Positions 1 to 64,000 of a DNA stretch of 64,000 nt are shown here, piece by piece. Made by a program: the position numbers and the translations under genes. The DNA is from Modicisalibacter luteus DSM 23508 (lineage in GTDB: Bacteria > Pseudomonadota > Gammaproteobacteria > Pseudomonadales > Halomonadaceae). The notes below the pieces were generated by a model. That model saw nothing but the letters and a program-made list of their open reading frames with translations. It had not been told where the DNA came from and did not search any database. The DNA is taken from NCBI RefSeq assembly GCF_000378505.1, contig NZ_KB899995.1, positions 62,001 through 126,000 of the forward strand. Direction: 5' to 3'. The stretch's first letter is position 1, and each line of letters opens with the position of its first letter.

Positions 1-1
1 T

Positions 2-40
2 CGCGACTACCGGGCGCGCTACGGTGTCGTCAGCGCGTAG
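2..40 (+). CDS. 3' end of an upstream gene (partial)
   Basis: An open frame enters from the left edge and ends RARYGVVSA-stop at 38-40. Only 12 codons are inside the window, so the product cannot be named. The codons are GC-rich like the neighbouring genes, and the stop lies 27 bases before the next start, which would fit the end of a preceding gene. It could equally be a chance open frame. Confidence 0.3.
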   Translation, partial: RDYRARYGVVSA

Positions 41-67
41 AAGAACGTATCCAAGAGAATGTCCGCA

Positions 68-619
68 ATGAAAGCAGTTTTCCTTCTGGCTGGTGTGGCC
101 AGCCTGACCCTGACGGCCTCCCTGGCACAGGCCTCTGGCCTTGACGTGAACATTAATAACGAAGCGGCCCGGTTCGCGGCCAGCGGCGAGCTCAAGCCAG
201 GCATCGAACTGGGCGGCAGCCTGCTCAGCAGCGATGACAACGGCGATCTCACCGCCGCCAGCGTCCAGGTGCTGGGTACCGAAACCGCCCGCACCTATGA
301 AGTCGGCGCGGGGCCGCGCTGGAGCCATTACGACAGCGACCATGGCAAGGGCGGTGGTCTGGGGCTGGGCGGTTACGGCTATGTTTCCCTGCCCGCCGTG
401 CCCAAGCTGTCAGTAGGCGGCTATGGCTTCTACACGCCGGGAGCGCTGACCTATCAGGATTTCGATCATGGATCGGAAATCGGGGTCCGGGCTCGCTACC
501 GCGTGGCTCAAAACGCGCAGGCTTATATCGGCTATCGCCGGATCGGCGCCGAGTTCGACAATAGCGATAGCGAGACACTGGATAGTGGACCGCTGGTCGG
601 CGTTAACCTGTTGTTCTGA
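68..619 (+). CDS. YfaZ-family outer membrane protein
   Basis: 183-residue exported protein. Residues 1-22 are a signal peptide (Lys, hydrophobic core, cut after AQAS). The rest alternates polar and hydrophobic residues, is Gly-rich, and ends in Phe (VGVNLLF), as expected of a small outer-membrane beta-barrel. The pattern matches the YfaZ family, whose function is unknown. ATG at 68 is preferred over the in-frame ATG at 59 because the purine-rich AAGAGA at 53-58 is correctly spaced only from the later ATG. It lies 64 bases upstream of trmL, so the two may be co-transcribed. The barrel is inferred from composition, not seen. Confidence 0.72.
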
Positions 620-683
620 TCTGGCCAACGGCCACCCCCATCGGGCCCCGGCTGGGGCCCGATTGCGTTTGACGGAGACTCCC

Positions 684-1202
684 ATGCTCGACGTCGTGTT
701 GTACCAGCCCGAGATCCCGCCCAATACCGGCAATTTGATCCGGCTGTGCGCCAATACCGGGTTCCGCCTGCATTTGATCGAGCCGTTGGGCTTCATCCTC
801 GATGACAAGCGCCTGCGGCGCGCCGGACTCGACTACCACGAATGGGCCCGAGTGACGGTGCATGCCGATTGGGAGGCCTTCGTTCGCGATGTCGCTCCCG
901 AGCGGATCTTCGCCGTTTCCACCCGAGGACGGACCGGCTACCATGAGCCGGCATATCGGCCCGGCGATGCGTTGGTGTTCGGCCCGGAAACCCGCGGCCT
1001 GCCTCAGGCCATGCTCGATGCACTCCCGGCCGAGCAGCGTCTGCGTATTCCCATGTTGCCTGACAGCCGCAGCCTCAATCTCTCCAATGCGTGTGCCATT
1101 CTCGTTTTCGAGGCGTGGCGCCAGCTGGGATTCGCCGGGGCTGGCCATCCGGGTGCTCTGGACGTATCCACTCCCTTCGGTGCCCAGCAGGGCCACGAGT
1201 AA
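684..1202 (+). CDS. trmL: tRNA (cytidine/uridine-2'-O-)-methyltransferase TrmL
   Basis: 172-residue SPOUT-class methyltransferase. The family methylates the 2'-hydroxyl of nucleotide 34, the wobble base, in certain tRNA-Leu isoacceptors using SAM; it acts as a homodimer in the cytoplasm. Visible family motifs are the N-terminal [18 protein letters not shown], the central FGPETRGLP and the C-terminal knot segment [10 protein letters not shown]. Length is normal for TrmL. ATG 684 has GGAG at 673-676; upstream in-frame codons carry no family similarity. The stop is only 5 bases before rep, suggesting co-transcription. Confidence 0.93.
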
Positions 1203-1207
1203 CGCTT

Positions 1208-3238
1208 ATGTCGATCCAGCAACGCCTTGCCAAGCTCAATCCGCGCCAGCAGGAAGCGGTGCGCTACATCGATGGCCCGTGTCTGGTGCTGGCCGGTGCC
1301 GGCTCGGGCAAGACCAGCGTGATTACCACCAAGATTGCCTACTTGATCCAGGAATGTGGGATGAGCGCGCGCAAGATCGCTGCGGTCACCTTCACCAACA
1401 AGGCGGCCCGCGAGATGAAGGAGCGCGTGGGCAAGTTGCTCAAGGGCAAGGAAGGGTACGGCCTGACGGTGTCGACCTTCCACACGCTGGGCCTGACGAT
1501 CATCCGTGGCGAACTCAAGACGCTGGGTTACAAGGCGGGATTTTCGCTGTTCGACCCTGAAGACGCCAAGGCGTTGCTGCGTGACCTGATGCAAAAGGAT
1601 GCTCAGGTCGACGCCGATCAGATCAATCGTGTGCAGGGCCAGATCTCGACCTGGAAGAACGATCTGGTGCTGCCCGGCCAGGCGCTGTCACAGGCGGCGG
1701 ACGAAGACGAGCAATACGCGGCGCGCCTTTACGAGGCCTACAATCGCCACCTCAAGGCGTATAACGCCGTCGACTTCGACGACCTGATCCTGCTGCCTGT
1801 GGTACTTCTGCAGCGTGACGCCGAGGCGCTGGCGCGCTGGCGGCGCAAGTTCCAGTACATGCTGGTCGATGAGTATCAGGACACCAACGTCAGCCAGTAC
1901 CTGCTGGTGCGCCTGCTGATGGCCGAGCGTGCGACCTTCACCGTGGTCGGTGATGACGATCAGTCGATTTATGCCTGGCGTGGCGCACGACCGGAGAACC
2001 TGGTCACCCTGGGCGAGGACTTCCCGCGCCTGCGGGTCATCAAGCTGGAGCAGAACTACCGTTCCACCGGGGTGATACTGCGTGCCGCCAACACGCTGAT
2101 CGCCAATAACCCCCACGTCTACGAGAAAACCCTGTGGTCCGACATGGGGCCGGGCGAGCCGATCCGCGTCGTCGTCAATCGCCACGAAGAGGCCGAAGCC
2201 GAGCGTGTGGCCAGCGAAATCCTCACCCGGCGCATCAAGGAGCGTGCCGAGTGGCGCGACTTCGCGGTGCTCTATCGCGGCAACTTCCAGGCCCGGTTGC
2301 TCGAACTCAAGCTGCAGCACTACCAGATTCCCTACAAGCTTTCCGGCGGCACCTCGTTCTTCTCGCGCAACGAGATCAAGGACGCCATGGCCTACCTGCG
2401 TCTGCTGATCAATCCGGGTGACGACAACGCCTTCCTGCGCATCGTCAACGTGCCACGTCGCGAGATCGGCCCGGGCACGCTGGAAAAGCTGGCCAATTAT
2501 GCCACCGAGCGTAGCATCTCGATGTTTGCAGCCTGCCATGAACTGGGCCTGGAGCAGGTGCTGCCGGCCCGTGCCGTGGAGCGGCTTTCGCGCTTTACGC
2601 ATTTCATTGACGGTGTGCGCAAGCGGATGGATCAAGGCGATGCCATCGCCGCGATTCGCGAGATGATGCGCGACATGGATTACGAGGCCTGGCTGCACCA
2701 GAACGCCAGTGCGCCGACTGTGGCCGAGCGACGCATGGCCAACGTCTGGACGTTGATCGACCAGCTCGAGAAATCGATGGAGCGTGAGGACGGCGAGGAG
2801 ACCGATGACGTTCAGTCAGCTATCTCGCGGCTGGTGCTGCGCGACATCCTTGAGCAACAGGCCGAGGAAGACGACTCCGATCGCGTACAACTACTGACCA
2901 TGCACGCTTCCAAGGGACTGGAGTTTCCTCACGTCTACCTGATGGGGCTGGAAGAGGAACTGTTGCCGCACCGTAACTCCATCGAGGCCGGCACGGTTGA
3001 GGAGGAGCGCCGCCTGGCCTATGTGGGCATTACCCGCGCTCGCCAGACCCTGACATTGACACTGGCCCGTCAGCGCAAGGCCTACGGCGAGCTGATGGAC
3101 TGCGTTCCCAGCCGCTTTCTCGATGAGCTGCCCGAAGACGACCTCGAATGGGAGGGGCGTGCCGACAAGGAAGACCCCGACAAGAAGCAGGCGCGTGGCA
3201 AGGATGCGATTGCCGGGTTGCGTTCGCTACTGGGGTAA
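1208..3238 (+). CDS. rep: ATP-dependent DNA helicase Rep
   Basis: 676-residue superfamily 1A 3'-5' helicase that helps replication forks pass protein roadblocks. Motifs in order: Q-motif LNPRQQEAV, Walker A GAGSGKT (about residue 29), Ia TFTNKAAREM, Walker B/II DEYQDTN, III GDDDQSIYAWRGA, IV QNYRST, V LTMHASKGLEFP and VI YVGITRAR. Full length for Rep, and shorter than UvrD or PcrA, with no Tudor-like C-terminal tail. The start MSIQQRLAKLNPRQ lies right after the trmL stop; an upstream in-frame ATG inside trmL adds unrelated sequence. UvrD is the alternative, but motif context and length favour Rep. Confidence 0.93.
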   Translation: MSIQQRLAKLNPRQQEAVRYIDGPCLVLAGAGSGKTSVITTKIAYLIQECGMSARKIAAVTFTNKAAREMKERVGKLLKGKEGYGLTVSTFHTLGLTIIRGELKTLGYKAGFSLFDPEDAKALLRDLMQKDAQVDADQINRVQGQISTWKNDLVLPGQALSQAADEDEQYAARLYEAYNRHLKAYNAVDFDDLILLPVVLLQRDAEALARWRRKFQYMLVDEYQDTNVSQYLLVRLLMAERATFTVVGDDDQSIYAWRGARPENLVTLGEDFPRLRVIKLEQNYRSTGVILRAANTLIANNPHVYEKTLWSDMGPGEPIRVVVNRHEEAEAERVASEILTRRIKERAEWRDFAVLYRGNFQARLLELKLQHYQIPYKLSGGTSFFSRNEIKDAMAYLRLLINPGDDNAFLRIVNVPRREIGPGTLEKLANYATERSISMFAACHELGLEQVLPARAVERLSRFTHFIDGVRKRMDQGDAIAAIREMMRDMDYEAWLHQNASAPTVAERRMANVWTLIDQLEKSMEREDGEETDDVQSAISRLVLRDILEQQAEEDDSDRVQLLTMHASKGLEFPHVYLMGLEEELLPHRNSIEAGTVEEERRLAYVGITRARQTLTLTLARQRKAYGELMDCVPSRFLDELPEDDLEWEGRADKEDPDKKQARGKDAIAGLRSLLG

Positions 3239-3264
3239 GCCCGAAAGCTTGCTGAGTATGCAAA

Positions 3265-3291
3265 AAACGGGGCGCTAGACGCGCCCCGTTT
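3265..3291. terminator. Bidirectional terminator between rep and the cytochrome gene
   Basis: Perfect 11-bp stem AAACGGGGCGC / GCGCCCCGTTT around a 5-base loop, with A-rich sequence on the left and TTT on the right, so it can end both converging genes. Confidence 0.85.
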
Positions 3292-3309
3292 GGCTAGACG
3301 AGCCAGTCG

Positions 3310-4098
3310 TTACTGTACGCTGGAAACCATGTGATCGACCGCGGCCTCAACCTCGGCATCGGACAAGCTGGGGTTGCCCCCCTTGGGCGGCATGGCATTG
3401 AAGCCATTGATGGCATGGTCATAAAGTGTCTCGATGCCCTTCTCCATACGCGTTGCCCAGGCTGTATCGTCACCTAACTTGGGTGCGCCGGCGGCCCCGG
3501 TATCATGACAGGCCATGCAAATCTGGCCATAGACCGCGGCACCGTCGATATCGCTGTCGCTACTGGCGGCAGCCTGCTGATCGCCTTCGTCCTGGGCAGG
3601 GGCGGCATTGCCTTCTGCTGTTGCCGGCGTTGCGCTTTCGCCCGTATCGGCGGCCACGTCTTCGCTGCGGACCGGGTCGGTCAGGTAGTCCACGGCATCC
3701 TTCACTTCCTGGCCGGTCAGGTTGGGATTGCCGCCCTTGGCGGGCATGGCATTGAAACCGTTAATGGCGTGGTCGTAGAGCGTATCCATGCCTTTTTCGA
3801 GGCGTGAGCTCCAATCGGCGGCTTCGCCACGCACCGGCGCACCGGCGGCGCCGGTAGTATGGCAGGCGGCGCAGACGCTAGTGTACACGTCCTCGGCCGA
3901 GCGACCGTCTCCGGTAGGGCTGGCCTGGGCGACAGCGGCTGCGCCACACTCATCGCCCTGCAGGCAGAGCTGGCCGAACGGCTTGAGTCGTTCGGCGATG
4001 GCTTCACGGGACATGCCATCGTCTTGTGCCGAGGCCACCATACCGGTAATCAGGCCCAGGGTGGCCAGAGCCCCCATGATCAGTTTCTTGTAAGTCAC
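3310..4098 (-). CDS. Exported di-heme cytochrome c (c5-like tandem domains)
   Basis: 262-residue periplasmic electron carrier with two c-type heme sites, CAACH and CMACH. The two halves are near copies: each continues TGAAGAP, then a Leu-Tyr-Asp-His-Ala-Ile-Asn-Gly-Phe-Asn-Ala-Met-Pro segment (with the axial Met) and KGGNP. They are joined by an Ala/Glu/Asp-rich linker. The N-terminus is a signal peptide (KKLIMGALATLGLITG, cut after VASA). A further Cys pair (CLQGDEC) precedes the first heme domain. GTG 4098 is chosen because GAGG at 4107-4110 is suitably spaced; GTG 4104 is too close. The redox partner is unknown; cytochrome c5 (CycB) is the nearest named family. Confidence 0.82.
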   Translation of the reverse strand: MTYKKLIMGALATLGLITGMVASAQDDGMSREAIAERLKPFGQLCLQGDECGAAAVAQASPTGDGRSAEDVYTSVCAACHTTGAAGAPVRGEAADWSSRLEKGMDTLYDHAINGFNAMPAKGGNPNLTGQEVKDAVDYLTDPVRSEDVAADTGESATPATAEGNAAPAQDEGDQQAAASSDSDIDGAAVYGQICMACHDTGAAGAPKLGDDTAWATRMEKGIETLYDHAINGFNAMPPKGGNPSLSDAEVEAAVDHMVSSVQ

Positions 4099-4345
4099 TC
4101 TCACCACCTCGCTCGGTCCTGTCGTTGGTATTCTTCTCTTGGCCCGAAGGCGCAACGCGCCGACAGTATAGCGACAAGCCTCTGGGCAAGAAAATGCGAC
4201 AAACCGCGCCGCTTGAGGGCTGGAATGATGACTCGATGCGCCGGAAGCCGCGTCCGGGCTGGACAGTGCCTAGCAGTAACGGGTAGGATGACGCGCGTCG
4301 TCTGCGCACTCATGTCGCAGGTGGGGCCGGTCTACCGGTCAGTGT

Positions 4346-4422
4346 CCGCCCTTAGCTCAGCTGGATAGAGCGTTGCCCTCCGGAGGCAAAGGTCATAGGT
4401 TCGAATCCTATAGGGCGGGCCA
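4346..4422 (+). tRNA. tRNA-Arg (anticodon CCG)
   Basis: A complete cloverleaf can be drawn: acceptor CCGCCCT/AGGGCGG, D arm GCTC...GAGC, anticodon stem TTGCC/GGCAA with loop CTCCGGA (anticodon CCG), T arm ATAGG-TTCGAAT-CCTAT, discriminator G and encoded CCA. 77 nt. It reads CGG codons for arginine. Confidence 0.97.
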
Positions 4423-4433
4423 GTCATACCAAG

Positions 4434-4460
4434 GGCTTGCGAGTAATCGCAGGCCTTTTT
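4434..4460 (+). terminator. Terminator after tRNA-Arg
   Basis: Nine-base stem GGCTTGCGA / TCGCAGGCC (one G-U pair) with a GTAA loop, followed directly by TTTTT, 12 bases after the tRNA 3' end. Confidence 0.85.
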
Positions 4461-4862
4461 CATGCCCGTTCGTCAGGCTGTAATCACGCTGGTAATCGAA
4501 AGTCCAAGCGAATCGCTGATCAACATCGCGCTTCTTTAGGCTGGGCGAAACACACGAAACGCCAGCATACATTTTAATTACCGATGCCAGCCTTAAGTTA
4601 GAAATGCCTATCACTCATGTGGGCAATCTCCTACAGAGTAACAGCCTAATCATCCTTACATTTCCGTAAGGAATTTGGAGCCTCCAGAGACCCGGATGGG
4701 ATATACCTTAATAGCCACATTAGCTTGCGCTAGGTAGTCTGCTTTCGGTTGCGTAACAGGATCTGTCAGCTACTTTTATTAAAAGCGGCTTAGCCTGCTA
4801 ATAATCGGATTCTGGGGAGCCTGGGCTTGCCAGCCGAAACCAACATTTATAGGAGATGCGAG
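4461..4862. other. Gene-free stretch before the copper-binding protein
   Basis: No coding pattern with a plausible start and codon use was found in about 400 bases. It is more AT-rich than the flanks and holds the inverted repeat listed separately; it probably carries the promoter of the Cys-rich protein. Confidence 0.5.
4654..4671. promoter_or_regulatory. Inverted repeat CCTTAC-N6-GTAAGG upstream of the copper protein gene
   Basis: Perfect 6-bp arms with 6-base spacing, about 190 bases before the start of the Cys-rich copper-binding protein. The CCTT...AAGG arrangement is reminiscent of MerR-family metal operators such as CueR sites, but the arms are not a full match and no MerR gene is nearby. 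Treat as a candidate only. Confidence 0.35.
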
Positions 4863-5192
4863 ATGGACCTCGATAAATTCAAGGCCTGTATCGAAGCCTG
4901 CAATACCTGCGCTACTTACTGTGACTACTGTGCAGCGTCCTGCTTGCAAGAAGATGATGTCAAGATGATGGCTGAGTGCATTCGTCTGGACATGCAGTGT
5001 GCCCAGATTTGCCGCTTGGCCGCGTCATTCATGGCCCAGGGCAGTGAATATGCCAATGATATTTGCAGAATCTGCGCGGAAATCTGCAAGAAGTGCGGCG
5101 ACGAATGCGCCAAGCACGAGGCAACCCACTGCCAGGAGTGTGCCAAGGCATGCTATCGCTGTGCTGAAGAATGCGCTGCAATGGCATCCTAA
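4863..5192 (+). CDS. Cys-rich four-helix-bundle copper-binding protein (DUF326/Csp-like)
   Basis: 109-residue protein with about 19 cysteines, spaced as CxxxC and CxxC along four predicted helices (for example KACIEACNTCATYC and CQECAKACYRCAEEC). In the Csp copper-storage and DUF326 families such cysteines line the core of a helical bundle and hold many Cu(I) ions. No signal peptide, so a cytosolic, Csp3-like store is the likely form. ATG 4863 is chosen over an in-frame ATG at 4827 because AGGAG lies at 4852-4856 and family similarity begins there. It stands alone between terminators. Copper binding is inferred from family and Cys spacing. Confidence 0.85.
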   Translation: MDLDKFKACIEACNTCATYCDYCAASCLQEDDVKMMAECIRLDMQCAQICRLAASFMAQGSEYANDICRICAEICKKCGDECAKHEATHCQECAKACYRCAEECAAMAS

Positions 5193-5214
5193 TCGGCACT
5201 AGCATTTGTGGTTG

Positions 5215-5242
5215 AAAACCCGGTCCATTGGCCGGGTTTTTT
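5215..5242 (+). terminator. Terminator of the copper-binding protein gene
   Basis: Hairpin AAAACCCGG...CCGGGTTTT with a T run, 23 bases after the stop codon. Confidence 0.85.
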
Positions 5243-5336
5243 ATTGCTATACCCAGAAACTCGTTTTCCCAACCTGACAGCTTAAATTTTGACTGACGGC
5301 GCAGTTTAGAGTGGGAGAGGCTAGGGGTTGGAATAG

Positions 5337-5663
<327 letters not shown>

Positions 5664-5876
5664 TAAATGACCGAGCCGGCATGGGGCGACCCATGCCGGT
5701 TTTCTTGAACTATGAGTGCAGCATGTAACAGAACCGAACCACGCCTGCAGCACAGCTCTTCATACAAAAATTAGTTAGGCTTACCCAATTTTTAACCATG
5801 ACTCTAGTTATGTGCAGTCAGCAGACAAGAGCAGCGACGCGCATCACGGCCTGATGGTTGCATTACTAACGACCCT

Positions 5877-6206
5877 TTAGTCGTGCTGGGACAGGATCGT
5901 TTCCAGCAGTCCTGGAAACCGATTATTCAAGTCATCCCTACGCAGCGAGTTCATATGGGTCGTGCCAACATTCTGGGTCTGCACCAGGCCGGCGTCCCGC
6001 AGCACCCGGAAATGATGGGACATGCTGGACTTAGGGCGGCCGCCGTCCAACTCGCCACAGCTGGCTTCGCCCATCTCGTCGAGGCGCCTGATGATCTCCA
6101 AGCGAACAGGATCGCTCAAGGCGTACAGCACGCGCTCAAGAACGAACTCGCTGAGGGGGGGGTGTTTGAAAGGGCGCATGAGTGAATCATACACGGATTT
6201 GCTCAT
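5877..6206 (-). CDS. ArsR-family winged-helix repressor
   Basis: 109-residue DNA-binding protein: ALSDPVRLEIIRRL (helix 2), SSMSHHFRVLRDAGLV (recognition helix) and a beta-wing. This is the ArsR/SmtB fold with the HHFRVL pattern common in non-metal-sensing members; no CxC metal motif is present. It is divergent from the OYE-type reductase, with a symmetric operator candidate in the 58-base gap, so it probably represses that gene set and itself. Ligands of such regulators near OYE genes are often reactive electrophiles or oxidants (inference). The start is uncertain: ATG 6206 or ATG 6179, neither with a strong ribosome site. Confidence 0.86.
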   Translation of the reverse strand: MSKSVYDSLMRPFKHPPLSEFVLERVLYALSDPVRLEIIRRLDEMGEASCGELDGGRPKSSMSHHFRVLRDAGLVQTQNVGTTHMNSLRRDDLNNRFPGLLETILSQHD

Positions 6207-6215
6207 TGCTCATAG

Positions 6216-6231
6216 TTCGAATAATATCGAA
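6216..6231. promoter_or_regulatory. Operator candidate TTCGA-N6-TCGAA for the ArsR-type regulator
   Basis: Perfect inverted repeat centred in the 58-base intergenic region between the divergent regulator and reductase genes. It sits where it would overlap both promoters, and such AT-rich dyads are typical of ArsR-family operators. Confidence 0.6.
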
Positions 6232-6264
6232 TTAACGTAATAGGTGGCCCCTGGAGAAACCCTA

Positions 6265-7356
6265 ATGTCTGCGCTGTTCCAACCTTTCACTCTTAAGGGT
6301 GTCACGCTTCGAAACCGAATCGCGGTTCCCCCTATGTGCCAGTACTCGGCCAATGATGGTCTAATCAACGATTGGCACAGTGTGCACTTGGCCTCCCTCG
6401 CGCGTGGCGGGGCCGGACTGATCATCGTCGAGGCGACCGCCGTGGCGCCCGAAGGGCGCATCACGCCCGGCTGCGCCGGTATCTGGAATGATGAGCTGGC
6501 CCAAGCCTTCGTGCCGGAGGTGCAGGCGATCAAGGCTGCTGGCGCCGTGCCGGGTATCCAAATCGCCCATGCCGGGCGCAAGGCCAGCGCGAATCGCCCT
6601 TGGGAAGGCGACGACCATATCGGCGAGGATGATCCGCGCGGCTGGCAGACCATTGCCCCCTCGGCCATCGCCTTTGGCGCCCACCTGCCCAGGCAGCCTA
6701 AGGCCATGAGCCTGGAAGACATCGCCCGGGTGCGCGAGGATTTCGTCGGCGCCGCTCGCCGTGCACGTGATGTCGGCTTCGAGTGGCTGGAACTGCATTT
6801 CGCCCATGGCTATCTGGCCCAGTCATTCCTCTCCGCACACTCCAACCAGCGCGATGACGCCTACGGCGGTAGCTTCGACAACCGTAGCCGCTTCCTCCTG
6901 GAAACCCTGGCGGCGGTGCGCGAAGTATGGCCGGAGCACCTGCCCCTGACCGTTCGTCTCGGGGTTATCGAATACGACGGCCGAGATGAACAGACGCTAT
7001 CCGAAGCCATTGAACTGACACGTCGCTTCAAGGAGGGTGGACTGGACCTGCTTAGCGTCAGCATCGGTTTCTCTGTTCCCGAGACAAATATTCCTTGGGC
7101 GCCCGGCTTCATGGGCGAAGTTGCCCAGCGTGTGCGGCGCGAGGCGGAGATACCCGTGGCCTCGGCATGGGGCTTCGGCACGCCGGGCGTCGCCGAAGAA
7201 GCAGTCAAGAGCGGTCAGCTGGATCTGGCCATGATCGGCCGGGCCCACCTGGGCAATCCGAATTGGTCCTATTTTGCCGCCCGAGAACTGGGCGTCGACC
7301 GTGCAGCTTGGACCTTGCCCGCTCCCTACGCGCACTGGCTAGAGCGCTACAAGTGA
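6265..7356 (+). CDS. Old Yellow Enzyme-type NADPH:flavin oxidoreductase (YqjM/XenA-like)
   Basis: 363-residue FMN enzyme that reduces activated C=C bonds of enones, quinones and related electrophiles. TIM-barrel signatures: IAVPPMCQYS, with the Cys that tunes FMN in the YqjM class; IQIAHAGRKAS; WLELHFAHGYLAQSFLS, with the substrate-binding His pair; NRSRFLLET; SVSIGFS; AMIGRAHLGNPNWSY. Length fits the class. ATG 6265 follows GGAG at 6253-6256. It starts a probable detoxification set (ABM protein and MDR dehydrogenase further on) under the divergent ArsR regulator. The physiological substrate is unknown. Confidence 0.9.
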   Translation: MSALFQPFTLKGVTLRNRIAVPPMCQYSANDGLINDWHSVHLASLARGGAGLIIVEATAVAPEGRITPGCAGIWNDELAQAFVPEVQAIKAAGAVPGIQIAHAGRKASANRPWEGDDHIGEDDPRGWQTIAPSAIAFGAHLPRQPKAMSLEDIARVREDFVGAARRARDVGFEWLELHFAHGYLAQSFLSAHSNQRDDAYGGSFDNRSRFLLETLAAVREVWPEHLPLTVRLGVIEYDGRDEQTLSEAIELTRRFKEGGLDLLSVSIGFSVPETNIPWAPGFMGEVAQRVRREAEIPVASAWGFGTPGVAEEAVKSGQLDLAMIGRAHLGNPNWSYFAARELGVDRAAWTLPAPYAHWLERYK

Positions 7357-7402
7357 TCCCGTCGGGGCGAGGGTGGCCATCAGTTGGCTTTATCGTCCGG
7401 TG

Positions 7403-7426
7403 CACCAGCGCCTGCAGGCGCTGGTG
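7403..7426. repeat. 24-bp perfect palindrome
   Basis: CACCAGCGCC-TGCA-GGCGCTGGTG, fully self-complementary. It lies 46 bases after the reductase stop and 60 bases before a gene remnant. No T run follows, so it could be a factor-independent stop without U tract, a protein-binding site, or part of decayed coding sequence: one frame through it reads like a short LysR-type C-terminus, which is very uncertain. Confidence 0.7.
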
Positions 7427-7486
7427 GCTTACCTGCTGAGCAACTTCCTGACTCGGTCCCTCCATGTCATTGGAGAGGGTAATGCC

Positions 7487-7640
7487 ATGTCTCGCGTCAT
7501 ACGCTTTCATCGCATCGGTGGTGCGCTTGTTCTGTAGATCGACGTGCCCGCTCCCGGCGCGGGCGAGGTGCAAGCCCGCGTCAAAGCCCTCGGCAGCAAC
7601 CGAGCCGAGGCGTTGTCGCGCGTAGCAGAGTTTAGGTTTT
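7487..7640 (+). pseudogene. N-terminal remnant of a zinc-type alcohol dehydrogenase / quinone oxidoreductase
   Basis: From ATG 7487, with GGAGAGG at 7472-7478, the frame reads MSRVIRFHRIGGALVL, stop TAG at 7535-7537, then IDVPAPGAGEVQARVKALG and SNRAEALSR. This is the start of an MDR-superfamily quinone oxidoreductase with a few residues missing at the in-frame stop. Similarity ends near 7640, so the GroES-like and Rossmann parts are gone. It sits between two genes of the same functional set, and an intact relative lies 0.4 kb downstream, so it may be the debris of a replaced copy. Confidence 0.8.
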
Positions 7641-7723
7641 GCCCGCATGGCTGGCATGGACATCTCCGATAGGCCCGTGCCGACCGAACAACGCCCCCTA
7701 ATTCCACGCAGACAGGAGATTTG

Positions 7724-8017
7724 ATGACCGCCCCACTAACACTGGTCGCCACACTGGTTGCCAAGACCGGCTTCGAAACTGAACTCGAGCAGGCGCTGCA
7801 GGACCTGCAGCCCCCCAGTCGAGCGGAATCGGGCTGCATCCAGTACGACTTCCACCGTGATGCCGAGCAGGCCCGCACCTTCCACATGATCGAGCAGTGG
7901 CGGGACGAAGCTGCTTTGTCCATGCATGAAGCGACACCTCATTTCCAGGCAGCGCTACCTGTCATCGAACGCGCCGCTGAAAAATTCTCTGTCACGAAGA
8001 TGTATCGTGTCTCCTGA
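7724..8017 (+). CDS. Antibiotic biosynthesis monooxygenase (ABM) domain protein
   Basis: 97-residue single-domain ferredoxin-like protein of the ABM/YgiN type: TLVATLVAKTGFETELEQAL, SGCIQYDFHRD, FHMIEQWRDEAAL and HEATPHFQAAL. YgiN-like members act on quinols without a cofactor or take part in quinone redox cycling. ATG 7724 follows AGGAG at 7714-7718; an in-frame TTG at 7721 is less likely. The next gene starts 10 bases after its stop, so the two are probably one transcript. A quinone-related role fits the neighbouring reductases but is inferred. Confidence 0.85.
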   Translation: MTAPLTLVATLVAKTGFETELEQALQDLQPPSRAESGCIQYDFHRDAEQARTFHMIEQWRDEAALSMHEATPHFQAALPVIERAAEKFSVTKMYRVS

Positions 8018-8027
8018 GGAGATCTGA

Positions 8028-9047
8028 ATGAAAGCCATTGCACACTTCAAATGCCTGCCTGTGGAGCATCCCGATTCCCTGGTGGAGATCGAAATACCCG
8101 AGCCGGTGCCGGGGCCACGCGACCTGCTGGTGGAGGTCAAGGCCGTATCGGTCAATCCTGTGGACACCAAGGTGCGGCAGGGCTACGTACCGCACGCGGA
8201 CGAAAGCCAGCCGCGTATTCTCGGCTGGGACGCTGCCGGCGTGGTCAGGTCGGTCGGCCCCGAAGTGACGCTATTCAAACCCGGCGACAAGATCTGGTAC
8301 GCCGGGTCGCTGGTCCGCCCGGGCAGTAACAGTGAACTGCAACTGGTGGACGAGCGTATCGCCGGTTGTATGCCTCAGTCTCTGCAGTTCGCCCAGGCCG
8401 CCGCATTGCCCCTGACTTCCCTGACTGCCTGGGAGCTGCTCTTCGATCGCCTCGGTGTCGCACGGGATACCACCGACCGGGGCGAAACGCTGCTGATCAT
8501 CGGCGCTGCGGGAGGGGTGGGTTCGATCCTGACGCAGCTGGCTCGGCAGTTCACCGGGCTGACAATTATTGGCACCGCTTCCCGGCCTGAAACCCAGTCT
8601 TGGGTTACCGAGCTTGGCGCGCATCATGTCATCGACCATAGCAAGCCGCTCAGTGAAGAACTTAGGCGCATCGGTATCCCCGAAGTCAGCCATGTCGCAA
8701 GCCTGACTCAGACCGACCGGCACTATGAACAAATCATCGAGTCGCTGAAGCCACAAGGTAGGCTGGGCCTGATAGATGACCCGGCCACGCTGGACGCCGT
8801 GCCGTTGAAGCGAAAGAGCCTGTCGCTGCACTGGGAGCTGATGTACACCCGCTCGCTGTACGGGACTGAGGACATGCAGGAGCAGCACAACATCCTGAAT
8901 GAAGTGGCGCGGCAGATCGATGCGAGTGTCCTGCGCACCACCGTTGGGGAGCATTACGGGCGCATCAGTGCAGACAATCTTCGTCGTGCCCATGCTTTGC
9001 TGGAAAGCGGAAAGTCGAAGGGAAAGATCGTGCTGGAAGGCTTCTGA
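8028..9047 (+). CDS. MDR-superfamily quinone oxidoreductase (zinc-independent alcohol dehydrogenase type)
   Basis: 339-residue NADPH-dependent oxidoreductase. The GroES-like N-terminus carries VKAVSVNPVDTKVRQG and GWDAAGVV; the Rossmann fold carries LIIGAAGGVGSILTQLA. The zinc-ligand residues of true alcohol dehydrogenases are absent, so a zinc-independent quinone/enone reductase is likely. ATG 8028 has GAGGAG at 8015-8020 that overlaps the end of the ABM gene. With the OYE reductase and ABM protein it forms a coherent electrophile-reduction set. Confidence 0.88.
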   Translation: MKAIAHFKCLPVEHPDSLVEIEIPEPVPGPRDLLVEVKAVSVNPVDTKVRQGYVPHADESQPRILGWDAAGVVRSVGPEVTLFKPGDKIWYAGSLVRPGSNSELQLVDERIAGCMPQSLQFAQAAALPLTSLTAWELLFDRLGVARDTTDRGETLLIIGAAGGVGSILTQLARQFTGLTIIGTASRPETQSWVTELGAHHVIDHSKPLSEELRRIGIPEVSHVASLTQTDRHYEQIIESLKPQGRLGLIDDPATLDAVPLKRKSLSLHWELMYTRSLYGTEDMQEQHNILNEVARQIDASVLRTTVGEHYGRISADNLRRAHALLESGKSKGKIVLEGF

Positions 9048-9065
9048 TATCTATAGAAGTTTCTG

Positions 9066-9083
9066 CCGGCCCGTACGGGCCGG
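9066..9083 (+). terminator. GC-rich palindrome after the MDR dehydrogenase
   Basis: Perfect 18-bp palindrome CCGGCCCGTACGGGCCGG starting 19 bases after the stop. There is no T run, so termination here is probable but not certain. Confidence 0.5.
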
Positions 9084-9274
9084 TAACTACAGCGCCAGTC
9101 AATCCCAGCCATCTATCCTGGAGCCCGGCAAGCAGGGCATGGCTCAGGCCTACTTACACCTGGCCCGAGCGCGTTCGGCAAAGGGGTTATCAAGGTTCGT
9201 AAGCGCAGGGCGCTAAGGGATCTTAATTTGAAAAAGCATCGCTCTTAAAAGAGCCTGATACCGGAGCTAAATTT

Positions 9275-10261
9275 ATGAAAGCAGTTAAAAACCTTCCGTG
9301 GCTCGCGAGTGCCTTGGGAGTGGTGGGAATGCTGGCTGCGACTCAGGCGACGTTTGCAGCCCCAACCGATCGGTATCAACAGGCGGCCGGTTTCTATCGG
9401 CAAATGGTAGGCGAGACGGTTGTTACCGCTGTTTATGATGGCTATGCCGATCTCGATCCGAGTCATCTCTCAGGCATGTCCCAAGATAAGATTCAAGAGC
9501 ACATCTTCAACGAGTATCAAAAGGCGTCTCCGCTCGTGCAGACTGCCGTAAATGCTTTTCTAGTCGACGATGGTGAGCAGTTGGTCTTGATTGACTCCGG
9601 TTCCTCGGACTGCTTCGGTTCGACCATGGGGCATATGGTCGACAATATCCGGGCCGCTGGCTTCGAACCGGAGGAAGTCGACACCGTGTTGTTGACCCAC
9701 ATGCACCCGGACCATGCCTGCGGTGTGACACTGCCTGATGGTGAGCCAGCCTTCCCAAACGCGACTGTTTGGGCAGCCCGTCGTGATGCGGAGTACTGGC
9801 TCAACGATAATATGGAAAGCACCCTTCCAGAAGGCCAGCGCCCCTTCTTCCAAATGGCGCAAAATGCGATTGCGCCCTATGATAACGCAGGTAAATTCAA
9901 GACCTTCAGCGATGGAGACTCCATCGTTCCGGGTATCCAAGTGGTACCGACAAATGGCCATACACCTGGACACACCTCCTACCTGCTGAGTTCTGGTGCC
10001 GAGAAGCTTCTGCTGTGGGGCGACATTGTGCATATGCACTCCGTGCAGTTGAAGCATCCAGAAGTCACGATTGCAGTGGATGTTGATCCGAAAGCTGCAA
10101 TGGCATCGCGCACTAGGCTGTTAGCTGAGGCAGCTAATGAACGTTGGCTGGTTGCAGCGGCGCATTTGCCCTTTCCTGGCCTAGGCCACCTGCGGAAAGA
10201 AGAGACGGGGTACAGCTGGGTGCCTGTTGAATACCGAAATCCTATCAACTCTGAACGCTAA
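9275..10261 (+). CDS. Exported MBL-fold metallo-hydrolase
   Basis: 328-residue metallo-beta-lactamase-fold hydrolase. Residues 1-30 are a signal peptide (KNLPWLASALGVVGMLAATQ, cut near TFAA). Metal ligands are visible: THMHPDHACG (HxHxDH), NGHTPGHT, the Asp in LLWGDIVH and the His in AAHLPFPG. This layout matches the lactonase/arylsulfatase-like branch often called quorum-quenching or AidC-like, but the substrate cannot be read from sequence. ATG 9275 has GGAG at 9263-9266. It stands alone and ends at a strong terminator. Confidence 0.86.
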   Translation: MKAVKNLPWLASALGVVGMLAATQATFAAPTDRYQQAAGFYRQMVGETVVTAVYDGYADLDPSHLSGMSQDKIQEHIFNEYQKASPLVQTAVNAFLVDDGEQLVLIDSGSSDCFGSTMGHMVDNIRAAGFEPEEVDTVLLTHMHPDHACGVTLPDGEPAFPNATVWAARRDAEYWLNDNMESTLPEGQRPFFQMAQNAIAPYDNAGKFKTFSDGDSIVPGIQVVPTNGHTPGHTSYLLSSGAEKLLLWGDIVHMHSVQLKHPEVTIAVDVDPKAAMASRTRLLAEAANERWLVAAAHLPFPGLGHLRKEETGYSWVPVEYRNPINSER

Positions 10262-10280
10262 CTAGCACTGCATCGCCTTG

Positions 10281-10308
10281 AAAGGCCATGGGACCCATGG
10301 CCTTTTTT
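10281..10308 (+). terminator. Terminator of the MBL hydrolase gene
   Basis: Stem AAAGGCCATGGG / CCCATGGCCTTT with a two-base loop and TTTTTT, starting 20 bases after the stop codon. Confidence 0.92.
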
Positions 10309-10956
10309 GTTGGTAAACCAGCCGGCATGCCTAGATGAAAGAATATTTAGAAGCTAAGGATGTTTGGTTATCTACTGACTTAGAAATGCCTAGCCCCTTT
10401 ATTAGTAGATACTAAGCGTTAGGTAAAATATTGATGTATGTAGCGAAGTGTTTGGCCGTATAGACTCTAGGGTAGGAGGGTTTATGATTCTTGGGATCAA
10501 CCAATAAACGCAGCACCTGTGACAATACGCCTGAGTAACCCAAGCGTTTCCTGGGCCGGCTGTTGAGCTTCTCAACCACCCGTCGATGCTCGGTATCACT
10601 TACCCACCGGAAGTCTGTATTTGCTCCCGCGAATAAAGGTTCGGGTTATCAAAAAATCTCTCGGGCTTTTTACCATTGCTCGGGATAAACCAATCGGTGT
10701 TTTGCCCTAGAGCGCCCTGAGTGGAAGAAACGAACAAACATATAAGCTTCTCAGGGAAACTGTTATTCATAGCAGCGGCAGCCACTGGGGCGATGAGCAA
10801 GAAGCCTTGCTATGCAGCGCATATGTATCGGTAGTCAAAAAAGTAAGAGCTAAGGGCAGCCAACCAGAAGCTGCGCGACATGATAGCGGCGCTATCCTCC
10901 AGTCAGCGGTGGCGATCATGTAGCTGCGGCGGAATTTATGCAGCATTCCCTAAGGC
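10309..10956. other. Gene-poor stretch with an IS30 scrap
   Basis: Apart from the IS30 transposase fragment listed separately, no believable coding sequence was found. Short open frames on the minus strand (10402-10599 and 10600-10800) lack ribosome sites and family patterns. The base composition is more AT-rich than the flanks, as expected of a decayed insertion site. Confidence 0.5.
10535..10620 (-). pseudogene. IS30-family transposase C-terminal fragment
   Basis: The minus strand reads TDFRWVSDTEHRRVVEKL then NSRPRKRLGY. This is the end of the catalytic domain in IS30-family transposases, where NxRPRKxLGY is diagnostic and the conserved Glu lies in this segment. Nothing upstream in the frame matches the rest of the enzyme, and after LGY the usual TPxEVF tail is lost. 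No terminal inverted repeats were recognised. It is a relic of a past insertion. Confidence 0.75.
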
Positions 10957-11256
10957 TCAAGCGCGAATGTAGGCCCAGCCTTTGGCCTGGAGTTCGGCGA
11001 GGGTGACCACCGCCGCCTCGATCTCGACGAGCTCGCGGGTATTGTCGAGGCCCTGAGCCGAGAGTGAATTGCGACATAGCCGCAGCAGCGGATCAGTGGC
11101 ATCGGGGATGGCCAAGGCGGCGGCCACGGCGCCGGCATTGGCGATAATCAATACCTCGGCATCGGGCCGGGCATTGCGCAAGTTGGCGGCATTACGTCGG
11201 GCGCGGGTCAGCGCCTCGGCCGAGGGCGCGTGAAGCAGGACATGAAGAGCTGTCAT
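10957..11256 (-). CDS. DsrE-family protein
   Basis: 99-residue alpha/beta protein of the DsrE/DsrF-like class: MTALHVLLHAPSAEAL (first strand), DAEVLIIANAGAVAAAL, then LLRLCRNSLSAQGL with one Cys where sulfur-carrying members keep a reactive Cys, and a C-terminal AAVVTLAELQAKGWAYI. ATG 11256 is chosen because GGGAG lies about 8 bases upstream; an in-frame ATG at 11280 would abut the transporter stop. It follows the ABC importer genes with a short gap, so it is probably the last gene of that operon, which hints at a sulfur-containing substrate. Confidence 0.78.
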   Translation of the reverse strand: MTALHVLLHAPSAEALTRARRNAANLRNARPDAEVLIIANAGAVAAALAIPDATDPLLRLCRNSLSAQGLDNTRELVEIEAAVVTLAELQAKGWAYIRA

Positions 11257-11282
11257 GAAGATCTCCCTGAGTGGAGCCATGG

Positions 11283-12050
11283 TCAGTGGTTGCCGATGCT
11301 CGCCTCGACTTGCTGTACCAAGGGCGCGAAACCGGGATGGTCGCGGCGCTCGTCCAGCGGCAGCGGGACTTCGAAGGTCTGCACCACGCCGGCGGGCCGG
11401 TCGGGTGCTTGTCCGCCCAGCACCATCACCCGATCGGCGAGCAGGACGGCTTCCTCAATATCGTGGGTGACGAAAACGATCGCGGCCTCGGTGCGTCGAC
11501 GCAGATCGACCAGTTCCTGCTGGAGTCGCCGTCGGGTGATGGCGTCCAGCGCCGAGAAGGGCTCGTCCATGAACAGCACCCGCGGGCGAACGGCGAGCGC
11601 CCGGGCGATGCCGACCCGCTGCTGCTGCCCTCCCGAGAGAGTCCGGGGCCAGCGTTCAGCGAGCTCATCCAGCCCCACCAGCGCCAGCGGTTCCAAGGCG
11701 CGGCGGCGGCGCTCGGCTCTCGTAAGCGTTAGGCCCTCCAGGCCGAGTTCCACGTTGCTCCGAACCCTGCGCCAAGGAAAGAGCCTCGGGGCCTGGAAGA
11801 CCATCGACCAGGCGCGAGTGTCTGGCGTGTTAGCGGCGGGGATCTCCACCCGGCCCGATCGTGGGGCAAGCAGGCCGGCCAAGGCACGCAGCAGGGTCGA
11901 CTTGCCGACCCCTGAGGCGCCTACGATGGCCACGAACTCCTGAGGATGCAGTGTCAGGTCGACACCGGCCAGGATGGAGGTGCCGGCGAAGCCCAGGCTG
12001 ACGTTCCGCGCGCTGAGTACCGGGGGGCTGGTCATGCCGGAAGCGGTCAT
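11283..12050 (-). CDS. ABC transporter ATP-binding protein (nitrate/sulfonate/taurine type)
   Basis: 255-residue ATPase of the SsuB/TauB/NrtD class. Walker A GASGVGKST, Q-loop VFQAPRLFPW, signature LSGGQQQRVGIARAL, Walker B VLFMDEPFSALD and the H-loop in IVFVTHDIEEAVLLADR are all intact. ATG 12050 overlaps the permease stop (ATGA); a GTG nine bases upstream is in frame, but AAGG is better spaced for the ATG. It powers import by the two upstream proteins. Confidence 0.9.
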   Translation of the reverse strand: MTASGMTSPPVLSARNVSLGFAGTSILAGVDLTLHPQEFVAIVGASGVGKSTLLRALAGLLAPRSGRVEIPAANTPDTRAWSMVFQAPRLFPWRRVRSNVELGLEGLTLTRAERRRRALEPLALVGLDELAERWPRTLSGGQQQRVGIARALAVRPRVLFMDEPFSALDAITRRRLQQELVDLRRRTEAAIVFVTHDIEEAVLLADRVMVLGGQAPDRPAGVVQTFEVPLPLDERRDHPGFAPLVQQVEASIGNH

Positions 12051-12811
12051 GATTGCCACCTTAGCAGTCGGCGCTGTACCAGCATGAACAGGAAGTCGAA
12101 GGTCGCGTAAAGAGCGGCGATAGTCAGCATGTAAACCACCACGATGTCAGTGGCCAGCAGGCTCGAGGCCTCCATCATGCGCTGGCCAATGCCGGGGATG
12201 CCGAAAAGCTCAGCGGCCACGACGGTCATCCAGCCCTGGCCGAGGCCGGCACGCAGGCCGCCGAGAATACCCGGGGCCGCTGCCGGCAGGCTGACCTTTG
12301 TCAGACGGGCCAGGAAGCGCTGCTGACCGAAGGCGCGTGCCACTTCCTCATAGCCAGGGCCCACCGAGTGTACGGCGCTGTAGCTGGCGAAATAATTGAT
12401 CCAGAACACCCCAATGCTGATGATGAAGGCGGCCGCCGAGGGGTTGATGCCGAACCAGATGATGGCGAAGGGGATCCATGCCAGCGGCGGAATCGGGCGC
12501 AGCAAACGGGCAAGCCATGCATGCGCGGCGTTGAACCTGGGCAGCAACGCGGCCGACATGCCCACGGTGATGCCTAGGATCGAGCCCAGCAGTACGCCCA
12601 CGCTGTAGTGGCTGAGGCTTGAGCGCACGACCTCGAACCAGATGCCATCGAGCAGTTCCAGCCACAGCACACTGGGAATTGTCGACGGCAGAGGAACCAA
12701 GCTGCCGGGCAGCAGGCCGCTACGCAGCGAAAGCTCCCAGAACAGCAGAAAGCCGATGAGTCCCAGGGCACTGTAGAGGGTGCGCTGCGCGCGTGTCAGG
12801 CCTTCGGTCAT
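12047..12811 (-). CDS. ABC transporter permease (SsuC/TauC type)
   Basis: 254-residue inner-membrane protein with about six hydrophobic helices (ALGLIGFLLFWELSL, GVLLGSILGITVG, AAAFIISIGVFWINY, VVVYMLTIAALYATF). The cytoplasmic coupling loop reads AFGQQRFLARLTKVSLPAAAP then GILGGLRAGLGQGW, the EAA-type loop of this family. Start and stop codons overlap its neighbours by four bases on both sides, so the three genes are tightly coupled. Confidence 0.9.
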   Translation of the reverse strand: MTEGLTRAQRTLYSALGLIGFLLFWELSLRSGLLPGSLVPLPSTIPSVLWLELLDGIWFEVVRSSLSHYSVGVLLGSILGITVGMSAALLPRFNAAHAWLARLLRPIPPLAWIPFAIIWFGINPSAAAFIISIGVFWINYFASYSAVHSVGPGYEEVARAFGQQRFLARLTKVSLPAAAPGILGGLRAGLGQGWMTVVAAELFGIPGIGQRMMEASSLLATDIVVVYMLTIAALYATFDFLFMLVQRRLLRWQS

Positions 12812-13842
12812 GGGCGCTCGGTCTCCGCGATCACAGCGTCATACAACGACGTATCGAACAGGGCCTCGAGGTCTACGGGTTTCTTCAATGAACCCTGTTC
12901 CACTTGAAAATCATGCATCCGCCGAGTTCCTTCGCGGATGGCATGTGGATCGCTGCCATAGTTGGACGAGGGCGAGGCGAGGGCCGCTTCCACGGTTTCG
13001 AGCGGGATCAGGCGCTTGCCAACGAAATCCCGCACATGGGGTGCGGCGCGTTTGGGGTCTTCGACGAGCATCTTGGTGGCCTGCAGGTGCAGTGCCATTA
13101 ATGCCTGCATCGCCTCGGGATGCTCCGCCAGAGCGGCTTCGCGAGCGGCCAGCACAGCGCCAGGCTGACCCGGCAACATGGCATCGGCGCGGGCCACCAC
13201 GCGGGCCCTGTCGTCACGCTGCTGCACGGTGGTGAGGATCGGCTCGAGAATCGAGGCGGCATCCACGGCACCCGCGAGCAGCGCCTGCTGGACACGATCG
13301 GCGCCCATGGCAACGATTTCCACCGCCTCCAGACCCACACCCAGCTGCTCGATCAGCCAGAAACGCAGTACAGTGTCCGGCACCGAGCCCTGGGGGAAAG
13401 TGGCGATCTTGGGCTTGCGGCCCTCTGTCTCGGTGAAGCTGGCGATCGCTTTTGCCGCATCATTGTTGGCGCGTTCGAAATGGCCCGCCAGCTCGCCACG
13501 TGCTACCAGGCCGATCTGCTCGCTGATGCTGGCCGCCAGGACCTTGATCGGCACGCCATTGGCTCGGGCGACCATGGCGGGACCAATGCCGAAATACATG
13601 ACGTCCAGCTCCCCCGAGGCTAATGCCTGGACCATGGCCGGGCCGCTAGAGAAACGGGTCAGCTCAAGTTCGAGGCCAGCCTCCTCGGTCCACCCCTCGC
13701 CCTCCATCACGAACAGCTGGGCTACCGGCAGGATCGGCATGTAGCCGACTTCCAAGGTAGTGGTGTGATCATCGGCGTGTATCAGGCTAGAGAAGGCCAA
13801 CAAGCTGGCGAGCAGAGCCGCGAAGGAGTTGCGAAGTGACAT
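12808..13842 (-). CDS. ABC transporter substrate-binding protein (SsuA/TauA/NMT1-like)
   Basis: 344-residue periplasmic binding protein with signal peptide RNSFAALLASLLAFSSLIHA. Family patterns: EVGYMPILPVAQLFVMEGEGW, FSSGPAMVQALASGELDVMY and FGIGPAMVARANGVPIKVLA. This class binds nitrate, sulfonates, taurine or thiamine precursors; the ligand cannot be decided here, though the DsrE gene at the end of the operon suggests a sulfur compound. ATG 13842 follows GGAG. First gene of the operon. Confidence 0.88.
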   Translation of the reverse strand: MSLRNSFAALLASLLAFSSLIHADDHTTTLEVGYMPILPVAQLFVMEGEGWTEEAGLELELTRFSSGPAMVQALASGELDVMYFGIGPAMVARANGVPIKVLAASISEQIGLVARGELAGHFERANNDAAKAIASFTETEGRKPKIATFPQGSVPDTVLRFWLIEQLGVGLEAVEIVAMGADRVQQALLAGAVDAASILEPILTTVQQRDDRARVVARADAMLPGQPGAVLAAREAALAEHPEAMQALMALHLQATKMLVEDPKRAAPHVRDFVGKRLIPLETVEAALASPSSNYGSDPHAIREGTRRMHDFQVEQGSLKKPVDLEALFDTSLYDAVIAETERP

Positions 13843-14177
13843 GGCAGCATGTCTCCGTCAGAAAGTATCTATATTCAGTTTAGCGCCTAGTTACTTATAG
13901 CTAAATAGCTATTGAAAAGTTGTCGTTATAACCATGGAGATGCAGCCAGTCTGGTCGTGTAGAGCATCCTTTCAGCCCACGCCACGTTCCAGCAAGGATT
14001 ATCCAGGTCAGCTATATTCCCCGCACCCTGTCGGGCAAGCTCGGCGAGCTGCAGTAACGTATTTTTATGGTTAATTATTCTTTAATGCGCCAAGAGACTT
14101 AGAAAGCAATATTGCAACGACGACAGCTGAGCGCACGGCGCTGTAAACACTTTGAACCCCGCCCCCAGAGGCGGGTT
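13843..14177. other. Promoter region of the ABC importer operon
   Basis: No gene found. Contains the dyad ATAGCTA-AA-TAGCTAT at 13897-13912, about 55 bases before the first gene, a possible operator or promoter-overlapping site. The rest shows no recognised signal. Confidence 0.45.
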
Positions 14178-14420
14178 TTACGACTGGACGGGGGGCGTCC
14201 CACACTGCCGGATTCTGTACCGGTCATTGGATAACACCCTCGTCATTCCCAAGTCCAGTTCGCCTTCGCAGGCTCGGGTTATGCTCAGGTCATTTCCTAA
14301 CACTCGGAAGTAAACCTGGATGGCCATTTGGGGTATGACCGGATTGACTTTGCCAGGCATGATGGAAGAATCTGGCTGCACCGATGGCAAGATAATTTCG
14401 TTTAGGCCGGCGCGTGGGCA
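14178..14420 (-). pseudogene. Internal fragment of an aspartase/fumarase-superfamily lyase
   Basis: The minus strand reads [16 protein letters not shown] followed by [15 protein letters not shown] and [27 protein letters not shown] is the superfamily signature that carries the catalytic Ser loop, and NEIxLP with the GNDxTIT stretch points to the aspartate ammonia-lyase branch. Stops lie just upstream (14436-14441), and downstream similarity fades after about 60 residues. No start codon fits. The fragment lacks roughly 80 percent of the enzyme and cannot function. Confidence 0.82.
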
Positions 14421-14438
14421 GCGAGCGGCGGGGAGCTA

Positions 14439-14657
14439 CTAATTCAGTGAGCCTATCCCACCTTCCTTGGCCACCGCACCTGGCATCATCTTGTCTACGG
14501 CCTCGTTCGCTTCCTCGGCAACCTCCTCAATCTCTCCCTGGACTTGCTCAGGCTCGATCTCAACGGTATCAGGCGGCTCGGGTACTACGTCAGTGGTATA
14601 GCTGAGAGCCAACATCACGGCCGACAGGACGCCGGCCGAGGCAAAGGTCCATTTCAT
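14439..14657 (-). CDS. Small acidic membrane-anchored or exported protein, unknown function
   Basis: 72 residues. The N-terminus MKWTFASAGVLSAVMLALSY is a signal peptide or anchor; the rest is strongly acidic and proline/glutamate rich (EPPDTVEIEPEQVQ, then EIEEVAEEANEAVDKM). ATG 14657 is chosen because AAGG sits nine bases upstream, while ATG 14666 is directly abutted by it. No family is recognised. An acidic exported peptide is common in halophiles (inference). Confidence 0.55.
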   Translation of the reverse strand: MKWTFASAGVLSAVMLALSYTTDVVPEPPDTVEIEPEQVQGEIEEVAEEANEAVDKMMPGAVAKEGGIGSLN

Positions 14658-14905
14658 ATCACTCATCCTTGAAGCGGGAGAGTAGATTATCGCGCCGAGC
14701 GATATCTGTGAATAATGTGGATTATATTTGCCTCGCCTGCTCTAGGAGGTTGCCCTAGAAGGTGAATCAGGGACGAGCCCAAGGCACATTCCATATCAGA
14801 GATACTTTAGGGCGCCTAGTATGTATGCCTTGGATTGAGGTTTACTTTCCTCTTGGCTAAGGCCGTGGGATGTTCGTCTGGTTCACTGACGAGAAGGACG
14901 ATGCG

Positions 14906-15691
14906 ATGCGCCTGTTATTCATGCTGCTCTTGGTACTTCTGGCCGGCTGCGAGGAGACGCCGACCGGGCGCTCACAATTGGCACTGGTCCCCGAAGACCT
15001 GATGGCGCAAATGGGCGAGGATACCTTCGACCAGCTGCGTCGTAATCAGCCAGTGTCACGCGACGCGGCCGCCAACCGCCAGGTACAGTGCGTGGCCCGT
15101 AATGTGGTGGCCGCCGCCGAGGCAAGCTACCCCGCCGCCGACCTGCCCGACGCTTGGGAGGTCGTCGTCTTCGAGGATGCTTCTCCCAATGCCTTCGCTC
15201 TGCCGGGGGGACGCATCGGCGTGCATGCCGGCCTGCTGCGGGTGGCTGAGACCCCGGACCAGCTGGCGGCGGTAATCGGTCATGAAGTGGGCCATGTGCT
15301 GGCCGATCATGGCAATGAGCGTCTTACCCAGCAACTCGGCATCAAGGCCGGGTTACTGCTGGTGGGATTGTTCGGGGAGGGCGATCTGGGGCAGCAACAG
15401 TTAATGCAGGCCTTGGGACTCGGCGCCCGGCTCGGCATCAGTCTGCCGTTCAGTCGCGCCCACGAAGAGGAAGCCGACCTGATGGGGCTGGCGATAATGG
15501 CGCGGGCGGGCTTCGACCCGCAACAGAGCGTGGAGCTGTGGCGCAACATGGCAGCCGCTGGTGGAGGCCAGCCCCCTGAGTTCCTCTCTACTCATCCCGC
15601 TCACGGGTCACGCATCGAGGCATTGCAACAGGCCATGGAGGAAGCCGTGGCGACCTATCGCGCTACCACCCCGGCTGATTGTTCCGGGTAG
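14906..15691 (+). CDS. M48-family metalloprotease, lipoprotein (LoiP/YcaL-like)
   Basis: 261-residue zinc protease anchored to a membrane through lipid. Signal and lipobox: MRLLFMLLLVLLAGC. Catalytic motif IGHEVGHVLADHGNER (HExxH), with the third ligand in EEEADLMGLAIMARAGFDP. Family end motif STHPAHGSRIEAL. Such periplasmic M48 proteases (LoiP, YcaL) degrade misassembled outer-membrane proteins. ATG 14906 begins a perfect lipoprotein signal and has AAGGA at 14894-14898; the upstream ATG at 14870 would spoil the signal. Confidence 0.9.
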   Translation: MRLLFMLLLVLLAGCEETPTGRSQLALVPEDLMAQMGEDTFDQLRRNQPVSRDAAANRQVQCVARNVVAAAEASYPAADLPDAWEVVVFEDASPNAFALPGGRIGVHAGLLRVAETPDQLAAVIGHEVGHVLADHGNERLTQQLGIKAGLLLVGLFGEGDLGQQQLMQALGLGARLGISLPFSRAHEEEADLMGLAIMARAGFDPQQSVELWRNMAAAGGGQPPEFLSTHPAHGSRIEALQQAMEEAVATYRATTPADCSG

Positions 15692-16000
15692 TCAATCATT
15701 AGGGATCCGACAGCTAACTCGGTACATTATCGTGACGGGTAGCATTTATCCTTGCCATGGGCTGACTGAGCCATTATGCCAGCCTCCTCCTGTAGAAATG
15801 AGACCGGAGTAGCGCTGCTGTCAACCCATAGCGGGCATGAGGCGAATGGATTAGAAGCCAAGCATAAAAGCATGAGCGCAACTATTGCCATAAGCGTTTA
15901 TAAGCGCTGCCAGGCGGCCCTTTAGACCACCTCGACCCCCGGGTCGAGCCAGGCCACAAAATCTGCCATGGCGCCTCCTCAAGGCTTCTCGGCATTTTGG
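15692..16000. other. Gene-free stretch before the cold-shock promoter
   Basis: No gene-like frame or strong hairpin was seen between the protease stop and the cold-shock promoter. Confidence 0.45.
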
Positions 16001-16029
16001 TTGACAGGATAAAGGTGCTGTGGCATGAT
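16001..16029 (+). promoter_or_regulatory. Sigma-70 promoter of the cold-shock gene
   Basis: TTGACA at 16001-16006, 17-base spacer, CATGAT at 16024-16029. Transcription would start near 16036 and give an untranslated leader of about 135 bases, the long leader typical of cspA-type mRNAs that refold in the cold. Confidence 0.65.
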
Positions 16030-16171
16030 GCGTTCAGTTGGTTAGCAAGTCGCATATCGTCAGTTGTACTCGAATCATTCGGTAGCCTGGTTATATCCCT
16101 TGTTTTGCCCACTTCATCTGGGGTAGCACCCGGCAATCGCATAAAGCGCTTAGCGCGTAAGGAATTCGAAC

Positions 16172-16375
16172 ATGGCAACTGGCACAGTTAAGTGGTTCAA
16201 CGACTCCAAAGGCTTCGGTTTCATCTCTCCCTCTGACGGCGGTGATGACCTGTTTGCCCACTTCTCTGAAATTCAGGCTGACGGCTTCAAGTCCCTGCAG
16301 GATGGTCAACAAGTCTCTTTTGACGTGACCCAGGGCAAGAAAGGCCTTCAGGCTGCGAACATCAAGCCTCTCTAA
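16172..16375 (+). CDS. Cold-shock domain protein (CspA family)
   Basis: 67-residue single-domain RNA/DNA chaperone. RNP1 KGFGFISP and RNP2 DLFAHFSEI are intact, preceded by GTVKWFNDS, and it ends [11 protein letters not shown] 16172 has AAGGAA at 16159-16164. Monocistronic: its own promoter with a long leader lies upstream, and a strong terminator downstream. Whether it is cold-induced or constitutive cannot be told from the protein; the leader favours induction. Confidence 0.95.
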
Positions 16376-16414
16376 CTCCGGTTAGTCTGCGCTTTCGAGC
16401 CGTAAGGCTTCGAG

Positions 16415-16449
16415 CACGAAAGCCCGCTTAGGCGGGCTTTCGTGTTTTT
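16415..16449 (+). terminator. Terminator of the cold-shock gene
   Basis: Stem CACGAAAGCCCGC / GGCGGGCTTTCGTG followed by TTTTT, 39 bases after the stop. Confidence 0.95.
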
Positions 16450-16647
16450 GTATGTCTGATTTCTGAGTTAATAGACCGTGATTGGATATCGGTAAGAACC
16501 AGGTACTGGCTGCCTCCCGACAGCGCTAGCTGAAGCGTATGCAACAAGCGGCTCTACACCGTGGGGCTCTAGCTCTACTCAGGCGCCCTTGTACCGAAAT
16601 CGTCTAACCCAAGTTAATTGGAGTTACTTTTTTAAACATTACAGTTA

Positions 16648-16676
16648 TTGAATGTAAGGCGCTATGCTTCTAGTAT
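16648..16676 (+). promoter_or_regulatory. Promoter candidate for the GGA-rich sRNA
   Basis: TTGAAT at 16648-16653, 17-base spacer, TAGTAT at 16671-16676, giving a start near 16683, just before the first stem. The overlapping dyad TTACA-N9-TGTAA (16639-16657) could bind a regulator. No convincing GacA-type TGTAAG-N6-CTTACA box was found upstream. Confidence 0.45.
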
Positions 16677-16682
16677 CTTGGA

Positions 16683-16877
16683 TACGGTAAGCAGCGGCCA
16701 AGGATAGGCTGCCAGTTCAGGAGAGCGCGGTCAGGATGACCGAGGCTTGGGAAGGTAGGCGATTAAAGGCAGGAAGCCATCGACGCCAAGGATCCCGGAA
16801 CGGCTTACCTAATTGCAGTAGTTCCCTTGCGTACTGCATAGCCCGGTCTCCCCGCCCTAGGGGAGCCGGGCTGTTTT
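16683..16877 (+). ncRNA. Putative CsrA/RsmA-sequestering sRNA (RsmZ/CsrB-like)
   Basis: A non-coding stretch of about 195 nt with its own promoter candidate and a strong terminator. Seven GGA motifs occur in 98 bases (16702, 16720, 16734, 16750, 16772, 16790, 16797). Several sit in hairpin loops: GCAGC...GCTGC (16691-16712) around AAGGAT; a perfect 5-bp stem CGGTC-AGGAT-GACCG (16728-16742); GCTT-GGGAAGGT-AGGC; and GGC-AGGAA-GCC (16768-16778). Loop-exposed AGGA is the CsrA/RsmA binding site, and tandem arrays of it define CsrB, RsmY and RsmZ RNAs. After the array come TGCAGTA/TACTGCA (16814-16838) and the terminator. Sequence alone does not tell RsmY from RsmZ. Confidence 0.75.
16840..16877 (+). 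terminator. Intrinsic terminator of the sRNA
   Basis: Stem AGCCCGG-T-CTCCCC / GGGGAG-CCGGGCT with a short loop, followed by GTTTT, on the plus strand. Confidence 0.88.
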
Positions 16878-16879
16878 GA

Positions 16880-17226
16880 TTTGCCCGCCACCATTCGTGC
16901 CGTGTGGTACAAGATCACCCTCGACAGCGGTTGCAATGCTCGGCATACAGCCAATGAATCAATCCTCCGCTAAAGAAAACGTGGCTTCGCCTGCCCTTGG
17001 CTAACGACTCCGCCAATTCGCTAATGTCTGGAAGTCTCTGCCGTTTCGCCTCGCTTGCCTGCGCTCCGAGGCATTACCTAGGCTGCCTTTATTAGCGATC
17101 TTTATTTTAGCTTTTGGTTCTTCGGGTCGAGCATGTAGCCGAGCCTTTAGTCTGGCTGCCCTGCAGCCCGCCGGCCCTCTCGTTTGATCCGATCACACCA
17201 AAGCCTGGAGCGAAGAGAGGTGAATC
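16880..17226. other. Leader region of the RTX protein gene
   Basis: No gene-like frame. It presumably holds the promoter of the large secreted protein, but no convincing -35/-10 pair was picked. Confidence 0.4.
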
Positions 17227-20200
17227 ATGGTGGCTCAAGTTGAATACAGGGTAACGAGCCAGTGGGATGATGGGTTCGTGTTCGAGGTAGTACTGTCCAA
17301 CAGCGGTACCCGGACTATCAATGACTATCAGGTCGGCTTCAACCTCCCAGGTGAAGTCACGCAGGTCTGGAATGGACGTATCTCGGCGCAGGAGGGAGAA
17401 CGCTACCTCATTGCGGATGACGATGAGAGCAATGATCTTGCTCCTGGCGAAACAACCAGTTTCAAGGTCAAGGCGCTAAACAGTAGTGCACAAATGCCAA
17501 CTGGTTTCACGGTCAATGATCAGCCGGTAATCGTCGACGCCCCAGCGGCAGAGGATCCAGCCAGTGAGGTCAGCCAACGCTTCGTCGATGGCATCGCTTC
17601 AGTCCAGCCGGGAATAACCGCCGAGGCTCTTGAAACGTTGCTCAATGAGGCACCCCAAGGCGCTACCGTACGTCTGGCTCCTGGCGAGTTCGCGCTGAAT
17701 GATTCGATTGTGGTAACGCGCTCGGATGTTTCCCTGGTTGGGGCGGGTTCCGGAGAAACGATACTGACTTTTACCGATGAAGCACTGGCCAAGGATGATC
17801 GGCAAGGCCTTCTTTTCCAGGGAATCCAGACTGCCAGCGCGGGAACGCTGCAGGCTGACTTGTCCGAAGGAGACCGGACCCTGGCGCTCGAAAATGGTCA
17901 CCGGCTTGAGGTCGGCGATACGGTGCGTCTATGGCAAGACAATGATGCGGAGTATTTCGAAGAGATCGGCAATACGACCTGGCAGGGCAGCAGCAATACA
18001 CCGCTGCGTACCAGCATGGCCAAGATTGTGGCGCTCGAAGGCAATACGGCGACGTTAGATCGCGGCGTCCATTTCGATATGGAGGGCGGCAAGGCGCGAA
18101 TACAGCGCTTTGATGCACTTGAGAATATCACCGTGGAGGGCTTTTCGGTCGGCTATCGTCTAGGAACGCCCGACCCTGCCGTCTTCAGCAACACGCTATC
18201 TGAACTCAAGGGTTATCATGCCGTGGAGTTCGATGGCACCTTCGGGGGGCATATCGAAGATGTCGAGATAATCAATGGCCCTTCCGTGGCTTTCGAGTTC
18301 TCACGCTCCGTGGATGTTTCGGCAGATGGCTTGCGTGCTAGCGGCGCTTTCAATAAAGGAAGCGGGGGTAACGGGTATGCATACGAACTGCGTGAGAGCT
18401 ATGACGGCACCTTTACGAACCTGGAAGATAGCGGGATGCGACATAGCGCCCTTTTTGCTTCCTGGCGCTCCTCGGTCGGAAATAACGTGCATGTCGAGTC
18501 GACTGACCGCGATATCAACTTCCATGGCGGGCAGGACCAGAACAATACGGTCCATGTCGACCAGTCCCTACGTGATCCGGCGACTGATAACCTGTCTCCG
18601 GTGCTCTGGATCAATCAGGGCGGGGAAACCTTCGGTGCTCCTACCGATCCTACAGCGAACCAGATAGCGTTCAATTATGTAGTGGGTTCCCGGCGCGACG
18701 ATGTCATACCGGGCTCGGACCTTGGGGTGTATCTGGACGGGGCTCGCGGCCATGACACATTGTTGGGCGGAGCTGCTGATGACATCTTGACTGGAGGCGC
18801 GGGCAACGATGTCCTTGAGGGTGGGGAAGGTGCTGATACGGCGCTTATGCTAGCGAGTATCGAAAACTACACGATCCGCGCATTGAACGACGGCAGTATC
18901 TTCCTTGATGGTAACAACGATGACGATCTGCTGATCGACATGGAACGTGCCGTGTTCGCAGAGGGTGCTGTCCTGGATGTTGATTCCCGAACTGTCACGC
19001 AGGGACAGCCCATGGAGGTTCCGAGCGCCGAGGCAATCCTGGCGGATGACGAGCTTATCTTTACGCCCCCACCTGAGGGTGACGGACTCACGGAACCGCC
19101 TGGTGTCGATGACACCTTGGAAGTGTCCGCTTCGGCTCGATTCGAAAGCGTCAGCCGTTGGTCGTCAGGTTATGTACTGGCGGTCAAGATAACCAACACA
19201 GGCGAGACGGAGATTGAGAATCCTCGTGTCAGCTTCGATTTGCCCACCGAGATTACCCAGTTCTATGGAGCAAGCCTGCTTTCGCAGCAGGGAGACACGT
19301 ATACGGTTAATCTGGGGGAGGGCGAACGTCTAACTTCTGGCGAGACTCAGCACTTTTCCTTCAAAGCCTACGCCCCGGAAAGCCACCTTCCAGAAACACT
19401 CCGGCTCAACGAGCATATAGTTGATACCGACACGACTGCGATATTCGCAGGTGACGATAGCGAGCCCGAACTCAGCGCGCAAACGAAGATCACCAGTAAC
19501 GTTATCAGCAGCTGGGGGAGTGGTTACACTGCCGAAGTCATTGTGGAAAATACCTCAAGCTTGGCCCTGGTCGATCCGGCGATCAGTTTCGATCTACCAG
19601 GAGGCATCGATACCCTGTGGAATGGAGTCGTCGAGCGAGAGGGCAGCCGTTACACCATCACGGATGACAACCCTGCCACGCTGCAGCCAGGTGAAAGCTG
19701 GCGTTTTTCTTACAAATCCTACGATGCTACCCAGACTTTGCCGACCGACCCTCAGGTCGTTGGCAAAGTAGAAGCGCCAATAAGCGAACCAGCCGTGACC
19801 CAGGCCAACATTATCAGTGCCTGGTCGGGGGGATATACCACCGAAGTGTTGATCGAGAACACCTCGGCCACCGCCATTGCCAACCCTACTGCCAGCTTCG
19901 AGCTTGCGGCGGATATCGATACGCTCTGGAACGGAATGATGGAGCGTGAGGGAAACCGATATACGGTATCGGACGATAGTTCTAACGTACTCCAGCCCGG
20001 TGATGTGTGGCGCTTCACGTATCGGGTCTATGACGACCAACAATCCTTGCCCAGTGATGTCGTAGTGGAGGGTCAGGCAGAACCGGCAAAAACCGTTCCT
20101 GGCGAGTACCAAGCCAACGTGGATAGCGACGGCAACCTTGTCACGGGCGAACCCGGCAGCACCCTGGTCGGGTCCGATGGTGACGATATACTCAATGGTC

Positions 20201-20595
20201 TGCGTGGAGATGACTATTTGACCGGGGGCAATGGAGAAGACCGTTTGGTAGGTGGTCGCGGCGCCGACAAGCTGACCGGGGGAGCCGGTGCGGATACCTT
20301 CGCATACCTGTCCACCTTCGATTCTACACCGCTGGGCACCGACACGTTGCTGGACTTCAATCGCCTAGAGGGTGACCGGATCGATGTGAGTGCGGTTGAT
20401 GCCAGTACCGAACTGGAGGGTCAGCAGAACTTTACCTGGCTGGGCACTCAGGGGTTCAGCGGCAAAGGCGGAGAACTGCGTACTTCGGGGGCGAGCCTAC
20501 AAGGTGATGTGAATGGCGACGGCGTGGTCGACCTGGAAATTGAAGTTCTTGGCGTGAATTCGCTCGCTCCTGGCGATGTGGTAATACAGAAATAA
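17227..20595 (+). CDS. Large secreted CBM2-like / beta-helix / RTX protein
   Basis: 1122 residues without a signal peptide. Modules in order: CBM2-like domain (about 3-98; NSGTRTIND, WNGRIS, LAPGETTSF); a right-handed beta-helix of pectate-lyase type (about 144-490; GATVRLAPGEFAL, DVSLVGAGSGETIL); RTX calcium repeats (about 505-540; GGAGNDVLEGGEGAD); three more CBM2-like domains (about 631-730, 749-845, 856-950), each with NT[SG], WNG/FYG and LxPGE/D patterns; a second RTX block (about 977-1027; GSDGDDILNG, GGAGADTF); and a serralysin-like end (GDVNGDGVVDLEIEV). RTX blocks plus no signal indicate type I secretion. The beta-helix probably acts on a polysaccharide, but the catalytic residues cannot be named. 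ATG 17227 follows GAGAGGTG. No type I exporter gene is nearby. Confidence 0.85.
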   Translation: MVAQVEYRVTSQWDDGFVFEVVLSNSGTRTINDYQVGFNLPGEVTQVWNGRISAQEGERYLIADDDESNDLAPGETTSFKVKALNSSAQMPTGFTVNDQPVIVDAPAAEDPASEVSQRFVDGIASVQPGITAEALETLLNEAPQGATVRLAPGEFALNDSIVVTRSDVSLVGAGSGETILTFTDEALAKDDRQGLLFQGIQTASAGTLQADLSEGDRTLALENGHRLEVGDTVRLWQDNDAEYFEEIGNTTWQGSSNTPLRTSMAKIVALEGNTATLDRGVHFDMEGGKARIQRFDALENITVEGFSVGYRLGTPDPAVFSNTLSELKGYHAVEFDGTFGGHIEDVEIINGPSVAFEFSRSVDVSADGLRASGAFNKGSGGNGYAYELRESYDGTFTNLEDSGMRHSALFASWRSSVGNNVHVESTDRDINFHGGQDQNNTVHVDQSLRDPATDNLSPVLWINQGGETFGAPTDPTANQIAFNYVVGSRRDDVIPGSDLGVYLDGARGHDTLLGGAADDILTGGAGNDVLEGGEGADTALMLASIENYTIRALNDGSIFLDGNNDDDLLIDMERAVFAEGAVLDVDSRTVTQGQPMEVPSAEAILADDELIFTPPPEGDGLTEPPGVDDTLEVSASARFESVSRWSSGYVLAVKITNTGETEIENPRVSFDLPTEITQFYGASLLSQQGDTYTVNLGEGERLTSGETQHFSFKAYAPESHLPETLRLNEHIVDTDTTAIFAGDDSEPELSAQTKITSNVISSWGSGYTAEVIVENTSSLALVDPAISFDLPGGIDTLWNGVVEREGSRYTITDDNPATLQPGESWRFSYKSYDATQTLPTDPQVVGKVEAPISEPAVTQANIISAWSGGYTTEVLIENTSATAIANPTASFELAADIDTLWNGMMEREGNRYTVSDDSSNVLQPGDVWRFTYRVYDDQQSLPSDVVVEGQAEPAKTVPGEYQANVDSDGNLVTGEPGSTLVGSDGDDILNGLRGDDYLTGGNGEDRLVGGRGADKLTGGAGADTFAYLSTFDSTPLGTDTLLDFNRLEGDRIDVSAVDASTELEGQQNFTWLGTQGFSGKGGELRTSGASLQGDVNGDGVVDLEIEVLGVNSLAPGDVVIQK

Positions 20596-20622
20596 CTTCA
20601 CTCCGCCCTAGTAGGCGGAAAT

Positions 20623-20680
20623 CTCACCCCTTAGCAACGAAAGCTCAAGCGGCCGTGTTGCTAAGGGGTGAGCGTGTTTT
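20623..20680 (+). terminator. Long-stem terminator of the RTX protein gene
   Basis: Perfect 16-bp stem CTCACCCCTTAGCAAC / GTTGCTAAGGGGTGAG with an 18-base loop, then CGTGTTTT. Confidence 0.88.
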
Positions 20681-20998
20681 CAAGTCGCCTTGGCTTCCAA
20701 GCTGGCGGGTTGGATCACTCGTCACGGTAGTCTGCCACAAAAGGCTTACTTGTTAGCTTAACGCCACGCATGAACACCTGATACTAACCCAATCAATGAT
20801 TGTGGCTCTGAAGCCTTCGTGGGCGGCCATGAATACGTTGAGCCTTTAGCAAGCTATATAATGTCATCTATGCTGCTCAGAAGTGGAAGGCGTTATGGCT
20901 GCGTATTGCAACTACGGGTTAACTATTTAACAGCGTATGTCCGACTTACTGCCATTAAATAAACTTTCAATTTAAACAACCGTTTTCATGAGAAAAAT
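20681..20998. other. Gene-free AT-rich stretch
   Basis: No coding frame or recognised element; AT content rises towards the promoter of the next gene. Confidence 0.45.
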
Positions 20999-21039
20999 AA
21001 AAGTTCAAATAAACGAACTTTTAACGAAATTGTTATAAT
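20999..21039 (+). promoter_or_regulatory. Promoter with operator candidate AAAAGTTC-N8-GAACTTTT
   Basis: Perfect 8-bp inverted repeat (20999-21006 and 21015-21022) ending 11 bases before a consensus TATAAT at 21034-21039. The repeat covers where the -35 box should be, and no good -35 is present, as expected for an operator-controlled or activator-dependent promoter. Confidence 0.6.
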
Positions 21040-21093
21040 CCTTCTGTTACTTTGCGTACTGCAAAAACGAGAAAAGGCAGGAGGCCTTTTACA

Positions 21094-21384
21094 ATGTTCA
21101 ATCGTTCACGGAAAATCGCTTGTAGCCATTGCCACGGCGACAATTTCTGGAAGGGCGATCCCGCCCCTACCGATGAGTTGGCTTGTCGGTACTGCAACGC
21201 GTTCATCACGACCTACGACGACTACATCCATAATTTTATTCGTGTAGAAGCGGCGCGCATGCTGGCTCAGTTCATGGAGACGGATTCCGAGCGTGACCTG
21301 GCCATGCTCAAGCACGCCCTGTCACAGCAGCGTCCTCCCAGACCGCTACGCGTATCCAAGCCTTATCTGCCTGTCATTCGGTAG
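21094..21384 (+). CDS. Small zinc-ribbon-like protein, unknown function
   Basis: 96 residues. Two Cys pairs, CSHC (about residue 9) and CRYC (about residue 32), suggest a small zinc ribbon; the rest is a helix-rich segment and a basic C-terminus (RPPRPLRVSKPYLPVIR). ATG 21094 follows a full AGGAGG at 21079-21084. The gene has its own promoter with a striking inverted repeat. No family name is recognised; a nucleic-acid or regulatory role would be a guess. Confidence 0.65.
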   Translation: MFNRSRKIACSHCHGDNFWKGDPAPTDELACRYCNAFITTYDDYIHNFIRVEAARMLAQFMETDSERDLAMLKHALSQQRPPRPLRVSKPYLPVIR

Positions 21385-21599
21385 CGGCCTTGGGAGTGGC
21401 GAGGTTGGCACGGGTAAATTAATAGTGAGTGATAGGGTGTGATATCGCTCTTGGTGGCCCGTGTTTAGCTGAGTCAATCGTACTAGTGCGCTTGCTGAAA
21501 ACTGGCTCAATGCCTGCCATTTATTGACCACGTGCTTTTTTAGCGAAAAAGACTGATGCGCAACATGTTAGACGTGGGCACCTGTAGGAATTGCCGTGC

Positions 21600-22301
21600 A
21601 TGGAATTAGTACAAGTAAGAACATCCCCCCAATCTAGCCAATACCCAGTATCGGAGTTGAGCGGTTTTCCGGCATCCAATGCGCTCCGGAGTGTTTTCCG
21701 TGCCCTCCCGGTGCTTAGAAGAAAGCAAGTGCTTGTAAAGCAGGGGGAGCTCTTTCAAGGCTTATATATCGTGCACTGTGGCATGTTGAAGCAGAGCTAC
21801 TGGGACAAGGAATGCGGTCATCAAATTACACACTTTTTTCTTCCCGGAGATGTGATCGGGCTGGATGCTATCGAAGGCAGGCGGTATCTGGGTAAAGTCA
21901 CTGCGCTGGAGACCGTCAGTCTCGTACAGATCCCTTTCACGCGACTTGAGAAGTTTCCCGGCTTGCAAGAAGACCACCGGCAGTTACTATGCTACCTGAG
22001 CCGAACCATGCAGCGAGAGCTTACTCGCATGTGGCACATGATGAGCCAGCCATCCGATGTGCGCCTGGCCCGCTTCCTTCTGTCCATGTCTGCCGGGTTT
22101 CAGGCACAGGGATTTTCTCCTTACTGTTTCCGGCTGCCTATGACGCGGGGTGAAATTGCCAACTACTTATATATGGCGGACGAAACGATAAGCCGCCTCA
22201 TCGGGCGTCTCCAGAAAATGAACGTCTTGTCAGTCCAAGGGCGTGAGTTTTGCATTCAAAATATGCACGGCTTGAACAGCATTGCCGAGACATCTCCCTG
22301 A
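21600..22301 (+). CDS. Crp/Fnr-family transcription regulator
   Basis: 233 residues: cyclic-nucleotide-binding-like beta barrel (about 30-130), dimer helix, and winged helix with the FNR-type recognition segment TRGEIANYLYMADETISRLIG. The ETISR residues match those of FNR that contact TTGAT half sites, so an FNR-box target is likely. The N-terminal cysteine cluster that holds the oxygen-sensing 4Fe-4S in FNR is missing (no Cys beyond one at residue 3 of an alternative start), placing it with DNR/FixK-like members. ATG 21600 has AGGA at 21586-21589. Effector unknown. Confidence 0.87.
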   Translation: MELVQVRTSPQSSQYPVSELSGFPASNALRSVFRALPVLRRKQVLVKQGELFQGLYIVHCGMLKQSYWDKECGHQITHFFLPGDVIGLDAIEGRRYLGKVTALETVSLVQIPFTRLEKFPGLQEDHRQLLCYLSRTMQRELTRMWHMMSQPSDVRLARFLLSMSAGFQAQGFSPYCFRLPMTRGEIANYLYMADETISRLIGRLQKMNVLSVQGREFCIQNMHGLNSIAETSP

Positions 22302-22549
22302 CAACCTGCATTTCTCGTTCGATATGTGCTTTGGGGCTATCCCCCATAAATCTGAGGCGTGTCATCGCTGCTTGATTGATCACGCCCCGCATCCTTGGCT
22401 TCGCATATGGTCTCTTCGGGATCCTTGTCAGAAGCCCTCCCGATGCCTGGAGCTTGCCTGCCAACGCCTGCCTATCGTTTTGGCGTGACTAGGCATTTCT
22501 GCATCTAAGCCATGTACGAGGTGCGCATAAGTGGCCTCTTGCCTACTGC

Positions 22550-25123
22550 TTATACGGCATGGGCTGTGCTGCCATGTAAAAATTGCTTCAAGGCTGGCAT
22601 CGGCATCGGGCGGGCAAACAGATACCCTTGAAGGAGGTCGCATTTTCTCGTTCTCAAGTCCTCTCGCTGTGCCTCAGTCTCGACGCCTTCTGCCACAACC
22701 TGTAGACCCAGCGAATGCGCCATGGTGATCACGCCCTGGACTATCGCCGCATTGCGTGAGCCGTCGTCCGATTCCTGAAGGAAGCTCCGGTCGAGCTTGA
22801 CCTTGCTGATCGGCAGGTCTCGCAAATAGCTCAGGCTGGAATAGCCGGTACCGAAGTCATCGATGGCAGTACCGATGCCCATACTGCGTAGCGTGTGCAG
22901 CGTGGCGATGGCCGCCTCGGTACGATTCACCAGCACGCCTTCGGTGAGTTCAATATCCAGCCTGCTCGCTGGCAAGCCGGTCTCTTCGAGGACGTGCCGC
23001 AGGCGGGCAAGAAAATCCTTACGATGGAACTGTAGCGGCGACACGTTGACCGCGACCCGGTACTGGGTACCCAACCGATCATTGATCGCCTTGATATCGC
23101 AGCAGGCCCGACGCAACACCCATTCCCCCAAGGGCATGATCTGCCCTGTTTCCTCAGCCAGGGAAGTGAATCGTGGAGGGGGAATATACCCCATGGAAGG
23201 GTGGTTCCAGCGGACCAGGGCTTCAAAGCCTTCGATTACGCCACTTTGCGCGTGTACCAGTGGCTGATAGTGCAGATCAAGCTCCCCGTTTTCCGATGCC
23301 ACGGCCAGGTCGTTCCGCAGCGTGATCCGCTCATTGACCCTCTCCTTGATATGCGATTCGAAGGAATGAACTGCATCCCCTCCCTGCATCTTGGCCTGGT
23401 ACATGGCCAGGTCCGCGTGTTGTATCAGATGAATCGGCAGGTCGAGCTCTGCCTGGCTGTTGGCAATGCCAATGCTTGCGGAGATATTCACCACATGCTG
23501 GCCCAAGTGATAGGGCTGGGCCAGCTCCTGCCGAGCCTGCTCGGCAATCATTCTGCCCTGCCCCTCAGTGTCCATCGAGGGAAGCAGCAGAACGAACTCA
23601 TCGCCACCGAAGCGTGCCAGTGTATCGCCGGGCGATAGCAGCCCTTGAAGGCGCTGGGCAGCCTCGATCAGTAGGCGATCTCCAATCGAATGACCCAAGC
23701 TATCGTTGACTGACTTGAAATCGTCCAGGTCGATGAAGATCACTTCCAGCTTGCCCTGATGGCGCAGTGTAAGGCAGTAATCGTGCTCCAGATGTTGCTC
23801 GAGCAATGCCCGATTGGCTACGCCGGTCAACGGATCATGGGTGGCGTTATAGGCTAGCTGGGCCTCGTTCGCCTTCTGCTCCGTGACGTCATGATGAATG
23901 CCGATATAGTGAGTGACCCGGCCGGTGTCATCCGGAACTGGCGATATGAACATATCGTTCCAGAAAGTCGATCCGTCCTTGCGGTAATTAAGCAGAGTGA
24001 CATGAACATCCCGCTGCTCGGCAATACCTTCGCGAAGCTGACTGACCGCCTGTGGATCGCTGTCCGGCCCCAAGAGGAATTGACAGTTCCTGCCTATTAC
24101 CTCTTCCTGCGTATAGCCGGTCATGGTCAGAAATGGACGATTGACGTATTCCACCGGCATGTTTGGCCGCTGGGCATCGACAATGAGGATACCGTTGATG
24201 CTGGACTCTACGCTCCGCTGGAGTAGCCGTAGCCGGGTATCAGACGCCTTGTGCTGGGTGATATCTCGGGCGATGCCATATACCCCGACCACTTCCTCAT
24301 CGACCACGATAGGCAGCTTGGTAACGGCGAAACAGCGAATGTCTCCCTTGGCATCGATAGCTCTCGCTTCGTAGTGTTGTGGCGTTCCCCGGCGAGCATG
24401 CATAAAGGCCTTATCCACGCTTGGCAGATCCTCTGCAATCACGAACTCGGCATAGTGACGGCCCCGGATTTCATCTTCGTTATACCCACTGATAAGGGCG
24501 GTGGCCGGGTTGGCGCTGGTGAAGGCTCCGTTAAGATCGAGGGAAAAAACCACGTCGGGGTGATGCGTGAACAGCGATCGGTAGCGTTGCCGGTTTTCAC
24601 GCAAGGTCCGATGATCCTGACGACGCTCGACGGCCAGTGCGACGAGGCCGACAGCGCGTTTTATCTGCTCGATTTCGACTGGGCTGGGCGGGCCGGGGAA
24701 CGGGTAGTAGATGGCAAAGGTGCCCAATAGATGATGCTGCCCCTTGGACAATACCGGATACGACCAGCAGGCGCGTAGTCCAGACGCCGACGCCAACGCC
24801 CGATAGCCCTCCCAGCATGTGTCCTGTTGAATATCCTCGGTTACGACGAGCTTTTGCCAATACGCAGCACGCCCGCAGCTACCTACCTCGGGACCGATGG
24901 GAATCGACTGCAGGCACTCCTTGAATGCCGTGGGCAAGTTTCCGGCGGCCAGGCTGAGGGTTTGCGTCTTGGTGTCGCACAGCATGATGCTACTGAGCGC
25001 TCCCGTGGACTGCTGTTCAATCATCTGGCAAATGCCGGCCAGGGTGTCCTCAAGGGGTGCATCCTGAGCAATCAGGTCTTGGATGGCCTGCTGCGCCTCC
25101 AATGCTTTCCATGTCGCCTTCAT
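22550..25123 (-). CDS. GAF-PAS-PAS-GGDEF-EAL cyclic-di-GMP signalling protein
   Basis: 857 residues. GAF domain (about 10-170; GPEVGSCGRAAYWQ), PAS 1 (about 180-300), PAS 2 (about 305-425; TGYTQEEVIGRNCQFLLGPD, close to the LOV Cys motif GRNCRFLQ), GGDEF with intact ARFGGDEF (about 504-508) and EAL with intact EALVRW (about 634), IELTEGV and DDFGTGYSSL. Both catalytic motifs are whole, so it may make and break cyclic di-GMP according to its sensors. The NCQFL motif in PAS 2 makes flavin-based blue-light sensing possible. Soluble: no membrane helices. Start ATG 25123, with AGGATGAAGG just upstream. Confidence 0.92.
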   Translation of the reverse strand: MKATWKALEAQQAIQDLIAQDAPLEDTLAGICQMIEQQSTGALSSIMLCDTKTQTLSLAAGNLPTAFKECLQSIPIGPEVGSCGRAAYWQKLVVTEDIQQDTCWEGYRALASASGLRACWSYPVLSKGQHHLLGTFAIYYPFPGPPSPVEIEQIKRAVGLVALAVERRQDHRTLRENRQRYRSLFTHHPDVVFSLDLNGAFTSANPATALISGYNEDEIRGRHYAEFVIAEDLPSVDKAFMHARRGTPQHYEARAIDAKGDIRCFAVTKLPIVVDEEVVGVYGIARDITQHKASDTRLRLLQRSVESSINGILIVDAQRPNMPVEYVNRPFLTMTGYTQEEVIGRNCQFLLGPDSDPQAVSQLREGIAEQRDVHVTLLNYRKDGSTFWNDMFISPVPDDTGRVTHYIGIHHDVTEQKANEAQLAYNATHDPLTGVANRALLEQHLEHDYCLTLRHQGKLEVIFIDLDDFKSVNDSLGHSIGDRLLIEAAQRLQGLLSPGDTLARFGGDEFVLLLPSMDTEGQGRMIAEQARQELAQPYHLGQHVVNISASIGIANSQAELDLPIHLIQHADLAMYQAKMQGGDAVHSFESHIKERVNERITLRNDLAVASENGELDLHYQPLVHAQSGVIEGFEALVRWNHPSMGYIPPPRFTSLAEETGQIMPLGEWVLRRACCDIKAINDRLGTQYRVAVNVSPLQFHRKDFLARLRHVLEETGLPASRLDIELTEGVLVNRTEAAIATLHTLRSMGIGTAIDDFGTGYSSLSYLRDLPISKVKLDRSFLQESDDGSRNAAIVQGVITMAHSLGLQVVAEGVETEAQREDLRTRKCDLLQGYLFARPMPMPALKQFLHGSTAHAV

Positions 25124-25727
25124 GCCTTCATCCTGATATTAGGTGTTATTTTTTAAGGTGGCTGGACGGAACACGGCTGGCAGGAACCACCCTCAACATG
25201 TCATCCACACCATGCGTTTAGCTTAGACCCAAGATCCCTGTTTTTGTAATATGCTGTAAATTTATGTGGCGAGACAAAGTGGCTGGGTTTTGGGGTAGTG
25301 AGCGACTACAAGACCCGCCGAGGCGACTGCAGCCGGCGGCTCAGCTTGCGGCCTGGTATACAATCCAGAAGATAGGATGGCGCATGGGCCGGGGGTAACG
25401 TACACATCCGTGCCAAGCGTCGGCTATACCTCGATAGAAGTGGCTGGTGTCACTCTGCAGCCAGCGACCGTGTAAGTTGGCGAGGTAGGCCGCAAGAATG
25501 CTATGGGCGATAAACGTGGATCAACTCATCGTTATCTTATTGCTGGGCACGAATCGCCTGGTAATTTAGCCTAGGCAGGCTGGACAGACATAAATATACA
25601 ACTTACAGAAATATTAGCACGCCGCTTTGGCCTGCCTGTCTATTAGCGGAGCTGAGACGCTCTTGTTAAATGTCAAATTATTGAATCGTCTGTACAATTA
25701 ATAAAAATTCTCCTCGAATTTGGATTT
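25124..25727. other. Divergent intergenic region between two sensor genes
   Basis: About 600 bases hold the two outward promoters; no gene-like frame, tRNA or terminator was seen. AT-rich from about 25540 onwards. Confidence 0.4.
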
Positions 25728-27695
25728 ATGAATATGGATACCCCGGATCAGCTCCAGGCAGCCTCGGCATTTGAAGGGCGTTATCGCCTGCTTGTTGATG
25801 CAGTAAGTGACTACGCCATATTCATGCTCGACCCTGAGGGCCGGATTGCTAGTTGGAATTATGGCGCCCAGCGCACCAAGGGGTATCAAGAGGCAGAAAT
25901 ACTTGGGCAGCATTTTTCGGTATTTTATACCGAAGCAGACAAGCAAGCAGAGTTACCGAAGCGCGCGCTGGACACTGCCGCTTCTGAAGGGCGCTTCGAG
26001 AGCGAAGGCTGGAGAGTCCGCAAGGACGGGAGCCATTTCTGGGCTAACGTCGTGATTGATCCCATTTTGGCACCCTCGGGCGAACTCATAGGGTACGCCA
26101 AGGTGACCCGAGACCTCACTGAGCGTAAACAGGCCGAGGCGGCACTGGCGAGAAGCGAGCATCAGTTCAGGCTACTCGTGCAGGGGGTGACCGATTACGC
26201 AATTTATATGCTTGATCCCGAAGGTTTCGTGAGTAGCTGGAACCAAGGCGCCCAGCGCATCAAAGGCTACACGCCCGAGGAGATTATCGGGCAGCATTTC
26301 TCCCGCTTCTACACGGAGGAAGACCGGGCCAAGGGCGAGCCGGACCGGGGGCTTTCTATCGCTCGTGCTACAGGGCGCTTCGAGAGGGAGGGGTACCGCC
26401 AGCGCAAGGATGGCAGCCTATTCGTAGCCCACGTGGTTATTGATGCCATCCACAGTGATGACGGCACACTGCTCGGGTTCGCCAAGATTACTCGAGACAT
26501 CACCAAGCCGAGAGAAACCCAAAAAGCGTTGGAGCAGGCGCGCGAAGCCCTATTCCAGTCTCAAAAAATGGAATCCCTCGGCCAGCTTACTGGTGGTATT
26601 GCCCACGACTTCAATAACCTGTTGATGGTTATATTGGGCAGCCTGAACATCGCCGCTCGCCACCTGCGTGACGATCCGAAGGCCACGCGCCTGTTGAAGA
26701 ATGCCATCAAAGGCGCTCAGCGCGGCGTTTCGCTGACTCAGCGTATGTTGGCGTTCTCACGCAGCCAGGAGCTGCACCCCGAAGTGCTTGAGATCCCGGC
26801 GTTGGTACATGGCATGGCTGAGATGCTGCAGCGGGCATTGGGTCCACAAATACATATCGAGACCCGCTTTTCCATGTCGCTGAATCCCATCATGGCGGAC
26901 CCCAATCAGCTGGAGCTGGCCCTGCTCAACCTGATGGTCAATGCGCGTGACGCCATGCCCAACGGGGGAGATATCATTCTCGCGGCGAATAACGAACTTG
27001 TCACATCAGAGAGTGCCATGGCCCTGAAGCCTGGCCAATATGTGCGTTTATCCGTGATTGATACGGGTGAGGGGATGGACGAAGAGACACTCTCAAAGGC
27101 CCGGGATCCCTTTTTTACGACTAAAGGGCCGGGAGAAGGTACTGGGCTAGGGCTATCCATGGCACATGGTATGGCAGAGCAGCTGGGAGGGCGTCTGCAC
27201 CTAACAAGTTGCAAGGGCCAGGGTACTACCGCTGAACTCTGGCTTCCTATTAACAAACGTGAATTAAGCGAAAATCAGACCAATGACTTTACCCAGAATA
27301 GGCAGACAGAAGAGACCGAAAATAACGAGAAAAATGAGCGGATTGATTCTCTAAAAGTGCTGGTTGTCGATGATGATAGTCTGGTTCTGTTCAGCGTGAC
27401 AGCAATGCTGGAGGATTTAGGGCATCGGGTTGTTAATGCAGAGAGTGCCAAAGAGGCATGTGAAATTCTTAAACAGGATAGCGCCGTTGATTTAGTAATC
27501 ACCGATCATGCCATGCCTCAGATGACAGGAATGGAGCTGGCTGAATTACTGCATCGCGAGCGGCCAGAGCTTCCGCTCATCTTGGCATCGGGATATACCG
27601 ATCAATTAACTTTGCCTGGCTACTTACCCAAGCTATCCAAGCCGTTCAGCCAGGAAGAGCTCAAAGACGCGCTTCATGAAGCGCTAGCAGGCTAA
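25728..27695 (+). CDS. Hybrid sensor histidine kinase (PAS-PAS-HK-REC)
   Basis: 655 residues, soluble. Two similar PAS domains (about 12-135 and 140-265; each has NxGAQRxKGY then EIxGQHFSxFY), followed by a kinase core of the HisKA type with AHDFNN (His 293), N-box LMVNARDAMP, G1 DTGEGMD and G2 GEGTGLGLSMAHG. It ends in a receiver domain (about 540-650) with DDD, phospho-acceptor Asp 593 (ITDHAMP) and Lys in SKPFS. The two PAS domains look like an internal duplication. No partner response regulator is adjacent. ATG 25728 or 25734; ribosome site weak. Confidence 0.92.
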   Translation: MNMDTPDQLQAASAFEGRYRLLVDAVSDYAIFMLDPEGRIASWNYGAQRTKGYQEAEILGQHFSVFYTEADKQAELPKRALDTAASEGRFESEGWRVRKDGSHFWANVVIDPILAPSGELIGYAKVTRDLTERKQAEAALARSEHQFRLLVQGVTDYAIYMLDPEGFVSSWNQGAQRIKGYTPEEIIGQHFSRFYTEEDRAKGEPDRGLSIARATGRFEREGYRQRKDGSLFVAHVVIDAIHSDDGTLLGFAKITRDITKPRETQKALEQAREALFQSQKMESLGQLTGGIAHDFNNLLMVILGSLNIAARHLRDDPKATRLLKNAIKGAQRGVSLTQRMLAFSRSQELHPEVLEIPALVHGMAEMLQRALGPQIHIETRFSMSLNPIMADPNQLELALLNLMVNARDAMPNGGDIILAANNELVTSESAMALKPGQYVRLSVIDTGEGMDEETLSKARDPFFTTKGPGEGTGLGLSMAHGMAEQLGGRLHLTSCKGQGTTAELWLPINKRELSENQTNDFTQNRQTEETENNEKNERIDSLKVLVVDDDSLVLFSVTAMLEDLGHRVVNAESAKEACEILKQDSAVDLVITDHAMPQMTGMELAELLHRERPELPLILASGYTDQLTLPGYLPKLSKPFSQEELKDALHEALAG

Positions 27696-27704
27696 GCCTA
27701 GCCC

Positions 27705-27756
27705 GCTCCTGTTATCCAGCTGTGCCATAGGCTCAGCTGGATAACAGGAGCCTTTT
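27705..27756 (+). terminator. Terminator of the hybrid kinase gene
   Basis: Perfect 18-bp stem (27705-27722 with 27734-27751), 11-base loop, then CTTTT; starts 10 bases after the stop. Confidence 0.92.
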
Positions 27757-28299
27757 CGACTGGCTGATACCTTGTTCACTGGGGCGGGAGACACACCGGC
27801 TCCAGACGGCTCCCGCAGTTTCTGGACATTAACTAACTGTATCCGTAGGATACATCGCTGTTGTACCCCATCTGTATACCAAGCCCAGCAACTCGGGCAA
27901 CCTAGTCTCGCCCTGACGATGACAGGATCACCGGCGCTTTCGAACGTCCACTGACGCCATCGATAGAGAGGGAATCCATGTCGACATTCATCGCTGCCTG
28001 CAGCGACGCACCACCTGTTCTGTCCCGACCCAAAGTCTTCATTGCCTTGCGCAATAAAGGCGACCCTTAAGGGCACCCTGCCCGCTACCTCACGGTAAGC
28101 CTTCACCGCCCCACACCAGTGAGCGACGCCCAGTCGAGCCATACCCCAGTTCACGCCTTTGGTATTGCACTCGACAACATTGAGGCTGAGTTCCACGTGC
28201 CGGGTTCATTTCTGACCATCATTTTGATGGCCAGGCACTACTCTGTGCCGGTCGAATGCATGCTTGCGCTCGGCACACCGAATCACTGCGAGAAGTCAC
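27757..28299. other. Upstream region of the SSS transporter
   Basis: About 540 bases without a believable gene. Several overlapping open frames exist on both strands, but none has a ribosome site or family pattern. Confidence 0.4.
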
Positions 28300-29991
28300 T
28301 TGAATACCAACGAACTCTATCAATTCTCGACCCTGACGGTCCTGTTATTGCTGTTCGCCTTCTATGGCGGTACCTACCTGCTGACGTTGAAGATACGCAA
28401 GAAAAAGGAAGGCACCGATGCCTTCATGGTATCCAACCACCGGGTCGGCTTCGGCATCGGCTCTGCCAGTATGACCGCTACCTGGATCTGGGCGGCCTCC
28501 TTCTACGCCGCTGCCACGTCCGGTTATACCTACGGGGTTTCTGGACCGCTGCACTATGGCTTTTGGGGAGCGCTGATGATTCTGTTCATCTACCCCTTCG
28601 GGCGTCGCTTTCGCAAGCTGGCTCCCAATGCGCATACCCTGGGCGAGTTGATTCATGCCCGCCACGGTTCGTCCAGTCAGCTGATACTCGCCTTCTCCAA
28701 CGTGCTGGGCAGCATCATCAGCCTGATGGTCAACTTTACCGCCGCTGGCGCTCTGGTATCGGTACTGTCGCCGCTGTCCTTCCAGGTTGGGGTAATCATT
28801 GCGGGCCTTGGGGTATTGGGCTATACGCTATGGTCGGGCTTTCGCGCTTCTGTGCTTACCGACTTCGCCCAGCTGGTCGCGCTCATGGCCATCGCTATCG
28901 TGATCATTCCTGCTGTCCTGTTCGCCATGGGTGGGCCTAGCGAGCTGGTTGCCGGATTGGATAACCTGACCGCGGAGCAGGCCAACCTGTTCTCCATGGA
29001 GGCCATTCTTAACCAGGGCGCGCCCTTCTTCGTTGCGGTGCTGGCCTACGCCATTGGCAATCAGACCATCTCCCAGCGTCTATTTGCTGTCAATGAAGAG
29101 CACATCAAGCCGACCTTCATTACCGCAACCGTAGGCTACGGCGCTATCGTCATCGGATTGGGCATGATCGGCCTGATGGCCCTGACCCTCGGTGTCGAAC
29201 CCCTGAATGGGGACATGAACAACCTGATCCCCCAGATGGTTTCCAGCTACCTGCCGCCCGTGTTCATTGCGCTGTTCTTTATCCTGGTCATCGGCTCGCT
29301 CTCCTCGACGGCCGATTCCGATCTCTCGGCGCTCTCCGCCATCATGATGGCGGATGTCTATGGCAAGAACCTCGCCAAGGGCAAGGCCGACCCGGCCCGT
29401 ATGCTACTCATTGGTCGCTTGACCATGATCGTGGCGACCGTCGCCGGCATCGTGTTTGCCAGCTTCTCGCTGGATATCCTGGTGATGCTGGTATTCGTCG
29501 GTGCGTTATGGGGGGCCATCGTATTCCCCGTCATCGCCAGTTGCTTCTGGAGCCGAGTCACCAACTCCGCTTTCACCACGTCAGTGATTGTCGCCATGCT
29601 CCTTTTCTGCGTCGCACGCTTCGAGCTGATAACAATGACCGGTGCGGCGGGCCTTATCTTCGAGCTGCTCGCCAGCCTCGGTGGTGGCGTCATCATCGGC
29701 CTGATGGCCTTTGGCTTCCTGGGCCGTACCGTAGGGGCTGTTGCCGGCACGCTCGCGTTCATAGCCATGCTGATCCTGGCGACAGGATTCCTGCGTGACT
29801 ATACCGTGCTGCTCGCCTCACTGACCGCTTACGGTGCCAGCACGCTGGTCTGTACCGTCATGAGCCTGCTCAGCAAGGAGCGCTTCGACTTCGACACGAT
29901 CAAGGAAAAGGTCGGTGACTACGATCATCCTCAGGATCAAACCGCCACTACGGAAAGCGTCATTCCCGGTGGCGTGGCATCCCAACAATGA
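28300..29991 (+). CDS. Sodium:solute symporter (SSS family, Dur3-like branch)
   Basis: 563-residue inner-membrane cation symporter with about 13-15 helices. Patterns: STLTVLLLLFAFYGGTYLL (first helix), SASMTATWIWAASFYAAATS, YGVSGPLHYGFWGA and APNAHTLGELI, which resemble the Dur3 urea-transporter branch, and the SSS core VIGSLSSTADSDLSALSAI, whose Ser residues help form the second sodium site. The first ATG lies after the first helix, so the start must be upstream: TTG 28300 with GAGAAG nearby is the best choice, an uncertain one. The substrate is unknown. It is followed by a 43-residue membrane peptide, probably a partner. Confidence 0.85.
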   Translation: MNTNELYQFSTLTVLLLLFAFYGGTYLLTLKIRKKKEGTDAFMVSNHRVGFGIGSASMTATWIWAASFYAAATSGYTYGVSGPLHYGFWGALMILFIYPFGRRFRKLAPNAHTLGELIHARHGSSSQLILAFSNVLGSIISLMVNFTAAGALVSVLSPLSFQVGVIIAGLGVLGYTLWSGFRASVLTDFAQLVALMAIAIVIIPAVLFAMGGPSELVAGLDNLTAEQANLFSMEAILNQGAPFFVAVLAYAIGNQTISQRLFAVNEEHIKPTFITATVGYGAIVIGLGMIGLMALTLGVEPLNGDMNNLIPQMVSSYLPPVFIALFFILVIGSLSSTADSDLSALSAIMMADVYGKNLAKGKADPARMLLIGRLTMIVATVAGIVFASFSLDILVMLVFVGALWGAIVFPVIASCFWSRVTNSAFTTSVIVAMLLFCVARFELITMTGAAGLIFELLASLGGGVIIGLMAFGFLGRTVGAVAGTLAFIAMLILATGFLRDYTVLLASLTAYGASTLVCTVMSLLSKERFDFDTIKEKVGDYDHPQDQTATTESVIPGGVASQQ

Positions 29992-30049
29992 CCCGGCGGG
30001 GATTGAATGCACGACAGTGCCCGGCCGAGCAACGAAATAGGAGATTCTC

Positions 30050-30181
30050 ATGCAGACCTTGATCTTTGGTAGCTACGTACTGATCTGGCCCGTCCTGACC
30101 CTGGGCGTGCTGGCTCTGATCTGCCGCGCCGTGTTGCGCGATATGCGAGTGGCAAGAGCAGAGAAGCGAGACCTGGTATAA
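30050..30181 (+). CDS. 43-residue membrane peptide, putative small subunit of the SSS transporter
   Basis: A short gene with a perfect AGGAG at 30039-30043 and ATG 30050. One membrane helix (residues about 5-28; VLIWPVLTLGVLALICRAVL) and a basic cytoplasmic tail ending RDLV. It lies 58 bases after the symporter and before a strong terminator, so it is co-transcribed with it. Small single-helix companions of SSS transporters are known in databases as putative transporter small subunits; assignment here rests on position and shape. Confidence 0.7.
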   Translation: MQTLIFGSYVLIWPVLTLGVLALICRAVLRDMRVARAEKRDLV

Positions 30182-30226
30182 GTGGCGGCGCTTTCACAAG
30201 CAGCCTGAGCCGCTAGTAGAAGCAAC

Positions 30227-30256
30227 GCGCCGCCGCCCGAAAGGGAGCGGCGCTTT
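30227..30256 (+). terminator. Terminator of the SSS transporter operon
   Basis: Stem GCGCCGC(CG)CCC / GGG(A)GCGGCGC with a GAAA tetraloop, then TTT. Confidence 0.85.
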
Positions 30257-30472
30257 GCTTCCCAGCGTGTAGGGCTTGCCTGTCTGCTGATGCCTTTAGG
30301 TGAGCCTGTGCAGAGTAATCGCTGAAATATCGGATAACGATAGCTTAACAAGCGGACATGTTGGGGCGTACTGGTTATAGGTGTTTCATGCAGCAACGAT
30401 ATTTATAGGAGAAATAAACACATCCATAATGATGGGCTTGGCCAAACTTTTATAGAATCGGTTTTTTTCTAG

Positions 30473-30500
30473 TTGACTAGGTGTTGCAAGTGATTATGGT
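30473..30500 (+). promoter_or_regulatory. Promoter candidate for the Cas2-like gene
   Basis: TTGACT at 30473-30478, 16-base spacer, TATGGT at 30495-30500; about 36 bases of leader before ATG 30543. Confidence 0.45.
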
Positions 30501-30542
30501 AAACATGCAATAGCTTTCCTGGGCTAGTTAAGAAACCAATCC

Positions 30543-30803
30543 ATGGCTTTATTTCTCGTTTGTTACGAACTCCATGAGTTGCAAGAATACACGGAGTTTT
30601 ACGATGCGCTTGAATCCTACCCGCATTGCTGGGCTTTGGAAGGATGCTGCCTTATCGCAACGAATAAAAATGCTTATATAGTCTATCTAGAGCTGGCACC
30701 ACTTGTAGGAAGTGGCGATTCGCTGTTTGTCTGCAGTTTAGGAGGACAGTGGTTTGGCGCCGGCTACCAGTGTATAGATGTTCTCAACGAAAAGGGGCAA
30801 TGA
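30543..30803 (+). CDS. Small Cas2-like/SinR-family protein
   Basis: 86 residues. MALFLVCYELHELQEYTEFYDALES followed in the second half by a WxLExxxL-like stretch (CWALEGCCLIATNKNA) and DSLFVCSLGGQWFGAG resembles the small Cas2-like ferredoxin-fold proteins annotated as SinR family, which also start MALYLVSYDL. Such proteins occur singly outside CRISPR loci; no cas1 or repeat array is present here. Lower GC than the flanks hints at foreign origin. Function unknown; a toxin-like nuclease is one idea from the Cas2/VapD fold relationship. Confidence 0.6.
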   Translation: MALFLVCYELHELQEYTEFYDALESYPHCWALEGCCLIATNKNAYIVYLELAPLVGSGDSLFVCSLGGQWFGAGYQCIDVLNEKGQ

Positions 30804-31019
30804 CACGCATGCCTGCGAGCCCTCACGCGAAAGTGGCTGTCCAATTAGGTCCTCATACTTTTTCAGGGAACCCGCCATGGTTTCACGTCGCTGGGGCTAA
30901 TAAATAAGGGCATTTTTTTCTAACTATCCTACCTTCTGCGCTATTCCTTTTTTATCATTAGCGTTGGTGCATGGAGGCACGGTGTCTACATCGCCAAACA
31001 GATATATTGGAGAGTAGCG

Positions 31020-31205
31020 ATGTTTGAAAAATATGAAGTGGTTTCTTGGGTGAGCGAAGATTCCGTTGAAAGGCCGCCCGCCCAAGGTGGCAAGGAGGTT
31101 TTCCTTATCCGCGACAAGGCCTTGGACTCTTTTCTCCCGGGAAGATTTGAATCATTGTCTGAGGCTAGGGATTGTTGTTACCAGCTAAATAATGACCGCC
31201 CCTAG
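31020..31205 (+). CDS. Small unknown protein, paralogue of the one at 33530-33739
   Basis: 61 residues, MFEKYEVVSWV at the start and DSFLPGRFESLSEARDCCYQLNN at the end. It shares the pattern KYxVV...D-x-LP-x-x-F-x-SL-x-x-A-x-x-CC-x-x-LN with the minus-strand gene at 33530-33739, so both belong to one unnamed family. GGAGAG at 31009-31014 supports ATG 31020. It ends at a hairpin. The adjacent Cys pair may bind metal or form a disulfide (inference). Confidence 0.65.
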   Translation: MFEKYEVVSWVSEDSVERPPAQGGKEVFLIRDKALDSFLPGRFESLSEARDCCYQLNNDRP

Positions 31206-31219
31206 CCCAATCATGTAGC

Positions 31220-31245
31220 GCCCGTCCGATATGCGGTCGGGCTTT
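31220..31245 (+). terminator. Terminator of the small paralogue gene
   Basis: Stem GCCCG-T-CCG / CGG-T-CGGGC around a short loop, then TTT, 14 bases after the stop. Confidence 0.7.
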
Positions 31246-31631
31246 AATTTCATGAAGATAAGTAGGAAGGGCGGTTCTTGCTGTCCCTACGCGTTTAACG
31301 CTGCCATGTCGTGGTTACCTCCAACAAAGACCGCTTTCATTCACAAGCAGCCCAGGCGCGATGTGCCGCGGGTTGCCAAAGTCTATTCCGACGAAATGCC
31401 AAGGCCGGTCGCGCCCTTGAAGCGCTGGCTGGCCCGCCCGGCAGGAAAGCTTGGGTTGCATCTAATTTAGATTCATCAAATATAAATATATCTTGAATAA
31501 ACTCCGCTAGAAGAAAAAAGTTCGCTCTGCGCTAAAGTTTTAACCCCTCTTGCCGATATCGATTGAGGGAGCGACCGTCTTTCGTTCGCGAGACAAGCTG
31601 ATGCCCAAACCACGAGGTCGGAGTTAACCGA
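31246..31631. other. Gap before the EAL-CBS-GGDEF gene
   Basis: Overlapping short frames on the plus strand (31252-31470 and 31311-31496) have no ribosome sites or recognised patterns. About 200 bases in the middle (31300-31460) are more GC-rich than their surroundings and may be decayed coding sequence. Promoter of the next gene presumably after 31470. Confidence 0.4.
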
Positions 31632-33389
31632 ATGGTCGTTAACGAAATTGACTTTTTCAGACGGGTTGAGCGGGACATAATATTCGCTTTTCAGCCTATC
31701 GTCAGCATGCATAGTGGCCGTTGCTACGCCGTCGAGGCGTTGATGCGAAACTGGGATGCTCTCGGCTTTCGTTCCATTGGGGCACTGCTCGATTTTGCTC
31801 ATCAGCATCGCATACTCGCCGAAACGGACCTGACGCTGAGAAAGATAGCCCTTCGTCAGTTTCACCGCTTGCCACACCATTCGGGCTTACGTCTCTTCTT
31901 CAATCTCGATAATCGCCTTCTTGCCAGCCCCTCCTATAACCCGCAACACACCCTGACTTTATTGAAAGAGTTTCAACTTCCACCCTCTGCCCTGGTGCTG
32001 GAAGTCTCGGAGCGAAACCAGGTCGAAAGAGGAGCGGGTGCGCGCTCCATCTTGCAGACTTATCAGGATTCGACACTACAGATTGCAATCGATGACTTTG
32101 GTACCGGCTATGCGGGACTTTCCCTGCTTTATGACATGTCACCCGACTACTTGAAGATCGACCGGTACTTCATCGCCGATATCGATAAGGACCCAAAGAA
32201 GAAGATTTTCGTTTCTCATGTAGTTAGCCTGGCGAAGACGCTGGGAATCAAGGTAATTGCTGAAGGCGTAGAGACCGCAAAGGAATTCTATATTTGCCGC
32301 GAGATAGGCTGCGATCTGGCCCAAGGGTATCTAATCCAGCATCCTGAACGTGATATGGCCGCCTTGAAAGTCACTTATGAGTTGGTAGCCGATCTTGTCA
32401 ACCAGGACCGCAGAGCGGTGAGGCTGGATTGGCAGATGCTTCAGCGCGATCTGGATCCCGCCCCCGTATTGAGGATGGGAATGCCTATGGTTGACGTGCT
32501 GGAAGCCTTCCGATGCCACGCAAAACGCAGCTATTTTCCCTTGCTCAATAATAATTACGAACCGTTAGGCATCGTTCACGAGAACGAGCTGAAAGGCTAC
32601 ATTTTCTCGCCTTACGGTCGTGCCTTGCTGGTTAGGAAGACCATCGACGATTGTTTGAAAGAGTTCCGGCGCCGCTGCGCCGTTACCGAAATAACGACTC
32701 CTATAGAAACGGTACTGGAGCAATATACTGCCAACCAGAATCGAGAGGGCATTATTGTGACGCAGGAAGGGCGCTACGTCGGCGTGCTGAGCGCCGATGC
32801 GATGTTGCGGGTCATGCAGGACCGCAACCTGCAGCAGGCGCGCGACCAAAGCCCGTTGACCCGACTACCGGGCAACACCGCTATCGAGCAATTCATTGCC
32901 AAGGGACTGCAGCCCAATGCCGAATTCATGTCACTGGTGTATTTCGACCTGGATAACTTCAAGGCATTCAATGACAACTATGGCTTCCGTAGGGGGGATC
33001 GCGTATTGCAGTTCTGCGCCGACCTGATGAAACGTCATTTCGGACAGGACAGCCGGTTTCTGGGCCATATTGGTGGAGATGACTTTTTTATGGGGCTGTA
33101 TAACGTCGAATATACGGAGCTGTATCAGCAGTTGGCATTTTTCAGGCGCGTCTTCTGCAGCGATGTGGCCGGATTCTACGATGATAAGGATAGAAGCGCT
33201 GGGGGGCTGGAAGGCATCAGTCGAGAGGGTAAAAAGTGCTGGTTTCCTTTACTGTCACTCAGCATCGCTAGCGTTAACGTGGTACCGCATTCTACGTTGC
33301 GTGCCGACCACGCCTTATCGGTACTGATTGCCGATCTCAAGCATGAGGCTAAAGCGGGCGGAGGCATCTGTGCAGCCACGCTGCTCTAG
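31632..33389 (+). CDS. EAL-CBS-GGDEF cyclic-di-GMP protein
   Basis: 585 residues in the reverse domain order: EAL first (about 10-255; EALMRN at Glu 35, DDFGTGYAGLSLLY, IAEGVET, GYLIQHP), then a CBS pair (about 280-410), then a GGDEF domain (about 420-585; DLDNFKAFND with the metal Asp). The signature reads GGDDF (481-485), a conservative change. This architecture is seen in c-di-GMP phosphodiesterases whose CBS pair senses nucleotides. The EAL residues look complete, so hydrolysis of c-di-GMP is likely; synthesis is doubtful. ATG 31632 has GGAG at 31619-31622. Two small paralogous genes flank it. Confidence 0.9.
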   Translation: MVVNEIDFFRRVERDIIFAFQPIVSMHSGRCYAVEALMRNWDALGFRSIGALLDFAHQHRILAETDLTLRKIALRQFHRLPHHSGLRLFFNLDNRLLASPSYNPQHTLTLLKEFQLPPSALVLEVSERNQVERGAGARSILQTYQDSTLQIAIDDFGTGYAGLSLLYDMSPDYLKIDRYFIADIDKDPKKKIFVSHVVSLAKTLGIKVIAEGVETAKEFYICREIGCDLAQGYLIQHPERDMAALKVTYELVADLVNQDRRAVRLDWQMLQRDLDPAPVLRMGMPMVDVLEAFRCHAKRSYFPLLNNNYEPLGIVHENELKGYIFSPYGRALLVRKTIDDCLKEFRRRCAVTEITTPIETVLEQYTANQNREGIIVTQEGRYVGVLSADAMLRVMQDRNLQQARDQSPLTRLPGNTAIEQFIAKGLQPNAEFMSLVYFDLDNFKAFNDNYGFRRGDRVLQFCADLMKRHFGQDSRFLGHIGGDDFFMGLYNVEYTELYQQLAFFRRVFCSDVAGFYDDKDRSAGGLEGISREGKKCWFPLLSLSIASVNVVPHSTLRADHALSVLIADLKHEAKAGGGICAATLL

Positions 33390-33465
33390 GGCATCCAGTC
33401 AGTGTGCACGTATGCTTATGCCAGAGCAGGTGTATCTTTGGCTAAGTATATCGATGAGCGCGGAA

Positions 33466-33493
33466 AGCCCGGCAGGAGAGAGCGGACCGGGCT
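33466..33493 (+). terminator. Hairpin after the EAL-CBS-GGDEF gene
   Basis: 7-bp stem AGCCCGG / CCGGGCT with a 14-base purine-rich loop containing AGGAG. No T run, so termination is uncertain. Confidence 0.4.
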
Positions 33494-33529
33494 AGTGCAA
33501 GAAACCTGGTAATCCCTTTCGCCGACAAC

Positions 33530-33739
33530 CTATGATCTCTGGTTCTTTTGACTTCGACCGTTCAGGTCCTGACAGCACGCCTGGGCTGCAGTTAAAGAGT
33601 CGAACCCGTCAGGTAGGCGGTCATGGGTCTCCATATCCTTGATACACCACCAGGTTGCGTAAGATTGCTGGGCCAAAAGTTCCTCATCTTGCAACTCCGG
33701 CGGTTTAACGCCTTTTACGACTTTGTACTTGGTATACAT
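33530..33739 (-). CDS. Small unknown protein, paralogue of the one at 31020-31205
   Basis: 69 residues: MYTKYKVVKGV at the start, DRLPDGFDSLTAAQACCQDLNG near the end. It shares with the plus-strand neighbour the KYxVV start and the LPxxFxSLxxAxxCCxxLN end, with a more variable middle. It converges on the c-di-GMP gene. No named family is recognised. The start ATG 33739 has the purine-rich AGGAT just upstream on its strand. Confidence 0.65.
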   Translation of the reverse strand: MYTKYKVVKGVKPPELQDEELLAQQSYATWWCIKDMETHDRLPDGFDSLTAAQACCQDLNGRSQKNQRS

Positions 33740-34086
33740 AACTTATCCTGTGGATGGCTTGCGCTTGACATGATTCAGTAATTTTTATCACTGATATTAA
33801 TAATGTAGATCCAGTACCTTCGAGTTTTGTTTTTTTGGGTCTTTTTATTTTTATTTATGTTTGAACATGAAACCTTAAGTACGCAGGGGCTGTGCCGGCT
33901 TTCGATAGGCATGGCCGCCCCGGCGCGGCTGGCCATGACCTACCTTGGCCCCGTAAGGAGTGGCTTCCTGAAATGGCCAAATACTGCGCGCTGGCTGGAT
34001 ATCGGCATCTGACATAGATTGATAATTAGCACTTTATTCTGCCCAGACTTACAGAGTCAGCGGACTCCATCCATCAATAAGAAAAA
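33740..34086. other. AT-rich gap before the coxB relic
   Basis: No gene-like frame with a ribosome site. It contains T-rich tracts around 33825-33860 and presumably the old promoter of the oxidase genes. Confidence 0.4.
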
Positions 34087-35212
34087 ATGCACTCCGGTAG
34101 CGAGCACGGCTCGACCATGGAATCGACGAAGGCTTCCGCAAGGATGTGGGTTCTGCTTTCACTGACTGTGCTGCCTGTACTCGCGGCGTGCAGTGGCCCC
34201 CAATCGGCTCTGCAGCCAGCCGGTGTCGACGCCGAGCTGATCGCCCAATTATTCTGGTGGATGAGTGCGGCCGCCATCCTGATCTGGATGCTGGTGATCG
34301 GCTTCGCCGTTTATGCCACCTACATCAACCTTGGATCCCATGATAGCCGAGCGGCTCGCTGGTTGATCATCGGTGGTGGCGCTATCTTCCCTCCTGTCGT
34401 GCTGGGGGCCTTGCTGGTCTTCGGCCTGCCACTCCTTCCCTCGTTGAGCGCCCCGGCAGAGAACGGGCTGCAAATCGCTGTCTCCGGTGAGCGCTGGTGG
34501 TGGCGGGTGCAGTATCCAACGTCATCGGGCGGCACCGTGGAGCTAGCCAACGAAGTACGCCTACCGGTAGGGGAACGGGTCGGATTCAGTCTTACCAGTC
34601 CCGATGTCATCCACTCATTCTGGATTCCCTCCCTGGGTGGCAAGGTTGACATGATTCCAGGACGCACCACCCGGCTGACACTCGAGCCAACCGAGGTGGG
34701 CGTTTATCGCGGCGCCTGTGCCGAATTTTGCGGGACTTCCCATGCGCTGATGAACTTCCAAGTCGTCGTGATGGAGCCGGAGGCATTCACCGCCTGGCTC
34801 GAGCAGCAAGCGGCCCCTGCCCAACCGCCCCAGAGCACGATCGCCAGGCAGGGGCAGGAGGCGTTTCTGGCAAATGGTTGCAGTGCCTGCCATACCATCC
34901 GCGGCACGCCGGCATCATGCAGCCGATTGCCACGGTCCGCGCTCTGGGCCGAATAATCCTTACTACCCTGAGCTTGCCGGCCAGTACGCCGATTACCTCG
35001 CGCTCCAGCTGTCCCTGTTCAAGTCGGAAAAGCGTGGCGGCACAGCCTATGTGCGAATCATGCACAGCGCGGCCAAAGGCCTGGATGAATCGCAGATGCG
35101 CAGCTTGGCGCTGTATTACGCTTCTCTCGGACAAGAACCGGGAAATACGCCGAGCGCCGTCCCGCCCAACAGCGGACAGCAGCAGAGGGAACAACAGGAG
35201 GGTCACCGGTAA
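34087..35212 (+). pseudogene. Cytochrome c oxidase subunit II (caa3 type) fused by deletion to the tail of another cytochrome c
   Basis: The first 270 codons are a good CoxB: lipoprotein-like signal with LAAC, two membrane helices, ERWWWRVQYP, the CuA motif CAEFCGTSHALMNF, and the start of a C-terminal cytochrome c domain with CSACH. That domain breaks off after RGTPA. The sequence goes straight to a second heme motif, TGCAGC then TGCCAC, shifted by one extra base near 34924, and continues in the next frame as NPYYPELAGQYADYLALQL and MHSAAKGLDESQMRSLALYY, the tail of a c4/c553-type cytochrome. In the CoxB frame the protein stops at 34954-34956. Subunits I and III are absent. A deletion apparently removed the middle of an oxidase operon. 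Confidence 0.8.
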
Positions 35213-35483
35213 GCGAAGCCACCTTTCCTTGCCATGTCCATGAGCAAGGCGGGCAGCCACCCAGGCTATTGGGCGCCTACGACGCTCAACGTCCTGTTTG
35301 CGACACTCAAGGCCTTGCAATAAAGCATAACCCCGTCAGTACTCACTATATTCGTGTCAATATGCGACATTGAGTAGAGCCTACCTAAGCCTTACGAGAC
35401 TTGAGGATTCACAGGCAAACAACAACAGGACACAAGCGGCACCTGTCAAAAGACAAAAGCAACAAGTGGTGGAGATCACGACA

Positions 35484-36626
35484 ATGACATCAGATCAGGC
35501 AACAGGCTCGGCAGCGTCGGCCAGCCGTTCAGGGGCGCCTCAGACCCTGGGTTTTCTATTATTGGATAACTTTACGCTGATTTCTCTCGCCTCGGCGATA
35601 GAGCCGTTGCGTATGGCCAACCAGTTGGCAGGTCGTGAGCTGTATCGCTGGTATACCCTGACCCAGGATGGCTCGCCGGTACGTGCCAGCGATGGTCTTC
35701 AGGTAACGCCGGATGCCTCCATCACTATCCCGCTATCGCTGGACTGGGTTGTCGTTTGCGGGGGGGTAGGCCCGCGGAATAGCGTCAGTCGTGAGCACAT
35801 TCACTGGCTCCAGTCACAGTCACGTCAGTTGCGTCGGTTGGGTGCGGTATGCACGGGAAGCTGGGCCTTGGCCAAGGCAGGGCTCCTCGACCATTACGAG
35901 ACCAGTATCCATTGGGAGTGTCTGGCATCCATGCAGGAAGCCTTTCCCAAGGTTGCTCTGTCCACGCGGCTGTTTTCCATCGATCGCGACCGATTCACGG
36001 CGTCTGGAGGAACGGCACCTCTGGACATGATGTTGAACCTGATCAGCCGCGACCATGGTCGTGAGCTCGCGGCGGGCATCTCCGAAATGTTCATCTACGA
36101 GCGTGTCCGCAATGAGCAGGATCAACAGCGAGTGCCGCTCAAGCACGTGCTGGGGACGACCCAGCCCAAGTTGTTGGAAATCGTCGCGTTGATGGAGTCC
36201 AACCTCGAAGAGCCGATCGAACTCGATGAATTGGCCAGGTACGTCAACGTCTCGCGGCGCCAATTGGAGCGCCTGTTCCAGAAGTACCTGCATTGCTCAC
36301 CGTCGCGCTATTACCTCAAGTTGCGCCTGGTGCGGGCGCGCCAGTTGCTGAAGCAGACCTCCCTATCGATCATCGAAGTCGCCTCGGTGTGCGGCTTCGT
36401 CTCGACGCCCCATTTCTCGAAGTGCTATCGCGAGTATTTCGGCGTACCGCCACGGGATGAGCGCTCCGGTGTCCAAGGCCGACAAGGGCGTGATGGGAGC
36501 TCTCCGTATACGACCAAATCATGGGCGACCGAGCCTCCTGCTAATGAACCTGTCTCCAGTGCCTTGCTGGCGCTTTCCCATGCGCAGGGTGAGCCTACCT
36601 TTGCCAGCGTACCGCTGTTGAATTGA
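35484..36626 (+). CDS. gbdR: GbdR-like activator of glycine betaine catabolism (GATase1-AraC)
   Basis: 380 residues. The N-terminal DJ-1/PfpI-like ligand domain (about 20-190; TLGFLLLDNFTLISLASAIEP, CGGVGPRN, CTGSWALAKAGLLD) is followed by an AraC-type double helix-turn-helix (about 225-325; LDELARYVNVSRRQLERLF, EVASVCGFVSTPHFSKCYRE). In Pseudomonas, GbdR binds betaine or dimethylglycine and activates gbcA, gbcB, dgc and sox genes. Here it stands directly before the dgc operon and 28 kb of its expected regulon, which supports the name. ATG 35484 has GGAG at 35471-35474; an upstream in-frame ATG adds unrelated residues. Confidence 0.87.
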   Translation: MTSDQATGSAASASRSGAPQTLGFLLLDNFTLISLASAIEPLRMANQLAGRELYRWYTLTQDGSPVRASDGLQVTPDASITIPLSLDWVVVCGGVGPRNSVSREHIHWLQSQSRQLRRLGAVCTGSWALAKAGLLDHYETSIHWECLASMQEAFPKVALSTRLFSIDRDRFTASGGTAPLDMMLNLISRDHGRELAAGISEMFIYERVRNEQDQQRVPLKHVLGTTQPKLLEIVALMESNLEEPIELDELARYVNVSRRQLERLFQKYLHCSPSRYYLKLRLVRARQLLKQTSLSIIEVASVCGFVSTPHFSKCYREYFGVPPRDERSGVQGRQGRDGSSPYTTKSWATEPPANEPVSSALLALSHAQGEPTFASVPLLN

Positions 36627-36869
36627 CGCTCGCCAAGGCGGTTTCCCGCTAGCCTGCATTTTTGTTACGCGAGCTGCCCGAGCCTAGGGGCAGCTCCGTT
36701 TTCTCGCCGCGCCGCTTCCTGTCGTCATGCAGGACTCCGCAGTGTTCTCCAGGGACGTCGTGTTCGCGAAACAATGACGTTTTTGGAATTTTCGTCGTCG
36801 CTTCCAAGAGTCGGCCAATGTCTAGGCAGGGCTATGCTCCCCGCATAAGTCACCGCTTGGAGCGTAGCC

Positions 36870-37847
36870 ATGACCCCTGCCGAACTGCACGACGATGCCA
36901 TCGTCATCGATGGACTGATCATCGCCAAATGGAACCGTGAGCTACTTGAGGACATGCGCCGGGGCGGCCTGACCGCGGCCAATTGCACCGTGTCGGTGTG
37001 GGAAGGCTTCCAGGCCACGGTCGACAATATCGTTGCCTCCAACAAGCTGATGGCCGAGTGCAGCGACCTGGTACGCCCGGTGCGTACCACGGCGGATATC
37101 ACCCGGGCCAAGGAGGAAGGCAAGACCGGCATCATCTACGGCTTTCAGAATGCCCATGCCTTCGAAGATCAGATCGGCTACGTCGAGGTTTTCAAGCAGC
37201 TCGGCGTCGGCATCGTGCAGATGTGCTACAACACCCAGAACCTCGTCGGTACCGGCTGCTACGAACGTGACGGCGGTCTGTCCGGTTTCGGGCGTGAAAT
37301 CGTCGCTGAGATGAATCGCGTCGGCATCATGTGCGACCTCTCCCATGTCGGTGCCAAGACGTCCGAAGAGGTCATCCTCGAATCGAAAAAGCCAGTCTGC
37401 TACTCGCATTGCCTGCCCTCCGGGCTCAAGGAACACCCGCGTAACAAGTCCGACGAAGAACTCAAGTTCATTGCCGATCACGGCGGCTTCGTGGGTGTGA
37501 CCATGTTCGCGCCATTTCTCAAGAAAGGCATCGACTCGACTGTCGACGATTACTGCGAAGCGATCGAGTACGTGATGAACATCGTCGGTGAAGATGCCAT
37601 CGGCATCGGCACCGATTTCACCCAAGGCCATGGCCAGGACTTCTTCGAGTGGCTGACCCACGACAAGGGATACGCCCGCCGTCTGACTAACTTCGGCAAG
37701 ATCGTCAACCCGCTGGGTATCCGCACCATCGGCGAGTTCCCCAACCTGACCGAGGCGCTGCTGAAGCGCGGCCTCTCCGAGACCCAGGTTCGCAAGATCA
37801 TGGGCGAGAACTGGGTACGCATTTTAAAAGAGGTATGGGGCGCCTGA
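36870..37847 (+). CDS. Renal-dipeptidase (M19)-like protein of the betaine cluster
   Basis: 325 residues, M19 fold. CDLSHVG and CYSHCLP carry the two histidines of the second metal site, and GIGTDFTQGHG the conserved Asp. However, the usual HxD of the first site (DGHND) reads DGLII (16-18), and the bridging Glu position reads Gln 93 (YGFQNAH). It is therefore unlikely to be an ordinary two-zinc dipeptidase. It is the first gene of the dgc operon, as its counterpart is in Pseudomonas aeruginosa (PA5396), and should be GbdR-controlled. GGAG at 36859-36862 supports ATG 36870. True substrate unknown. Confidence 0.83.
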   Translation: MTPAELHDDAIVIDGLIIAKWNRELLEDMRRGGLTAANCTVSVWEGFQATVDNIVASNKLMAECSDLVRPVRTTADITRAKEEGKTGIIYGFQNAHAFEDQIGYVEVFKQLGVGIVQMCYNTQNLVGTGCYERDGGLSGFGREIVAEMNRVGIMCDLSHVGAKTSEEVILESKKPVCYSHCLPSGLKEHPRNKSDEELKFIADHGGFVGVTMFAPFLKKGIDSTVDDYCEAIEYVMNIVGEDAIGIGTDFTQGHGQDFFEWLTHDKGYARRLTNFGKIVNPLGIRTIGEFPNLTEALLKRGLSETQVRKIMGENWVRILKEVWGA

Positions 37848-37892
37848 GCCGAATCGCTTTTACAAGAACAACCGTTTCAGAGGTAAAACACC

Positions 37893-38426
37893 GTGACCAA
37901 GATGGCCCCCGAACTGCCTATTGAAGTGGACTCGGACACCGGCGTGTGGACCACCGACGCACTGCCGATGCTCTACGTGCCGCGTCACTTCTTCATCAAC
38001 AATCACATCGCCGTGGAAGAGGCGCTGGGTGCCGAAAAGTACGCCGAGATCCTTTATCACGCCGGCTACAAGAGTGCCTGGCACTGGTGCGAGAAGGAGG
38101 CTGAGCTGCACGGTCTGACCGGCGTGGCGGTGTTCGAACACTACATGACGCGCCTGTCGCAGCGAGGCTGGGGCCGGTTCATTACCGAGCAGATCGACCT
38201 GGAGGCAGGGACGGCGCGGGTGCGCCTGGAGCATAGTGCCTTCGTCTATCAGCTTGGCAAGGTCGATAGAAAGGTCGAATACATGTTCACCGGCTGGTTC
38301 GCGGGCGCCATGGATCAGATCCTCAGCGCCCGGGGAAGCGAGTTGCGTACCGTCGCCGAGCAGGTGCAGAGCGCCGCCGAGGAGGGCCACGATCACGGCC
38401 TGTTTGTTGTCACGCCTGCGAACTGA
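37893..38426 (+). CDS. DUF5943/V4R-like protein of the dimethylglycine operon
   Basis: 177 residues, no signal or membrane helix. Characteristic stretches: LPMLYVPRHFFINNHIAVEE, YKSAWHWCEKEAELHGL and SAFVYQLG. Counterparts sit between the dipeptidase-like gene and dgcA in Pseudomonas (PA5397). The fold resembles small-molecule-binding V4R domains. Role unknown; position suggests a part in dimethylglycine oxidation. GTG 37893 follows GAGG at 37880-37883; ATG 37902 is an alternative. Confidence 0.78.
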   Translation: MTKMAPELPIEVDSDTGVWTTDALPMLYVPRHFFINNHIAVEEALGAEKYAEILYHAGYKSAWHWCEKEAELHGLTGVAVFEHYMTRLSQRGWGRFITEQIDLEAGTARVRLEHSAFVYQLGKVDRKVEYMFTGWFAGAMDQILSARGSELRTVAEQVQSAAEEGHDHGLFVVTPAN

Positions 38427-38437
38427 GGATTGTCGAG

Positions 38438-40510
38438 ATGGCATTTGAGGCACTGTTTCAGCCGATCCAGATCGGCAACCAGACCATCCGCAACCGCGTG
38501 GTCAGTACCGCCCACGCAGAGGTCTACGCTACCGACGGCGGTATGACGACCGACCGCTACGTCAAGTATTACGAGGAAAAGGCCAAGGGCGGCTGTGGCC
38601 TGTGCATCTGTGGCGGCTCGTCGATCGTGTCCATCGACAGTCCGCAGGCCTGGTGGAGCTCGGTTAACCTGTCCACGGATCGCATCATTCCGCATTTCCA
38701 GAACCTTGCCGATGCGGTGCACAAGCACGGCGGCAAGATCATGATTCAGATCACCCACATGGGCCGCCGCTCACGCTGGGATGGCTTCCATTGGTCGACC
38801 CTGTTGTCGCCGTCGGGCATTCGTGAACCGGTGCATCGCTCGACCTGCAAGACCATCGAGGAAGAGGATATCTGGCGCATCATTGGCGACTTCGCCCAGG
38901 CAGCGCGGCGCGCCAAGGAAGGTGGCCTGGATGGCGTCGAGCTGTCTGCCGTGCACCAGCACCTGATTGACCAGTTCTGGAGCCCACGCGTCAACAAGCG
39001 CTCCGATGAATGGGGCGGCAACTTTGAAAACCGCATGCGTTTCGGCATGGAGGTGCTCAAGGCGGTGCGCGCCGAGGTCGGTGACGATTTCGTGGTCGGC
39101 ATGCGTATCACAGGCGATGAATTCCACCCCGACGGCCTGACCCATGACGACATGAAGCAGATCGCTGCTTACTACGACGCGACAGGCATGGTCGATTTCT
39201 TCGGCGTGGTCGGCTCGGGCTGCGATACCCACAATACGCTGGCCAACGTGATTCCCAACATGTCCTATCCGCCGGAGCCCTTCCTGCATCTGGCGGCAGG
39301 AATAAAGGAAGTGGTCAGCGTGCCGGTGATCCATGCCCAGAACATCAAGGACCCCAACCAGGCGCAGCGCATCCTCGAGGGGGGCTACGTCGACCTGGTG
39401 GGCATGACCCGTGCCCATATCGCCGATCCGCACTTCATCGCCAAGATCAAGATGGGGCAGGTCGATCAGATCAAGCAGTGCGTGGGCGCCAATTACTGCA
39501 TCGACCGCCAGTATCAGGGGCTCGACGTACTGTGCATTCAGAACGCCGCGACCTCGCGCGAGTACATGGGCGTTCCGCACATCATCGAGAAGAGTGAGGG
39601 CCCCAAGCGCAAGGTGGTGGTGGTCGGCGGCGGCCCCGGCGGCATGGAGGCGGCCCGCGTCAGCGCCGAGCGCGGCCACGACGTCACCCTGTTCGAAGCG
39701 GCTGAGCAACTCGGCGGCCAGATCGCCCTGGCGGCGAAGGCGCCGCAGCGCGACCAGATTGCTGGCATTACCCGCTGGTATCAGCTGGAGCTGGCGCGTC
39801 TCGGCGTTGATCAACGCCTGGGCACTCGTGCCGACGAGGCCACGATCGCCGACCTGCGTCCGGATATTGTGATACTGGCAACCGGCGGGCAGCCGTTCCT
39901 GTCGCAGGTGCCCGAGTGGGGGTACGCCGAGTCGCGTGACGAGAGCCTGGTGGTCAGCACCTGGGACATTCTCAGTGGCGCGGTGGCGCCGGGCAAGAAT
40001 GTGCTGATTTACGACACCATCTGCGAGTTCGCCGGCGTATCGGCGGCCGATTACCTGGCGGACAAGGGTGCCAAGGTCGAGATCGTGACCGACGATATCA
40101 AGCCCGGCGCCGCAGTCGGGGGCACCACGTTCCCGACCTATTACCGCAGCCTCTACGAGAAGGAGGTGATCATGACCTCCGACCTGGCGCTTCATAAGGT
40201 ATATCGCGAGGGCGACTCGCTGGTGGCGGTATTGGAGAACGAATACACCGGCGCCCAGGAAGAGCGCGTTGTCGACCAGATCGTCGTCGAGAATGGCGTG
40301 CGCCCCGACGAGTCGCTGTATTACGCCCTCAAGGGACAGTCCCGCAACAAGGGGCAGACCGACATCGAGGCGCTGTACGCGATCCAGCCGCAGCCATGCC
40401 TGTCCGAGAGTGGCGAAGGTTACCTGCTGTTCCGGTTGGGCGACTGCACGGCGCCGCGCAATACGCACGCCGCAATCTATGACGCGCTTCGGTTATGCAA
40501 AGACTTCTGA
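38438..40510 (+). CDS. dgcA: Dimethylglycine demethylase subunit DgcA
   Basis: 690-residue flavoenzyme of the trimethylamine-dehydrogenase class; with DgcB it demethylates dimethylglycine to sarcosine. N-terminal FMN TIM barrel (about 1-340; HMGRRSRWDGF, HQHLIDQFWSPRVN, GMTRAHIADPH), then cluster cysteines 348, 354 and 366 with Ala 351 where the fourth cysteine of trimethylamine dehydrogenase lies, then a two-dinucleotide-fold C-terminus (VVVVGGGPGGMEAARVSAER; ILATGGQPFL). GAGGA before ATG 38438. Third gene of the operon. Confidence 0.92.
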   Translation: MAFEALFQPIQIGNQTIRNRVVSTAHAEVYATDGGMTTDRYVKYYEEKAKGGCGLCICGGSSIVSIDSPQAWWSSVNLSTDRIIPHFQNLADAVHKHGGKIMIQITHMGRRSRWDGFHWSTLLSPSGIREPVHRSTCKTIEEEDIWRIIGDFAQAARRAKEGGLDGVELSAVHQHLIDQFWSPRVNKRSDEWGGNFENRMRFGMEVLKAVRAEVGDDFVVGMRITGDEFHPDGLTHDDMKQIAAYYDATGMVDFFGVVGSGCDTHNTLANVIPNMSYPPEPFLHLAAGIKEVVSVPVIHAQNIKDPNQAQRILEGGYVDLVGMTRAHIADPHFIAKIKMGQVDQIKQCVGANYCIDRQYQGLDVLCIQNAATSREYMGVPHIIEKSEGPKRKVVVVGGGPGGMEAARVSAERGHDVTLFEAAEQLGGQIALAAKAPQRDQIAGITRWYQLELARLGVDQRLGTRADEATIADLRPDIVILATGGQPFLSQVPEWGYAESRDESLVVSTWDILSGAVAPGKNVLIYDTICEFAGVSAADYLADKGAKVEIVTDDIKPGAAVGGTTFPTYYRSLYEKEVIMTSDLALHKVYREGDSLVAVLENEYTGAQEERVVDQIVVENGVRPDESLYYALKGQSRNKGQTDIEALYAIQPQPCLSESGEGYLLFRLGDCTAPRNTHAAIYDALRLCKDF

Positions 40511-40533
40511 CTGAGCGATAGCTGCAACGATGA

Positions 40534-40643
40534 GGGGCGCCGGGGGCAGGCCGCAGCGAGGGTCATTTGCCAAGGATGGCAAATGTAGCGCCCAGAGATG
40601 GGTTCATAGCGCCCTCGCAGAGGCCTGCCGCCGGGACAGCCCC
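40534..40643 (+). other. Structured intergenic element (three-way junction) between dgcA and dgcB
   Basis: Nested complementary arms: GGGGC 40534-40538 with GCCCC 40639-40643; GCAGGCC 40546-40552 with GGCCTGC 40622-40628; GCGAGGG 40556-40562 with CCCTCGC 40612-40618. Inside lie two hairpins: CATTTGCCA-AGGA-TGGCAAATG (40564-40585) and CCCA-GAGA-TGGG (40591-40602). Together they make a three-way junction of about 110 nt in the dgc transcript. The AGGA loop on a perfect 9-bp stem is an ideal CsrA/RsmA site. A BIME/REP-type repeat is the main alternative. Confidence 0.7.
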
Positions 40644-40685
40644 GATGCCAAAGCCAACGGTTGCTCCTGAGACGAGGTGAGCATC

Positions 40686-42680
40686 ATGCTCGACACCCTC
40701 CTGCCGATACTTTTCTTTTCTGCCCTGGCATTGGCGGCGATCGGTGCCGTACGCCGCGTTCGCTTGTGGCGTCAGGGGCGGCCCTCGCCGGTCCCGCTCA
40801 TCCGGGGCCTGGCCGCGATGCCACGGCGCTACCTGGTCGATCTGCACCATGTCGTCGCACGCGACAAGGCGATGTCCAACACCCACGTCGCCACGGCCGG
40901 TGGCTTCGTGCTGGCGGCCTTGCTGGCTATCGCCGTGCATGGCCTGGGGCTGGACAGTACGATACTGGCCTGGGCATTACTTGCCGCCACGACCTGCATG
41001 TTCGTCGGTAGCCTGTTCGTCGCCAAGCGGCGCCGCAATCCGCCGCCACGCTTGTCCAGGGGCCCATGGATGCGGTTGCCCAAGAGCCTGATCGCTTTTT
41101 CGCTGGGCGTGTTCCTGGTCACACTGCCGACGGCCGGCGTGCTGCCGGAAGACTTCGGAAATTGGTTTCTGGCCTTGGTACTGGCCGGCGTGGTGGCCTG
41201 GGGGCTGGGCGAGCTGTTCTTCGGCATGACCTGGGGCGGGCCGATGAAGCATGCCTTCGCCGGCGCCCTGCACCTGGCCTTTCATCGCCGCCCCGAACGT
41301 TTTTCGGACAAACATGGTGGCGAAGGGCGTTCCACGGGGCTCAAGGCGCTGCGTCTGGAAGATCCCGCGACGAAGTTAGGCGTCGAGAAACCGGCCGATT
41401 TCACCTGGAATCAGTTGCTTGGCTTCGATGCCTGCGTACAGTGCGGACGCTGCGAGGCGGCGTGTCCGGCCTTCGCTGCCGGGCAGCCCCTCAACCCCAA
41501 GAAGCTGATCCAGGACATGGTCGTCGGCATGGCTGGCGGCAGCGATGCCCGCTATGCGGGCTCTCCCTATCCGGGCAAGCCGGTAGGTGAGCACGCCGGC
41601 GAACCGCACGGGCCGATCGTGGCGCGACAGGGTACGGCGCTGGTCGATGCCGAGACGCTGTGGTCATGCACGACTTGCCGTGCCTGTGTCGAAGAGTGTC
41701 CGATGATGATCGAGCACGTCGACGCCATCGTGGACATGCGCCGGTTCCTGACGCTCGAGCACGGCAATACCCCCAACAAGGGCGCCGAGGTGCTCGATAA
41801 CCTGATTGCTACCGATAACCCCGGCGGCTTCGATCCCGGCTCGCGCATGCACTGGGCAGCGGATCTCGACCTGCCGCTGATGGCCGACAAGCACGAAGCC
41901 GAGGTGCTCTTATGGTTGGGCGACGGTGTCTTCGACATGCGCAACCAGAGAACGCTGCGTGCGCTGGTGTCGGTACTGCATGCCGCCAAGGTCGACTTCG
42001 CCGTGCTGGGCAACGAGGAGCGCGACAGCGGTGACGTGGCGCGCCGCCTGGGCGACGAGGCGACTTTCCAGTCCTTGGCCAGGCGCAACATCGCCACCCT
42101 GGAGCAGTATCGCTTCGAACGCATCGTTACCTGCGATCCGCACAGCTTCCATGTACTCAAGAACGAGTACGGAGAATTGGGCGGTCATTATGAAGTGTTC
42201 CATCACAGTACCTATTTCAACCACCTGTTAGTGAACGGAAAACTGTCCCTGAGGGCATGGAAGGGCGGTACCGTGACCTATCATGATCCGTGTTATCTGG
42301 GGCGCTACAACGGCGAGTACGAAGCGCCGCGCGATGTTCTCAAGGCGCTCGGGATCGAGGTCGAGGAAATGGCTCGCTCGGGCTACCGCTCACGCTGCTG
42401 CGGCGGCGGCGGCGGGGCGCCCATTACCGATATTCCCGGCAAGCAGCGTATTCCCGATATGCGCATGAATGACGTGCGCGAGACCGGCGCCGAGCTGGTC
42501 GCCGTGGGCTGCCCGCAATGCACCGCCATGCTCGAAGGCGTGGTCGAACCCAGGGCCGAGATCAAGGACATTGCCGAACTGGTCGCCGATGCGTTGATCG
42601 TCGATGCCACGGCGGAAAGCGCATCACGGGATGAGGCGGCTGAAAAGACACGCCGCGCCGCGGAAGAGGTGACGCTATGA
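40686..42680 (+). CDS. dgcB: Dimethylglycine demethylase iron-sulfur subunit DgcB
   Basis: 664 residues. Several N-terminal membrane helices (LLPILFFSALALAAIG; FVLAALLAIAVHGLG; LIAFSLGVFLVTLPT; FLALVLAGVVAWGLG), then two 4Fe-4S motifs, CVQCGRCEAACP and CTTCRACVEECP, and two CCG-type domains ending CCGGGGGAP. This heterodisulfide-reductase-like layout is that of DgcB, which takes electrons from DgcA to the membrane or to ETF. ATG 40686 is chosen because GAGG at 40674-40677 is correctly spaced; GTG 40677 is not. Its stop overlaps the etfA start by four bases. Confidence 0.92.
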   Translation: MLDTLLPILFFSALALAAIGAVRRVRLWRQGRPSPVPLIRGLAAMPRRYLVDLHHVVARDKAMSNTHVATAGGFVLAALLAIAVHGLGLDSTILAWALLAATTCMFVGSLFVAKRRRNPPPRLSRGPWMRLPKSLIAFSLGVFLVTLPTAGVLPEDFGNWFLALVLAGVVAWGLGELFFGMTWGGPMKHAFAGALHLAFHRRPERFSDKHGGEGRSTGLKALRLEDPATKLGVEKPADFTWNQLLGFDACVQCGRCEAACPAFAAGQPLNPKKLIQDMVVGMAGGSDARYAGSPYPGKPVGEHAGEPHGPIVARQGTALVDAETLWSCTTCRACVEECPMMIEHVDAIVDMRRFLTLEHGNTPNKGAEVLDNLIATDNPGGFDPGSRMHWAADLDLPLMADKHEAEVLLWLGDGVFDMRNQRTLRALVSVLHAAKVDFAVLGNEERDSGDVARRLGDEATFQSLARRNIATLEQYRFERIVTCDPHSFHVLKNEYGELGGHYEVFHHSTYFNHLLVNGKLSLRAWKGGTVTYHDPCYLGRYNGEYEAPRDVLKALGIEVEEMARSGYRSRCCGGGGGAPITDIPGKQRIPDMRMNDVRETGAELVAVGCPQCTAMLEGVVEPRAEIKDIAELVADALIVDATAESASRDEAAEKTRRAAEEVTL

Positions 42681-43960
42681 ACGATATTGTCCGTCGTGAT
42701 CCGCGCAAGGAATGGATTGCCCGCAATCGCCTGCATCCCGAGCATCTCGAGGTGCTCGCGGAAATGGGCGGTGGCGATTTGCACAGCGAATGGATAGGCC
42801 CCAGTGGGCTGACGCGCCGCAATCCGCATGCCGTGGGCTTCATTGGTCCCAACGGTATCAAGCGCATCGATCGCAGTGGCGCGCAACAGGCCGCGACCCA
42901 GCCCGGCAGCCGCCAGGCGCAGCCCAAGGACACGCGCCGCCGTGTCGAGATCGAGACGCCAGCGTTTTTGGTCGCCGTGGTGCCTGTCCTCCCGGGGGGG
43001 CGGTTGTCGTCGCACGATCGCGATCTGCTGGGGCTGGCGCGCCAGTTGGCCGATGCCGATCCCGAACGGCCAGGGGCGGTGCTGGCAATTGTTTTCGGAG
43101 CGCACAAGGAAACCGTCTTCGACGAGGCCGGCGTGGACCGCTTGCTGGAGCTGCAGGGAGACGCCTTCTCCGGCTATCTGCCCGAAACGCGTATCGCCGC
43201 TCTGCAAAGTGTCGAACGCGAGCTGGCGCCGCGCCACTGGCTACTGCCCGACTCCCCGCTCGGCGGGGGCGAACTGGGCCGACGACTGGCCGTGCGGCTG
43301 GGTGAGCGTCCGGCGACCCAGGTCTGGCAGATCGAAGCGGATGCCGCCAGCGAGACCGGATGGCGCTGTACGGCACGCGGTGCCGCAGGCACGAGCGATA
43401 TTATACGTCACCTGCCGCGCGTGGTGCTGGCACTGGCGGAGTGCGCCGAACCGGTCAGCGAGACGCGCCATGCCGCCCAGCCGGTTGAACTGGCCCAGGC
43501 GCTGCCTGACGTGCTGGGACGCATCGAGGACATGGGCGAGGTCGCCGTCGATCCGGCCAGTGTGTCGCTGTCCGAGGCGGAATTCATTCTATCGGCCGGT
43601 AACGGCGTCAAGGATTGGGATGGCTTTCACCACGCCGCCCAGGTCCTCGGCGCGACCGAAGGCGCGTCGCGTGTCGCGGTCGATGACGGTTTCATGCCGC
43701 GGGATCGGCAGGTCGGTGCCACCGGCACCTGGGTTTCCGCGCGGGTCTACGTGGCGGTGGGTATCTCCGGCGCCATACAGCACCTTCAGGGCATTCAGAG
43801 CTGCGACAAGGTCGTGGCCATCAACCTTGATGAAGGGTGCGACATGGCCAAGCGCGCCGACCTTTCCGTGATCGGCGATGCCGGTGAGATTCTCGCCGCG
43901 CTGGTTACCCGTATCGAGCGTTATCGAGAACAACAGCAGGAGAATCGCGATGCCGCATAA
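42677..43960 (+). CDS. etfA: Electron transfer flavoprotein alpha subunit, dgc-associated
   Basis: 427 residues, longer than housekeeping EtfA because of an N-terminal extension (about 80 residues, basic, with repeated GPSG/GPNG motifs). The C-terminal FAD domain has SAGNGVKDWDGFHHAAQVL, VDDGFMPRDRQVGATGTWV and ISGAIQHLQGIQSCDKVVAI, the usual EtfA signature. It accepts electrons from DgcA/DgcB and, by family, passes them to the quinone pool. Translationally coupled to dgcB (ATGA). Counterparts follow dgcB in Pseudomonas. Confidence 0.88.
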   Translation: MNDIVRRDPRKEWIARNRLHPEHLEVLAEMGGGDLHSEWIGPSGLTRRNPHAVGFIGPNGIKRIDRSGAQQAATQPGSRQAQPKDTRRRVEIETPAFLVAVVPVLPGGRLSSHDRDLLGLARQLADADPERPGAVLAIVFGAHKETVFDEAGVDRLLELQGDAFSGYLPETRIAALQSVERELAPRHWLLPDSPLGGGELGRRLAVRLGERPATQVWQIEADAASETGWRCTARGAAGTSDIIRHLPRVVLALAECAEPVSETRHAAQPVELAQALPDVLGRIEDMGEVAVDPASVSLSEAEFILSAGNGVKDWDGFHHAAQVLGATEGASRVAVDDGFMPRDRQVGATGTWVSARVYVAVGISGAIQHLQGIQSCDKVVAINLDEGCDMAKRADLSVIGDAGEILAALVTRIERYREQQQENRDAA

Positions 43961-44759
43961 CGCCAAGTCGTCGAGTCATGCCGGGCTCAACGTTGCCGTT
44001 CTGGTGTCGGTGGGGCGCCATCCGTTGACCGCACGTGCGCGGCGCGCCGATCAGGATGCCCGGGCGGTGGAAATGGCACTGTCCATGAGTGACGCCGCCG
44101 TGCACCTTATCCATGCGGGTGGCAATGGGTCCGACAATGAGGAGGCCCTGCGCGGCTATCTCGGCATGGGCATCGGCGAGGTCAACCTGATCAAGCAGTC
44201 GTCGGGAGCCGATGTCGTCCCGGCATTGATCAATGCACTGCGAGACACGGCGCCGCAACTGGTACTCACCGGTACGCGTGCCGAGACGGGAGAGGGCTCG
44301 GGCCTGGTGCCGTATTTATTGGCCGAGGCATTGGGTTGGCCGGTGATCAATGGCCTGGCCCAGGTAGAAAGCATCGAGCAAGGCGTGGCTACGGTGCTGC
44401 AGGCGTTGCCGCGAGGAAAGCGCCGTCGCCTGCGGGTGCGGCTGCCGGCCGTTGCGACGGTGGATAGCAGTGCGCCGGCTGCACGTCAGAGCGCGTTCGG
44501 CCCGGCGCGACGCGGTGAGCTCGCGGCTCGCGCCTGTGCCAGTGTGCCCGATGAACTGCAGGCACAGTGGCAAGTCCAGCCAGCCCGCAAGCGGCCCAAG
44601 CGGCTCAAGATCATCAAGTCGGCCTCGGCCCGCGATCGTTTCAAGGCGGCAGCGGCCAAGGCCGATAGCGGCAGCGGACAACTGCTTAGCGATGTATCGC
44701 CTGAGCAGGGTGCCGAAGCGATCTTTGCACTGCTCAAGGAGGAAGGCGTACTGCGCTGA
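43950..44759 (+). CDS. etfB: Electron transfer flavoprotein beta subunit, dgc-associated
   Basis: 269 residues. NVAVLVSVGRHPLTARARR near the start, the nucleotide loop region ALSMSDAAVHLIHAG, and the recognition stretch VLTGTRAETGEGSGLVPYLLA then LGWPVINGLAQVE match EtfB. It forms the heterodimer with the preceding alpha subunit, overlapping it by 11 bases, with CAGGAG upstream of ATG 43950. The C-terminus is extended and basic (KRPKRLKIIKS). Last gene of the dgc operon; terminator follows. Confidence 0.88.
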   Translation: MPHNAKSSSHAGLNVAVLVSVGRHPLTARARRADQDARAVEMALSMSDAAVHLIHAGGNGSDNEEALRGYLGMGIGEVNLIKQSSGADVVPALINALRDTAPQLVLTGTRAETGEGSGLVPYLLAEALGWPVINGLAQVESIEQGVATVLQALPRGKRRRLRVRLPAVATVDSSAPAARQSAFGPARRGELAARACASVPDELQAQWQVQPARKRPKRLKIIKSASARDRFKAAAAKADSGSGQLLSDVSPEQGAEAIFALLKEEGVLR

Positions 44760-44792
44760 CGTCGATAGACTGGCTAAGCAAAGAATGATGGT

Positions 44793-44821
44793 GCCCCGCC
44801 GTGGTTCAGGTGGGGCTTTTT
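44793..44821. terminator. Terminator of the dgc operon
   Basis: Stem GCCCCGCC / GGTGGGGC with TTTTT. It overlaps the last codons of the converging EamA gene. Confidence 0.8.
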
Positions 44822-45699
44822 GTTAGAACACTGTCTGTGGGTGCGGTTTTGCCTTCGCTGCGCAATCCAAGCCAGGCATGAACCAGTAGCGCCATGATGA
44901 TCACGGCACCTCCGAGCAGGCTCGCTGCCGTGGGTGACTCTCCCAAAAGCCACCAGACCCAGAGCGTGCCAAGCACGGTCTCGACGAGGTAAAACAGCGC
45001 CACCTCGGCCGAGGGAAGATAGCGAGTCGCGTTGTTGATGAGTACGGTCGCCAGCGGCATCTGCAGCAACCCCATGAGGGCCAGCACACCGTAGCTGTGC
45101 CCGCTGAGTGTCAGGGGGCTGGCCATGGGCAAGGCAACCACCGCTGCCAGGATGCCGCCTCCGGCAATGAGCGGTATGCGATCGATCGTGGGGTAGCGGC
45201 GCAGCAAGGTCAGGTTGCCGCCCACGGCGGCGGCAGCTGCCAGGGCATAAATGTTACCTGCAAGCATGCCGCCGGTCTCCGAGCCCATGAATACCAGCAG
45301 CATGCCGACCATGCAGGCAGCAATCGCCAGCACGGTGCGATACGGCACTCGCTCACGCAGGAACAGACGGGAGAACAGGGCGGCAAACAACGGTGCCGAA
45401 CTCAGGATCACGACGACGTTGGCTACGCTGGCGTGCATGATGGCAAGCACGAAAAGACTGGAAATCAACCCGAGAAGCACGGCGGATGCCAGCGAGGCTT
45501 CAGGATGGCTGCGTAGCGTGGCCAGCCGGCCTCCAAGGCAGCTCAGCAGTCCGAGTGCACAGAACATGAATATGCCGCGCCAGAATACGATCGTCCAGCC
45601 TTCCGTGCCGGCAAGCCGTATCAGCAGGCCATCGAAGCTGAGGAAGACGATACCTGTGAAAACCATGGCGAGACCACGCCGGTAGGGACGCATTGGCAT
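44806..45699 (-). CDS. EamA/DMT-family metabolite exporter
   Basis: 297-residue membrane protein with about ten helices in two EamA repeats (FTGIVFLSFDGLLIRLAG, SLFVLAIMHASVANVVVILSSAP, then LLQMPLATVLINNATRYLP and LFYLVETVLGTLWVWWLLGE). Members export amino acids and other small metabolites; the substrate is unknown, but its place in the betaine cluster suggests an intermediate. ATG 45699 is preferred because AGGAG is nine bases upstream; a longer frame to 45777 adds residues unlike the family. Same strand and close behind the next SSS gene. Confidence 0.85.
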   Translation of the reverse strand: MPMRPYRRGLAMVFTGIVFLSFDGLLIRLAGTEGWTIVFWRGIFMFCALGLLSCLGGRLATLRSHPEASLASAVLLGLISSLFVLAIMHASVANVVVILSSAPLFAALFSRLFLRERVPYRTVLAIAACMVGMLLVFMGSETGGMLAGNIYALAAAAAVGGNLTLLRRYPTIDRIPLIAGGGILAAVVALPMASPLTLSGHSYGVLALMGLLQMPLATVLINNATRYLPSAEVALFYLVETVLGTLWVWWLLGESPTAASLLGGAVIIMALLVHAWLGLRSEGKTAPTDSVLTKSPT

Positions 45700-45777
45700 T
45701 GCATGGCTCCTGGTCGGCTGAAAAAGCCACCGCGAGCAATAGGCTAGCGGTGGCAAGTAAATCACTGGCGGGAACAA

Positions 45778-47520
45778 TCAGTACTTGGCAACACGCATTC
45801 CTTGCGTTTTCAGTTTCCTCGGGCGAACAACCCAATACCCCACGGCGCCGGCAATGAGTAACATCCCCCCACACCCGATGGCCAATACGTAGGCACCCAA
45901 GGTGGTCCCGTAGGGAATAGCGAAGCGCCCGGCGAGTTCGTCCAGAGTGACTGCATACTGGCGCCAAAGAAATAACCCCACGGCGATTCCGGCCAGCATG
46001 GTACACACTGCCACCCAGCGCGTGCCGGAAACCCACTTGGCCTCCAGACTCGTGTCGCGCTCATGCAGGAAAGCCCGATAATCCCTCTCGGCCTGGCTGA
46101 CGTGAGTCAATCGTGAGGCTATCAAGATGGCTACCAGCGCCGCGAGCGTACTGAGCACCACCGGGTGCAGATAGACCGGCAAGCTGACCCATTCGGCCTG
46201 AACCATCAGTGACAGACCTAAGTTGCTCAAAAAGCCTATCGCCAGGCCCCAGCCCGCCCCAGCCGCGGTAATCCGCCGACTCCAGATACTCATTAGGGCT
46301 ACCGGGCCCCAGGAGGAAGCGAACAACGTTGCTGCGAACCATACGACAGACATCACCGCTGGCGGCTGGAACAGGGCAAGCCCCAAGGCAATCAGGCCCG
46401 CAGCAAGCACGGCGATGCGGCTGGTCCGCATGGCCGATGCCTCGTTCAGTGAGGGTGGAAGAATGTCGTTGGAGAGGCTGAAGCCGATGATTGACAGGAA
46501 GGTCGAGCAGGACGAGAGCCCGGCGGCGAAAACGCCTGTAAGGATGATTACCCCGAGCCATGTCGGCAATATATTAAGCGCAACCCACACCATGGCGCGT
46601 TCGGGGTCGAGTAGATCGTTGTAGAGGTTTATGGCTGCGCCGGTCATCATCATCAGTGCGTAGAATATGGCCAGCGCCACTGCGGTGAGCATAGCCGAAC
46701 GCATGACGACATGTTCGTTGCGTGCCATCAGGTAGCGACTGGACTGCCACGGGCTGGCTGCCAGTACTGCGGCCCATACCAAGCCTAGTGTCAGGCCCCA
46801 GGTCAGCGCTTCGCCGGGGGTGGAAAAGCTGGCTTCCTGGCCATCAATGACGCCGTGCCAAAGTGCAATGCCGGGCTTATCCTGCTGGCTCAGTAGCCCC
46901 TCAATGACCCCATGCCAGCCGCCTAAGTCCTGCAGGATATACAGCGAGCCACCCAGGGCCGCCAGCGAGAAAATCACGAACATCACCGTGTCGGTCAGCA
47001 TGACGCCCGGTGAGCCTGAATAAAGGATGAATCCGGTATAGGTGAGCCATACCAGCACCAGGCCGACCCAATACGGCATCCCTGTCAGCTCGGCGAACAT
47101 GATGCCCGCCCCCTGCATGACACCTAACAAGTAGGCGCCGAGACCGAGGATCGTAGTCAGGCCGGCGATGATCTGGACACGCCGGGAAGCAAAGCGCTTA
47201 CCGAAATACTCAGGAACCGTTCTTGCACCGCTGCGCCGCAAGTACCGTCCGAAGGCCAGCGCTCCCAGCAAACACCCCGAGGTGCTGACAGCGGCAAAGA
47301 TCAACATTACAAAGGGATAGCCTTGATAGGCGAAACCGGTTTCGCCGAGAAAGGCGCTGGTACTTAAATAGCTTGCGACCAGGGTACCCAAGATAAAAAA
47401 GGTCGGCGCATTGCGGCCGGCAACCAGGTAGTCATCAAGATGCTTGACCCGGCGTCCAGCCAGATGACCGATGAGAAAGTAACCGACCAAGCTGAATAAT
47501 ATTGCGATTGTGTAGATCAT
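45778..47520 (-). CDS. Sodium:solute symporter (SSS family)
   Basis: 580 residues, about 14 helices. SSS patterns: DDYLVAGRNAPTFFILGTLVAS with YLSTSAFLGETGFAYQGYP, VPEYFGKRFASRRVQIIAGL, LYSGSPGVMLTDTVMF and ILTGVFAAGLSSCSTFLSII (sodium-site Ser/Thr). Distinct from the Dur3-like transporter at 28300. It lies between the dgc operon and a BCCT gene, so uptake of a betaine-related compound (carnitine, dimethylglycine, sarcosine or an amino acid) is plausible but unproven. It is transcribed towards the EamA gene, which starts 78 bases after it. Confidence 0.87.
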   Translation of the reverse strand: MIYTIAILFSLVGYFLIGHLAGRRVKHLDDYLVAGRNAPTFFILGTLVASYLSTSAFLGETGFAYQGYPFVMLIFAAVSTSGCLLGALAFGRYLRRSGARTVPEYFGKRFASRRVQIIAGLTTILGLGAYLLGVMQGAGIMFAELTGMPYWVGLVLVWLTYTGFILYSGSPGVMLTDTVMFVIFSLAALGGSLYILQDLGGWHGVIEGLLSQQDKPGIALWHGVIDGQEASFSTPGEALTWGLTLGLVWAAVLAASPWQSSRYLMARNEHVVMRSAMLTAVALAIFYALMMMTGAAINLYNDLLDPERAMVWVALNILPTWLGVIILTGVFAAGLSSCSTFLSIIGFSLSNDILPPSLNEASAMRTSRIAVLAAGLIALGLALFQPPAVMSVVWFAATLFASSWGPVALMSIWSRRITAAGAGWGLAIGFLSNLGLSLMVQAEWVSLPVYLHPVVLSTLAALVAILIASRLTHVSQAERDYRAFLHERDTSLEAKWVSGTRWVAVCTMLAGIAVGLFLWRQYAVTLDELAGRFAIPYGTTLGAYVLAIGCGGMLLIAGAVGYWVVRPRKLKTQGMRVAKY

Positions 47521-47686
47521 GGAGGCAGCCGTGGAGTTGTTAATGTTGTAACGGCGATAATAATGCCGCGAGCCGCTAATGGTGTCATCGCTAACAACGT
47601 CACGGGATAAAACATTTACGACATGGGAATGGCTCCAGACAGGAAAGGAATCGCCACGGATTGGGCGATCCCTTTACGTTCCGAAC

Positions 47687-49279
47687 TTACTTGGTTTCTT
47701 GCAACGAGGCGGCTTTTGGCGAGCTCACAAGTTGCCGGTGCTCCTTGTGAAGCCCTACGTACAGGCTGAAGCACATCACCAGAAGCACCAAGGTGAAGGG
47801 CAGTCCCGTTGCCACGGCGCCAGCCTGCAGTGCACCCAGGGCAGTACTGCCGCCGCCATACAGCAGGACACCGGCGATGGCGCCTTCCAGAGTGGCCCAG
47901 AACACGCGTTGGCTCTTGGGCGCATCCGTCTTGCCGCCAGCGGTGATGTTGTCGATGACCAGCGATCCCGAGTCCGATGACGTGATGAAGAACACCAGGA
48001 CCAAGATAATGGCCAGCGTCGATGTCAGGATGGTCAATGGCAACTGTTCGAGCATATGGAACATCGCCAGCGAGACGTCGCTGATGCCATTGGACAGCTC
48101 ACCGATACCGTTGGCTGCCTGATACAGCGCTGTACCGCCAAAGGCACTCATCCACACCAGAGTCACCAACGTGGGTACCAGCAGTACGGCAATCAGGAAC
48201 TCGCGTACCGTGCGGCCACGCGACACCCGGGCGATGAACATGCCGACGAACGGCGACCAGGAAATCCACCATGCCCAGTAGAAGATCGTCCAGCCGTGGT
48301 ACCACGTATCATCATCACGGCCGATCCAGTTCGACAGCGGTAAGATGTGGCTCAGGTAGTCCATTGCAGTGGTGCCGAAGCCGGTGATGATCAGGAGAGT
48401 GGGGCCGGCGGCGATCACGAACAGCAGCAGCGCCGCGGCGATGACCATGTTGATATTCGAGAACAGCTTGACCCCGCCGTCGATGCCGCGCCAAACAGAG
48501 ATCAGGGCGATGACGGTCACGACAACAATGATTGCCAGTTGCGTGCCGATGGTGTTGGGTACGTCGAAAAGATAGGCCAGGCCGCCAGCAGCCTGGGAGG
48601 CGCCGAAGCCGAGCGAGGTGGCCAGGCCGAAGATTGTCGAAAGAACGGCAAGGATATCGACGATATGGCCTGCCCAGCCGCGTGTACGTTCGCCCAGCAG
48701 GGGAAAGAACGCCGAGCGCAGCGTCAGCGGCAGTCCCTTGTTATAGGCGAAAAACGCCAGCGACAGCCCCACCACGGCGTAAATAGCCCAGGGGTGCAAT
48801 CCCCAGTGGAACATTGTCGCTCCCATGGCCGCACTGGCACCTTCCGGCGTACCGGCAGAGGTATTCAAGGGGGTGCCGTACCAATCGGTGTAATAGGCGA
48901 CCGGCTCGGCAACGCTCCAGAACATCAACCCGATGCCCATGCCTGCGGCGAATAGCATGGCAAACCATGACATGCGGGAAAATTCCGGCTTGGCGTCGTT
49001 GCCACCCAGACGAATGCGTCCCACCGGCAGGCAGATCAAAGCGATGCAGAACACCACGAAGACATTACCGGCAATCATGAACAGCCAGTCGAAGTGTTCG
49101 ATTGACCAGCTCTTGGCCAACCCTAGCTGAGCACTGGCGGCATCTGGATAGACCAGGGCATAGATGATGAAACCTAGGATGGCAGCGGCAGAAAGTGGGA
49201 ATACGGGGCTATGAAAATCCAGCCCCATGACCTGCTTGTTGTCCTGACCAGGGGCCAGGACTGGGTCTTCACGGTCCAT
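47687..49279 (-). CDS. BCCT-family betaine/choline transporter
   Basis: 530 residues, 12 helices. BCCT landmarks: FAAGMGIGLMFWSVAEPVAYY (sodium and substrate region), FHWGLHPWAIYAVVGLSLAF, and the Trp box FYWAWWISWSPFVGMFIARV. In this family the stacked tryptophans bind the trimethylammonium group. It neighbours gbcA, so it most likely imports glycine betaine for catabolism as well as osmoprotection; choline or carnitine remain possible. The short hydrophilic tails lack the long osmosensing C-terminus of BetP. GAGG precedes ATG 49279. Confidence 0.9.
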   Translation of the reverse strand: MDREDPVLAPGQDNKQVMGLDFHSPVFPLSAAAILGFIIYALVYPDAASAQLGLAKSWSIEHFDWLFMIAGNVFVVFCIALICLPVGRIRLGGNDAKPEFSRMSWFAMLFAAGMGIGLMFWSVAEPVAYYTDWYGTPLNTSAGTPEGASAAMGATMFHWGLHPWAIYAVVGLSLAFFAYNKGLPLTLRSAFFPLLGERTRGWAGHIVDILAVLSTIFGLATSLGFGASQAAGGLAYLFDVPNTIGTQLAIIVVVTVIALISVWRGIDGGVKLFSNINMVIAAALLLFVIAAGPTLLIITGFGTTAMDYLSHILPLSNWIGRDDDTWYHGWTIFYWAWWISWSPFVGMFIARVSRGRTVREFLIAVLLVPTLVTLVWMSAFGGTALYQAANGIGELSNGISDVSLAMFHMLEQLPLTILTSTLAIILVLVFFITSSDSGSLVIDNITAGGKTDAPKSQRVFWATLEGAIAGVLLYGGGSTALGALQAGAVATGLPFTLVLLVMCFSLYVGLHKEHRQLVSSPKAASLQETK

Positions 49280-49488
49280 AAATGGTCCTCTTGTTGTTGT
49301 GCAGTCAGCCGCATGCCATTACGGCAAGTACGGCTGTATTGCATTCTTGGATGTGACGGCATGACGCGATTGTTTGAAACCGACGTCGACGTAGCTACCG
49401 CCGCGTTGTGAAGCGCACCGTCTATCACTTGCCGTTAAACTCCAGGGAGTGGCAGCCCAGCGGTGACAACTACAAGAGGACCCCAACC

Positions 49489-49734
49489 ATGATGATTGTC
49501 GAGTTGATCGATGGTGATGATTTCCGGGCGCGCTTGGTGGCGCTCGATGTCCGTATTCCCGAGGATGCCTGTCCCGAGACGTGTGCGCGATTGGCGCTGC
49601 GCAAGCATGTCGAGGTCGGTGTGCCGGGGCTGGAGACGCTGGTTAATGAACTGATGGAGCAGACCGATGTCATGTTGCCGTCGGTACGTCAGGCGATTGA
49701 CACCTTTCTGCTACCTGAATTGCGCCAGCGCTAG
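49489..49734 (+). CDS. Small unknown protein between the BCCT transporter and gbcA
   Basis: 81 residues, acidic, MMIVELIDGDDFRARL at the start, with a helical second half (VPGLETLVNELMEQTDVML) and two cysteines close together (CPETC). ATG 49489 follows GAGGA at 49475-49479; a longer frame to 49408 lacks a ribosome site. It runs divergently from the BCCT gene and converges on gbcA. No family is recognised. Confidence 0.6.
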   Translation: MMIVELIDGDDFRARLVALDVRIPEDACPETCARLALRKHVEVGVPGLETLVNELMEQTDVMLPSVRQAIDTFLLPELRQR

Positions 49735-49796
49735 GTTCATGTCCGAAAGAAGCCTGGCCCGCTTGAGCGGGCCAGGGGGTGAAATGCATGACATCA

Positions 49797-51083
49797 TCAG
49801 CCTTGCGCCAGGTGCAGCGTAGGCGCGTCATAGCCCAGGTTGTCCAGCATGCGTTCGGAATACCAGTCGATGAAGCCGATGACCCCGAACTCGTAGGTCT
49901 CGGAGTAAGGCCCAGGCTGGTAGGCCTTCGAGTTGATGCCCCGCTGGTTCTCCTCGGCCAGGCGCCGATCCTGATCGTTGGTAGCGTCCCATACCCGGCG
50001 CAGCTGTTCAGGGTCGTAGTCGACGCCTTCAACGGCATCCTTATGGACCAGCCACTTGGTGGTGACCATCGTCTGCTGCGGGCCCAGCGGCAGCACGCGG
50101 AACACGATGGCATGATCCCCCATGAAATGATTCCAGGAATTGGGCAGATGCAGGATGCGTAGCGAGCCCATGTCCGGACTCGTCAAGCGTCCCATGAGTT
50201 TCTTGCAGCCCGGCTGGCCGTCCATGGTCATCGAGACGATGCCGTCCAGAAGCGGTGTGCGGGTCAGGCGGTTGCGGTTGCCGAAGCGTTTGAGCTGCCA
50301 AGGTACCTGCTCGTTGTCCCAGTCCGCCTGCTTGCGAGCAACCAGCGACTTATAGGCTGGCGTGGCACGCGGGTCGTCGGTGTCATCGAATTCCTGCAGC
50401 GAATTGAGCAGTTCCGGATGGGCACCATTGCAGTGATAGCACTCACGGTTGTTCTCGATCACGAGCTTCCAGTTAGCCTGCTCGACGATGCTGGACTCCG
50501 CCGCCACCTTGACGTTGTCCATCTGATACGGCTCGAGATAATGCTCCAGCGTTACCAGGAAGTCGTCGATGGCCGGCGAGGTCTCGCTCAGGTTGATGAA
50601 GATGAAGCCGCCGGCCGTTCGCACATTGACGGGTTTCAGGCCATAGCTGGCAAGGTCGAAGTCGCTGCCCATGTCGCTGCCGGCGAACAGCAGTCGGCCA
50701 TCGAGCTCGTACGTCCACTGATGGTAGGGGCAGACCAGCTTGGCCACCTTGCCCTTGTCCTTCATGCAAAGGCGGGAACCGCGATGACGGCAGACATTGT
50801 GAAAGGCATGGATCTGCCCCTCGTTGCCGCGCACGATGATGATCGGGTTGTCCCCCACATCGAGCGTCATGAAGTTGCCCTTGGCGGGGATCTCGCACGT
50901 CATGCCAGCAAATAGCCACTCTTTCTCGAAGATTTCCTGCATGTCGAGAGCGAACAGCCTGGCATCGTTGTAGAACGGCTGGGGAAGCGAAAAAGTACGC
51001 GCCCTTGACTGTAGCATGTCGGCAGTCGCCTCGCGTGCCTTGCCCAAAGGATCGTCCAGTTCGTGAGTCGCTATCAGGTCCAT
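49797..51083 (-). CDS. gbcA: Glycine betaine monooxygenase, oxygenase subunit GbcA
   Basis: 428-residue Rieske non-heme iron oxygenase that turns glycine betaine into dimethylglycine and formaldehyde, with electrons from GbcB. Rieske ligands: Cys 98 and His 100 (CRHRG), Cys 118 and His 121 (CPYH). Mononuclear iron region: ENNRECYHCNGAHPEL with the two His ligands. Length and motifs match characterised GbcA, not phthalate-type enzymes. Divergent from gbcB, with the shared 360-base control region between them. ATG 51083 sits after a weak AAAGGATATT. Confidence 0.93.
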   Translation of the reverse strand: MDLIATHELDDPLGKAREATADMLQSRARTFSLPQPFYNDARLFALDMQEIFEKEWLFAGMTCEIPAKGNFMTLDVGDNPIIIVRGNEGQIHAFHNVCRHRGSRLCMKDKGKVAKLVCPYHQWTYELDGRLLFAGSDMGSDFDLASYGLKPVNVRTAGGFIFINLSETSPAIDDFLVTLEHYLEPYQMDNVKVAAESSIVEQANWKLVIENNRECYHCNGAHPELLNSLQEFDDTDDPRATPAYKSLVARKQADWDNEQVPWQLKRFGNRNRLTRTPLLDGIVSMTMDGQPGCKKLMGRLTSPDMGSLRILHLPNSWNHFMGDHAIVFRVLPLGPQQTMVTTKWLVHKDAVEGVDYDPEQLRRVWDATNDQDRRLAEENQRGINSKAYQPGPYSETYEFGVIGFIDWYSERMLDNLGYDAPTLHLAQG

Positions 51084-51443
51084 ACCAAATATCCTTTTTG
51101 TTCGCCGCCTCCCCGCGAGAGCGGCGATACGGTCATGGGTTGATGTTCTTGTCGTGAGAGGCCTGGCATTGACGCATGGCGTGATCTGGCATCTGTAATG
51201 GTTGGCTGATTGTGGTAGATGCCCGCTGATGTCAATTGCCTATTCACGACCTCAGGTGGCGTAACGGCGACCTGTTGGTTGGGTCTTTGTCAGGGAGTGG
51301 GGGTGGGAGGCATGTGTGTGTCGCTGACAGGCAAGCCGGCCGTTTTGCGCGTACCCAGAATGCGAGCGTGAAAGGGCGCTGGACCGTTTGGACGCAACGG
51401 GCCGGTGAAGGCATAGCCACGGCACTGCCAGGCAGAGACGACG
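51084..51443. promoter_or_regulatory. Divergent control region of gbcA and gbcB
   Basis: 360 bases between divergent genes that must be expressed together, so GbdR sites are expected here. It contains GTCGTG (51151-51156), 13 bases, TGACG (51170-51174); the dgc upstream region has GTCGTG (36757-36762), 12 bases, TGACG (36775-36779). The shared arrangement is suggestive only. Confidence 0.4.
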
Positions 51444-52550
51444 ATGACAATGAACTTTTTCAATCCGGTCACGACCCAGACCTGGACCAACGGTCGCCAC
51501 TCGGTACGCTGTGTCAAGGTGATCCAGGAAACCTGGGATGTACGCACCTTCTGTTTTATGGCTGAGCAGCCCGTGCTGTTTTTCTTCAAGCCCGGCCAGT
51601 TCGTTACCCTGGAGCTTGAGATCGACGGTGAGCCGGTCATGCGCTCATATACCATCTCGAGTTCGCCATCGATCCCCTATAGCTTTTCGATTACCGTCAA
51701 GCGGATACCGGGTGGAAAAGTTTCCAACTGGCTACATGAAAACTTGAGAACGGGCGACAAGCTGGTAGTGCATGGACCGGTCGGCAACTTCAATTCTATC
51801 GACTTTCCCGCCGATAAAGTCTTGTTTCTCTCTGGTGGCGTGGGCATCACGCCCTTGATGTCGATGACACGTTGGTTCTTTGATACCAATGCCAATGTCG
51901 ATGTCGAGTTCATTCATAGTGCCAGGGCGCCACGTGACGTTATTTATCATCGTGAACTTGTGCATATGTTTTCTCGGATACCCGAGTTTAAATTGCATAT
52001 CGTTTGCGAAAACAAGGATGACGTTGGCGAGGCTTGGGCCGGATATCGGGGCTATCTTACTCAGCCGATGCTGGAATTGATGGCGCCCGATTATCTGGAG
52101 CGTGAAATTTTCTGCTGCGGCCCTACGCCCTACATGAACGCGATCAAGCGGATCCTGCAAAACAACGGCTTCGACATGAGTCACTATCATGAAGAGCTCT
52201 TCGGGGCTACGCCGCTTGATGTGCGTGAAGATGTGCAGGAGCTGGCCGATCAGGCCGAGGCGGCTGCCGAAGATATCGATTACGCCGAAATGCTTAGTGT
52301 CGAGTTCGTCGGGTCTGGCAAAAGTGTGCGCATCCAGCCCAGCGAGACGGTGCATGCGGCTGCATCGAAGCTCGGCCTGCATATTCCCAAGGCGTGTGGC
52401 ATGGGCATCTGCGGTACCTGTCGAGTCGGTCTCAAATCCGGTGAAGTGGAGATGGACCATAACGGCGGCATTACCGAAGAAGATATCGAAGAGGGCTATA
52501 TTCTTTCTTGCTGCAGTCGGCCCAAGGGAAATTTGGTCGTCGACTTTTAG
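51444..52550 (+). CDS. gbcB: Glycine betaine monooxygenase reductase subunit GbcB
   Basis: 368 residues of hybrid ferredoxin-NADP reductase type. FAD-binding RSYTISSSPS (RxYS/T motif), NAD(P) domain LSGGVGITPLMSM and CCGPTPYM, then a C-terminal plant-type 2Fe-2S domain with CGMGICGTC plus a distal Cys in LSCCSRP. It passes electrons from NAD(P)H to the GbcA Rieske centre. ATG 51444 with GGCAGAGA just upstream; ATG 51450 is possible. Ends at a strong bidirectional terminator facing fdhA. Confidence 0.93.
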   Translation: MTMNFFNPVTTQTWTNGRHSVRCVKVIQETWDVRTFCFMAEQPVLFFFKPGQFVTLELEIDGEPVMRSYTISSSPSIPYSFSITVKRIPGGKVSNWLHENLRTGDKLVVHGPVGNFNSIDFPADKVLFLSGGVGITPLMSMTRWFFDTNANVDVEFIHSARAPRDVIYHRELVHMFSRIPEFKLHIVCENKDDVGEAWAGYRGYLTQPMLELMAPDYLEREIFCCGPTPYMNAIKRILQNNGFDMSHYHEELFGATPLDVREDVQELADQAEAAAEDIDYAEMLSVEFVGSGKSVRIQPSETVHAAASKLGLHIPKACGMGICGTCRVGLKSGEVEMDHNGGITEEDIEEGYILSCCSRPKGNLVVDF

Positions 52551-52615
52551 GAATCATTGAGGCCTTATCGATTCGTGCATGAGCTTGGCAATGCTCTGCC
52601 TGGCGAGTAGGCAAA

Positions 52616-52655
52616 CGAAACAGCCCCCATGGCAATAGCCATGGGGGCTGTTTCG
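52616..52655. terminator. Bidirectional terminator between gbcB and fdhA
   Basis: Perfect 18-bp stem (52616-52633 with 52638-52655) around AATA, with AAA on the left and TTT on the right side. Confidence 0.92.
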
Positions 52656-52698
52656 ATATCGACCGGTATGTCAGTGCTGAACGGGGGTGTTGGCGCGG

Positions 52699-53886
52699 TT
52701 ACGCCGCGCCCAGCAGGCCGTGCGGATCGAGTACGAACTTGCTGGCAGCACCGGAATCGAACTGCTGATAACCCTGCGCCGCATCTTCCAGTGAAATCAC
52801 CTGGGCATTGACGATCTCGGCGATGTTGAGTCTGCCATGCAGGATCGCCTGCATCAGCTGGCGATTGTACTGCACCACCGGCGTCTGTCCGGTGTGGAAG
52901 GAGTGGGCCTTGGCCCAGCCCAGGCCGAAACGCAGGCTGAGGCTTCCGGTCTGTGCCGCCTTCTCCGTCGCACCGGGATCCTCGGTGACATACAGCCCGG
53001 GGATGCCGATGGAACCGGCCTCGCGAGTGACTTCCATCATCTGGTTGAGGACTACGGCGGGCTGCTCCTTGCCACCATGGCCCACCGCCTCGAAGCCGAC
53101 CGCATCGATGGCGCTGTCCACCTGAGGCTCGCCGACAATCGCAGCGATCATTTCACCCAAACGATCGTGCTTGCTGAGGTCGACTGGCTCGAACCCCATC
53201 TTGCGGGCATGTGCCAGGCGTTGCTGGTTGAAATCGCCGATCATGACCACGGCGGCACCCAGTAGACGAGCTGAAGCTGCCGCCGCCAGGCCCACCGGGC
53301 CGGCCCCTGCCACATACACTGTCGAGCCCACGCCGACCTTGGCATTCAGGGCCCCATGGAAGCCGGTCGGCAGAATGTCGCTAAGCATGGTGAGGTCGCG
53401 AATATTGGCCATGGCCTGGTCGCGATCAGGGAACTTCAGCAGGTTGAAGTCGGCATACGGCACCATGACATAGCGAGCCTGACCACCGACCCAGCCGCCC
53501 ATGTCGACATAGCCGTAGGCGCCACCGGCCCGATCGTCGTTGACGTGCAGGCAGACACCGGTATGTCCTTCCTTGCAGGTACGGCAGCGTCCGCAAGCGA
53601 CATTGAATGGGACAGAAACAAGATCGCCGATTTCGAGGAACTCGACATCCTTGCCCTTTTCGATGACTTCGCCGGTGATCTCGTGGCCTAGCACCAGGCC
53701 GGCGGGAGCCGTGGTCCGGCCACGCACCATGTGCTGGTCGGAGCCACAGATATTGGTGGAAACGACTTTCAGGATGACCCCGTGCTCGATGGCGCGCCCG
53801 TTGGGCGTTTCCATCCTGGGGTAGGCAATGTCCTGTACCTCGACTTCGCCCGGACCGATGTAAACGACACCGCGATTGTCTGACAT
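52699..53886 (-). CDS. fdhA: Glutathione-independent formaldehyde dehydrogenase FdhA
   Basis: 395-residue zinc-dependent MDR enzyme that oxidises formaldehyde to formate with bound NAD+. Catalytic zinc ligands in NICGSDQHMVRGR and LGHEITGEV; structural zinc cysteines in CGRCRTCKEGHTGVC; Rossmann motif VAGAGPVGLAAAASARLLGA. Formaldehyde is released by GbcA and by DgcA/SoxBDAG, so this is a detoxifying step placed in the same cluster, as in Pseudomonas. ATG 53886 follows AGAGGAATC; the longer frame to 53982 adds unrelated residues. Confidence 0.92.
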   Translation of the reverse strand: MSDNRGVVYIGPGEVEVQDIAYPRMETPNGRAIEHGVILKVVSTNICGSDQHMVRGRTTAPAGLVLGHEITGEVIEKGKDVEFLEIGDLVSVPFNVACGRCRTCKEGHTGVCLHVNDDRAGGAYGYVDMGGWVGGQARYVMVPYADFNLLKFPDRDQAMANIRDLTMLSDILPTGFHGALNAKVGVGSTVYVAGAGPVGLAAAASARLLGAAVVMIGDFNQQRLAHARKMGFEPVDLSKHDRLGEMIAAIVGEPQVDSAIDAVGFEAVGHGGKEQPAVVLNQMMEVTREAGSIGIPGLYVTEDPGATEKAAQTGSLSLRFGLGWAKAHSFHTGQTPVVQYNRQLMQAILHGRLNIAEIVNAQVISLEDAAQGYQQFDSGAASKFVLDPHGLLGAA

Positions 53887-54198
53887 GCTGATTCCTCTTG
53901 TGCGTTTCGCCATGGTCGCCCAACGAGGGAGACCGAGCTGGTTCTTGTTGGTTTTCTGACGCATGTATACGGCAATGGCCAAGCGTGCGTCTGGACTTCA
54001 AGCCTGGAACAAATGCAAGCTGAAGAGTTATCCATGTACGACGTCGGACAATAGATGGACGACATGAGGTTTTGCTTATAACTAGAAAATATCTATTGCC
54101 ATAGCAGGTTTTGCAGTAGGGTAGCCGAGAGGTTTCCGACCTCTTTGAGCACCGGGTAACTATATGGGCCTTATAATGAAAATTATTACTTGTTTCTT
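53887..54198. other. Divergent region between fdhA and the LysR gene
   Basis: No gene. A 6-bp hairpin AGAGGT-TTCCG-ACCTCT near 54129-54145 and AT-rich sequence with TTATAAT near 54172 precede the LysR gene. LysR T-N11-A boxes are possible but were not singled out. Confidence 0.4.
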
Positions 54199-55176
54199 AT
54201 GACCAAGCATACTGAACCCGACCAAACGCTCATCAAGATGCCGTCGCTGACGGCCGTCAAATCTTTCGTGGCAGCGGCTCGCTACCAGAATTTTACCCGG
54301 GCCGCAGAATCCCTCTGCGTGACCCAAGCCGCCATCAGTCGACAGGTCAGGGAGCTCGAAAGTTTTCTCGGGACCGAACTGTTCAAGCGCGTTGGGCGCT
54401 CCATTGAGCTGACTCCTACGGGCTCCATCTTCTTCGACGCAGTCCAACTCTCCTTTCTCAATATCGCCCAAGCCGCGGACCGCATCCGCAAACAGAGCGC
54501 TACCAATACCAAGCGCTCGCTGGCTCTTTGCTGCTCACCGGCATTTTCAGCGTTGTGGTTGTCGCATCGTTTACCCAGTTTTTTCAGCGCCAATCCGGAT
54601 GTCGACCTCCAGCTGGTGACTACCGAAAACTTTCTGTCGCTGGAACCGGGGGTGCGCCCCGATATCTTCATCACCAAGCTGCAGAAGGTACGTGAAGGGT
54701 ATCGAAGTATCCCCTTGTTTCATGACGTTATTTATCCCGTGTGTTCGCCGAGCTATCTGGAGGCGCATCCCGCGTTAAATACGATCGAAGGTCTGCGGGA
54801 TGCTGTCTTGCTCAACCTGAGCCCCTATGGACGTGCCCAGATAGCCGAGCATGTCAACTGGGAAATGTGGCTGGCCATTCACAAGGCGGGTAGTGAAGAA
54901 CACTCGCGCGAAGGCATGCATACCTTCAATGCCAACGATTACAATATGCTGGTGCAGATGGCCTTGAACGACCAGGGGGTCGCCCTGGGCTGGGATCACC
55001 TCGTTAGCCCTTTGATCGCCAAGGGACGCCTGGTGAGGCCTGTCGAACAGGAGCTGGTACTGGAAGGAACGCGGCACTATCTCGCCTATCTCGAAGACAA
55101 GGAAAATGATGCGACCCTTTCCTTGTTCAGGCACTGGTTCATCAGTCAGTGCGACGCGCCTTCAGGCCGTGCATGA
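54199..55176 (+). CDS. LysR-family transcription regulator (GcvA-like)
   Basis: 325 residues. N-terminal winged helix: LTAVKSFVAAARYQNFTRAAESL, CVTQAAISRQVRELE, then FLGTELFKRVGRSIELTPTG; C-terminal periplasmic-binding-like effector domain. The ISRQV helix resembles the GcvA subgroup that controls glycine/C1 and betaine genes. It is divergent from fdhA and upstream of the glyA-sox operon, so either may be its target. ATG 54199 has no strong ribosome site; ATG 54238 is an alternative that still keeps the whole helix. Confidence 0.86.
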   Translation: MTKHTEPDQTLIKMPSLTAVKSFVAAARYQNFTRAAESLCVTQAAISRQVRELESFLGTELFKRVGRSIELTPTGSIFFDAVQLSFLNIAQAADRIRKQSATNTKRSLALCCSPAFSALWLSHRLPSFFSANPDVDLQLVTTENFLSLEPGVRPDIFITKLQKVREGYRSIPLFHDVIYPVCSPSYLEAHPALNTIEGLRDAVLLNLSPYGRAQIAEHVNWEMWLAIHKAGSEEHSREGMHTFNANDYNMLVQMALNDQGVALGWDHLVSPLIAKGRLVRPVEQELVLEGTRHYLAYLEDKENDATLSLFRHWFISQCDAPSGRA

Positions 55177-55215
55177 TATTGAACGATACCCACCTGTTCA
55201 GGGCGAGGCAGTTCG

Positions 55216-56262
55216 ATGGTTTCCCGATCTGATTCCCTTCTAGGTGAACCTCTGTCTGTGGGGTTCGTCCTGTTGCATCGCTTTACACTTTTACCCTTTG
55301 CCGCGTTCGTGGATTGTTTGCGCCTGGCTGCCGACGAAGGCGACCGTAGCCGACAGTTACGCTGCCACTGGACGTTCATGACAAGTAATGGCCAGGATGC
55401 AACGTCTAGCTGCGGTGCTGCCATTACCCCTTGCGTACCTCTACAGGATCCGCACGAGTTTGACTATATCGTTGTGATTGGGGGAGTTCAGGATGAGCGC
55501 AACCGGGTCGACTCGGAGGCTTTGGCCTACCTGCGCCGTGCAGCATCGGAAAAAGTGCCATTGGTAGGCGTATGTACTGGCGTCTTTGCCTTGATCCAGG
55601 CGGGGCTGATGGCAGGCCGCCGTTGTTGCATAAGCTGGTACCACCACCGGGATCTTACCCGGCGCTTCCCGTCCATCGAGCCGGTGGCCGATCGACTTTT
55701 CATTGACGATGGGGACGTCATCACCTGTGCAGGCGGGGCCTCCTCGGCGGATCTGGCCGCTTATTTGATAGAGCGCCACATGGGCAAGGCATGGGCCATG
55801 AAAAGCCTTCACATCATGTTGATCGACGAGGCCCGCCCTGGTAGTAGTGCTCAGCCTCAGCCGGTCGTATTCGGCAAGATTGAGGATAGATTGGTCAGGC
55901 GTGCCATTGCCTTGCTCGAGCAACATCTGGGCGAGTCCATGTCGATGGACAGGCTTGCCGAGCGGGTCGGAACATCAAGGCGCCACCTGGAGCGGCGATT
56001 TCGCGACACGCTGGGGGTAAGTCCCCAGAAATTTGCCCGAGAACTACGCCTCCGCTACGGGCTATGGCTACTGCATTACACTGGAAAGAGTGTGACCGAG
56101 ATAGGTGAACGCTGCGGGTTTGCCGACACGGCCCATTTTTCACGTAATTTCCGCGCAACCTTTGGCATGTCTCCCTCCGATGTGCGCAAACGTACCGGAG
56201 AAACGGAGGGCGCCACGGTCGACCCGCACTTCCTGCATATTCATGGCAAAGCGATTCCCTGA
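55216..56262 (+). CDS. GATase1-AraC regulator, SouR/CdhR-like
   Basis: 348 residues, same layout as GbdR: DJ-1/PfpI-like domain (about 12-200; VGFVLLHRFTLLPFAAFVD, IGGVQDERN, CTGVFALIQAGLM) and AraC helix-turn-helix pair (about 225-325; MDRLAERVGTSRRHLERRF, TEIGERCGFADTAHFSRNF). The GVCTG nucleophile-elbow Cys is kept. It sits before glyA-soxBDAG, which makes a sarcosine-responsive regulator (like SouR of Pseudomonas) the most likely role; CdhR, the carnitine regulator, is the alternative. ATG 55216 has GAGG upstream. Confidence 0.83.
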   Translation: MVSRSDSLLGEPLSVGFVLLHRFTLLPFAAFVDCLRLAADEGDRSRQLRCHWTFMTSNGQDATSSCGAAITPCVPLQDPHEFDYIVVIGGVQDERNRVDSEALAYLRRAASEKVPLVGVCTGVFALIQAGLMAGRRCCISWYHHRDLTRRFPSIEPVADRLFIDDGDVITCAGGASSADLAAYLIERHMGKAWAMKSLHIMLIDEARPGSSAQPQPVVFGKIEDRLVRRAIALLEQHLGESMSMDRLAERVGTSRRHLERRFRDTLGVSPQKFARELRLRYGLWLLHYTGKSVTEIGERCGFADTAHFSRNFRATFGMSPSDVRKRTGETEGATVDPHFLHIHGKAIP

Positions 56263-56584
56263 GAGCCCTTGCTCAGGGCGCTGGCCCGCCGTATTACCTC
56301 CTTCGTATGTTCGCAACTTCTAACTTTTGCTGCCCTGATGTCGGCTGCCGATGACTGGCGGCGTTCATGAAATATGTCGCATTCGTTCAATTCATGAGCC
56401 ACTGCCTTGGCTTTAAATCCAAGTAAGCGAGGCCATGTCGCGTGGGCATTGGGCCAGTCATAAAAACAATGCAGCTAACCATGACTTCCTAAAGACGAAA
56501 TTCGTTCGCACCGTTGGCTTGCCAACAGTTTTCTTGCCCTGGCCTTCATCACAGTCTCGATATCAATAACACCGGGAGAGCGAA
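56263..56584. other. Control region of the glyA-sox operon
   Basis: 322 bases without a gene. Expected to hold GbdR and/or SouR-type sites. Several TGTCG/GTC repeats occur (56338, 56377, 56435), but no arrangement was convincing. A GGGAGAGCGAA ribosome site precedes glyA. Confidence 0.4.
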
Positions 56585-57892
56585 ATGAACAAATCCAGCC
56601 TCAACGTCTTCGATACCCAAGTTGCGCAAGCCATCACAGAGGAGGTTTTTCGTCAGGAAGCGCATATCGAACTGATCGCCTCCGAGAACTACACCAGCCG
56701 TGCCGTCATGGAGGCGCAGGGCACTCAACTGACCAACAAGTACGCCGAAGGCTATCCCGGCCGGCGTTACTACGGTGGCTGCGAGTTCGTCGACAAGGTC
56801 GAGGCCCTGGCCATCGAGCGTGCCTGCGACCTGTTCGGCGCCGATTATGCCAACGTTCAGCCTCATTCCGGCGCCCAGGCCAACGCGGCCGTGTTCATGG
56901 CCCTGGTCAAGCCGGGTGACACGGTGCTGGGTATGAGTCTGGCGCATGGCGGGCATTTGACCCATGGCGCCGCGCCGAATTTCTCCGGCAAGCATTACAA
57001 CGCCGTGCAGTACGGCCTGAATCCCGAGACAGGTGAAATCGACTACGACGAGGTCGAACGCCTGGCGCGGGAGCACCAGCCAAAGATGATCATCGCGGGC
57101 TTTTCGGCCTATTCGCGAGTGATCGACTGGCGCCGCTTCCGCACCATCGCCGATGCAGTGGGGGCGTACCTGATGGTCGACATGGCACACGTCGCCGGGC
57201 TGGTCGCTGCGGGACTCTATCCCAGCCCGCTGCCGCATGCGCATGTCGTGACTACCACCACCCACAAGACGCTGCGTGGCCCTCGCGGGGGACTGATCCT
57301 GTCCGCACAGGCGGATGAGGCGATGATCAAGAAGCTCAATGGGGCAGTGTTCCCGGGCCAGCAGGGCGGCCCGCTCATGCACGTGATCGCGGCCAAGGCC
57401 GTGGCCTTCAAGGAAGCCATGAGCCAGGAATTCGTCAACTACCAGCGTCAGGTCATCGCCAATGCGCGTGCCATGGCGCAGGTCTTTGTCGACCGTGGCT
57501 TTGACGTCGTCTCCGGCGGCACCGACGACCACCTGTTCCTGGTGTCGTTGATCAAGCAGGGTGTGACCGGCAAGGATGCGGATGCCGCCTTGGGCCGGGC
57601 GCACATTACCGTCAACAAGAACGCCGTGCCCAACGACCCGCAAAGCCCGTTCGTCACCTCGGGCCTGCGTATCGGTACACCGGCGGTTACCACCCGCGGC
57701 TTCGTCGAGGCCGATTGCGAGCAGTTGGCGAACTGGATATGTGACATCCTCGATGTGCTCGCCGAGCAGGGTAACACCGGGGCGGTGGAAGCGGAGGTGC
57801 GCGACAAGGTGGCCTCGCTGTGTACACGCTATCCGGTATATGGCGATGCCCAGAGCAGCGAGCCGGCCGAGAGCGAAGCCTCCGTGGCTTGA
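56585..57892 (+). CDS. glyA: Serine hydroxymethyltransferase, sox-linked copy
   Basis: 435-residue PLP enzyme joining glycine and 5,10-methylene-THF to serine. Motifs: [38 protein letters not shown] and [14 protein letters not shown], with the PLP Lys. In front of soxBDAG it uses exactly the two products of sarcosine oxidase, so serine is the carbon outlet. A second, housekeeping glyA is probably elsewhere in the genome. It starts the operon; soxB follows 47 bases later. Confidence 0.95.
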
Positions 57893-57939
57893 GCCTGACC
57901 GTCATTGGGCTCCGAGGGAGCCAATCGAGGAGAAAGTCT

Positions 57940-59190
57940 ATGCAACGCTATTCCGGCTTCGGGTTGGTCAAGCACGCGCTCAGCCATCATGAAAACTGGC
58001 AGCGCCAGTGGCGCAACCCTACGCCCAAGAAAGAATACGACGTGATCATCATCGGTGGTGGCGGGCACGGCCTGGCCACGGCCTATTACCTGGCCAAGGA
58101 ACACGGCATCACCAACGTCGCGGTGATCGAGAAAGGCTGGCTGGGGGGCGGCAACACCGCTCGCAATACCACGATCGTACGTTCCAACTACCTATGGGAC
58201 GAGGCGGCGGCCCTTTACGAACACTCCATGAAGCTTTGGGAAGGCCTGTCGCAGGATCTCAACTACAACGTGATGTTTTCGCAGCGTGGGGTACTGAACC
58301 TCGGCCATACCCTGCAGGACATGCGCGACATCCAGCGCCGCGTGAATGCCAATCGCCTGAACGGCATCGACAGCGAGGTGCTGGATGCCAAGGGCGTCCA
58401 GGCACTGGTGCCGATCATGGACTGTTCCAAGAACGCCCGCTATCCGGTCATGGGCGCATCATGGCAGCCGCGTGCCGGCGTGGCGCGCCACGATGCGGTA
58501 GCCTGGGGCTTTGCTCGCGGTGCCGATGCGCGCGGCGTCGATATCCTTCAGCAGACTGAGGTCACCGGCTTCAAGATCCTCGACGGGCGCGTGGTCGGTG
58601 TGCATACCAACCGTGGCGACATCGGGGCCAAGACAGTCGGTTGTGTCGCGGCCGGTAACTCCGGCGTGCTGGCCAAGATGGCTGGCTTCAAGCTGCCGCT
58701 GGAATCGCATCCCCTGCAGGCGCTGGTCTCCGAACCGCTCAAGCCGATTCTCGACACGGTGGTAATGTCCAACCATGTGCATGGCTATATCAGCCAGTCG
58801 GACAAGGGGGACCTGGTCATTGGTGCGGGTATCGATGGCTACCTGGGCTACGGCCAGCGGGGCAGCTACTCGACGGTGGAGCATACCCTGCAGGCCATCG
58901 TCGAGATGTTCCCGATCTTCTCGCGGGTACGCATGAACCGGCAGTGGGGCGGTATCGTCGATACCTGCCCCGACGCCTGCCCCATCCTCTCGGCGACGCC
59001 GGTCAAGGGGCTGTTCTTCAATTGCGGCTGGGGCACCGGCGGGTTCAAGGCCACACCGGGCTCAGGACACGTCTTCGCGGCCACTCTGGCCAAGGGCCAG
59101 GTGCATCCGCTGGCCGCGCCGTTTTCCATCGACCGTTTCCACACGGGGGCCCTCGTTGACGAGCATGGCGCCGCCGGTGTCGCACACTGA
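57940..59190 (+). CDS. soxB: Sarcosine oxidase beta subunit
   Basis: 416 residues. FAD motif [21 protein letters not shown]... and the region [17 protein letters not shown], whose His is the covalent FMN attachment site of heterotetrameric sarcosine oxidases. The enzyme converts sarcosine, THF and oxygen to glycine, methylene-THF and hydrogen peroxide. [14 protein letters not shown] is the family start; CGAGGAGAAAG precedes ATG 57940, and a longer upstream frame lies inside glyA. Confidence 0.94.
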
Positions 59191-59202
59191 GGAGACACTG
59201 TC

Positions 59203-59595
59203 ATGTTCCATATTTATTGCCCGTACTGTGAAGAGCACCGTGAAGAGGAGGAGTTCCACCCTAAGGGACAGGCGCATATCCAGCGGCCGGAGGATCCCGA
59301 GGCGTGCTCCGACGAAACCTGGGGAGACTATCTGTTCTTCCGCGATAACCCGCGGGGTGTGCACCATGAGCTATGGGTGCATGCCGTCGGGTGCCGCAAG
59401 TTCTTCAACATTACCCGCCATACCGTGAGCTACGAGATCCTCGAGACCTACAAGATGGGGGAGCAGCCTTCGGTAACGGCAAAAAGCCTGTCTGAAAAAG
59501 ATAAGCAGGCCGGTGTGCAGGCGGCCTCGGGCGGCTGGCAAACTGTGGGTGCCCGCCCAGAAAGTGACGCATTGAATAAGGGGGCGCGGGTATGA
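59203..59595 (+). CDS. soxD: Sarcosine oxidase delta subunit
   Basis: 130 residues, longer than the classic delta (about 90-100) because of a C-terminal tail after LETYKMGE. Zinc ligands CPYC near the start and a later Cys in HAVGCRKFFN; RGVHHELWVH and FNITRHTVSYEILETYKM are diagnostic. Forms the tetramer with alpha, beta and gamma. Its stop overlaps the soxA start by four bases. Confidence 0.93.
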   Translation: MFHIYCPYCEEHREEEEFHPKGQAHIQRPEDPEACSDETWGDYLFFRDNPRGVHHELWVHAVGCRKFFNITRHTVSYEILETYKMGEQPSVTAKSLSEKDKQAGVQAASGGWQTVGARPESDALNKGARV

Positions 59596-62500
59596 ATCAA
59601 GTCAATCGATTGCCGCGAGGGGGCCGGGTCGACCGCTCTCATCCATTAAACTTTACCTTCAATGGCAAGCAGTACGTAGGCTGCGTCGGTGACACCCTGG
59701 CTTCCGCCTTGCTTGCCAATGGCGTCGACGTCGTCAACCGCAGCTTCAAGTACTCACGCCCGCGCGGGATCGTCGCTGCCGGCGCGGAAGAGCCCAATGC
59801 GGTGGTTCAGCTGGGGGCGAGCGAAGCGGCCCAGGTACCCAACGTGCGCGCCACCCAGCAGGCGCTGTATGAAGGGCTCACGGCACGCAGCACCAACGGC
59901 TGGCCCAATGTACAGCGCGACCTGATGGGCATGGTCGGCAAGCTGGGCGGGACATTCATGCCGCCCGGCTTCTATTATAAGACCTTCATGGCGCCGGCAT
60001 CCTTGTGGATGACCTACGAGAAATACATCCGCAAGAGCGCCGGTTTGGGACGTAGCCCTACCGAGCCCGATCCGGACAGCTATGAACACATCAACCAGCA
60101 TTGCGATGTGCTGATCATCGGTGCCGGTCCGGCAGGCCTGGCCGCCGCCATCACAGCGGCGCGCAGTGGGGCCCGCGTCATCCTCTGCGACGAGCAGGAG
60201 GAGATGGGCGGCTCGTTGCTGGACAGCCGCGAACTGATTGATGGTGCGCCTGCAGTGCAATGGTCCGACCGGGTTCTCGACGAACTCAACGCAATGGGCA
60301 ACGTAACCTTGCTGCCGCGCACCACCGCCAACGGGTACCACGATCATAACTTCGTGACGCTGCACGAGCGTCGCACAGAGCATCTGGCTGACAGCGCCCC
60401 CTCCTTTGGCAGCCGCCGGCAGGCCCGGTCACGCATGCACCGCATACGTGCCAAGCAGGTGGTATTGGCAACAGGCGCCCATGAGCGTCCGCTGGTCTAT
60501 GCCAACAATGATGTGCCTGGCAACCTGCTCGCCGGGGCCGTGTCCACGTACGTTCGTCGCTACGGTGTGGTACCCGGCCAGAAACTGGTGCTGTCCGCGA
60601 CCAATGACCACGCCTACCGCGCCGCGCTGGATTGGCATGAAGCGGGCCGCGAGGTGGTGGCGATTGCCGATGCGCGGGCCAACCCGAAAGGCGATCTCGT
60701 CGACAAGGCACAATCGCTGGGCATCCGTATCATTGCGCAAAGTGCCGTGATCGAGGCCAAGGGCGCTGATCGTGTCAGTGGGGCTCGGGTCGCCAAGATC
60801 GAGATTGAATCGTTCAAGGTAGTCGGCGGCGTCGAGGAATTGGCCTGCGATACCATCGCCAGCTCCGGGGGCTATAGCCCGGTCATTCACCTCTCATCGC
60901 ACACTGGCACGCGACCGACGTGGCGGGACGATATTCTGGGCTTCGTGCCTGGCGAGGTGAAGGGGCTCACACCGGCCGGTGGGGCGCGTGGCGTTTATCC
61001 GCTTGGCGATACCATTCGCGATGGCGCCGAGGCCGGCGCACAAGCGACCCAAGCTGCGGGCATCGACGCTGGCGCCATGGCGCTGCCGCAGATCACGGCC
61101 CGTCAGGACGGCCAGGCCTGCGCGCTTTATCAGGTGCCGCACCTCAAGCCGGCCATGCGCGCGCCCAAGCAGTTCGTCGATCTTCAGAACGATGTCACGG
61201 CGGCAGGTATTGAGCTGGCGACGCGTGAAGGCTTCGAGTCCATCGAGCACGTCAAGCGCTACACGGCGATGGGCTTTGGCACCGACCAGGGCAAGCTCGG
61301 CAACATCAATGGCATGGCCATTGCCGCGCGCTGCCTGAACCGGTCGATTCCCGAGGTGGGCACCACCGTCTTCCGGCCCAACTATACCCCGGTCACCTTC
61401 GGGGCCATCGTGGGTCGCCATTGTCGCGAGCTGTTCGATCCCGAGCGTTACACCGCACTGCACCAGTGGCATGTCGAGCACGGCGCCGAGTTCGAGGACG
61501 TGGGACAGTGGAAGCGCCCGTGGTATTTCCCGCGTACCGTCAATGGCAAGAAGGAGACCATGCACGAGGCGGTGGCCCGCGAGTGCCTCGCGGTGCGTGA
61601 GCGTGTCGGCATCCTCGATGCCTCGACCCTGGGCAAGATCGATATTCAGGGGCCTGACGCCCGTGAGTTCTTGGGCCGCGTCTATACCAATAAGTGGGCC
61701 AAGCTGGCACCGGGCCGGGTTCGCTATGGGCTGATGTGCAAGGACGACGGCATGCTCATGGATGACGGCACGACCAGTTGCCTGGGCGAGAATCACTTCT
61801 TGATGACCACGACCACGGGTGGGGCTGCCGGGGTGATGGAGTGGCTGGAACTCTGGCACCAGACCGAATGGCCTGAACTGGACGTCTACTTCACCTCTGT
61901 CACCGATCACTGGGCGACCATGACCGTGACGGGGCCTGACGCACGCAAGCTGCTGGCCGAGGTCACTGATATCGACCTCGATAAGGATCAGTTCAAGTTC
62001 ATGGACTGGCGCGAGGGGACTGTTGCCGGCGTACCGGCGCGCGTCTTCCGGATTTCCTTCACGGGCGAGCTGGCCTATGAGATCAATGTGCAGGCCAACT
62101 ACGCCATGCATGTCTGGACGACGCTCTTCGAGCATGGCGAGAAGTACGACCTGACGCCCTACGGCACCGAGACCATGCACGTGCTGCGTGCCGAAAAGGG
62201 CCTGATCATTGTCGGTCAGGATACCGATGGCTCGGTCACGCCCGAAGACCTGGGCATGCAGTGGGCCATTGGCTATGACAAGCCGTATTCCTGGATCGGC
62301 AAGCGCGCCCTGTCCCGCCCCGATACTCGGCGCACTGACCGCAAGCAGTTTGTCGGCTTGAAGCCCAAGGACCCCAACGTCGTATTGGAAGAAGGGGCGC
62401 AGATCGTCTTCGACCCCAACCAGAGCATTCCCATGAGCATGGTGGGTCATGTGACCTCCAGCTACTACAGCCCTACGCTGGGACATGGCTTTGCCCTGGC

Positions 62501-62630
62501 GGTAGTGAAAGGTGGACATGAGCGAATGGGCGAAACCGTCTATTTGCCCATGGTCGATGGCAAGGTTCACGAGGCCGAAATCGTCAGCCCCGTATTCCTC
62601 GACCCCAAAGGAGAGCGCCAGAATGTCTGA
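59592..62630 (+). CDS. soxA: Sarcosine oxidase alpha subunit
   Basis: 1012 residues. N-terminal ferredoxin-like domain (about 10-100; GDTLASALLANGVDVV, SFKYSRPRGI), NAD-binding fold (about 165-500; IIGAGPAGLAAAITAARSG, VLATGAHERPLVYANNDVPG), a Cys-containing linker and a C-terminal aminomethyltransferase (GcvT)-like domain (about 620-1010; the folate site, with VGILDASTLGKIDIQGPDA and GELAYEINVQ). The last domain forms methylene-THF. Coupled to soxD by ATGA. Confidence 0.95.
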   Translation: MNQVNRLPRGGRVDRSHPLNFTFNGKQYVGCVGDTLASALLANGVDVVNRSFKYSRPRGIVAAGAEEPNAVVQLGASEAAQVPNVRATQQALYEGLTARSTNGWPNVQRDLMGMVGKLGGTFMPPGFYYKTFMAPASLWMTYEKYIRKSAGLGRSPTEPDPDSYEHINQHCDVLIIGAGPAGLAAAITAARSGARVILCDEQEEMGGSLLDSRELIDGAPAVQWSDRVLDELNAMGNVTLLPRTTANGYHDHNFVTLHERRTEHLADSAPSFGSRRQARSRMHRIRAKQVVLATGAHERPLVYANNDVPGNLLAGAVSTYVRRYGVVPGQKLVLSATNDHAYRAALDWHEAGREVVAIADARANPKGDLVDKAQSLGIRIIAQSAVIEAKGADRVSGARVAKIEIESFKVVGGVEELACDTIASSGGYSPVIHLSSHTGTRPTWRDDILGFVPGEVKGLTPAGGARGVYPLGDTIRDGAEAGAQATQAAGIDAGAMALPQITARQDGQACALYQVPHLKPAMRAPKQFVDLQNDVTAAGIELATREGFESIEHVKRYTAMGFGTDQGKLGNINGMAIAARCLNRSIPEVGTTVFRPNYTPVTFGAIVGRHCRELFDPERYTALHQWHVEHGAEFEDVGQWKRPWYFPRTVNGKKETMHEAVARECLAVRERVGILDASTLGKIDIQGPDAREFLGRVYTNKWAKLAPGRVRYGLMCKDDGMLMDDGTTSCLGENHFLMTTTTGGAAGVMEWLELWHQTEWPELDVYFTSVTDHWATMTVTGPDARKLLAEVTDIDLDKDQFKFMDWREGTVAGVPARVFRISFTGELAYEINVQANYAMHVWTTLFEHGEKYDLTPYGTETMHVLRAEKGLIIVGQDTDGSVTPEDLGMQWAIGYDKPYSWIGKRALSRPDTRRTDRKQFVGLKPKDPNVVLEEGAQIVFDPNQSIPMSMVGHVTSSYYSPTLGHGFALAVVKGGHERMGETVYLPMVDGKVHEAEIVSPVFLDPKGERQNV

Positions 62631-63258
62631 CGTGAAAGAGTTCGATACCCGGCCTACCGGAAGCCCGAGTTCCGAGTCGCCGTTGGCGTGGTCTTTTCAT
62701 CGCCGAGGCACGCCGCCTCGTGAAGCCAGTGCAGGAGTCACGCTACGCGAGAAAGCCTTCCTGGGGCACCTGATCCTGCGCGGTGGCGCCATTGTCCTGG
62801 ACGAGGCCGTGCGTGAGGTGCTGGGCATCACATTGCCTGCCCGGCCCAACACGTTGGCGCTGGATAATAGCGGTGAGCGTTCGATCCAATGGCTGTCGCC
62901 CGATGAGTGGCTCGTCATCGTGCCCGGTGGCGAGGAGTTTGCGCTGGAAGGCCGGTTGCGCAAGGCGCTGGGGCAGGCGCACTACAGCATCGTCAATGTC
63001 AGCGGGGGGCAGACCGTATTGACGCTACGGGGCGAGAAAGCGCGAGAAGTGCTCATGAAGTCCACACCCTACGATGTGCACCCGCAAGCATTCCCGGTGG
63101 GCAAGGGTGTCACCACGGTATTTGCCAAGGCTTCGGTCGTTCTACGCAGGCCAACCGAAGAAGGGTGGGAACTCGTGGTACGCCGAAGTTTCGCCGATTA
63201 CTGCTATCGCTGGCTTCTGGATGCAGCGGCAGAATATGGCGTCATTGTAGAGCGATAA
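62623..63258 (+). CDS. soxG: Sarcosine oxidase gamma subunit
   Basis: 211 residues, GcvT-like fold: LDNSGERSIQWLSPDEWLVI, HYSIVNVSGGQTVLTLRGEKA and LMKSTPYDVHPQAFPVGKG, then RRSFADYCYRWLLDAA. ATG 62623 overlaps the soxA stop by eight bases, with AAAGGAGAG inside soxA. Last subunit of the tetramer; a terminator follows. Confidence 0.93.
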   Translation: MSDVKEFDTRPTGSPSSESPLAWSFHRRGTPPREASAGVTLREKAFLGHLILRGGAIVLDEAVREVLGITLPARPNTLALDNSGERSIQWLSPDEWLVIVPGGEEFALEGRLRKALGQAHYSIVNVSGGQTVLTLRGEKAREVLMKSTPYDVHPQAFPVGKGVTTVFAKASVVLRRPTEEGWELVVRRSFADYCYRWLLDAAAEYGVIVER

Positions 63259-63265
63259 GTGCTCA

Positions 63266-63287
63266 GGCCGGCTTGGGCCGGCCTTTT
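63266..63287 (+). terminator. Terminator of the glyA-sox operon
   Basis: Stem GGCCGGC / GCCGGCC with a four-base loop, then TTTT, directly after soxG. purU follows 31 bases later, so some read-through is possible. Confidence 0.8.
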
Positions 63288-63318
63288 CCCATATAAGCCG
63301 ACAACACGTAGGGACACC

Positions 63319-64000
63319 ATGAGCCGAATGGCCGATACCTGGATTCTTGCCGCCCAGTGCCCTAGCCGTCTGGGGACGGTAGATGTCGTGACGCGCTTCC
63401 TGAAAGAGCAGCGTTGTTACATCACCGAACTCAATTCCTTCGATGATCGATTGGGTGGCCGCTTTTTTATCCGTGCCGAGTTTCGCCCCGAAGTGGAGGG
63501 ATTCCGTGGGGAGGCGTTTCAGGAGGCCTTCGCGTCGCGTGCCGCGGAGTTCGATATGGACTTTGAGCTGACCCCGCCGGAGAAACGCACGCGGGCCGTT
63601 ATCCTTGTCTCAAAAGCCGATCACTGCTTGAACGACCTGCTGTATCGCTATCGCATTGGGCAATTGCCTCTCGATATTCGTGCCGTCGTTTCCAACCATC
63701 CGGACCTTGAGCCGCTGGCGAAGTGGCATGGCCTGCCTTACTACCATTGTCCGATCACTCCGGAGACCAAGCCGCAGCAGGAGGCGCAGGTAAGGAACAT
63801 CATCGAGGAGACCGAGGCGGAACTGGTCGTATTGGCGCGCTACATGCAGGTGCTGTCACCGGCCATGTGTGAGCTGTTGGCTGGGCGTGCCATCAATATT
63901 CACCATTCTCTTCTGCCTGGGTTCAAGGGCGCCAGGCCCTATCACCAGGCGTACGAGAAGGGCGTCAAGCTCGTCGGCGCGACGGCGCATTATATCAACA
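63319..64000 (+). CDS. purU: Formyltetrahydrofolate deformylase PurU (cut by the window end)
   Basis: First 227 codons only; the frame is still open at 64000. N-terminal ACT domain (about 8-85; ILAAQCPSRLGTVDVVTRFL, CYITELNSFDD) and the formyl-transferase fold with VVLARYMQVLSP and INIHHSLLPGFKGARPYHQA, where the Asn-His catalytic pair lies. It hydrolyses 10-formyl-THF to formate and THF, draining the one-carbon units made by the sarcosine oxidase. GGGA before ATG 63319. Common next to sox genes. Confidence 0.93.
   Translation, partial: MSRMADTWILAAQCPSRLGTVDVVTRFLKEQRCYITELNSFDDRLGGRFFIRAEFRPEVEGFRGEAFQEAFASRAAEFDMDFELTPPEKRTRAVILVSKADHCLNDLLYRYRIGQLPLDIRAVVSNHPDLEPLAKWHGLPYYHCPITPETKPQQEAQVRNIIEETEAELVVLARYMQVLSPAMCELLAGRAINIHHSLLPGFKGARPYHQAYEKGVKLVGATAHYIN

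Follow-up and report, generated by a model that had tools for sequence, protein, structure and literature searches.

Csr/Rsm decoy sRNAs are already known to occur in several copies per genome and to act without Gac. Passages of a 2020 review (PMC7366521) name RsmX1-5, RsmY and RsmZ in P. syringae and RsmZ1-7 and RsmY1-2 in A. vinelandii, describe RsmV and RsmW as Gac-independent decoys, and report csrA genes in 30 of 2517 phage genomes; a plasmid-borne RsmQ is described in a portion of PMC9928087. A consensus GacA box is given in part of PMC4950607, where it sits at -75 before rsmY and at -196 before rsmZ. In Halomonas anticariensis GacS-GacA has been studied, and its Csr/Rsm decoy sRNAs were listed as unknown in the corresponding passage of the same review (PMC7366521). 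No description of a Halomonas Csr/Gac sRNA was found in the open-licence PMC literature.

We analysed a 64 kb stretch (the window) of the genome of Modicisalibacter luteus DSM 23508, also called Halomonas lutea (4,533,090 bases in 42 contigs). An RNA gene at 16682-16877 on the + strand, here called the window copy, very probably specifies an independently transcribed sRNA of about 195 nt working as a CsrA decoy, as judged from its sequence and its relatives. Together with GGA-rich units near gltX and a CsrB-like RNA, the family to which it belongs provides candidates for the gap in Halomonas decoy sRNAs.

GGA motifs and fold of the window RNA

Seven GGA motifs lie within 98 nt of the window copy (at 16702, 16720, 16734, 16750, 16772, 16790 and 16797), a count that bears out an earlier sequence-only reading of this DNA, and an eighth lies within the terminator stem. 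Five of the sites have the form A(N)GGA (16700, 16719, 16733, 16771 and 16788). Elsewhere in the window, seven GGA per 98 nt recur just once on the + strand, and the maximum on the - strand is six. That second cluster, near 63484, is within an open frame (63259-63999) and is probably a chance product of coding sequence.

The sRNA consists of a multibranched GGA-rich core and a terminator, its start being inferred. The conserved core (16682-16809, + strand) matches our covariance model R1 with 143.3 bits, and its consensus fold is a closed multibranch in which stem P1 encloses hairpins P2, P3 and P4 and the long arm P5. The closing stem pairs GGTAAGC (16686-16692) with GCTTACC (16803-16809), and five of its six modelled pairs have changed on both sides. 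P2 (16694-16712, GCGGCC-AAGGATA-GGCTGC) is followed by P3 (16715-16726, GUUC-AGGA-GAGC), with both-side changes in all four pairs, and by P4 (16728-16742, CGGUC-AGGAU-GACCG), the best CsrA-like site, with such changes in four of five pairs. The P5 arm (16747-16797) has an outer GGG/CCC stem, a purine internal loop (AAGGTA / AAGGA), an inner GGCG/CGCC stem and the terminal hairpin P5a, GGC-AGGAA-GCC.

Folded as a single sequence, the 195 nt of the window copy reach -89.7 kcal/mol (z -3.6), which none of 200 shuffles equalled. This fold agrees with the consensus in P1, P2, P4 and P5a; P3 is absent from it, and the GUUC of P3 pairs elsewhere. The hairpins with AGGA in the loop that the sequence-only reading had proposed, P4 as the best of them, are found in the consensus fold, with P3 confined to it. 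By a simple count, only four of the eight GGA in the window copy lie in a hairpin loop closed by at least 4 pairs, and the same criterion holds for 200 of the 896 GGA on the + strand of the window. Taken alone, the GGA and hairpin pattern of this single copy is suggestive only; conservation among the relatives is what makes it, in our judgement, convincing.

An intrinsic terminator (16840-16877, + strand; AGCCCGG...CCGGGCT followed by TGTTTT) is apparent in both sequence and fold and is alike in most other copies. Its stem covers 16840-16872 and runs into T, and a short hairpin lies between it and the core. The strong terminator proposed earlier thus stands, though a terminator scan did not list it, a miss that we think is due to a bulge.

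Family distribution, conservation and genomic neighbours

BLAST and the covariance model agree on seven family copies in the M. luteus genome, the window copy among them. BLAST also found copies in five of the genus's 13 other genomes, whereas 24 genomes searched from outside the genus had none; among named phages and plasmids the window RNA had no BLAST match. Model R1 was built on 13 of the 14 copies, the divergent L014 being left out, and detected 24 copies in 11 of the 14 genus genomes, one of them weak (29.2 bits). Under stricter filters it matched 15 of 275 genomes of the family, belonging to four of 24 genera; in a sample of 390 genomes from the order it matched two, each of them a member of this genus. 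Carriers of the core include Modicisalibacter ilicicola, M. xianhensis and M. muralis as well as several Halomonas sp. strains.

CsrB-like RNAs score 13.8-19.0 bits with R1, so that matches below about 30 bits are regarded as weak; these comprise a second copy in genome G008 and the matches in G144 and G210, and the match in G145 (33.2 bits) is near that limit. The G144 locus has two neighbour genes, gltX among them, in common with the family copies of the gltX type, and the G145 locus has one of those two and a further ORF. To ten of 21 stretches chosen by a family pattern R1 gave no more than 21.3 bits; these ten (from Streptomyces and others) were taken as chance, and the other 11 were halomonads.

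Stem conservation was assessed in an alignment fitted to R1 (32 matches, 29 distinct rows), in which 95.7% of cells were paired and 25 of 31 pairs had changed on both sides. None of 500 shuffles, which ignore relatedness, reached any of five measures, and sliding the pairing partners lowered the paired cells to 26-45%; the alignment includes the weak members csrB (18.7 bits) and G210 (27.9 bits). A model-free MAFFT alignment of 14 copies likewise contained pair-keeping changes on both sides in 14 of 46 predicted pairs. The GGA motifs were counted in 29 rows, after the duplicates L054, L059 and L071 had been dropped and with csrB and G210 kept. They persist while the stems change. All 29 rows have GGA in the P4 loop, 28 have it on the 3' strand of the internal loop, 27 in the P5a loop, 23 in the P3 loop and 21 in the P2 loop. 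On the 5' strand of the internal loop GGA occurs in 15 of the 29 sequences, the window copy not being one of them. Covarying stems with retained GGA loops are the pattern expected if CsrA reads the loops. A family tree of 27 sequences, with G210 and csrB left out, had low support near the window copy.

The sequence-only reading had likened the RNA to RsmZ and CsrB; membership in those families, or in RsmY, was not borne out by the Rfam covariance search. PrrB_RsmZ (RF00166) had no match in the window at Rfam thresholds, none at E <=10 in 16450-17230 and none in the whole genome at E <=0.001. RsmY (RF00195), RsmX (RF02144) and CsrB (RF00018, gathering score 71) had no match at gathering score in the window and none up to E 10 in 16450-17230. 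Two other models gave sub-threshold matches that included the 3' terminator, sX13 (RF02232; 21.6 bits and E 0.093 against a gathering score of 50) and Atu_C7.

The window copy is alike over about 220-270 bases to the copies on contigs C14, C2 and C20 and over 116-172 bases to four others, mostly without flanks; with the C2 and C20 copies, the BLAST match begins at 16623, ends at 16883-16886 and leaves out the flanks. Upstream of the window copy are an M48 peptidase gene, whose homologues in the other 13 genomes are only 50-55% identical, and a CspA-type cold-shock gene (16172-16375, + strand; PF00313, 3.2e-31) with its own terminator at 16412-16447. Downstream lies the gene for a protein with CBM2 and RTX repeats (17227-20595, + strand), and none of these genes has phage character. 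Among ORFs of at least 70 aa within about 5 kb, a single protein cluster recurs at three other loci, at differing places; this cluster, c4, lies some 4.6-5.4 kb upstream of the window copy and is not the RTX gene. A broken cspA-like sequence adjoins the C14 copy, an intact cspA adjoins the window copy, and a second gene for the identical CspA protein is located about 4.5 kb from the CsrB-like RNA described below (cspA sequences at L019 6714-6862 and L025 10758-10958); the broken sequence is the second BLAST match in the C14 region. Other family members occupy genome-shared places beside the bacterial genes gltX, phoD, exoD and mdoG. The finding that would speak against a decoy, GGA motifs lost beside conserved flanks, is reversed here: the RNA is conserved while the neighbours of most copies differ.

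Promoter regions, CsrA and further GGA-rich RNAs

The sequence-only reading had named a promoter candidate, and promoter-like boxes lie upstream of the core. The -35-like TTGAAT (16648-16653, + strand) has TTG or TTTG at the same place in many copies, and the -10-like TAGTAT (16671-16676, + strand), after a 17-nt spacer, appears as TANNNT among the dispersed copies. The position of TTGAAT-17-TAGTAT is thus conserved, but it scores 8/12, and a sigma-70 scan of 16400-17230 returned no site at its 9-of-12 threshold. Further upstream is an imperfect palindrome, CTAACCCAAGTTAA (16604-16617), a putative activator site with one mismatch to TTAACNNNNGTTAA. Its centre falls at about -71.5 if transcription starts, as we infer, at the first base of the core, and this is a usual position for an activator site. 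Palindromes of the TTAACNNNNGTTAA type, with at most two mismatches and starting at -73 to -78, were present in eight of 13 dispersed copies, and the match is perfect in the M. muralis prophage copy. As the promoters of dispersed copies go back to a common ancestor, their likeness cannot count as independent evidence.

The Gac/Rsm switch had been proposed to act on the window copy. The GacA box TGTAAGN6CTTACA was searched with up to two mismatches. The whole 64 kb window is without one, and so are all 13 dispersed copies, including the window copy, within 1 kb; direct Gac control of the window copy is therefore not supported. Five gltX-type family copies do have the box, perfect in four and with one mismatch in the fifth, at 274-280 bases before the core; they lie about 2 kb upstream of gltX (PF00749) in strains PR-M31, 2B2-126-J, M20 and 2-214 and in M. 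ilicicola. In 2-214 and 2B2-126-J the box is separated from the core by the TTAACNNNNGTTAA palindrome and a first GGA cluster, so that transcription may start ahead of the core. Altogether, within 1 kb of the 28 RNAs examined, a box was found with no mismatch in four, one mismatch in three and two in one, and 20 had none. The gltX-type relatives in other strains are thus probably switched on by GacA/UvrY. The dispersed type, window copy included, probably answers to another regulator, since it combines the lack of a box with a compact promoter and an upstream palindrome, at which that regulator may act. The contrast between box and palindrome is a natural experiment on how decoys come to respond to a different input signal.

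The M. luteus genome encodes the partners that a decoy would need to act in a Csr network. Three csrA genes are above the Pfam cut-off, and a UvrY/GacA orthologue (50% identity, E 2.3e-67) has uvrC beside it. Two of the csrA genes are in tandem (L026; G000:C12:21226-22014) and the third is near tRNA genes on contig C1. A CsrB-like RNA at C7:174085-174293 (L015 1501-1709) is the sole match of RF00018 in this genome, at 33.2 bits against a cut-off of 71; the 222 nt examined around it contain 11 GGA, and R1 scores it weakly (18.7 bits). Sub-threshold matches to such an RNA were seen in three of the 13 other genus genomes.

About 4.5 kb upstream of gltX in M. luteus (reverse strand of L135) there is another GGA-rich RNA of about 150 nt, with six GGA and a terminator. 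Where this RNA is assumed to start, a GacA-box-like site with two mismatches begins 72 bases further upstream; in its M. xianhensis homologue the box is perfect. Genome G144 belongs to another genus of the family; upstream of its gltX (L099 5740-7300) we read by eye five GGA-rich units in tandem, four of which have CCGGGC terminators. GGA-rich RNA-like units with terminators were also observed upstream of gltX in G009 (L137 380-1170 and 2120-2340). The best Rfam match of the gltX-upstream units was RsmY, with only 21.8-23.7 bits. These units in G144, M. luteus and G009 are probably further Csr decoys. M. luteus would then have at least nine decoy-like genes (seven family copies, the CsrB-like RNA and the gltX-upstream RNA) for three CsrA.

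Prophage copies, alternative explanations and known systems

Two family copies are inside prophages, the C20 copy of M. luteus (L048) and the M. muralis copy (L031). The IMG/VR sequence L078 is 100% identical to the C20 contig and L077 likewise to the M. muralis copy, and they are not independent of these. The C20 prophage has terminase, head protease, tape measure, tail fibre, endolysin, replication protein, repressor and integrase genes, and its RNA copy is flanked by an ORF that matches no PHROG and by a phrog_824-like gene; phrog_824 is annotated as of unknown function, and the gene has a weaker match to a Holliday junction resolvase family. Homologues of these two genes flank the M. muralis copy and are followed by a NinI-like phosphatase gene (phrog_246), with terminase and endolysin on the other side. 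A tRNA gene is situated between the endolysin gene and the RNA copy of this prophage (L080 4953-5024). Compared between the prophages, the flanking proteins show 59% and 48% identity, which indicates that the RNA was kept through considerable phage divergence. The phrog_246 phosphatase gene is also the downstream neighbour of the C5 copy, the C11a copy of McH1-25 and the C21 copy of M. xianhensis, where no clear phage context emerged from the small number of other neighbours tested. A third IMG/VR sequence, L079, corresponds to the gltX-type copy of M. ilicicola; it lies close to one end of a predicted provirus and may be host DNA.

Phages may have been a route of spread for the family. A bolder proposal, which we regard as possible and put forward only tentatively, is that temperate Modicisalibacter phages carry an autonomous decoy RNA against host CsrA, so that lysogeny would shift the whole Csr network, and that the unusually many chromosomal copies of this lineage, among them the window copy, are in part the result of spread by phages, during which another promoter took the place of the GacA input. 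If so, lysogeny would alter the balance of motile and sessile life, carbon flow and perhaps defence. The Rsm/Csr pathway controls CRISPR-Cas in Serratia, according to part of one report (PMC8450108), and a phage could therefore gain from a decoy RNA. No report of a phage-borne or prophage-encoded Csr decoy RNA was found in the open-licence PMC literature.

In the mechanism that we favour, the P1 closing stem would hold a compact multibranched core that displays A(N)GGA in four hairpin loops and in the purine internal loop, five sites in all. CsrA could bind there as two or three dimers and so be drawn off its mRNA targets; transcription of the RNA, CsrA binding and sequestration are all predicted. 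The CsrA-decoy reading draws on the multicopy family, the covariation and retained GGA loops, the three CsrA, the UvrY orthologue, the CsrB-like RNA, the GacA boxes of gltX-type copies and the five tandem G144 units. Against it count the lack of a match to the Rfam Csr/Rsm models, the missing GacA box, the absence of P3 from the single-sequence fold, and the weak members and model fitting of the covariation alignment. Csr/Rsm sRNAs are also usually less alike than the close copies of this family, whose high likeness could mean a further function. The sponge-like sRNA of the sequence-only reading is upheld on this balance, as GGA loops are kept while stems covary, CsrA genes are present, and some members adjoin GacA boxes and other GGA-rich units.

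Two alternatives retain an RNA function. The RNA might be bound by CsrA for stabilization only and have its main task elsewhere, in mRNA base-pairing or with another protein. In its favour, the core beyond the GGA motifs is largely invariant in the first 14 copies (for example GCAG and GCCA before the P2 loop and GCG before P4). What distant members retain, however, is mainly the structure and the GGA loops, the rest of the sequence having changed, and we consider this alternative unlikely. It is very unlikely that the RNA belongs to phages or mobile elements, has no relation to CsrA, serves host takeover, packaging or as an anti-defence decoy, and is GGA-rich by chance; although two copies are in prophages and three more adjoin the NinI-like phosphatase gene, others occupy shared places beside bacterial genes, some of them by GacA boxes and GGA-rich units.

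We give next to no credence to a leader or attenuator of the CBM2/RTX gene, which is on the same strand with its start codon 350 bases past the RNA end: the RNA has its own terminator, and the downstream genes of other copies differ and are often on the other strand. For the same reasons, own terminator and other neighbours elsewhere, the tie to RTX and c-di-GMP genes suggested by the sequence-only reading finds no support. It is equally hard to credit that the copies have no function as RNA and are a dispersed DNA repeat or a degenerate mobile element. The mostly flankless likeness between copies would suit this view, but there are compensatory changes, the layout of promoter, RNA and terminator is kept, and 16480-17100 contains neither direct repeats nor an inverted pair framing an element.

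As a CsrA decoy, the window RNA resembles several known systems. Like RsmX, RsmY and RsmZ of Pseudomonas, the family consists of discrete sRNA genes with several GGA hairpins and several copies per genome, and its gltX-type members share the GacA box with them. In contrast to these RNAs (RF02144, RF00195 and RF00166), the window RNA has no Rfam match, a closed multibranch core and no GacA box, and two members of its family are in prophages. It has CAGGA(U)G-type hairpin loops as CsrB/RsmB (RF00018) does, but five sites in a fixed 128-nt fold plus terminator, whereas the CsrB model spans 356 positions. RsmW of P. aeruginosa likewise has seven GGA, three of them in outer loops, and a weak GacA site far upstream, as given in part of PMC4950607; it is described as deriving from a 3'UTR, whereas the window RNA has promoter-like boxes of its own and many copies. 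CsrR1 and CsrR2 of Alcanivorax dieselolei are also putative CsrA decoys found through GGA motifs and structure outside Pseudomonas; in the portion of PMC9788540 that describes them they are two separate sRNAs and no multicopy family, a distinction that rests on description. With multicopy and Gac-independent decoys already known, a phage-borne decoy RNA is the bold and unproven part of our proposal. Phage csrA genes and plasmid RsmQ, as far as the cited passages describe them, also touch the host Csr network but encode protein, whereas here the decoy RNA itself would be phage-borne, and the prophage copies would add decoy RNAs to the protein homologues through which mobile elements are known to interfere with Csr.
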